Assembly (NCBI GenBank): GCA_000585015.1 | Contig: JFAX01000004.1 | Location: 194,342-228,133, forward strand | DNA: 33,792 bases | Source of the DNA: Candidatus Accumulibacter adjunctus | Lineage (GTDB): Bacteria > Pseudomonadota > Gammaproteobacteria > Burkholderiales > Rhodocyclaceae | Direction of reading: 5' to 3' | Shown: positions 1-33,792 of the stretch, piece by piece | Numbering within the stretch: position 1 is the stretch's first letter | How the letters are laid out: the number at the start of each line of letters is the position of its first letter | Made by a program: the position numbers and the translations under genes | Notes under the pieces: model-generated | The model's database searches: none | Seen by the model: only the letters and a program-made list of their open reading frames with translations | What the model was told of the DNA's origin: nothing

Positions 1-702
1 GCGCTGATCTTCACCTACATGTGGGCTGGCCCGCACCACCTGCACTACACGGCGCTGCCCGACTGGACTCAGTCGGTCGGCATGCTGTTCTCGCTGATCC
101 TCCTGGCGCCATCGTGGGGCGGCATGATCAACGGTGTCATGACGCTGTCGGGCGCCTGGCACAAGCTGCGCGACGATCCGATCCTGAAGTTCCTGATCAC
201 CTCGCTGTCCTTCTACGGCATGTCGACCTTCGAGGGGCCGATGATGGCGATCAAGACGGTCAATGCCCTGTCGCACTACACTGACTGGACTGTCGGCCAT
301 GTGCACTCCGGCGCGCTCGGCTGGGTGGCGATGATCTCGATCGGCTCGATCTACTACCTGATTCCGCGGCTGTTCGGCAAGAGCGAGATGTTCAGCGTCA
401 AGCTGATCACCGTGCATTTCTGGGTGGCGACGATCGGTGTCGTGCTCTACATCGCGTCGATGTGGATCGCCGGCGTGATGCAGGGTCTCATGTGGCGCGC
501 GGTCAATGCCGACGGCACGCTGACCTACAGCTTCGTCGAATCGGTCAAGGCATCGTATCCCTTCTGGGCGATCCGTTTCCTCGGTGGCGCTCTTTTCCTC
601 TTCGGCATGCTGGTGATGGCCTACAACATGTTCAAGACGATCGCAGGCGGGCGGACGGTCGATGACGCACGCGTCCTGGTGCCTGCCGCCCACCACGCCT
701 GA
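1..702 (+). CDS. ccoN: cbb3-type cytochrome c oxidase subunit I (C-terminal part)
   Basis: Catalytic subunit of the high-affinity cbb3 terminal oxidase in the inner membrane, which reduces O2 to water and pumps protons. The frame is open from the first base, so the N-terminal half lies outside the window; about 233 of the usual roughly 480 residues are present. The fragment contains the family-typical [13 protein letters not shown] stretch with its paired histidines, then a [11 protein letters not shown] histidine segment that in this family lies near the heme ligands. Several hydrophobic helices follow, ending in a short AAHHA tail. It is followed 13 bases later by ccoO, giving the standard ccoN-O-Q-P order. 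The assignment is firm from sequence and synteny; the start cannot be judged. Confidence 0.97.
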
Positions 703-715
703 CAAGGAAGAAGCA

Positions 716-1330
716 ATGAAGATCACGCAAGATGCAATCGAACGCAGCGTTCCGTTGATGATCGTGCTGACCCTGCTGGTGGTCAGCGTCGGTGGCCTGG
801 TGGAAATCGTTCCGCTGTACTTCCAGAAGTCCACCACCCAGCCGGTGACCGGCCTCAAGCCCTACGACCCGGTCCGCCTGACCGGGCGCGACGTCTACAT
901 TCGCGAAGGCTGCTTCCTCTGCCATTCGCAGATGATCCGTCCGTTCCGGGCCGAGACCGAGCGTTATGGCCATTACTCGGTCGCCGGCGAGTTCGTTTAC
1001 GACCACCCGTTCCAGTGGGGTTCGAAGCGCACCGGCCCTGATCTGGCCCGCGTCGGCGGACGTTATTCCGACGAGTGGCACCGGGTGCACCTGATCAATC
1101 CACGGGATGTGGTTCCCGAGTCCAACATGCCCGCCTTCGCCTTCCTCGAGAAGGCGCCGGCCGACGCCAGCACCATCGAGGGGAAGATGCGCGCGCTGCG
1201 CCGGGTCGGCGTTCCCTATACCGACGAGGAGATCGCCGGCGCGAAGAAGCAACTCGAAGGCAAGAGCGAGCTCGACGCACTCATCGCCTACCTGCAGGGG
1301 ATGGGCCTCGAAATGAAGAACGTCAGGTAA
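716..1330 (+). CDS. ccoO: cbb3-type cytochrome c oxidase subunit II (mono-heme)
   Basis: Membrane-anchored mono-heme cytochrome c of the cbb3 oxidase, relaying electrons toward CcoN. The 204-residue product has one N-terminal membrane anchor (about residues 13-33) and a single heme-binding CFLCH at 66-70. The conserved [18 protein letters not shown] stretch follows, then [13 protein letters not shown] and PESNMPAF, which carries the probable axial Met. The ATG at 716 is chosen because AAGGAAG sits just upstream and the protein then begins directly with the anchor. An upstream in-frame start would add an implausible tail overlapping ccoN. The length is typical for the family. Confidence 0.97.
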
Positions 1331-1334
1331 GCGC

Positions 1335-1529
1335 ATGGACATCAACGATCTGCGATCCATCGTCACCGTCGTGTCCCTGCTGACTTTCCTCGGGATCGTC
1401 TGGTGGGCCTACGGCGTCAAGGGCAACAGGAAGCGCTTCGAAGAAGCAGCGATGCTGCCATTCACCGATGAGGAAGCGGATCGGGCCGAACTTGGCCAGG
1501 ATCGCAACGGACAAAGGAAAGCATCATGA
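1335..1529 (+). CDS. ccoQ: cbb3-type cytochrome oxidase small subunit CcoQ/FixQ
   Basis: Small single-span subunit that helps stabilise the cbb3 complex in other bacteria. The 64-residue product has one hydrophobic helix (about residues 9-27, containing TFLGIVWWAYG) and then a charged cytoplasmic tail with the FEEAAMLPF-type motif usual in CcoQ. It begins 4 bases after ccoO, and its stop overlaps the ccoP start in an ATGA arrangement, implying translational coupling. Identification rests mainly on position between ccoO and ccoP plus size and topology. Confidence 0.92.
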   Translation: MDINDLRSIVTVVSLLTFLGIVWWAYGVKGNRKRFEEAAMLPFTDEEADRAELGQDRNGQRKAS

Positions 1530-2431
1530 ACGATTTCGTGAATCAGTTTTGGAACTGGTATGTCATCCTGCTCGTTCTGGCGAGCATCATCGCCTGCGGT
1601 GTGCTGCTGTGGACACAGAGCCAGCCACCGCCAGCCAAGCTCGACACGACCGGGCACGTCTGGGACGAGACGCTCGAGGAGTACAACAACCCGCTGCCCA
1701 AGTGGTGGATGTGGTTGTTCTACATCACGGTGATCTTCTCGCTGGTGTACAGCTTTCTCTACCCGACTCTCGGCAGCTTCCAGGGAATTCTCGGCTGGTC
1801 GTCGAGTGGCCAGTGGGCCAGGGAGATGGCGAAGTTCGACGAGCAGACCAAGCCGCTCTACGCCAAGTACATGCAGACCGACCTCAAGGCGCTGGCGGCC
1901 GACAACGTCGGCATGGAGACTGGCAAGCGCCTGTACCTGACCTATTGCGTCCAGTGTCACGGTGCCGACGCCAAGGGCTCGAAGGGCTTCCCGAACCTGG
2001 CGGACAACGACTGGCTGTGGGGCGGCGAGCCGGCACAGATCGTCGAGACGATCGCCGCGGGGCGCAACGGCGTCATGCCGCCACACGCGCAACTCGGCGC
2101 CGAGACGATCAAGGATCTGGCGAACTATGTCCGCTCGCTGTCGGGCCTTCCGGCTGATTCGCTGCGCGCCAGCAAGGGGCAGGAGGCTTTCAACAGCGCT
2201 GGCTGCTCCGGTTGCCACGGGCCGGACGGCAAGGGGATGCAGGCGCTCGGAGCACCCAACCTGACCGACAAGATCTGGCTCTACGGCAGTTCCGAGGCGA
2301 CGATCAGCGAGACCATCACCAAGGGCCGCAACAACCAGATGCCGGCGTGGAAGGAGTTCCTCGGCGACGAGAAGGTGCATCTGCTGGCAGCCTATGTCCT
2401 CAGCCTGGGCCAGGCCGCAGGCGGCAAGTAG
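1526..2431 (+). CDS. ccoP: cbb3-type cytochrome c oxidase subunit III (di-heme)
   Basis: Di-heme membrane-anchored cytochrome c that accepts electrons from soluble c-type cytochromes and passes them to CcoO/CcoN. The 301-residue protein has two N-terminal membrane spans (about 12-30 and 62-80) flanking the CcoP motif around HVWDETLEEYNNPLP. Two cytochrome c domains follow, with CVQCH at 141-145 and CSGCH at 227-231, and MPP and QMP motifs that supply probable axial methionines. Its ATG overlaps the ccoQ stop by 4 bases. A strong hairpin begins 14 bases after the stop, so the ccoNOQP transcript probably ends here. Confidence 0.97.
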   Translation: MNDFVNQFWNWYVILLVLASIIACGVLLWTQSQPPPAKLDTTGHVWDETLEEYNNPLPKWWMWLFYITVIFSLVYSFLYPTLGSFQGILGWSSSGQWAREMAKFDEQTKPLYAKYMQTDLKALAADNVGMETGKRLYLTYCVQCHGADAKGSKGFPNLADNDWLWGGEPAQIVETIAAGRNGVMPPHAQLGAETIKDLANYVRSLSGLPADSLRASKGQEAFNSAGCSGCHGPDGKGMQALGAPNLTDKIWLYGSSEATISETITKGRNNQMPAWKEFLGDEKVHLLAAYVLSLGQAAGGK

Positions 2432-2444
2432 ATCGTGACGGCTG

Positions 2445-2474
2445 AAGAACGGAGCGCATCGTCGCTCCGTTCTT
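2445..2474 (+). terminator. Hairpin terminator after ccoP
   Basis: A perfect 12-base-pair stem, AAGAACGGAGCG paired with CGCTCCGTTCTT around the loop CATCGT, begins 14 bases after the ccoP stop. The 3' arm ends in TTCTT and is followed by GCATTTCC, so the U-tract is weak, but stem stability and position fit termination of the ccoNOQP transcript. Confidence 0.75.
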
Positions 2475-2585
2475 GCATTTCCGGGCCACGACGCCGCAGG
2501 CCCTCTGGTTCGCCCCCCGCCGGTGCTGTGCCAGCGACCGGTTTTCTCGGCCAGTTGCTCGCTGCCGTTGCCGATGCGGCCGTGA

Positions 2586-2626
2586 CTGATTCAGATCAAG
2601 TTCGCTCTCAAACCACAAGCTAATAT
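2586..2626 (+). promoter_or_regulatory. FNR/Anr-type box and -10 element upstream of ccoG
   Basis: CTGAT-TCAG-ATCAA at 2586-2599 matches the FNR/Anr consensus TTGAT-N4-ATCAA at nine of ten defined positions. TAATAT at 2621-2626 is a good -10 element. The box centre (2592.5) lies about 41 bases before a start site predicted near 2633-2634, the class II FNR geometry. This implies oxygen-responsive activation of ccoG-ccoH, separate from ccoNOQP. The motif is seen directly; regulation is inferred. Confidence 0.7.
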
Positions 2627-2667
2627 TAGAGTTTGGTGTAATTCGGAAGTGGATCGGAGCTGAAATC

Positions 2668-4083
2668 ATGGACCAGGCGGCAGCGAGCAAGGCCAAGGGA
2701 ATTCCCATCAACGTTGACGGGCTGTACGAGAAGCATCGCACCGTTTATGCACGCAGCACCACGGGGACTTTCAACTCTTGGCGCTGGGCGATGGTCTGCT
2801 TCACGCAGGCGCTCTTCTACGGCCTCTGCTGGCTTGAATGGGGCGGCCGGCAGGCGGTTCTCTTTCACATCGAGGAGCGCCGGTTCTATGTTTTCGGCAT
2901 GGTCTTCTGGCCACAGGACGTGATCTACCTGGCGATCCTGCTCGTCATCTCCGCTTACGCCCTGTTTCTGGTCACCGCCGTCGGTGGCCGTCTGTTCTGC
3001 GGCTACGCCTGCCCGCAGACGGTGTATACCGAGATCCTGATGTGGATCGAGCGCAAGATCGAGGGCGAGCGGCCAGCGCGAATGAAGCTTGACGCTCAGC
3101 CAATGAATCCGCGCAAGTTTCGTCTCAAGTTCATCAAGCACGCTCTGTGGCTGCTGATCGCGCTGTGGACCGGCATCACCTTCGTCGGCTACTTCACACC
3201 GATCAGGGAGCTGTTGCCCGCGATCGCCGGATTTGCCCTCGGACCTTGGGAGACCTTCTGGATTCTGTTCTACGCCGCTTTCCTGTACATGATGGCGGGA
3301 TTCCTGCGCGAGCAGGTGTGCAAATACATGTGTCCCTATGCACGCTTCCAGGGCGTGATGTTCGACCCCGACACGCTGATCATCAGCTATGACACCGAGC
3401 GCGGCGAGCCGCGCGGTGCGCGCCGGAAGGCGGGAGCGGCGAAGTCGGCACCTCTCGGCGACTGCGTGGACTGCAGCATCTGCGTGCAGGTCTGTCCGAC
3501 GGGGATCGACATCCGCAATGGCCTGCAGCTCGAGTGCATCGCCTGCGCCGCGTGCATCGACGCCTGCGACCAGGTGATGGACAAGGTCGGCTCAGCGCGC
3601 GGCCTGATTCGTTACTCGACCGAGAACGCCATGGCGCAGCATTACACGGCGCGGCAGATGGCGGGGCACCTGTTGCGGCCGCGAACACTGCTGTACGCGA
3701 GCGTCCTGGTGGCGATCATCGTCGCGACGACCTGGAGCCTGTTGCATCGTGTGCCGCTGAAGGTCGATGTGCTGCGTGACCGTTCGACCCTCTCGCGCGA
3801 GGCCGACGACGGACGCACGGAAAACGTGTTCAGCCTGCACATTTCGAATACCGATGAAGCCGCTCACCGTTACGCGGTCGGCGTCAGCGGGCTGGAGGGA
3901 ATCGAGATTGCCGGCGAGCAGAGCGTCGAGGTGCCGGCGGCGGCGTCGAAGACCTTTCTGCTGTCGGTACGCGCCGAGCCGGGCGTCGGCAAGAAGGGGT
4001 CGAACGTCGTTTACTTCGAGGTTCGCGCCGACGATGATCCGCAGATCGCCGTGCGCGAGAAGACGAGTTTCTTCCAGCCATGA
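2668..4083 (+). CDS. ccoG: cbb3 oxidase accessory iron-sulfur membrane protein CcoG
   Basis: Assembly factor for the cbb3 oxidase; CcoG/RdxA proteins are polyferredoxin-like membrane proteins implicated in copper reduction during oxidase maturation. The 471-residue product has several membrane spans (for example around 84-104, 157-175 and 193-212), then CGYACPQ at 111-117 and CKYMCP at 218-223. Two classic 4Fe-4S motifs follow: C266/C269/C272/C276-P and C290/C293/C296/C300. After another span near 340-356 comes an IG-like C-terminal domain. The start is the ATG downstream of the FNR-type promoter. The stop overlaps ccoH by 4 bases. Confidence 0.96.
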   Translation: MDQAAASKAKGIPINVDGLYEKHRTVYARSTTGTFNSWRWAMVCFTQALFYGLCWLEWGGRQAVLFHIEERRFYVFGMVFWPQDVIYLAILLVISAYALFLVTAVGGRLFCGYACPQTVYTEILMWIERKIEGERPARMKLDAQPMNPRKFRLKFIKHALWLLIALWTGITFVGYFTPIRELLPAIAGFALGPWETFWILFYAAFLYMMAGFLREQVCKYMCPYARFQGVMFDPDTLIISYDTERGEPRGARRKAGAAKSAPLGDCVDCSICVQVCPTGIDIRNGLQLECIACAACIDACDQVMDKVGSARGLIRYSTENAMAQHYTARQMAGHLLRPRTLLYASVLVAIIVATTWSLLHRVPLKVDVLRDRSTLSREADDGRTENVFSLHISNTDEAAHRYAVGVSGLEGIEIAGEQSVEVPAAASKTFLLSVRAEPGVGKKGSNVVYFEVRADDDPQIAVREKTSFFQP

Positions 4084-4622
4084 GCAAGCCAGTCAACTCC
4101 CCGGTAACGCCGTGGTACCGGCAACCGTGGCCATGGCTGCTGATGCTCGGGCCGTTGGTGGTCGTCGTAGCCGGTCTGGCGACTGCCTATCTGGCGGTGG
4201 TCAGCGACGACGGGCTGGTCGTCGATGACTACTACAAGGAGGGGCTCGGGATCAATCAGCGTACGGCTCGTGACCAGCGAGCCGCCGATCTGGGGATCGC
4301 AGCCGAGCTGGTGCTCAGCTCCAGCGGCGAGCGCATTCGCGTGCTGCTGCAGGCCGGCGAGGACGTCCGCATGCCGGATAGGCTGAGCTTGCGCATCGCC
4401 CACCCGACGCGTCCGGGCCTGGATCAGAATCTGTTGCTGCGGGGCGAGGGCGGCCGCGTCTATGGCGCTCCCCTGCGGCGCGTGCAGGAGGGGCGCTGGC
4501 ATGTCGTCCTGGAGGACGAGCGGCAGGAGTGGCGCCTGGCTGGTGACTGGGCCGCCAGGCCGGAGACGGTCATGCAGTTGCAGGCTGCGCGCCCGGCAAC
4601 GGCCCCGGCGCGGGTCAATTGA
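4080..4622 (+). CDS. ccoH: FixH/CcoH family cbb3 oxidase assembly protein
   Basis: Small membrane protein needed for cbb3 oxidase assembly or stability in other bacteria. The 180-residue product has one N-terminal membrane helix (about residues 17-42), followed by the FixH hallmark DDYYKEGLGINQ and a periplasmic beta-rich domain. It is coupled to ccoG by an ATGA overlap. The expected next genes ccoI (copper ATPase) and ccoS do not follow; a short DUF3149-like gene does. Confidence 0.9.
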   Translation: MSKPVNSPVTPWYRQPWPWLLMLGPLVVVVAGLATAYLAVVSDDGLVVDDYYKEGLGINQRTARDQRAADLGIAAELVLSSSGERIRVLLQAGEDVRMPDRLSLRIAHPTRPGLDQNLLLRGEGGRVYGAPLRRVQEGRWHVVLEDERQEWRLAGDWAARPETVMQLQAARPATAPARVN

Positions 4623-4637
4623 GAGAGGAGCTTGGAG

Positions 4638-4778
4638 ATGGCTTGGGAGCTGCTGTTTTCGACCGATTATGGTCTGTTGAGCGTGTTCGTGATCGCCTTC
4701 GTGATCGGCATGTCGTTCTGGTTTGCCCGCTTCTTCAGCAGGAAGATTCGCGAGGATCAGGCAAAGGCTGGAAGGTAG
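4638..4778 (+). CDS. Small single-span membrane protein, DUF3149-like
   Basis: A 46-residue protein beginning MAWELLFSTDYGLLSVFVIA, with one hydrophobic helix (about residues 11-33) and a basic/acidic tail ending FSRKIREDQAKAGR. A GAGAGAGGAG-type ribosome site lies upstream and the gene begins 15 bases after ccoH. Size, the LLFSTDYGL start and the position after cbb3 assembly genes match my recollection of the DUF3149 family, whose function is unknown. It occupies the slot where ccoS often sits but lacks the acidic/cysteine pattern of CcoS, so a role in oxidase assembly is only a guess from position. Confidence 0.7.
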   Translation: MAWELLFSTDYGLLSVFVIAFVIGMSFWFARFFSRKIREDQAKAGR

Positions 4779-4850
4779 GCGCGCAGGCAGCGTCCTGACG
4801 CTGGCTGGCGGGGGCGGCTGCCGTTGCGTGTCGCCGTGCAACGAGAGTTC

Positions 4851-5618
4851 ATGGCCGACGCCGCGCATCGGCGGCTGCTGTGCGCGCTGCTGGCGTCGCT
4901 GCTCGCACACGCGGCTGCGCTGGTAGCGGAGTTTCGTGTGCTGCGCCGGCCGTCCGCGATGGCGGTGCAGCCGCTGGTCGCCATGATCGTGGACCGGGAT
5001 CCTGTGCCCGCGCAGTTTGGCGCCGCGACACAAGCTGCCGCGGCGCCACCTGATTCGCGTCGCAGAGCCGGCGGCGAGCGAGCGGCAACGGTCGCTTCGC
5101 AGCGCTCGGCGGCACCCGAACGCCTCGCTCCGAAGCCATCGCTGCTGTCTGCTGCGGACGCTTCCCGAGCGACGCAAGCCCGACCGTCACCCGCACCGCT
5201 GCCCGCGCCGCCGGCGATGGGCACTGCAACGGCCTCAGGCGTGGGTTCGGCAGCGCCGGCAGCTTCTGCGAGGGACTCGAGTGCGCGTGCACCGGCGCCG
5301 CTTGCAGGAATCAGCGCCGACGATCTGCGACAGTACCGAATCGACCTGGCGAGCGCTTCGCGGCGCTTCAAGCTCTATCCGGCTCTGGCGCGCGAGCGCG
5401 GCTGGGAGGGACGGGTCGAGGTCGCCGTCAGTGTCAGCGCCTGGCAGCCGCGTCCGCAATTCTCGCTCGCTCGCTCGAGCGGGCATGCAACGCTGGATCG
5501 GCAGGCCGTCGCGATGCTCGAGCAGGCTTCGGCTGATACCACCCTGCCGGCGGGGCTCAGGGGGCGGGACTTTCGCATCCTGCTGCCGGTTGAGTTCACG
5601 CTCGACGATGCGCGCTAG
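4851..5618 (+). CDS. TonB-like energy transducer protein
   Basis: A 255-residue protein with an N-terminal membrane anchor (about 12-28, LLCALLASLLAHAAALV) and a long Ala/Pro/Arg-rich, low-complexity linker (about 55-155). Its C-terminal TonB-type domain includes YRIDLASASRRFKLYPALARERGWEGRVEV and ends RILLPVEFTLDDAR in family style. TonB proteins transmit proton-motive force from ExbBD to outer-membrane receptors. No exbB, exbD or receptor gene is adjacent, so the partner is unknown. The ATG at 4851 is preferred over a TTG at 4824 because a weak GAGAG lies ahead and the anchor then starts normally. The 3' end overlaps the convergent NUDIX gene by 23 bases. Confidence 0.75.
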   Translation: MADAAHRRLLCALLASLLAHAAALVAEFRVLRRPSAMAVQPLVAMIVDRDPVPAQFGAATQAAAAPPDSRRRAGGERAATVASQRSAAPERLAPKPSLLSAADASRATQARPSPAPLPAPPAMGTATASGVGSAAPAASARDSSARAPAPLAGISADDLRQYRIDLASASRRFKLYPALARERGWEGRVEVAVSVSAWQPRPQFSLARSSGHATLDRQAVAMLEQASADTTLPAGLRGRDFRILLPVEFTLDDAR

Positions 5619-6159
5619 GTTGCTCGTGGCGACGCAGGATCGCGTCTTCGTGCAGGCGGAATCTGCCCTGCCGGCGATCGGCAAAGTAGGCCTGCAGGCA
5701 CAGGGTGACGCTCTGGAAGGCGAGTGACTGCCAGGGAAGTTCTTCTTCGCGAAAGAGCGCGGCTTCGAGCGTCTCGAGGCCGGCGGCAAAGCCGGTGTCG
5801 AGCAGGCGGGCGCGATAGAAGAGGTGTACCTGGTTGATGTGCGGCACGTTCACGAGCGAGAAGAGCTGCTCGATCTCGACGCGGGCACAGGCTTCTTCGA
5901 ACGTTTCGCGAGTCGCCGCCTGGGCGGTCGACTCGCCGTTCTCCATGAACCCTGCGGGCAGGGTCCACAAGCCGTAGCGTGGCTCGATCGAACGTCGGCA
6001 GAGCAGGATCCGATCCTGCCATTCGGCGATGCAGCCGACCACCAGCTTCGGGTTCTGGTAATGGATCGTGCCGCATCGCGGGCAGACGTGCCGCAGCAGG
6101 CTGTCACCTGCCGGGATCGCCAGTTCGACCATTGCGCCACATTCGCTGCAATACTTCAT
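5596..6159 (-). CDS. NUDIX hydrolase with N-terminal zinc ribbon
   Basis: A 187-residue protein. Residues 1-33 form a zinc ribbon with two CxxC pairs (CSEC and CPRC), as in NudC-type and related NUDIX enzymes. The NUDIX box GFMENGESTAQAATRETFEE fits GX5EX7REXXEE, with the following residue Ala rather than the common Gly. Such enzymes hydrolyse nucleoside diphosphates linked to another moiety, with Mg2+ held by the box glutamates; the substrate cannot be read from sequence. The start at MKYCSECG is chosen because earlier in-frame codons give arginine/alanine-rich non-coding-like residues and an AGGCAGAGA site precedes this ATG. It is transcribed against the TonB-like gene. Confidence 0.88.
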   Translation of the reverse strand: MKYCSECGAMVELAIPAGDSLLRHVCPRCGTIHYQNPKLVVGCIAEWQDRILLCRRSIEPRYGLWTLPAGFMENGESTAQAATRETFEEACARVEIEQLFSLVNVPHINQVHLFYRARLLDTGFAAGLETLEAALFREEELPWQSLAFQSVTLCLQAYFADRRQGRFRLHEDAILRRHEQPSAHRRA

Positions 6160-6296
6160 TCTCTGCCTGCCTCGGATCCCCCCTGCGCACGCCCTCAGTT
6201 TAAACGATTTGTTCGCCGGACGGCGGGGGGCGCTTCTGCCTGCTGCGGCGTGGCGAGCGCGGGCCGGCACCCGGACGGCGGCCGTCGAGTCCCAAT

Positions 6297-6342
6297 TTAA
6301 GGACCTTTGGCCGATGCCGATGCGGTGCAATGTGGCTACAAT
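6297..6342 (+). promoter_or_regulatory. Possible promoter elements upstream of motA
   Basis: TTAAGGAC (6297-6304), 11 bases, then GCCGATGC (6316-6323) resembles the flagellar sigma-28 pattern TAAAGTTT-N11-GCCGATAA, with a good -10 half and a weak -35 half. GCCGATGC occurs twice in overlap (6310-6317 and 6316-6323). A separate TACAAT at 6337-6342 could be a housekeeping -10, but lacks a good -35. Which, if any, drives motA is undecided. Confidence 0.35.
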
Positions 6343-6405
6343 GCGCGACTATGGTCGGGTTCGAGCAGCCGGGCCGGCGAGACGCGCCATGACAAGGGGG
6401 GGCGG

Positions 6406-7263
6406 ATGTTTCTGATTGTTGGCTATGTGGTCATTCTGGCTGCAGCACTGGGGACCTACGCGGTCCACGGTAGCCTGGCAGCACTCTGGGTGCCGCTCGA
6501 GTATGTGGCGATCGTCGGCCTGACGATTGGCGGCTTCGTCGCTTCGAACGACATCAAGATCATCAAGGTGACGATCGGCGCACTGCCGAGCCTGTTCAAG
6601 GGGTCGAAGTACACGCGAACACTCTACATCGATCTGCTGGCGATGCTCTTCGAGGTTCTGGCGAAGGTCCGCAAGGAGGGTTTGATGTCGATCGAGAACG
6701 ATGTCGAGAATCCGAAGGAGAGCCCGATCTTCAGCAAGTACCCGGCGCTGGCCGGTGACCACCACGTGATTGAGTTCATCACCGATTATCTGCGGATGAT
6801 GGTCGGCGGCAACCTGAATGCCATCGAGATCGAGAGCCTGATGGACATCGAGATCGAAACGCACCACCACGAGGTCGAGACGCCCGGTCATGTGGTTGCG
6901 AAGGTGGGTGATGCGGTCCCCGCCTTTGGTATCGTCGTCGCCGTGATGGGGGTGGTCAACGTCATGGGATCGGTGGGCGAACCACCGGCGGTACTCGGCA
7001 AGATGATCGGTGGCGCGCTGGTCGGCACCTTCCTCGGCATCCTGATCGCCTACGGTTTCGTGGCGCCGGTGGCCAGCCTGCTCGAGCAGAAGGCTCACGA
7101 GGGGTCGAAGATCTACCAGGTGATCAAGGTGGTCCTGCTGGCGTCGATGTCGGGTTATGCGCCGCAGGTGGCCGTCGAGTTTGGCAGGAAGGCGCTGGCG
7201 ACGGATGTCCGTCCGAGTTTCCGCGAGCTGGAAGAGGAACTCAAGAATCGCAAGGGCAAGTAG
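6406..7263 (+). CDS. motA: Flagellar motor stator protein MotA
   Basis: Stator subunit of the flagellar motor that couples ion flow to torque in the inner membrane. The 285-residue product has four hydrophobic segments: two N-terminal (about 1-20 and 28-50) and two C-terminal, in PAFGIVVAVMGVVNVMGS and GALVGTFLGILIAYGFVAPVASLLE. Between them is the large cytoplasmic loop with the acidic and basic residues that contact the rotor. The length matches proton-type MotA. The ATG follows AAGGGGGGGCGG; an upstream in-frame ATG adds residues unlike MotA. motB follows after 32 bases. Confidence 0.96.
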   Translation: MFLIVGYVVILAAALGTYAVHGSLAALWVPLEYVAIVGLTIGGFVASNDIKIIKVTIGALPSLFKGSKYTRTLYIDLLAMLFEVLAKVRKEGLMSIENDVENPKESPIFSKYPALAGDHHVIEFITDYLRMMVGGNLNAIEIESLMDIEIETHHHEVETPGHVVAKVGDAVPAFGIVVAVMGVVNVMGSVGEPPAVLGKMIGGALVGTFLGILIAYGFVAPVASLLEQKAHEGSKIYQVIKVVLLASMSGYAPQVAVEFGRKALATDVRPSFRELEEELKNRKGK

Positions 7264-7295
7264 GCGCAGCGGCGGCGACCGATTGGGGAGAATGA

Positions 7296-8252
7296 ATGAG
7301 CGATGATCTGCGCCCGATAGTCGTCAAACGGGTCAAGAAGGTTGCCGGTGGCCATCATGGCGGTGCCTGGAAGATTGCCTATGCCGACTTCGTGACGGCC
7401 ATGATGGCGTTTTTCCTGCTGATGTGGCTGCTCGGATCGACGGCCAGCGGCGATCTCAAAGGAATTGCGGACTACTTCCAGAACCCGCTCAAGATCGCCT
7501 CGCAAGGGGGCGCGGGAACGGGCGACAGTTCGAGCGTGCTCAAGGGGGGCGGCAAGGACCTGACGCGTACGGCGGGCCAGGTCAAGAGCGGCGACATCGA
7601 TGCCAAGAGCAAGACGGTCAACCTGAAGGAGACCAACGCCGAGCAGGCGCGGCGGGAATTCGAGGAGATCGAGAAGGTCAAGCTCGGCGAGCTGAAGCAG
7701 AGCATCGAGAAGCTGATCGAAAGCAATCCCGCGCTCAGACAGTTCAAGAACCAGTTGCTGGTGGACGTGACCAGCGAGGGCTTGCGCATCCAGATCGTCG
7801 ACGAGCAGAACCGGCCGATGTTCGACACCAGCAGCGCCGAGCTGAAGCCGCATACCCGGGTGATCCTGCGCGAGATCGGCAAGGCCTTGAACGCGGTGCC
7901 GAACAAGCTGAGCCTTTCCGGCCATACCGACGCTGCCCAGTTCGGTGGCGGCGACAAGGGCTTCTCGAACTGGGAGCTGTCGGCAAACCGGGCGAACGCA
8001 TCGCGGCGCGAACTGATCGCCGGCGGCATGGATGAGCACAAGGTCCTGCGCGTCGTCGGCCTGGCTTCGACGGTCCTCTTCGATCGCAACGATCCCCTGA
8101 GTTCGATCAACCGCCGCATCAGCATCGTCGTCCTGAACCGCAAGGCGGAGGAGGCTTTGCTGCAGGAGGACGGCAAGGTGGACGCGGTCGAAGTTGGCGG
8201 GCAAGGCCTTGATCCGAATGCTGTCAGCGCGCCGGCAGCGCCGGCGAAATGA
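7296..8252 (+). CDS. motB: Flagellar motor stator protein MotB
   Basis: Stator partner of MotA. The 318-residue product has a basic N-terminus, one membrane helix containing the proton-binding aspartate Asp31 in YADFVTAMMAFFLLMWLL, and a periplasmic linker. The OmpA-like peptidoglycan-binding domain (about 145-280) includes LSGHTDAAQF and NWELSANRANASRRELI. A GGGGAG ribosome site precedes the ATG. The Asp31 context and lack of polar MotA features suggest a proton-driven stator. Flagellar structural genes are not in the window. Confidence 0.96.
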   Translation: MSDDLRPIVVKRVKKVAGGHHGGAWKIAYADFVTAMMAFFLLMWLLGSTASGDLKGIADYFQNPLKIASQGGAGTGDSSSVLKGGGKDLTRTAGQVKSGDIDAKSKTVNLKETNAEQARREFEEIEKVKLGELKQSIEKLIESNPALRQFKNQLLVDVTSEGLRIQIVDEQNRPMFDTSSAELKPHTRVILREIGKALNAVPNKLSLSGHTDAAQFGGGDKGFSNWELSANRANASRRELIAGGMDEHKVLRVVGLASTVLFDRNDPLSSINRRISIVVLNRKAEEALLQEDGKVDAVEVGGQGLDPNAVSAPAAPAK

Positions 8253-8330
8253 GCCGCGCCGGCCGAGCGAAATGGTTCAGCGAAGGATAAGGGCATGGCG
8301 ACGGTGATCGCTGTCGATATCCGGCGCGAT

Positions 8331-8361
8331 CGCGGCCGGTCTTCCGCGACGACCGGCCGCG
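8331..8361. terminator. Hairpin between convergent motB and GST genes
   Basis: CGCGGCCGGT (8331-8340) pairs perfectly with ACCGGCCGCG (8352-8361) across an 11-base loop. It lies between the 3' ends of motB (+) and the GST gene (-) and has no U-tract on either side. It probably serves as a bidirectional termination or RNA-end-protecting hairpin. The rest of the 146-base gap shows no gene. Confidence 0.5.
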
Positions 8362-8398
8362 TCAGGTCCGGGTCTCCCGTTCGTCCCGGGCGGTAGGT

Positions 8399-9007
8399 TC
8401 AGCCCTGCGGTATGGTCTCGCTGAACGCCGGGCGCAGCATCAGCTTTTCGTAGAGGCGTGCGAGATTCGGGTGCTTCCCACGCCAGTCGATTTCCGGAAA
8501 GCGGAAGACGAGGTAGCCGAGCGCACAGCCGCAGGCGACGTCGGCGAGCGAGAAGTGCGTGCCCATGCACCAGTTGCCGTCGGCGAGTTCGCTCGCCATG
8601 TATTCCAGACTGGTGATGATCTTGAGCTGCTGACGAGTGATCCAGTCCGGGCTCTGCTGCGCGGCCGGCCGCTTCCGCTCGAGGAACACCAGCGCCGCCG
8701 CGTCACAGATGCCGTCGGCGAGTGCCTCCCAGCGCCGCACTTCGGAACGTTCGCGGTTTGGCGCAGGCATCAACTTGTTGTTGGGCGCGACGTTGTCGAG
8801 GTATTCGACGATGACTCGCGAATCGAACAGGACGGTGTTGTCGTCGAGGACGAGCACCGGGATCTTGCCCAGCGGATTGACGTGGCTCACCTGGTTCTCG
8901 GGCAGCCATGGCGAGTCGATCTCGAACTCGTAGTCGATCTTCTTCTCGGCCAGGACGACCCGCGTCTTGCGGACGTACGGACTGGTCAGTGATCCGATGA
9001 GCTTCAT
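8399..9007 (-). CDS. Glutathione S-transferase family protein (YibF-like)
   Basis: A 202-residue protein with an N-terminal thioredoxin-fold GST domain: MKLIGSLTSPYVRKTRV, NPLGKIPVLV with the cis-proline, and FDSRVIVEYLD, the glutathione-binding Asp-Ser motif. A helical C-terminal domain follows, with ALADGICDAAL and RPAAQQS. These motifs and the length closely resemble E. coli YibF. The family conjugates or transfers glutathione; the physiological substrate is unknown. The start at MKLIGS is supported by GGGAAACAG upstream and by a perfect extended -10 promoter further upstream. Confidence 0.92.
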   Translation of the reverse strand: MKLIGSLTSPYVRKTRVVLAEKKIDYEFEIDSPWLPENQVSHVNPLGKIPVLVLDDNTVLFDSRVIVEYLDNVAPNNKLMPAPNRERSEVRRWEALADGICDAAALVFLERKRPAAQQSPDWITRQQLKIITSLEYMASELADGNWCMGTHFSLADVACGCALGYLVFRFPEIDWRGKHPNLARLYEKLMLRPAFSETIPQG

Positions 9008-9037
9008 CTGTTTCCCAATGGTAAAAAACTGCGCAGG

Positions 9038-10498
<1,461 letters not shown>

Positions 10499-10499
<1 letters not shown>

Positions 10500-10828
10500 T
10501 GCGTGCCAATGAGCATTCACCGGTCGGCATCGGTGCGGATGGCGAGCCGCTGCCGGCAATGGTCGCCTGCCCGAGTTGCGAGCGACTGGTGCCGGCAGGC
10601 TCGGCGTATTGCCCGCACTGCTGCGGTGAGGATGGGCGCCGTGGCGCGCTGGTGCGTGGTGGCATGCTCGGCTGGATCTTTGGCTTTCTGACCGGCGGGC
10701 TGGCCAGCGCCGCCTGGTCATCCTTCGTCGGGCCGGAACAGACGACGTGGACACCGGTGCTGCTGACGACCTTTGGTTGTGCGGCAGCGGGGATCGTCAT
10801 CGGCATGGCCGTGAACTGGCGACGCTGA
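10499..10828 (+). CDS. Zinc-ribbon protein with two membrane helices, unknown function
   Basis: A 109-residue protein. Residues about 24-42 form a zinc ribbon with CPSCERL and CPHCCG (two CxxC pairs). Two hydrophobic segments follow: MLGWIFGFLTGGLASAAW and VLLTTFGCAAAGIVIGMAV. It probably sits in the inner membrane with the ribbon in the cytoplasm. Its start overlaps the purB stop by one base, implying translational coupling. I do not recognise a named family. Confidence 0.75.
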
Positions 10829-10831
10829 GCC

Positions 10832-11152
10832 GTGTCGGTCTTTGCCGGGAATCTGCGCAAGCTGCCGGGGATATCGCACCTGCAGGCGATCCGCCTGCTG
10901 GATGCGACGGGAGAAGTCGTCGACAGCATCGAGAACCGTGCCGGCAGCCAGGGGGCGCTCGCGATCTACAATCACCTCGCGCAGACCTATGGCGCGATCA
11001 CGCCCGAGGCGGCGGCGAAGGGGCTCGAACTGTTTGCCGAACACGTCGATGAGGCGCGCGCCAACCCCGGCCGGCATCCCAACATCGACCGCCTGCTGCT
11101 GCTCGTCGGCGAGCAGCGCACCTTGCGCGCGAAGCACGTTTTTGCGCTATGA
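10832..11152 (+). CDS. DUF2322 family protein
   Basis: A 106-residue soluble protein starting at a GTG three bases after the previous stop. It contains GNLRKLPGISHLQAIRLLD, IENRAGSQGALAIYNHLAQ and ANPGRHPNIDRLL, which match my recollection of DUF2322, a family of about 100 residues found mostly in Proteobacteria and without known function. No signal peptide or membrane segment is visible. It appears to be the third member of a purB-led transcript. Confidence 0.7.
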   Translation: MSVFAGNLRKLPGISHLQAIRLLDATGEVVDSIENRAGSQGALAIYNHLAQTYGAITPEAAAKGLELFAEHVDEARANPGRHPNIDRLLLLVGEQRTLRAKHVFAL

Positions 11153-11183
11153 ACCACTACCTCAACCACAACGGAGAGAAGCC

Positions 11184-11639
11184 ATGAAGAAAGTCGTTGC
11201 AGCCCTGTTGCTGACCACCTGCGCCGGGGCCGTGTACGCCCAGCAGGCCCTGAAGCCGGAGGAGATGATCAAGTATCGCAAGGCCGGTTACAGCTTCATG
11301 GCGTGGAACATGGGCAAGATCAAGGCCAACCTCGAAGGTACCTACAACAAGGAGCAGGTGATCGCCGCCGCCAACGTCGTCGCAGCGACCGCCAATTCCG
11401 GCATGGGCGCCTTGTTTGGTGCGGGTACCGACAAGGACGTCGGCGGCGAGAAGACGCGTGTCAAGCCGGAGTTCTTCAAGGAACAGGACAAGGTCAAGGA
11501 ACTGGCGATGGCCTACATCAAGGAAGCCAACGAGTTGCAGAAGGTGGCGGCCACGGGCGACGCGGCGGCGGTGAAGGTACAGTTCGGCAAGACTGGCGAA
11601 AGCTGCAAGGCCTGCCACGACAAGTTCCGCAAGGACTGA
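11184..11639 (+). CDS. Class II cytochrome c (cytochrome c')
   Basis: A 151-residue periplasmic heme protein. It has a signal peptide (MKKVVAALLLTTCAGAVYA, cleavage probably before QQALKP), a four-helix-bundle body, and a C-terminal heme motif CKACH about eight residues before the end (CKACHDKFRKD), the cytochrome c' layout. Such proteins bind NO or carry electrons. A GGAGAG ribosome site precedes the ATG. It converges with a cytochrome b561-type gene, the membrane partner often found beside class II cytochromes. The exact physiological role cannot be read from sequence. Confidence 0.92.
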   Translation: MKKVVAALLLTTCAGAVYAQQALKPEEMIKYRKAGYSFMAWNMGKIKANLEGTYNKEQVIAAANVVAATANSGMGALFGAGTDKDVGGEKTRVKPEFFKEQDKVKELAMAYIKEANELQKVAATGDAAAVKVQFGKTGESCKACHDKFRKD

Positions 11640-11653
11640 GTGCGGCGGCACAG

Positions 11654-11686
11654 GTCGCTGCCGGACCGCGTGCGGCAGGCAGCGAC
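11654..11686. terminator. Hairpin between cytochrome c' and cytochrome b genes
   Basis: GTCGCTGCC (11654-11662) pairs perfectly with GGCAGCGAC (11678-11686) across a 15-base loop that can itself fold (CCG/CGG). It sits in the 73-base gap between convergent genes, so it can serve both transcripts. There is no clear U-tract. Confidence 0.5.
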
Positions 11687-11712
11687 GCCGCTGCGCTGCC
11701 GACTGGGGGGCT

Positions 11713-12408
11713 CTACCAGGCGGGCGTGGAAACTGGCGCTGCGGCCGGCGGGGGTACCCACTCCCCGCTGCCGGCATAGACCGTCGCGACGGCAAACGCC
11801 AGCGCGACGATGAACGCCAACGGCCCGCCGCCGGTGGCTGGCGGGCCGTACTCCGGAGCGGCCTCCTTGCAGCCGGTGAGCATCGGTCTGACCAGGTTCT
11901 CCTTCTTGGCGTGCGCGTAGAAGCCGATTGCCGCCAGGTGCAGCAGGACCAGCAGCACGAGCAGGTTGACCGAAAGCTTGTGCCAGCCGGTCAGGCGCTC
12001 GCTGAGCTCGCTGCTGACCAGTGCGTACAGGGGGCCGCGGAAGGCGATGTCGTCGTTGGCGAAGAGGCCGCTGGAGACTTGGAAGGCAAGCAACCCGAGC
12101 AGCCCGAAGACCGAGAGCGCGCCAAGCGGGTTGTGGCCCAGTCCGCGCCACTGGCCACGCAGGTAGGCGATGACGGCGTTGGGCGTCGGCAGGAAGGAGA
12201 TGAAGCGGGCGTAGGTCGAGCCGATCAGTCCCCACAGCAGGCGAAAGCTCAGCAGGCCGAGGATGGCGAGACCGAAGCGGCCGTGCCAGACCATCGCATT
12301 GCCGCCGATCTTGCCGCTGACGAAGGATGCGACGACGAGCAGCACGAGAGCCCAGTGGAAGACCCGTGTCGGCAAATCCCAGACGCGGATGCGCTGCTTG
12401 TCACTCAT
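11713..12408 (-). CDS. Cytochrome b561-type membrane protein
   Basis: A 231-residue di-heme b-type cytochrome of the inner membrane. It has about four to five hydrophobic helices and histidines placed as expected for heme ligands: TRVFHW near the N-terminus, MVWHGRFG, GWHKLS and LLHLAAIGFYAH. The family passes electrons between quinols and soluble cytochromes. The start is MSDKQRIRVWD, preceded by a strong GGAGGTCAGGAG site. It converges with the cytochrome c' gene, its probable partner, and lies 44 bases downstream of secF on the same strand, so it may be read through from the sec operon. Confidence 0.88.
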   Translation of the reverse strand: MSDKQRIRVWDLPTRVFHWALVLLVVASFVSGKIGGNAMVWHGRFGLAILGLLSFRLLWGLIGSTYARFISFLPTPNAVIAYLRGQWRGLGHNPLGALSVFGLLGLLAFQVSSGLFANDDIAFRGPLYALVSSELSERLTGWHKLSVNLLVLLVLLHLAAIGFYAHAKKENLVRPMLTGCKEAAPEYGPPATGGGPLAFIVALAFAVATVYAGSGEWVPPPAAAPVSTPAW

Positions 12409-12452
12409 CTCCTGACCTCCGTCCTTGCATGCAGCCGTGGCGGCTTTGCCGG

Positions 12453-13397
12453 TCAGACGACCGCGCCTTCGTCGTTGGCGCCCTCGATCTGCCGCTTCGC
12501 TTTGACGAACTGCTCGCGCGACACGCCCAGCCACATCACCAGCGGGCTGGCGACGAGCACTGACGAGTAGATGCCGAAGCAGATGCCGATGGTCAGCGCC
12601 AATGAGAAATAGTACAGCGTCTCGCCACCGAAGATGAGCATCGACAGGACCATCATCTGCGTCGAACCATGCGTGATGATGGTGCGCGAAATGGTGCTGG
12701 TGATCGCGTGGTCGAGCACCTGTGGTGTCGTCAGGCCACGCGTCTTCTTGAAGGTCTCGCGCACGCGGTCGAAGACGACGACCGATTCATTGACGGAATA
12801 GCCGAGGACGGCCAGCACGGCAGCCAGGACCGAGAGCGAGAATTCCCACTGGAAGAAGGCGAAGAAGCCGAGGATGATCACCACGTCATGGAGGTTGGCG
12901 ATGATCGCCGAGACCGAGAAACGCCACTCGAAGCGGAAGGCGAGATAAAGAACGATGCCGACGACCACCAGCAGCAGCGCCAGCGCGCCGTTCTCCGCCA
13001 GCTCCCGGCCGACCTGCGGGCCGACGAACTCGACACGTCGCAGATTGGCTCCCGGAGCCTCGGCAGTCAGCGCCTGCATCACCGATTCGCCGATCCGGGC
13101 GGTGTTCTGCTCCGCCTTGAGTGGCAGACGGATCAGCACATCGCGGCTGGAGCCGAAATTCTGTACCGAAAAGTCACTGTGGCCGGCCTTGGCGAGTCCC
13201 TCGCGGACCTTTTCGAGATCGGCCGCCTGCTCGTAGTTGATCTCGATCAGGGTGCCGCCGGTGAACTCGACCGAGAGGTGCAGGCCACGACTGACGAGGA
13301 AGAAGACCGACAGCAGAAAGGTGAGCAGCGAGATGACGTTGAACGTCACCGCATGGCGCATGAACGGGATGTCTTTTCTGATACGGAAGAATTCCAT
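12453..13397 (-). CDS. secF: Protein translocase subunit SecF
   Basis: Inner-membrane partner of SecD that uses proton-motive force to pull proteins released from SecYEG. The 314-residue product has an N-terminal helix (ISLLTFLLSVFFLVS) and the periplasmic LSVEFTGGTLIEI motif. A five-helix RND-type region follows, with LAVLGYSVNESVVVFDRVRE and the repeat-like SRTIITHGSTQMMVL. The ATG at MEFFRIRKDIPF is chosen from homologous starts and a GGAAACGGACAG site. It lies 11 bases after secD. Confidence 0.96.
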   Translation of the reverse strand: MEFFRIRKDIPFMRHAVTFNVISLLTFLLSVFFLVSRGLHLSVEFTGGTLIEINYEQAADLEKVREGLAKAGHSDFSVQNFGSSRDVLIRLPLKAEQNTARIGESVMQALTAEAPGANLRRVEFVGPQVGRELAENGALALLLVVVGIVLYLAFRFEWRFSVSAIIANLHDVVIILGFFAFFQWEFSLSVLAAVLAVLGYSVNESVVVFDRVRETFKKTRGLTTPQVLDHAITSTISRTIITHGSTQMMVLSMLIFGGETLYYFSLALTIGICFGIYSSVLVASPLVMWLGVSREQFVKAKRQIEGANDEGAVV

Positions 13398-13408
13398 CTG
13401 TCCGTTTC

Positions 13409-15286
13409 CTATCTGGCAGTCGTGGTGCTGCCGTCGGTCGGCTTCCAGACCTGGCCGATGGCAAGGGATTCGAGCTTGCGGCGACGACCGTAGATCAGGT
13501 TGATCATCGCACGCGAGACGACGACGGCGGAAAACAGCGAGGTCAGGATGCCGAGGCAGTGCACGACGGCGAAGCCCCGCACCGGCCCGGAACCGAAGAT
13601 CAGCAGCGCGACGCCAGCGATCAGGGTGGTGATGTTGGAGTCGAGGATGGTGCCGAATGCCCGCTCGTAGCCGGTGTGGATCGCCGCCTGCGGCGTCGAG
13701 CCATTGCGCAGTTCCTCGCGGATGCGCTCGTTGATCAGCACGTTGGCGTCGATCGCCATGCCCAGCGTCAGCGCGATGGCGGCGATTCCCGGCAGCGTCA
13801 GCGTCGCCTGCAGCAGCGAGAGCAGGGCGACGAGAAAGAGCAGGTTGGCCGCCAAGGCGACGACCGATACCACTCCGAAGAGTTGGTAGTAGGCGATCAT
13901 GAAGACGGCAATCGCTGCGAAGCCCCACATCGTCGAGTGGAATCCCTTGCGGATGTTCTCGGCGCCAAGGCTGGGGCCGATGGTCCGTTCCTCGATGATC
14001 TCCATCGGCGCGGCAAGCGAGCCGGCACGCAAGAGCAACGCCGTGTCGTTGGCCTCGACGGTACTCATGCGGCCCGATATCTGGACGCGCCCACCGGCGA
14101 TCTCGGCCCGGATGACCGGCGCCGTGATCACTTCGCCCTTGCCTTTTTCGATCAGTACGATCGCCATTCGCTTGCCGACGTTGTCGCGCGTGACGTCCTT
14201 GAAGATTCGCGCGCCGGCGGAATCGAGGGTCAGGTGTACCGCCGGTTCCGATGTCTGGTTGTCGAAACCGGGCTGCGCGTCGGTCAGTCGGTCACCGGTG
14301 AGCACCACCTGCTTCTTGACCAGCAGCGGCATGCCGCCACGCTCGACGTAGAGTTCCGTGCCAAAGGGTACCTGCCCGGCGAGCGCGGCTTCGATTGCCC
14401 CCGGTGTTTCCTCGACCATGCGGATTTCCAGCGTTGCCGTTCGGCCGAGGATGTCCTTGGCCTTGGCGGTATCCTGGACGCCCGGCAATTGGACGACGAT
14501 CCGGTCTGCCCCTTGCTGCGCGATCACCGGCTCGGCGACGCCGAGTTCGTTGATCCGGTTGTGCAGCGTCGTCATGTTCTGCTTGATCGCGAATTCCTGG
14601 ATTCGCTTGATTGCCTCCGGCCTGAGCGTGCCGACGAGCCGCAGATCGTCGCCGTCCCCCTGATCGGCAAGGAGCAGTTCCGACTGGTTGTCCTCGAGTA
14701 CGATGCGCGCCTTGTTGCGCGTCTCGCCGTCGCGGAAGCGGATCACGATCCGCTCGCCCTCGCGGCTGATGCCGGCATGGCGGATGTTCCTGTCGCGCAG
14801 CAGGCTGCGCAGGTCGCCGCCGAGGGCATCGAGCCGCTTGGTCACGGCGCCTTTCATATCCACCTGCAGGAGGAAGTGAACACCGCCGCGCAGGTCGAGA
14901 CCGAGGTACATCGGCAGTGCGTGCAGGCTGGTCAGCCAGCGCGGCGAACTCGACAGCAGGTTGAGCGCGACGACGTACTGCGGGTCACCAGGGTCCGGAT
15001 TGAATTGCTTCTCCAGCACATCCTTCGCCTGCAACTGCTGGTCGGTCGTTGCCAGCCGGACCTTGACGCCGTTGCTGTCGAGGAAGATGCCGCTGTCGGC
15101 GATGGCGGCAGACTGCAAGGCGCTGGCGACACGCTCGCGGACCCGGTCATCGATCTTGATCGTCGCCTTGGCGCTGGAGACCTGCACGGCCGGCGACTCG
15201 CCGAAGAAGTTGGGCAGCGTGTAAATCAGGCCGAAGACCAGTGCGAGGCCGACGATGACGTATTTCCAGAGCGGATAACGATTCAT
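13409..15286 (-). CDS. secD: Protein translocase subunit SecD
   Basis: Large SecDF subunit, 625 residues, within the usual range for proteobacterial SecD. It has an N-terminal helix (WKYVIVGLALVFGLIYTLPN), then the long periplasmic region with GLDLRGGVHFLLQVD and the P1 head domain. The C-terminal RND transmembrane block includes LTLGMAIDANVLINERIREEL, with the aspartate implicated in proton transfer, and FGTILDSNITTLIAG. It is preceded by yajC (60-base gap) and followed by secF (11-base gap), the standard order. Confidence 0.97.
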   Translation of the reverse strand: MNRYPLWKYVIVGLALVFGLIYTLPNFFGESPAVQVSSAKATIKIDDRVRERVASALQSAAIADSGIFLDSNGVKVRLATTDQQLQAKDVLEKQFNPDPGDPQYVVALNLLSSSPRWLTSLHALPMYLGLDLRGGVHFLLQVDMKGAVTKRLDALGGDLRSLLRDRNIRHAGISREGERIVIRFRDGETRNKARIVLEDNQSELLLADQGDGDDLRLVGTLRPEAIKRIQEFAIKQNMTTLHNRINELGVAEPVIAQQGADRIVVQLPGVQDTAKAKDILGRTATLEIRMVEETPGAIEAALAGQVPFGTELYVERGGMPLLVKKQVVLTGDRLTDAQPGFDNQTSEPAVHLTLDSAGARIFKDVTRDNVGKRMAIVLIEKGKGEVITAPVIRAEIAGGRVQISGRMSTVEANDTALLLRAGSLAAPMEIIEERTIGPSLGAENIRKGFHSTMWGFAAIAVFMIAYYQLFGVVSVVALAANLLFLVALLSLLQATLTLPGIAAIALTLGMAIDANVLINERIREELRNGSTPQAAIHTGYERAFGTILDSNITTLIAGVALLIFGSGPVRGFAVVHCLGILTSLFSAVVVSRAMINLIYGRRRKLESLAIGQVWKPTDGSTTTAR

Positions 15287-15346
15287 GGATGCTTGCCGTC
15301 AGTGGTGTGCGCGAGTTGCCCGTGGGCTGGGCAACGAGCGGGCTGG

Positions 15347-15694
15347 TCAGAGCGCTTTCAGCGAGCCCTTGGGCAGCACCAGCTGCACGGCCGGCTTCTG
15401 CACCTGAATCTCGATGCCCTCGGCGACTTCGAGACTGATGAACTGCTCGCCGACCTTGGTGATGCGGCCGGCGATGCCGCCGCCGGTGACGACTTCGTCG
15501 CCCCTGGCGAGCGCTTCGACCATCGCCTTGTGTTCCTTGGCTCGTTTCATCTGCGGCCGGATCATCAGGAAGTAGAGGACGACGAACATCAGGATGATCG
15601 GCAGCAGCTGCATGAAGCCGCCGGTCGGGTCGGAAGAGGCTGCCTGTTGGGCGTGGGCGGTGCTGATCAGCACATCATTCTCCTGAGAAAACAT
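15347..15694 (-). CDS. yajC: Preprotein translocase subunit YajC
   Basis: Small single-span protein that associates with SecDF and SecYEG. The 115-residue product has one hydrophobic helix (about 29-46, PIILMFVVLYFLMIRP) and a cytoplasmic domain with GDEVVTGGGIAGRITKV, both hallmarks of YajC. It starts 31 bases after tgt and precedes secD, matching the tgt-yajC-secD-secF order of many Proteobacteria. Confidence 0.95.
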   Translation of the reverse strand: MFSQENDVLISTAHAQQAASSDPTGGFMQLLPIILMFVVLYFLMIRPQMKRAKEHKAMVEALARGDEVVTGGGIAGRITKVGEQFISLEVAEGIEIQVQKPAVQLVLPKGSLKAL

Positions 15695-15725
15695 TGGTGT
15701 TGAAATCGAGCCGGCGATTGTACCA

Positions 15726-16877
<1,152 letters not shown>

Positions 16878-16894
16878 TCAGCGTGGTGGCAGAA

Positions 16895-16924
16895 AGGAAA
16901 CGCCCGGCCGGCGGTTGCCGGGCG
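16895..16924 (-). terminator. Rho-independent terminator of ppdK
   Basis: Read on the minus strand, CGCCCGGC and GCCGGGCG pair perfectly over 8 bases and are followed by TTTCCTTTCTG, a U-rich tail. It starts 58 bases after the ppdK stop and precedes tgt, so it ends the ppdK transcript. Confidence 0.75.
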
Positions 16925-16981
16925 GGCGGAGGAGAGGACCTGCCGACCGGCAAAGCGGCCAGCAGGGCAGGCAGTGCCGCC

Positions 16982-19714
<2,733 letters not shown>

Positions 19715-19744
19715 AAAAACCCCTCTGGTGAGGAAAGAATGAAA

Positions 19745-19775
19745 GGGCACTTCGAACGGCATGTTCGCAGTGCCC
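19745..19775 (-). terminator. Hairpin with U-rich tail just before ppdK
   Basis: On the minus strand GGGCACT-G-CGAAC, loop ATGCC, GTTCG-A-AGTGCCC forms a 7+5 base-pair stem with one mismatch, followed by TTTCATTCTTTCC. It lies about 100 bases after the oxidoreductase operon and only about 15 bases before the ppdK ribosome site. It may terminate the upstream operon, or act as an attenuator or stabilising element in the ppdK leader. Confidence 0.6.
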
Positions 19776-19819
19776 CGAGAGTCGGTGACCCGGACTTCTG
19801 TGCCGGATCACGGTATGGC

Positions 19820-19853
19820 GGCACCGCTGCCGATGCTGCCGGTCAGCGGCGCC
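19820..19853 (-). other. Second GC-rich hairpin in the por-ppdK gap
   Basis: GGCACCGCTG (19820-19829) pairs with CAGCGGCGCC (19844-19853); read on the minus strand this is a 10-base-pair stem with one G-U wobble around a 14-base loop. No U-tract follows. Together with the hairpin nearer ppdK it fills most of the 163-base gap, in which I could not identify a convincing ppdK promoter. Confidence 0.45.
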
Positions 19854-19877
19854 AAAGCCCGGGAAAGGTGAACGATA

Positions 19878-21500
19878 CTATATCTCTTCCGCCTCCATCT
19901 TGATCGCGCCACAGGGGCATTCGGCGACGCACATGCCGCAGCCCTTGCAGTAGTCGTAATTGAACTCGAAGCGCTTGCCCGGGCCGAGCTTGATCACCGC
20001 GTTGTCGGGGCAGACGCCATAGCAGTTGTCGCATTCGAAGCAGTTGCCGCACGACAGGCAGCGGCGCGCCTCGAAGAGGGCGTTGTGCTCGTCCAGCCCG
20101 CCCTGCACCTCCTCGAAGGTCGACTGGCGACGAATGATGTCGAGCATCGGTCGCACCGTCTTCGGTGCGTCGGCGTAGTACCACGTGTTGAGGTTGTCGA
20201 AGGTCGCCACCTCCTTCTTCGGCGGCGCCACATACTCTTCGCCACGCAGCCAGGCATCGATGTTCCTCGCCGCCTTCTTGCCGTGGCCGATGGCGACCGT
20301 GACGTTGCGTTCGGCCGGCACCATGTCGCCGCCGGCGAAGATGCCGGCATGGCCGGTCATCATGTTGGCGTTGACCTGCACGACACCGTCGCTGACCTCG
20401 AGCCCGGGTACGCCTTCGAGCAGGCCGAGGTCGACGTCCTGGCCCAGCGCCAGCACCAGCGAGTCGGCCTCGATGGTCTCGTACTCGCCGGTCGGTTGCG
20501 GGAAGCCCTTGCTGTCGAGCGCCATCTTCTCGATCGTCAGCGACGATTCGTGCGCCTGCTTGATGGTCGACAGCCATTTCACCATGATGCCTTCCTGCAG
20601 CGCTTCCTCGACCTCGAAGTCGTGTGCCGGCATTTTTTCGCGCGTGCGGCGATAGACGATCAGCGGCTCGGCGCCCATGCGCTTGGCGGTGCGCGCGACG
20701 TCTATCGCCGTGTTGCCACCGCCATAGACGACGACGCGGCGGCCGAGGAGTGGCTTCTCCTCGCCCTCCATGCTGCGCAGCAGCGAGATGGCGTCGATGA
20801 TCTTCGCCGCATCACCGGCGGGAATCATCGCTCGTTTGCCGATGTGGGCGCCGACGGCGAGGAAGGCGGCGTCGAAGCCGCCGTCCTGCATCGTCGCGAG
20901 GATGTTCTCGACCTTGCTGCCAAGCTTCACCGTGACACCGAGATCGACGACCCGCTGCATCTCGGCTTCCAGCACCTCGCGCGGCAGGCGGTACTTGGGA
21001 ATGCCGAAGCGCATCATGCCGCCGAGCAGCGGCCCCGCTTCCTGTACCGTGACCCGGTGGCCGAGGCGGCGCAGGTGATAGGCGGCCGACATGCCCGAGG
21101 GGCCGGCGCCGACGATCAGGACGTGCTTGCCCGATTCGCTCGCCGGCGGCGTCAGCTTCCAGCCGCGCTTCAGCGCCTCATCGCCGAGGAAGCGCTCGAC
21201 CGAATTGATCCCCACCGGCGCATCGAGCTGGCCGCGGTTGCAGGCGCCCTCGCAGGTGTGATAGCAGACCCGTCCCATGATCGCCGGGAACGGGTTGTCT
21301 CTGGTCAGGTGTCGCCAGGCGCTTTCATAGTCGCCCGATTCGGCGTGGAACAGCCAGCCCTGGATGTCCTCGCCGGCTGGACACTGTTTGTTGCATGGCG
21401 GCAGGCGGTCGAGATAGACCGGCCGCGAGGTGCGCCAGGAGCCGGTGCGGTTGGCCAGCGATGAGCCGGGATCCAGCGTGATCGCAAAGGGTTTGTCCAT
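19878..21500 (-). CDS. GltD-like FAD/NAD(P) oxidoreductase fused to a ferredoxin (PorD-like) domain
   Basis: A 540-residue electron-transfer subunit. Residues 36-90 carry GltD-type cysteines (CNKQC, CYHTCEGACNRG). FAD binding is at GAGPSGMSAA (131-140), NAD(P) binding around VVVYGGGNTAIDVA, and the late FAD motif GIFAGGDMV. The C-terminal 63 residues form a ferredoxin with cysteines at 481, 484, 487, 490, 493 and 497 and again at 518, 521, 524 and 528. It follows the beta-subunit gene in a TGATG overlap. It probably replaces the separate delta (ferredoxin) subunit and links the oxidoreductase to NAD(P)(H), as the GltD-like subunit does in phenylglyoxylate:NAD oxidoreductase. That coupling is inferred. 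Confidence 0.87.
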   Translation of the reverse strand: MDKPFAITLDPGSSLANRTGSWRTSRPVYLDRLPPCNKQCPAGEDIQGWLFHAESGDYESAWRHLTRDNPFPAIMGRVCYHTCEGACNRGQLDAPVGINSVERFLGDEALKRGWKLTPPASESGKHVLIVGAGPSGMSAAYHLRRLGHRVTVQEAGPLLGGMMRFGIPKYRLPREVLEAEMQRVVDLGVTVKLGSKVENILATMQDGGFDAAFLAVGAHIGKRAMIPAGDAAKIIDAISLLRSMEGEEKPLLGRRVVVYGGGNTAIDVARTAKRMGAEPLIVYRRTREKMPAHDFEVEEALQEGIMVKWLSTIKQAHESSLTIEKMALDSKGFPQPTGEYETIEADSLVLALGQDVDLGLLEGVPGLEVSDGVVQVNANMMTGHAGIFAGGDMVPAERNVTVAIGHGKKAARNIDAWLRGEEYVAPPKKEVATFDNLNTWYYADAPKTVRPMLDIIRRQSTFEEVQGGLDEHNALFEARRCLSCGNCFECDNCYGVCPDNAVIKLGPGKRFEFNYDYCKGCGMCVAECPCGAIKMEAEEI

Positions 21501-22513
21501 CAGTTCGCCTCCTGGTCGAGCAGTCCGTACTTGCGAATGTTCTTGTCTGCCGCTGCCTGCAGGCGAGCGATCGTTTCCACCGCGGGTTTCTTGCCGAAGA
21601 GGTGCGCATAGCGTTTCTGCAACTTCAGATACTCCTCGACGGGTTGTGGCCGGCGGATCTTGAGAACGCCGGTGACCTCGCCATGTTCGGCCTCGAATAC
21701 CGGGAAGATGCCGGTTTCCTTGGCCAGCCGTGCGAGCTTGATCGTGTCCTGTGAGGCCGCGCCCCAGCCGAGCGGGCAGGGGACGAGGATGTGGATGTAG
21801 CGGGCGCCACGCAGCCCCATCGCCTTGGTGACCTTGTACTCCAAGTCGCGCAGGTCGGCGACGGTCGCCGTCGCGACGTACGGGATTTCGTGCGCCATGG
21901 CGATCGCCGGCACGAACTTGCCCTGGCCGAAGACATTGCCGGGTTCCGGACCGACCGGCATGGTGGTCGCCGTACGCGCCGCCGGCGGCGTCGCCGAACT
22001 GCGCTGGACGCCGGTGTTCATGTAACCGCCGTTGTCGTAACAGATGTAGAGCACGTCGTCGTTGCGCTCGAACATGCCGGACAGACAGCCGAAGCCGATG
22101 TCGGTCGTGCCGCCGTCACCCCCCTGGGCGACGACGCGGACGTCATCCATCTGGCCCTTCTGCCGCTTGACCTTGATCGCCGCGGCGATGCCGGTGCCGA
22201 TCGCCGCCGTGTTGCCGAACAGCGAGTGAATCCAGGGGATTTGCCAGGAGGTCTCCGGGTACGGCGTCGAGAAGACCTCGAGGCAGCCGGTGGCGTTGGC
22301 GGCGATCAGGCGCCCGCGGGCGGCGTTCATCGCTGCATCGATCGCGTAGCGGGCGCCAAGCGCCTCGCCGCAGCCCTGGCAGGCGCGGTGTCCCGAGTTC
22401 AGTGAGTTGGTCCGTTCGACGTTGGCCTGGACGCTGCGCTCTTCGGCGGAGAGCAGGCGGTTGCCGACGGTGAAGGTGCCGGTCTGGTAGAAATGAACGG
22501 GTTGGAAGCTCAT
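21500..22513 (-). CDS. porB: 2-oxoacid (probably pyruvate):acceptor oxidoreductase, beta subunit
   Basis: Thiamine-diphosphate-binding subunit, 337 residues. The iron-sulfur ligands begin with CQGC (45-48), with a further Cys at 77. The TPP/Mg motif GGDGGTTDIG (131-140) runs on to YDNGGYMNTGVQRS (159-172), typical of PorB. The enzyme interconverts a 2-oxoacid plus CoA with an acyl-CoA, CO2 and reduced carrier. Substrate choice between pyruvate and others such as phenylglyoxylate cannot be settled here; the adjacent ppdK favours pyruvate. It lies 11 bases after the alpha subunit. Confidence 0.9.
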   Translation of the reverse strand: MSFQPVHFYQTGTFTVGNRLLSAEERSVQANVERTNSLNSGHRACQGCGEALGARYAIDAAMNAARGRLIAANATGCLEVFSTPYPETSWQIPWIHSLFGNTAAIGTGIAAAIKVKRQKGQMDDVRVVAQGGDGGTTDIGFGCLSGMFERNDDVLYICYDNGGYMNTGVQRSSATPPAARTATTMPVGPEPGNVFGQGKFVPAIAMAHEIPYVATATVADLRDLEYKVTKAMGLRGARYIHILVPCPLGWGAASQDTIKLARLAKETGIFPVFEAEHGEVTGVLKIRRPQPVEEYLKLQKRYAHLFGKKPAVETIARLQAAADKNIRKYGLLDQEAN

Positions 22514-22524
22514 GGTCGTTCTCC

Positions 22525-23778
22525 TCAGCCGATGCGGGCGGCAACGACGCCGATGTCGCGCAGCATGCTCTCGGCTGCCGGACCCGAACGGCGCGTGGTG
22601 CGCTCACGTTCGAGCTGCTTGTTGACGACGTTCCAGTCGAGATCGAGGAACGTGAGGTGGCCGAGTTCGCCGTTGATCGCCTTGCTGAACAGTCCGCGCA
22701 GCGACTTGCGCGTGATGGCGCGGCCGCCGAGTCCAGCGACGACGGTGTGGCCGTGCAGTTGCAGGCCGGACATCGCCATGCGCACGTCGGTCGACAGGAT
22801 GCCGCCGATGCCGACCGCCAGGCTCTTCTCGAGGACCACCACGCGCTGCGCGTTCTGCAGTGCGGCACGGACGCTGTCGAGCGGGAACGGACGGTACGAG
22901 GTGATGCCGAGGACGCCGATCCGCTGCCCCTCCTGACGCATCTCGTCGACGGTGTCCTTGATCGTGCCGAGGACCGAACCCATGGCGACGACGACGATGT
23001 CGGCATCGTCAACCAGGTAACTGTGGGTCAGGCCACCGGAATCGCGGCCGAAGACCGCCTTGAACTGCTCGGCCAGTTGTGGAATCCGCTCGAGCGCCTG
23101 CATCTGCTTCGCGTGCGCCAGGTAACGGACCTCGGAAAAGGCTTCCGGTCCGACCATGGCGCCGATCGACACCGGTTCCTTCGGATCCAGCATCTGGCGC
23201 GGCTCGTATGGCGGCAGGAAGGCGTCGACCTGCTCCTGAGTCGGTACGTCCACCCGCTCGTAGGCGTGCGTCAGGATGAAGCCGTCCATGCACACCATCA
23301 CCGGCAGGCTGACCTCCTCGGCGAGCTTGAAGGCCTGGATGTGCAGGTCGAGCGCCTCCTGGTTGGTCTCGGCGAACAACTGGATCCAGCCGCAGTCGCG
23401 CTGCGACAGCGAGTCGGAGTGGTCGTTCCAGATGTTGATCGGTGCACCGATGGCGCGGTTGGCAACCGTCATGACGATCGGCAGGCCGAGGCCGGCAGCG
23501 TTGTATACCGCCTCGACCATGAACAGCAGGCCCTGCGAGGCGGTGGCGGTGTAGGTCCGGGCGCCGGTGGCCGACGAGCCGATGGCGACGCTCATCGCGG
23601 CGAACTCGGACTCGACGTTGATGAACTCGCAGTCGGCGACCTCGCCCGCCTTGACCATCTCGCCAAGGCCTTCGACGATGTGCGTCTGCGGCGAGATCGG
23701 ATAGGCGCAGATCACCTCCGGCCGACAGAGCGCGACCGCTTCGGCGACGGCGTGTGAACCCTCGGTCTGTTTAAGCAT
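22525..23778 (-). CDS. porA: 2-oxoacid (probably pyruvate):acceptor oxidoreductase, alpha subunit
   Basis: A 417-residue subunit carrying the pyrimidine-binding and domain II regions. AYPISPQTHIVEGLGEM near the N-terminus is the PorA signature for substrate and CoA handling. GARTYTATASQGLLFMVE and the C-terminal transketolase-like region (VVVLEKSLAVGIGGIL) follow. The ATG at MLKQTEGSHAVAE is chosen because earlier in-frame residues are the antisense-like tail of the upstream gene. It overlaps the gamma-subunit stop by 8 bases, so the two are translationally coupled. Confidence 0.91.
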   Translation of the reverse strand: MLKQTEGSHAVAEAVALCRPEVICAYPISPQTHIVEGLGEMVKAGEVADCEFINVESEFAAMSVAIGSSATGARTYTATASQGLLFMVEAVYNAAGLGLPIVMTVANRAIGAPINIWNDHSDSLSQRDCGWIQLFAETNQEALDLHIQAFKLAEEVSLPVMVCMDGFILTHAYERVDVPTQEQVDAFLPPYEPRQMLDPKEPVSIGAMVGPEAFSEVRYLAHAKQMQALERIPQLAEQFKAVFGRDSGGLTHSYLVDDADIVVVAMGSVLGTIKDTVDEMRQEGQRIGVLGITSYRPFPLDSVRAALQNAQRVVVLEKSLAVGIGGILSTDVRMAMSGLQLHGHTVVAGLGGRAITRKSLRGLFSKAINGELGHLTFLDLDWNVVNKQLERERTTRRSGPAAESMLRDIGVVAARIG

Positions 23779-24367
23779 GTGCAGTCTCCCCGTGCCGCGC
23801 GTGCGCGACCTCATCGACGACGAACTGGTAAGCCTCGCTGGCGGCAGCGACGTTGTTGCTCGCCACCTTGTCGGAGAACTTGGCATTGATCGCCTGGATC
23901 ACCGATTCCAGCCGGATGACTCCCGAGGCGGCGGCGAAACCCGCCAGCAGCGGCACGTTCGGCATCGGCCGGCCGACATGTTTGCGGCTGAGGTCGGTGG
24001 CTGGTACCGTGCATAGGCGATCCTGCGGCCAGTCGCGGACATAATCACCGAGGCCCAGTTCGTCGAAGCTGCGGCTGGTATTGATCAGGATGTAACCATT
24101 CTTCTTCAGGCCGCTGAAGACGTCGACCTGATAGAGCAGCGTGGGATCCTGGATGATCAGCGCGTCCGGTTCCATGATCGGCTCGCGCAGGCGGATCTCC
24201 TTGTCGGCGATGCGACAGAAGGCGACGACGGGGGCCCCGGTGCGTTCCGAACCGAAACTCGGGAAGGCCTGAGCGTGGCGGCCCTCTTCAAAAGCAGCAA
24301 TCGACAACATCTCGGCAGCCGTCACCACGCCTTGGCCGCCGCGACCGTGTATGCGGACCTGGAACAT
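23771..24367 (-). CDS. porG: 2-oxoacid (probably pyruvate):acceptor oxidoreductase, gamma subunit
   Basis: A 198-residue subunit with the family start MFQVRIHGRGGQGVVTAAEM, then FPSFGSERTGAPVVAFCRI and DPTLLYQVDVFSGLK. It is the first gene of the operon gamma-alpha-beta-GltD/ferredoxin and has a strong GGAGGAAT ribosome site. In this enzyme family the gamma chain binds CoA and helps shape the acceptor site. No standalone ferredoxin-like delta gene follows; that domain is fused to the last gene. Confidence 0.92.
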   Translation of the reverse strand: MFQVRIHGRGGQGVVTAAEMLSIAAFEEGRHAQAFPSFGSERTGAPVVAFCRIADKEIRLREPIMEPDALIIQDPTLLYQVDVFSGLKKNGYILINTSRSFDELGLGDYVRDWPQDRLCTVPATDLSRKHVGRPMPNVPLLAGFAAASGVIRLESVIQAINAKFSDKVASNNVAAASEAYQFVVDEVAHARHGETAHA

Positions 24368-24408
24368 AATTCCTCCATTGTTTTACATCGTTCTTTCGAC
24401 GTCCGCGC

Positions 24409-24414
24409 AGCATA
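24409..24414 (-). promoter_or_regulatory. Candidate -10 element upstream of the oxidoreductase operon
   Basis: TATGCT on the minus strand lies about 42 bases before the porG start and matches TATAAT at four of six positions. No good -35 was found. The 223-base divergent gap to the DUF3616 gene holds no other clear motif. Confidence 0.25.
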
Positions 24415-24590
24415 TCCGAGTTCCAGGCCGATGAAAACAACGATACCGCGGCGTATGGTGAAAGTTCCCGTCACGATGTGAAGCGAAGCGGCGCCGGCTG
24501 CGGCCGCAAGCGCTCCCGGCCGCCAGCGGCCAGAGTATGATGTCGCCAGTGCGTGACCTCGTCGTCGAGCCGTCACCAGGGAGCCAGCAA

Positions 24591-25595
24591 ATGAAGGCAG
24601 TGCTGACCGTCGTGGTCGTCGCCCTGCTCACGGCGGTCAGTCCGGCAAGCCGGGCAGACCCGCCGGAGCTTTTCAGCTATCGCGGACCGTGCGATGCGTC
24701 GGCCGCAGTCGCCCTCGATGCCGAGCATTTCGTCGTCGGCAACGACGAGGATGCAGTCCTGCGGGTCTATCGACGCGGAGAGGCGATGGCGGTCGGGCGT
24801 GGCCTCGACCTGGCGCGTTTCCTCGACGTGTCTGCCGGCGACGAAGTGGATATCGAGGCGGTGGCACGCGTCGGCCGGCGGCTCTACTGGATCAGCTCGC
24901 ATGGCCGGAACAGTTCCGGCCGCAAGGAAGAGAGCCGCCGCCGCTTCTTTGCCACCGAGATCGTCGACGCCGCGGATGGCCGGCCACCGTATCTGCGAAC
25001 CGTCGGCACGCCCTATACGGGTCTGTTGCGGGCGCTGGAAAAGGCCCCCGAGTTGCGCCCCTACCGTTTGCGCGACGCCGCGCGGCGGGCGGCCGAGGCG
25101 GCAGGTGGCTTCAACATCGAAGGCCTGGCGGCAACGCCGGACGGCAGCCTGCTGATCGGGCTGCGCAACCCGCTGCCGCAGCGGCGCGCGTTGCTCGTTC
25201 CGTTGCTCAACCCGGCGGCGGTGGTGGCGGGCGAGCAGGCGGCAGAGCTGGCGCCGGCCATCGAGCTCGATCTTGCCGAGCGGGGCATTCGCAGCATCGA
25301 ACGGGTGGGCTCGTCGTACCTGATCGTCGCCGGTCCGCCGGCCGATAGCGGCAGCTTCATGCTGTTCCGCTGGTCGGGTGCGGCGAGCGATGCGCCGCAG
25401 GCGCTGATCGACGTCGATCTGCAGGATCTCCGTCCGGAAGCCCTCTTCGCCGTCCCCGGCAGCCGGCTCGTCCAGCTGCTCAGCGACGACGGCGGGGTCA
25501 GATCCGCAGGCGGCAGGGAGTGCAAGAAGCTGCCGCGGCAGCAGCAGGGCTTCCGTAGCCTGACGCTGCCGCTGCTGCCACTGGAAGGGCGCTGA
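24591..25595 (+). CDS. Secreted DUF3616 domain protein
   Basis: A 334-residue protein with a signal peptide (MKAVLTVVVVALLTAVSPASRA). The DUF3616 pattern follows: YRGPCDASAAVALDAEHFVVGNDEDAVLRVYRR, shortened here to its first part (CDASAAVALDAEHFVVGNDE), then DIEAVARVGRRLYWISSHGRN and GGFNIEGLAATPDGSLLIGLRNP. The repeating strand pattern suggests a beta-propeller, probably periplasmic. The function is unknown. The ATG at 24591 is chosen because the signal peptide begins there and CAGGGAGCC lies upstream. It converges with the 3-hydroxypropionate cluster but shows no functional link to it. Confidence 0.85.
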   Translation: MKAVLTVVVVALLTAVSPASRADPPELFSYRGPCDASAAVALDAEHFVVGNDEDAVLRVYRRGEAMAVGRGLDLARFLDVSAGDEVDIEAVARVGRRLYWISSHGRNSSGRKEESRRRFFATEIVDAADGRPPYLRTVGTPYTGLLRALEKAPELRPYRLRDAARRAAEAAGGFNIEGLAATPDGSLLIGLRNPLPQRRALLVPLLNPAAVVAGEQAAELAPAIELDLAERGIRSIERVGSSYLIVAGPPADSGSFMLFRWSGAASDAPQALIDVDLQDLRPEALFAVPGSRLVQLLSDDGGVRSAGGRECKKLPRQQQGFRSLTLPLLPLEGR

Positions 25596-25662
25596 GGGCG
25601 CCCGCAGCTGGCGGTCCGGGCGCTTCGGAAAGGGATGCCGGCGGCGATGCGCGAGACGCCGC
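25587..25662. terminator. GC-rich inverted repeats between convergent genes
   Basis: GGGCGC/GCGCCC (25587-25603) encloses the DUF3616 stop codon in its loop, and GCGGCG/CGCCGC (25641-25662) forms a second short stem. Both lie between the DUF3616 gene (+) and mch (-). Neither has a U-tract, so a terminator role is only suggested by position. Confidence 0.3.
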
Positions 25663-25694
25663 TGCGGCGAGCCGGGCAGCAATCACCGGCACCG

Positions 25695-26753
25695 TCAGGC
25701 TCGCCGGGGAATCAGCACCGTGTAGTCGAGATCGAGAAGTACTCCCGCCTCATGCGTACCGTCGGCCGTCTTGTACGGAAAGTTGGTACACGGCTGGTCC
25801 TTGGTCGCCACGGTGCGCAGGCGCAGCGCGCCGACGTCGCTGCGCCCGGGCAGCGCCAGCGGCGCGATGACTTCCGTCCACGCATAGATGGTGTCGCCGG
25901 CGAAGGCCGGGCTGACATGCCGGCCGCCATTGATGGCGGCGATGGTGAAGGCATTGGCCAGCCCGTTGAACGACAACGCACGCGCCAGGCTGAGGATGTG
26001 CCCGCCATAGACGACGCGTCGCCCGAAACGCCCGCCGCGCTCGCTCTGCTGGTTGAAATGGACGCGCGACGCGTTCTGGTAGAGGCGAGTGGCCAGCATG
26101 TGTTCGCCTTCTTCGATGGTCACGCCATCGACGTGATCGATGCGCTCGCCGGCGGCATAGTCTTCCCAGAGCTCGTTGCTGCCGGATAGCGAAGTGTCGT
26201 ACTGGTTGAGGCGGATTCCCGCCGGAACGACCAGTTCGCCGACATCGATCGCGTCGGGGAGTTCGGGAACGCAGGTCGGCGGGGCCGGCGACTGCGGATC
26301 GCGTTTGTGCACCATCACCCAGCGGCAGTACTCGAGGGCGATCTGTCCGCGCTGGTTGACGCCGCACGACCGGACATGGACGATGCCCGACCGGCCGTCG
26401 CTGTTTTCCCTGAGTCCGATCACCGTCGAGTCAGCGCTGAGTGTGTCGCCCGGATAGACCGGGTGGCCGAAACGGCCGCCGGCGTAACCCAGGTTGGCGA
26501 TGGCGTTGAGCGAGATGTCCTGTACCGTGCGCCCGAATACCATGTTGAAGGCGAGGATGTCGTCGACCGGCGCGCGTGGGAAACCGAGGCTGTGGGCGAA
26601 GGTATCGGCCGAGTTGGTCGCGAAGCGCGAACCGGTCAGCGCCGTGTACAGGGCGACATCGCCTTCGGTGATCGTCCGCGGCGGCGCGTGCGCGATCTTC
26701 TGGCCAACCTGGAAGTCTTCAAAGAAGTTGCCGAGTCTGTTCTTTTCACTCAC
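25695..26753 (-). CDS. mch: Mesaconyl-C1-CoA (2-methylfumaryl-CoA) hydratase
   Basis: Interconverts (2R,3S)-beta-methylmalyl-CoA and mesaconyl-C1-CoA. The 352-residue protein consists of two MaoC-type hot-dog domains. It has NFFEDFQVGQKIAHAPPRTI and ALTGSRFATN early, HPVYPGDTLSADSTVIGL in the middle, and GGHILSLARALSFNGLANAF and HVSPAFAGDTIYAWTEV in the second half, all typical of Mch. It starts at a GTG: GGAGG lies 7 bases upstream, and the family-like MSEKNRLGNFFEDF begins there. It is last in the smtA-smtB-mct-mcl-mch run, 33 bases after mcl, which supports the assignment over a generic MaoC dehydratase. Confidence 0.93.
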   Translation of the reverse strand: MSEKNRLGNFFEDFQVGQKIAHAPPRTITEGDVALYTALTGSRFATNSADTFAHSLGFPRAPVDDILAFNMVFGRTVQDISLNAIANLGYAGGRFGHPVYPGDTLSADSTVIGLRENSDGRSGIVHVRSCGVNQRGQIALEYCRWVMVHKRDPQSPAPPTCVPELPDAIDVGELVVPAGIRLNQYDTSLSGSNELWEDYAAGERIDHVDGVTIEEGEHMLATRLYQNASRVHFNQQSERGGRFGRRVVYGGHILSLARALSFNGLANAFTIAAINGGRHVSPAFAGDTIYAWTEVIAPLALPGRSDVGALRLRTVATKDQPCTNFPYKTADGTHEAGVLLDLDYTVLIPRRA

Positions 26754-26786
26754 TGCATGTCCTCCCTCTGCCGTTGATCTTGTGTG

Positions 26787-27830
26787 CTACAGGCCATAGG
26801 CGGCGGCGAGTTCCGGGTCGCGCCGGGCGACCAGTCGCGCCAGATCGACGATGACCTTCGCCTGTTTCCAGGTGGCATCGTCCTGCATCTTGCCGTCGAT
26901 CGTCGCCACGCCGCTGCCGTCAGGCATGGCCTCGAGGATACGCTTGGCGAAGAGGACTTCCTTGATCTCGGGGCTGAAAACGCGCTTGGCGATCGCGATC
27001 TGGTTGGGTGCCAGCGACCAGGCTCCCGAGCAGCCCATCAGGAAGGCATTGCGGAACTGCGCTTCGCACGCGGCTTCGTCCTTGAGATCGCCAAACGGCC
27101 CGTAGAACGAGCGGAGCCCGTGCGCGACGGCGGCGTCGACCATGCGCGCGACCGTGTAATGCCAGAGGTCCTGCTGGAAGAAGGCGCGCTGATCGTGACC
27201 CGCCTCGACATCGGCGAGGACGCCGTAGCCGGGATGACCACCGCCAACCCGCGTCGTCTTCATGCCGCGGGATGCGGCCAGGTCGGCCGGGCCGAGGCTG
27301 AGGCCATGCATGCGCGGGCTGGCGCCGCAGATCGCCTCGACGTTGCTCACCCCCTGCGCGGTCTCGAGCAGTGCGTGCAGCAGGATCGGCTTGCGCACCG
27401 AGTACTTCGCCTCGAGCAATGCGACATACTGATCGACGAAATGGATGTCCCAGGGTCCCTCGACCTTGGGAATCATGATGACGTCGAGCCGGTTGCCGAC
27501 ATGGCGGATGATCTGTTCGAGGTCGTCAAGCAGCCACGGGCTGTTCAGCGCATTGACGCGCACCCACATGGCCGTGTCGCCGAAATCGTGCTGGCTCAAC
27601 AGTTCGATGAAACCGGCACGCGCCGCCTCCTTGGCGTCGATGGGGATCGCGTCCTCGAGATTGCCGCACAGGACGTCGCACTGGCGGGCTGTCTCCGGCG
27701 CCTTGGCGCGAATCTTCTCGATGTGCGGCGGAAAGAAGTGGATCATCCGCTCCGGCCGTACGGGCAGTTCGCGCAGGGGTTGCGGCGCACCGATGGCGAG
27801 CGGTTTGTAGAAATGGACGGGCAGTTTCAT
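26787..27830 (-). CDS. mcl: Malyl-CoA / beta-methylmalyl-CoA / citramalyl-CoA lyase
   Basis: CitE-like TIM-barrel lyase. It cleaves malyl-CoA to acetyl-CoA and glyoxylate, condenses glyoxylate with propionyl-CoA, and in the trifunctional form cleaves citramalyl-CoA to acetyl-CoA and pyruvate. The 347-residue protein has LEDAIP (Glu59, Asp60), Arg91 in WVRVNAL, and metal ligands Glu156 in LLETAQG and Asp183 in [11 protein letters not shown]. Length and ligand numbering agree with my memory of the Chloroflexus trifunctional enzyme. Whether it accepts citramalyl-CoA cannot be proven by eye; co-location with mct and mch argues that it does. GGGGAAA precedes the ATG. Confidence 0.93.
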
Positions 27831-27896
27831 GGCGTTTCCCCTGGTGGCAAGAAGGCGTGTGGATGCAGCGGCAGGATGGGGCCGGTGGCCGCGACG

Positions 27897-29117
27897 TCAG
27901 GCCGGCCCGGCGACGATGCGCGCGTCGTGCAGGCGGCCAACCTCGGCCTCGCTCAAGCCGAGGATGTCGAGCAGGATCTCGTCGGTGTGTTCTCCGAGTC
28001 GCGGTGCCGGCATCGGCGGCAGGCGCGGCACGCGACTGAAGTCGAGTGGCGTTGCCGGCATCAGGTAGGAACCGATGCCCGGTTGCTCGACGAGCGAGAA
28101 CATCGGGTTGTCGGTCGAACAGTCGGGGTCGCGGGCGATCGTTTCACGGACGCTGCGGTACGGACCCCAGGTGACGCCATGCGCATCGAGCGTCTGCGCC
28201 GCCTCGGCGAGCGTACGGGCGTGGAACCAGGGTTCGAGCAGGGCGGCGATCTGCTGCCGCGCGCGATAGCGGTTGCCTTCGTCTTCGAGGTCGAGGCCGA
28301 GGCGGGCGGCGAGCTCGGCGATCGCCTGCCGCAGGCCGGTCGCCTTCAGCAGGCGGTGCCACTGCATGGCCGTCAGGCCGACGATCATCAGTCGCTTGCC
28401 GTCGAGTGTGCAGAAGTCGCGGCCGAAGGCGCCATAGAGATAGTTGCCCTGCCGCGGGCGGTCACCGTCATTGACCATCACCTCGGCCAGCATGCCGAAA
28501 TTGCCGAGCATCGCCAGCGCCACGTCCTTCAGCGCCAGACGGACGAGCTGGCCTTCGCCGCTCAGCCGCCGATGCCGCTCGGCGGCGAGCAGGCCGACGG
28601 CGATCATCTGGCCGCTGATGAAATCCCAGGCGGGAAAGACGTGATTCACCATCTCCGGCGAGCTGATCGGCCCGGTCATCATCGGCAGGCCGACCTGCGG
28701 GTTGAGCGTGTAGTCCACTTCCGAGCTGCCATCACGGCGGCCACAGAGGTTGACCATGATCAGATCCTCGCGCTGCGCCTGCAGTGCCTCATAGGCCAGC
28801 CAGCCCCTGGCCGGGAAGTTGGTGCTGAAGAGCCCTGCCTGCTCACCCGGCGCGCAGATCAGCCGGGTGAGCAGTTCCTGCCCGCGGGGAAAGCGGAAGT
28901 CGACGACGATCGAGCGCTTGCCCTTGTTCAGCCCGGCCCAGAACAGGCTGTGCCGGCCATCGAGGGTCAATGGCCAGCGACCCTGGTCGAGGCCGCCGCC
29001 CGGCGGGTCAAAGCGGATGACCTCGGCGCCGAGCTGTGCCAGCGTCATCCCGCCAAGCGGCGCGGCGACGAAAGCCGAGCCCTCGACGACCCGCAAACCT
29101 TTGAGAATTCCCTGCAT
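27897..29117 (-). CDS. mct: Mesaconyl-CoA C1-C4 CoA transferase (2-methylfumaryl-CoA isomerase)
   Basis: Family III CoA-transferase that moves CoA within one molecule, turning mesaconyl-C1-CoA into mesaconyl-C4-CoA. The 406-residue length matches Mct. It lacks the usual family III LGDY motif; its aspartate appears instead in VFPAWDFISGQ at Asp165, the position I recall for the Mct nucleophile. Other features are LRVVEGSAFVAAPLGGMTLA and FDPPGGGLDQGRWP, distinct from the two CoA-transferases upstream. An AAGGAG site precedes the ATG. It sits between smtB and mcl. A generic CaiB-like transferase is the alternative, made unlikely by context. Confidence 0.9.
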   Translation of the reverse strand: MQGILKGLRVVEGSAFVAAPLGGMTLAQLGAEVIRFDPPGGGLDQGRWPLTLDGRHSLFWAGLNKGKRSIVVDFRFPRGQELLTRLICAPGEQAGLFSTNFPARGWLAYEALQAQREDLIMVNLCGRRDGSSEVDYTLNPQVGLPMMTGPISSPEMVNHVFPAWDFISGQMIAVGLLAAERHRRLSGEGQLVRLALKDVALAMLGNFGMLAEVMVNDGDRPRQGNYLYGAFGRDFCTLDGKRLMIVGLTAMQWHRLLKATGLRQAIAELAARLGLDLEDEGNRYRARQQIAALLEPWFHARTLAEAAQTLDAHGVTWGPYRSVRETIARDPDCSTDNPMFSLVEQPGIGSYLMPATPLDFSRVPRLPPMPAPRLGEHTDEILLDILGLSEAEVGRLHDARIVAGPA

Positions 29118-29138
29118 CGTTCGCTTGACTCCTTCGTT

Positions 29139-30368
29139 TCAGATGACGCGCTTGCGCCGCAGATCGTCGATCGCGGACGCGTCGAGGCCGAGCAGGTCGC
29201 TCAGCACCTCGTCGGTATGCTGTCCCAGGCGCGGTCCGAGGTGCCTGATGCGTCCGGGGGTCAGCGACAGCCGCGGCAGCACGGATGGCACGATGACCGT
29301 CTCGCCGATGTCCGGCTCGTCGATCGCGACCAGGTTGCGCCGGGCATGGAACTGACGGTCACCAAAGATGTCGGCGATGCTGTTCAACGGGCCGGCTGGC
29401 GCGCCGGCGGCGAAACAGCGGTCAAGGATCTCGTCGCGGTGCAGCGAGCCGCACCAGTCGCGGACGATCTCGTTCACGTCGTGGCGGTTTTCCAGGCGTG
29501 TCTTCTGATCGCCGTAGACGTGCGGCGCCGCCAGCTCGGGTCGTCCCATGGCCGTCGTCAGCCGTTCGAAGAGCTTGTCGGTGACGCACGAGATCGCCAC
29601 CCACTTGCCGTCATCCTTGGTCGGGAAGTGGCCGTGCGGACAGGCGAAATCGTTGTGCGTCGGCCCGTGCCGTTCGCGCACGCGTCCGAACATGCCGTAA
29701 GCCGGCGCCAGTTCGTCGGTGCAGCGAAACACCGACTCGTACAGCGCGGCGTCGATGTACTGCCCCTGGCCCGTGCGGTCGCGGTGGCGCAGGGCCATCA
29801 GGATGCCGAGGCAGCCGTAAAGGCCGGTGAGGTAATCGCCAAGCGTCGTCGATCCCGGTGTCACCGGGGTGCCGCGCGGCATTCCGGCGAGGAAGGCGAT
29901 GCCGCCGACGGCGTGCGCGACGCGGGCGAAACCGGGCCGGTCGCGATAGGGTCCGGTCTGGCCATAACCGGTGACGCGCAGCATGATCAGCCGTGGGTTG
30001 ATCTGTCGCAGCACTTCCCAGCCAAGTCCCCACTTCTCCAGCGTGCCAGGGCGGAAGTTCTCGCACAGTACGTCCGACTTCTCGATCAGCCCCTTGAACA
30101 GGTCGACCCCTTCGGGCAGGTGCAGGTCGAGCGTCACCGACTTCTTGTTGCGCGCTTCGCTCAGCCAGGCGAGCGTGTCCTTGCGCTTGGTCGGCGTGCC
30201 GAACTGGCGCATCGGGTCGCCACCGTGGGGATTCTCGACCTTCAGCACCTCGGCGCCGAACTCGCCCAGGATGCTGGCGCTGTACGGCGCGGCGATCACT
30301 GTCGCCGCGTCGATGACACGGATGCCGGCGAGCGGCAGGCGGCTGGCGGCGTCTTCGGTCGGGGGCAT
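29139..30368 (-). CDS. smtB: Succinyl-CoA:(S)-malate CoA-transferase subunit (SmtB-like)
   Basis: Family III CoA-transferase that, with its paralogue upstream, transfers CoA from succinyl-CoA to malate; in Chloroflexus the enzyme also accepts citramalate. The 409-residue protein has [49 protein letters not shown], and [11 protein letters not shown] with the probable nucleophile Asp178. The C-terminal [16 protein letters not shown] region follows. It begins 24 bases after smtA and ends 21 bases before mct. The SmtB label rests on its shorter N-terminus; A and B could be swapped. Confidence 0.86.
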
Positions 30369-30392
30369 GGCCGTCCTCGCTGTGCTGTCGGT

Positions 30393-31721
30393 TCAGATGA
30401 TCCTGCGCTGCCGCAGGCGCCTGATCTCCTGCGCCGGGATGCCGAGCAACTCGCGCAGGATCTCGTAGGTGGCGTTGCCAAGGGGCGGCCCGAGGTTGGA
30501 GATTCGGCCCGGGGTCTCCGACAGGGTGGGAACGACGCCCGGGATGACGACTTCGCCAAGTCCCTCCTCGCACAGCCGGGCGAGGTTGCCGCGTGCCTGA
30601 AAGTGTTCGTCCTCGAAGATGTCGGCGATGCTGTTCAGCTTGCCGACAGGTACCTCGCCGTCGACGCAGCGTCGCATCACCTGCTCGCGGGTCAGCGAGC
30701 CAACCCATTCGATCACCAGCCGGTTGACCTCCTCGCGTGCCGCCAGGCGCTGGCGCTGGTTGCCGTAGCGATCCGCTGCAGCCAGTTCGGGTCTGCCCAT
30801 CACGGCAGCGAAACGTTCGAACATCCGGTCGGTGGTGCAGGCAATCGCCACCCATTTGTCGTCGACCGTGCGAAAGTGGCCGTGCGGCACGGCGACGAAG
30901 CTGCCGGCACCTTCGCGCTCGCGGACCTTGCCGAAGAGGCCGTAGGCCGCGGCGATCTCGTCCATCTGGCGGAAGACCGCCTCGTAGATGCCGATGTCGA
31001 TGATCTGCCCTTCGCCGCTGACTTCGCGATGGCGCAGCGCGAGCAGGATGCCGATCGCCCCATAGAGGCTCGACAGGTAGTCGCCCAGCGGTACCGTACC
31101 CGGGACCACTGGTGTTTCTCCCGGGAAGCCGGCGAGATAGGACAGCCCGGCGAAACCGTGCGCGATATGGGCAAAGCCCGAGCGGCGACGGTACGGTCCG
31201 CTCTGCCCGTAGCCCGAGACACGCAGCATCACCAGGCCGCGATTGGCCTGCCGCAGCTCCTCCCAGCCGAGTCCCCACTCTTCCATCGTCCCGGGGCGGA
31301 AGTTCTCGATCAGGACGTCGGACTTGGCGACGAGCTTCAGGAACAGCTCGACTCCTTCGCGCTGCCGCAGGTCGAGCGTCACCGACTTGCGGTTGCGACC
31401 TTCGCTGAGCCATGCCAGGGTCGCGTCGTGCCGCTTCGACGCCGTGCCGAAGCGACGCATCGGATCGCCGGCGACCGGATGTTCCACCTTGAGAACCTCG
31501 GCGCCGAACTCGCCGAGGATGGATGCCGCATAGGGTCCGGCGAGGAAGGTGCCGACGTCGATGACGCGCAGGCCGCTCATTGGCAGTCGGCTGCCGCCCA
31601 GCGAGTTCTCATGCTCTTCCTCGGACGACGTCGGGCTTGCCGCGGTCGGCCCGTCGCTCGCGCCTCCTGTCACCTCTGCCTGCTGACGGACATCCTTCGT
31701 CGAAGACGGCTCCCCTGCCAT
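30393..31721 (-). CDS. smtA: Succinyl-CoA:(S)-malate CoA-transferase subunit (SmtA-like)
   Basis: First gene of the cluster, 442 residues, closely similar to the next gene (shared [29 protein letters not shown] and LNSIADIF). The nucleophile is probably Asp214 in VPLGDYLSSLYG. Unlike SmtB it has about 45 extra N-terminal residues rich in Ser, Thr, Glu and Gly before the family start LPMSGLRVIDVGTF. The ATG at MAGEPSST is supported by GGAGGGAGG at good spacing. The frame stays open for 942 more bases upstream, but that stretch translates to arginine/alanine-rich sequence with no family features and is judged non-coding. Confidence 0.86.
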   Translation of the reverse strand: MAGEPSSTKDVRQQAEVTGGASDGPTAASPTSSEEEHENSLGGSRLPMSGLRVIDVGTFLAGPYAASILGEFGAEVLKVEHPVAGDPMRRFGTASKRHDATLAWLSEGRNRKSVTLDLRQREGVELFLKLVAKSDVLIENFRPGTMEEWGLGWEELRQANRGLVMLRVSGYGQSGPYRRRSGFAHIAHGFAGLSYLAGFPGETPVVPGTVPLGDYLSSLYGAIGILLALRHREVSGEGQIIDIGIYEAVFRQMDEIAAAYGLFGKVREREGAGSFVAVPHGHFRTVDDKWVAIACTTDRMFERFAAVMGRPELAAADRYGNQRQRLAAREEVNRLVIEWVGSLTREQVMRRCVDGEVPVGKLNSIADIFEDEHFQARGNLARLCEEGLGEVVIPGVVPTLSETPGRISNLGPPLGNATYEILRELLGIPAQEIRRLRQRRII

Positions 31722-31869
31722 TACCGATCCTCCCTCCTGCGCCTCGCGTGAGCCAGCCATCGCCGCCCGCTCTCGCCGCCATCCCGCGGCTCCGCTGTGA
31801 TCGTCGCAGGCCGGCTCCGCGCTGTCCAGATCGCCTGGCGTGTGCCCTCCGGCGCCAACGAAGCCTCGC

Positions 31870-31875
31870 AGTATA
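31870..31875 (-). promoter_or_regulatory. Candidate -10 element for the smtA-mch operon
   Basis: TATACT on the minus strand matches the -10 consensus at five of six positions and lies about 150 bases before the smtA start. No acceptable -35 is present at 16-18 bases, so an activator may be needed or the match may be chance. Confidence 0.3.
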
Positions 31876-32058
31876 GTTTCAAAAGGCAGTCGTCGGTACA
31901 GATTGCGTTGCCGTGCCGGTGCATGCCGCGAGCCACGGCGTGCGTGTCGCGACCGCGTCGGCGGCTTGCGGATGCAGATCCGGCAGCCAGCCGGAAGGTC
32001 GTTGCGGGTACTGCCGCAACCGTCGGCGGCGGCTTGTTGCGCAAATCCAGAAGACGAC

Positions 32059-32087
32059 TGGAAAAGTCGGCGGCCATGGACTATATT
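32059..32087 (+). promoter_or_regulatory. Candidate sigma-70 promoter in the long intergenic region
   Basis: TGGAAA (4 of 6 matches to TTGACA) and TATATT (5 of 6 matches to TATAAT) are separated by 17 bases. Transcription would start near 32094, some 590 bases before the next gene and just ahead of a structured element. Confidence 0.4.
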
Positions 32088-32108
32088 GGTCGCAGTGCAG
32101 TTTGGGGG

Positions 32109-32158
32109 GGCAAGTGGATCCCGGGGCTGGAGGTAGCCTGCAGGGGATTGCGCTTGCC
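32109..32158 (+). other. Predicted multi-part RNA stem-loop
   Basis: Three nested helices can form: GGCAAG/CTTGCC (32109-32114 with 32153-32158), ATCCC/GGGAT (32118-32122 with 32144-32148) and GGCT/AGCC (32125-32128 with 32135-32138), closed by the loop GGAGGT. It begins about 15 bases after the predicted start of the adjacent plus-strand promoter. It matches no RNA family I recognise. Confidence 0.35.
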
Positions 32159-32681
32159 GGACAGCGACATTTGCGAGTCGAAGGTGGAACCTGACCGGCG
32201 AACAAGAAGCCAGGGAGCAGCCTGTGGTTGTCGGGCAGGCGCGCCTCGTCCCTGCTTCTCGAGAAGGCCCGGCTGGCGTCATCCGGCCGCCGCCGCGCGC
32301 CCGGCCTGCAGCCATTTGTCGGCTTGTCCCGCCTCTGGCAGCCGGCCCGGCCCACCCGTTGCGTTGCGCCGATTCCCCTTGCTGGCGCAGCTGCCGCTTG
32401 CCTGTCCCGGCGCAGTGTCCGTCGCTGCCGCGGCGGCCGAATCGGCCGCCTGCGGCCCGCGCCGGGTGATCGCCTGCGCCGGCGGGCGGACATCGCGGCC
32501 CCGCCGGGGCGGCAACGCGCTTGCCGCATTGGTCGAGGCGACCGGCAAGCCAGCAAACACCCTTTTCCGATCCGCAAACCCTCGCCCGGTAGCCGGCGAG
32601 GGGCTGTTCGTGCGTCGCTGGCGCGACTGGCACGCGAATGACGTATTCCCCTGACTTCAGCAACGATTACGGAGGCAACAC

Positions 32682-33792
32682 ATGAAGCTCACGCTGACCC
32701 CTGACGAACTGAACGCCTGTTATGGCGAGCTGCACGAGGCGAATGCAGCCTTCAAGGGGCATTACCCCGCGGATTCCTCCGAGCGGCAGCCGGTTCACAC
32801 CGTATACGGCGGCGCCAACCTGTTCAAGGCTGGCTTTGCCGGCAAACTCGGCGAGGTGGCGCTCAAGACCCTCGACACCTATGCGCCGAACTACCACGTC
32901 TTCGCCCGCGTTCTCGGTTTGCCGGGTGCCGAGACCCTGCCCAGCAACCCGCTCGAAATCGACAGCCTGACGCGCGCGCTGGAAAGCAGCCCGGAGCAGG
33001 TGCGCGAGATCAAGCAGGCGGCGTGGCTCGCGTTCACCGTCTACAACCGGGTGCTCAAGAAGCTGCGCACGGAGCCCATCGAGGACAACCGCATCGACTT
33101 CGAGGATGGCTACGGCAATCGGCCGGACGACGAGGAGGATGGTCACGCCGTCGCCGCGGCGGACGAGGTCGCCAAGGGGATGAGCGAGAACGTCCTCTCG
33201 CCGTTCATCGGCATTCGCATCAAGACCTTTTCCGACGAGTGCAAGGTCCGTTCGATCCGCACGCTCGACATCTTCCTCACTCGCCTGGCCGAGAAGACCG
33301 GCGGCCGTTTGCCGGAGAACTTCATCGTCACCCTGCCCAAGGTGACAACTCCCGAGCAGGTCGCAGCCTGCGCCGGCATCCTGGCGAAGCTCGAAGCACG
33401 GCTGGGTTATCCCAAGGACTCGCTGCGCATGGAAATCATGATCGAAACGACGCAGTCGATCATCAACCACAAGGGCGAGAATACGGTGCCGCTGCTCGTT
33501 GCCGCCGCTGCCGGCCGCTGTCGGTCGGCAATTTTCGGGACCTACGATTACACCGCGTCGTGCAACATCACGGCGGCACACCAGAGCCACACCCACCCGT
33601 CGTGCGACTTCGCCCGTCACGTGCTGCAGGTCAGCCTGGCCGGAACCGGCATCACGATCAGCGATGGCGCGACCACCAGCATGCCGATCGGGCCGCACAA
33701 GGCGGCTGCTGGCTCTGTCCTCTCGCCACAGCAGATGGACGAGAACCGCGCCGTCGTGCATGGTGCCTGGAAGCTCCACTACGACAACATCA
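32682..33792 (+). CDS. DUF6986-type CitE-like aldolase/lyase superfamily protein (3' truncated)
   Basis: The first 370 residues of a protein that runs off the window. It shows the layout of the HpcH/HpaI-citrate lyase barrel: FEDGYG with Glu141-Asp142 (like LEDAIP in Mcl), GIRIKTFSDE with an arginine, LPKVTTPEQV, MIETTQS with Glu255 and FGTYDYTASCNI with Asp289. These last two align with the metal ligands of Mcl. This architecture fits the DUF6986 family, of unknown reaction; I am moderately sure of the family name. A GGAGG site precedes the ATG. It is divergent from the 3-hydroxypropionate cluster, which makes a CoA-thioester or C-C lyase role tempting but unproven. Confidence 0.8.
   Translation, partial: MKLTLTPDELNACYGELHEANAAFKGHYPADSSERQPVHTVYGGANLFKAGFAGKLGEVALKTLDTYAPNYHVFARVLGLPGAETLPSNPLEIDSLTRALESSPEQVREIKQAAWLAFTVYNRVLKKLRTEPIEDNRIDFEDGYGNRPDDEEDGHAVAAADEVAKGMSENVLSPFIGIRIKTFSDECKVRSIRTLDIFLTRLAEKTGGRLPENFIVTLPKVTTPEQVAACAGILAKLEARLGYPKDSLRMEIMIETTQSIINHKGENTVPLLVAAAAGRCRSAIFGTYDYTASCNITAAHQSHTHPSCDFARHVLQVSLAGTGITISDGATTSMPIGPHKAAAGSVLSPQQMDENRAVVHGAWKLHYDNI

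Follow-up and report, generated by a model that had tools for sequence, protein, structure and literature searches.

Within the window, a 33,792-nucleotide stretch of a Candidatus Accumulibacter adjunctus contig, five genes (smtA-smtB-mct-mcl-mch) lie on the minus strand at 25695-31721. The first-pass annotation read these as one tight operon for SmtA, SmtB, Mct, Mcl and Mch, enzymes of the Chloroflexus 3-hydroxypropionate bi-cycle. The intergenic gaps of 24, 21, 66 and 33 bases are as it gave them, and the predicted enzyme names hold by profile, structure and identity matches. Mct is the intramolecular mesaconyl-CoA C1:C4 transferase, with mesaconyl-C1-CoA as its substrate. The product of mct (27897-29117) reaches 834 bits with TIGR04253, above its cut-off of 725; its best solved relatives are 7xkg (734 bits) and 8apq (730 bits), and Asp165 and Leu43, residues named in PMC9813914, are present. 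Placement of Mct in an unrelated CaiB transferase clade, which the annotation had offered as a test, is ruled out by the score above the equivalog cut-off. The product of mcl (26787-27830; 347 aa) is predicted to be a malyl-CoA/beta-methylmalyl-CoA/citramalyl-CoA lyase of the Chloroflexus type, matching 6kin (677 bits) and 4l7z (663 bits) with the next match at 191 bits. All seven active-site residues named in the available text of PMC3832036 are kept, with the numbering shifted by one, including Asn58, given there as a marker of the Chloroflexus type. The mch gene (25695-26753) encodes a protein with PF19315 and PF01575 domains, matching 4e3e (549 bits) and 8hgn (443 bits).

The smtA (30393-31721) and smtB (29139-30368; 409 aa) products are CaiB/family III proteins (PF02515). 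There was no Smt model among the NCBIfam matches for the window proteins, and their naming rests on 78 % and 75 % identity, respectively, to their positional counterparts in Chloroflexus islandicus (locus L025) and on the shared gene order. No close solved relative was found for SmtB, the best structure match being 219 bits; an LGDY motif is present, the Asp of which we take to be the candidate catalytic residue. The longest open reading frame for smtA starts at 32663, however the start was set at 31721, since identity with two relatives runs from residue 1-2 on and AGGAGG precedes this position. A plus-strand frame of 1655 aa (26784-31751) overlies the operon; rather than a gene, it appears to be an open antisense frame across high-GC genes.

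Downstream of mch, on the same strand, are genes for pyruvate metabolism. These include porGAB (21500-24367), which by profile matches encode a pyruvate-type 2-oxoacid:ferredoxin oxidoreductase: porG (23771-24367), porA (22525-23886, longest open reading frame) and porB (21500-22513). TIGR02175 scores 200 bits (cut-off 81), and the PorA-type and PorB-type profiles reach 466 and 318 bits, below their cut-offs of 550 and 405. A GltD-like NAD(P)-binding flavoprotein with a PorD-like ferredoxin end (19878-21500, minus strand; NF009410, 774 bits against 516; TIGR02179, 70 bits against 60) is probably the fourth subunit of the oxidoreductase. A pyruvate, phosphate dikinase gene follows (16982-19762, minus strand; TIGR01828, 1338 bits against 843). 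In the Accumulibacter/Propionivibrio group, 14 out of the 24 further loci, several of which end sooner, also have it downstream of mch.

On the other side of smtA, a CitE/HpcH-like DUF6986 protein is encoded on the plus strand from 32682 to 33791 and past the window end (PF22484, 419 bits; PF03328, just 20.7 bits, below the cut-off of 25). Its structure model has a mean pLDDT of 48.5, too low for use. The gene continues in positions 226000-229045 of contig C4 (locus L087) and is the first of a divergent ethylmalonyl-CoA (EMC) operon; it is followed by mcd, which is cut by the contig end. In close relatives this operon (mcd, ecm, meaB, ccr and a phaJ-like gene) sits between meh and smtA, in the order DUF6986-mcd-mch2-ecm-meaB-ccr-qor-phaJ-like. 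In the genome investigated here meh is outside the window, at 143755-144582 of contig C9, with 67 % identity to C. islandicus, therefore the five window genes alone cannot reach citramalyl-CoA. Simple loss of Meh is ruled out by this copy, and its removal to a distant site is ruled out for the clade by four genomes (G005, G008, G013 and G020) with meh on the contig of mct, behind the EMC operon. Contig C4 ends within mcd and C9 within ecm, and both ends map onto three relatives with about 3.1 kb between them in each. We infer that the smtA side and the meh side join across an assembly gap of this size, which would contain the remainder of mcd, mch2 and the first part of ecm.

The Ccr of this genome scores 566 bits against TIGR01751 (cut-off 378) and carries a C-terminal CBS pair. 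The part of Mcd before the contig end is 99 % identical to its orthologue in close kin (locus L126), which matches (2S)-methylsuccinyl-CoA dehydrogenase 8ciw (620 bits) and 6es9 (318 bits), followed by a generic dehydrogenase (237 bits). The same relative has a 672-aa single-chain B12 mutase beside ccr and meaB. This scores 524 bits against the methylmalonyl-CoA mutase model, below the cut-off of 876, with no Ecm model among the matches, and is named Ecm by gene context only. There is no ethylmalonyl/methylmalonyl-CoA epimerase among the EMC operon genes, and the operon holds its own MaoC hydratase and CitE-like protein.

The genes so identified, with Ecm named from context, co-occur across the genus and are linked in many of its genomes. 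In 28 Candidatus Accumulibacter genomes, Mct is present in 27 (26 above the cut-off and one split gene) and Meh in 26. Smt is the more dispensable part, with a true SmtA orthologue in 14 genomes against Ccr in 23. SmtA is absent from 13 of the 27 genomes with Mct, and 12 of these 13 have Ccr. Four genomes have Mct without Ccr: G014, which is 83 % complete, and G017, G024 and G025, which also have Smt. In G003, Mct, Meh, SmtA and Ccr are all absent together. Mct and Ccr are on one contig, 7.4-20.6 kb apart and in several gene orders, in 16 out of the 23 genomes with Ccr. In G027, the contig of Ccr also carries smtA and meh, and at locus L001 (contig C11 of G015, by mct position) mcd and mch2 adjoin mct. 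Ccr is on a different contig from mct in four of the 23 (G001, G002, G016 and G022); the mct contig in G001 is 230 kb long. The 14 scored loci have four gene orders, with three changes on the Mct tree, the minimum for four states. No EMC gene was seen in the available stretch of 11 further Accumulibacter/Propionivibrio-group loci.

The kinship with Chloroflexus claimed for the five genes holds. The second cycle of the Chloroflexus bi-cycle has the same six genes (smtAB, mct, mcl, mch and meh) at 65-83 % protein identity, and from sequence the predicted SmtA, SmtB, Mct, Mcl, Mch and Meh are the glyoxylate-assimilating half of that cycle. In C. islandicus (L025) the order smtA-smtB-mct-mcl-mch is the same and meh is divergent beside smtA, whereas the clade of the window has the EMC operon separating smtA from meh; Ccr is absent from C. 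islandicus (G028), unlike the window genome. A partial bi-cycle is known in Candidatus Accumulibacter, Kentron, Thiosymbion, Competibacter and Riegeria (PMC6593406), with the same genes; the window itself is Candidatus Accumulibacter, and the available text of that paper says nothing of a link to an EMC operon. The five genes alone are ordinary for Candidatus Accumulibacter and the gene set is already in print. They had been called rare rather than new; the second part stands, however within the genus they are not rare. Ccr, Mcd, the B12 mutase, MeaB, hydratase and PhaJ-like genes are shared with the EMC pathway of Rhodobacter and Methylobacterium, but here they are joined to mct and meh, with a predicted exit to acetyl-CoA and pyruvate, and Ccr has the CBS pair.

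At a probability of roughly 0.55, the favoured reading of the genes and their linkage is a hybrid route in which the EMC enzymes feed Mct, Meh and Mcl, taking acetyl-CoA and CO2 to acetyl-CoA and pyruvate. Within a composite cluster completed by the EMC operon and meh, the five window genes would form the downstream half. The PhaJ-like hydratase would convert (R)-3-hydroxybutyryl-CoA, from acetyl-CoA or stored PHB, to crotonyl-CoA, which Ccr would carboxylate and reduce to ethylmalonyl-CoA; Ecm would give methylsuccinyl-CoA and Mcd mesaconyl-C1-CoA. As this is both the product of the EMC enzymes and the substrate of Mct, direct onward flow is possible: Mct would form mesaconyl-C4-CoA, Meh citramalyl-CoA, and Mcl acetyl-CoA and pyruvate. 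The net reaction would be acetyl-CoA + CO2 + 2[H] to pyruvate, ferredoxin-free, and the nearby dikinase could pass pyruvate to PEP for glycogen. Smt, where present, would make malyl-CoA, and the same enzymes could alternatively take mesaconyl-C1-CoA to propionyl-CoA and glyoxylate. Substrate flow, direction and physiological role are all deduced from the genes. The broader proposal, that Accumulibacter and its Propionivibrio kin have a natural, oxygen-tolerant and ferredoxin-free reductive citramalyl/ethylmalonyl-CoA pathway from PHB or acetyl-CoA and CO2 to pyruvate, and on to glycogen via the dikinase, with Ccr gated by an energy-sensing CBS tail, is put forward tentatively, at slightly less than even odds.

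An in silico design for such a reductive module appeared in 2021 (PMC10521678), its reaction energy given as -39 ± 9 (unit presumed kJ/mol). The reaction sequence from acetyl-CoA to pyruvate in the available text is the same; here it would correspond to a natural, conserved gene cluster. In open-access PMC, the phrase 'reductive citramalyl-CoA' was found only in that paper. The methylsuccinate branch of itaconate degradation also ends with mesaconyl-C4-CoA, citramalyl-CoA, and acetyl-CoA plus pyruvate (PMC12290011), however its dehydrogenase yields the C4-CoA ester directly and therefore no Mct or Ccr step is described in the part of that paper available.

Several observations fit other uses of these genes. 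In a partial 3-hydroxypropionate bi-cycle, propionyl-CoA and glyoxylate, the latter perhaps from isocitrate lyase or from malate via Smt and Mcl, would be co-assimilated to acetyl-CoA and pyruvate, with the adjoining EMC operon a separate system. All six genes are present for this, and a partial set has been suggested to assimilate organic substrates in Kentron and, by works that the paper cites, in Chloroflexus and Thiosymbion (PMC6593406). G017, G024 and G025 carry Smt and Mct without Ccr, and outside the genomes named Accumulibacter 17 out of the 20 with both Smt and Mct have no Ccr. This reading leaves unexplained, however, the lasting linkage of two order-rare modules through several rearrangements, and the 13 out of 27 Mct genomes without SmtA, 12 of them with Ccr, and is on balance doubtful. 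The first-pass annotation, with Meh and the EMC operon outside its view, favoured co-assimilation of propionate, acetate and glyoxylate or redox balancing; co-assimilation of glyoxylate with propionate may occur but is probably just part of the picture. The annotation also argued against autotrophy, which holds: although the glyoxylate-assimilating half is complete, the genome search that it proposed for malonyl-CoA reductase, part of the Chloroflexus bi-cycle, found none in any of the 28 genomes (C. islandicus query, E 1e-20, best 24 candidates at most per genome, a set without a positive control). The closed, autotrophic bi-cycle was set aside on this basis and is highly improbable.

The linkage could also reflect sharing of Mch and Mcl with the canonical EMC ending, from mesaconyl-C1-CoA to propionyl-CoA and glyoxylate, with Mct and Meh along for historical reasons. 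In the EMC pathway mesaconyl-C1-CoA is next hydrated and beta-methylmalyl-CoA is cleaved (PMC12290011), and the pathway is taken as a source of propionyl-CoA in Accumulibacter (PMC12604563), which counts against the hybrid route, and in Contendobacter (PMC8956781). Such borrowing is unlikely, as Mct and Meh are present in 27 and 26 out of 28 genomes against just 14 with SmtA, and hydratase-like and CitE-like genes already belong to the EMC operon. The same two genes cut against the hybrid route as well, since with them the EMC operon may not need the Mct cluster at all, and the por genes in the window are a predicted ferredoxin-dependent route for pyruvate. Anaerobic use in reverse is improbable: glycogen-derived pyruvate and acetyl-CoA would pass through citramalyl-CoA and mesaconyl-C4-/C1-CoA to propionyl-CoA and glyoxylate, redox-neutral and for PHV storage. 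Reversibility of the lyase (PMC3832036), the open issue of propionyl-CoA and redox balance in Accumulibacter (PMC12604563) and the similar direction of the citramalate cycle (PMC8307300) are in its favour, but sequence cannot tell direction and reverse use offers no reason for the adjoining Ccr, Ecm and Mcd.

If mesaconyl-C1-CoA does exit via Mct and Meh, as in the hybrid route, process models of carbon and redox may miss a route from PHB or acetate to pyruvate and glycogen. Accumulibacter is a model organism of biological phosphate removal from wastewater. Its EMC genes are transcribed beside the glyoxylate shunt, with their interplay and roles stated to be unclear (PMC12604563); in the available text EMC figures solely as a supplier of propionyl-CoA and glyoxylate, and a search of the main text gave no word starting mesaconyl, malyl or 3-hydroxypropionate. 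A pathway published as artificial would then have a conserved cluster of genes in nature, a source of ready-made enzymes for synthetic CO2-fixing modules, and would join the glyoxylate, EMC, methylaspartate and citramalate cycles as a further way of assimilating acetate.

At the level of the order, 399 genomes were sampled (E 1e-120, the best four candidates at most scored per genome). Ccr was found in three and Mct in eight, with only the Mct of the window genome above the cut-off, and both together only in the window genome; the seven other genomes with Mct-like genes were without Ccr and the two others with Ccr were without Mct. In 34 genomes not named Accumulibacter, hand-picked from 80 Mct loci, Ccr is present in 11 out of 14 without Smt against 3 out of 20 with Smt (Fisher p 0.0003), however the association comes down to just two independent pairs on the tree (sign test p 1), and two loci, L042 and L043, have nearly the same Mct, probably a mis-bin. 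The Smt-less lineages are therefore only suggestive of an EMC-Mct pair, and were dropped as independent proof. Next to mct in these lineages, ccr, ecm and mcd were not seen at 38 % identity or above; some have a MaoC hydratase or CitE-like lyase beside mct.

A search of plasmids for Mct returned 23 records, every one below 60 % identity. The phylogeny against Chloroflexus that had been proposed for all five proteins was run for Mct, with 79 of the 80 loci and the window (quick method, midpoint root). Gain from Chloroflexi is possible on this tree: the 25 Accumulibacter/Propionivibrio-group rows are together (SH-aLRT 99) and those of Chloroflexus and Roseiflexus form their own set, but the row adjacent to the 25 comes from a Chloroflexaceae bin (L035, support 80).

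The five genes smtA-smtB-mct-mcl-mch, which belong to the glyoxylate-assimilating half of the 3-hydroxypropionate bi-cycle, lie at 25695-31721 on the (-) strand with gaps of 24, 21, 66 and 33 bases, the position and spacing given in the first-pass annotation. Mct scores 834 bits against a curated cut-off of 725, while the best matches of Mcl (6kin/4l7z) and Mch (4e3e/8hgn) are solved enzymes, far ahead of all others. The names SmtA and SmtB rest on gene order and on identity to Chloroflexus islandicus (78 % and 75 %, respectively). Active-site residues described in the structure papers for Mct (PMC9813914) and Mcl (PMC3832036) are present in the proteins of the window. Located 3′ of the operon on the same strand are genes for a pyruvate-type 2-oxoacid:ferredoxin oxidoreductase and a pyruvate, phosphate dikinase, with a DUF3616 gene on the opposite strand in between. 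The Mct is 95-96 % identical to those of four Accumulibacter records (L001, L002, L003, and L051), with which it forms one group in the Mct tree (support 96).

The sixth gene, meh, is absent from the window, and Meh is required to reach citramalyl-CoA. Where another locus has both genes, in Chloroflexi too, meh generally starts next to smtA and points away from it, or does so with mct if smtAB is missing. In this genome (4.41 Mb, 61 contigs, 93 % complete), meh is on another contig, C9, 6.4 kb from its end. The window occupies positions 194342-228133 of contig C4, which stops 912 bases past it, within mcd, and C9 stops within a B12-dependent mutase gene. Both ends map onto L126 (Ca. A. iunctus), L127, and L131, leaving approximately 3.1 kb between them in each of the three; the ethylmalonyl-CoA (EMC) operon is interrupted by the assembly gap.

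The gene order in L126 is mcl, mct, smtB, and smtA (all -), followed by DUF6986, mcd, mch2, ecm, meaB, ccr, qor, phaJ-like, and meh (all +). The crotonyl-CoA carboxylase/reductase, Ccr, scores 555-566 bits (cut-off 378) and has the same aligned N, Y-E, and H residues as the solved enzyme 4gi2, positions which we take to be the CO2 pocket. Mcd scores 620 bits to the (2S)-methylsuccinyl-CoA dehydrogenase 8ciw, and the mch2 product, a MaoC protein, is only distantly related to Mch, with 123 bits to 4e3e. From its neighbouring genes, we infer that the B12-dependent mutase is Ecm; no Ecm model was among the profile matches of the L126 mutase. The first gene of the operon, DUF6986 (window 32682-33791 (+); L126:6426-7865), keeps FED, IRI, MIETTQ, and YDYTAS motifs resembling the CitE/malyl-CoA lyase site, and its product may be a lyase or a malyl-CoA thioesterase; its predicted structure (pLDDT 48.5) is too low in confidence for use.

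Across the 28 genomes of the genus set, Mct is over the cut-off in 26. In one more, G026, it is split into two overlapping frames of 500 and 291 bits (G026:C12:52634-53843), due to either a frameshift or a sequencing error. The remaining genome, G003 (93 % complete), has none of Mct, Meh, SmtA, and Ccr. Meh is found in 26 genomes (25 at ≥64 % identity, G016 at 48 %), Ccr in 23, and true SmtA in 14, 11 of which have Ccr. There is no Ccr in four of the genomes that have Mct. SmtA is missing from 13 of the 27 Mct genomes, a few of these absences perhaps being false in drafts (G015, 72 % complete; G002, 88 %), and Ccr is present in 12 of the 13, the sole exception being G014 (83 % complete). It is Mct, Meh, and Ccr that form the retained core, and not Smt with its activation of malate. 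In Ca. A. conexus (G005), there is a mere Smt fragment 5′ of mct, a 234-aa ORF with 70 % identity to SmtB (L003 9000-9900/L131), and no match to SmtA; SmtAB looks to be decaying there.

In 16 of the 23 genomes with Ccr, one contig carries both Ccr and Mct, at distances of 7.4-20.6 kb and a median of 11 kb. Besides these, smtA and meh share the Ccr contig in G027, and mcd and mch2 adjoin mct in L001 (taken as G015 contig C11 from the mct position). Ccr and Mct are on separate contigs in G001, G002, G016, and G022, and in the genome of the window linkage probably extends across the assembly gap. Four placements of the EMC genes were seen: between smtA/mct and meh, past meh in line, past meh inverted, and 3′ of mch, the last in Propionivibrio (L024). 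The Accumulibacter/Propionivibrio group has 25 loci, and order was scored in 14 of them, with the window scored as presumed and L010 as the first type despite no meh in its stretch; the available stretches of the other 11 hold no EMC genes. The 14 scored loci require three order changes on the Mct tree, the minimum for four orders. Among 399 sampled genomes of the order (E 1e-120, up to four candidates scored per genome), Ccr was found in three and Mct in eight, only the genome of the window exceeding the Mct cut-off and only this genome having both. Based on linkage across several gene orders and this rarity, the two modules, rare around this genome, therefore stay together through rearrangements in the Accumulibacter/Propionivibrio group. 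Outside the genus, the association of Mct with Ccr is not independent of kinship.

Each half is already known in Accumulibacter, according to reports on the bi-cycle enzymes (PMC6593406, PMC9813914) and on the EMC pathway (PMC12604563). No published report of their joining was found in the open-access PMC literature, seen as partial texts; it may already have been published elsewhere or in text beyond these portions. The EMC product is mesaconyl-C1-CoA (PMC12290011), the compound on which Mct acts (PMC9813914). If both gene sets are made, crotonyl-CoA could be converted to acetyl-CoA and pyruvate, requiring only an epimerase in addition; the phaJ-like gene would link this route to PHB and the dikinase would link it to PEP. 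How far, when, and in which direction carbon would flow along it is presumed here. The same reaction module was designed in PMC10521678, where acetyl-CoA + HCO3- + 2 NADPH + quinone yield pyruvate + quinol + CoA by oxygen-insensitive reactions with no direct ATP use, 1.25 ATP being counted for the electron step, and a reaction energy of -39 ± 9 (unit presumed to be kJ/mol). Malonyl-CoA reductase was found in none of the 28 genomes with the Chloroflexus islandicus protein as query (E 1e-20, up to 24 candidates scored per genome), in a search made without a positive control.

In the Mct tree, Competibacteraceae-type loci (L077, L080, and L074) form a deep split (branch 0.66, support 100), and despite this have smt genes near mct. 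One pair of almost identical Mct sequences, L042 and L043, comes from a 'Chloroflexota' (Anaerolineae) bin and an alphaproteobacterial bin, therefore one of the two contigs is probably mis-binned.

Ccr has a C-terminal pair of CBS domains both on C9 (L086:11995-13746) and in L126 (13876-15624), and a similar tail recurs in 10 of 14 genomes that have both Mct and Ccr but do not bear the name Accumulibacter. None of 43 plasmid Ccr records covered 80 % of the CBS-tailed protein (best coverage among those listed, 71 %), and no report of crotonyl-CoA carboxylase together with a CBS domain was found in the open-access PMC literature. This Ccr may be an energy-sensing carboxylase. In an alphaproteobacterial bin, two CBS-tailed ccr genes are in tandem (L138/L147; G044:C50:37965-41100).
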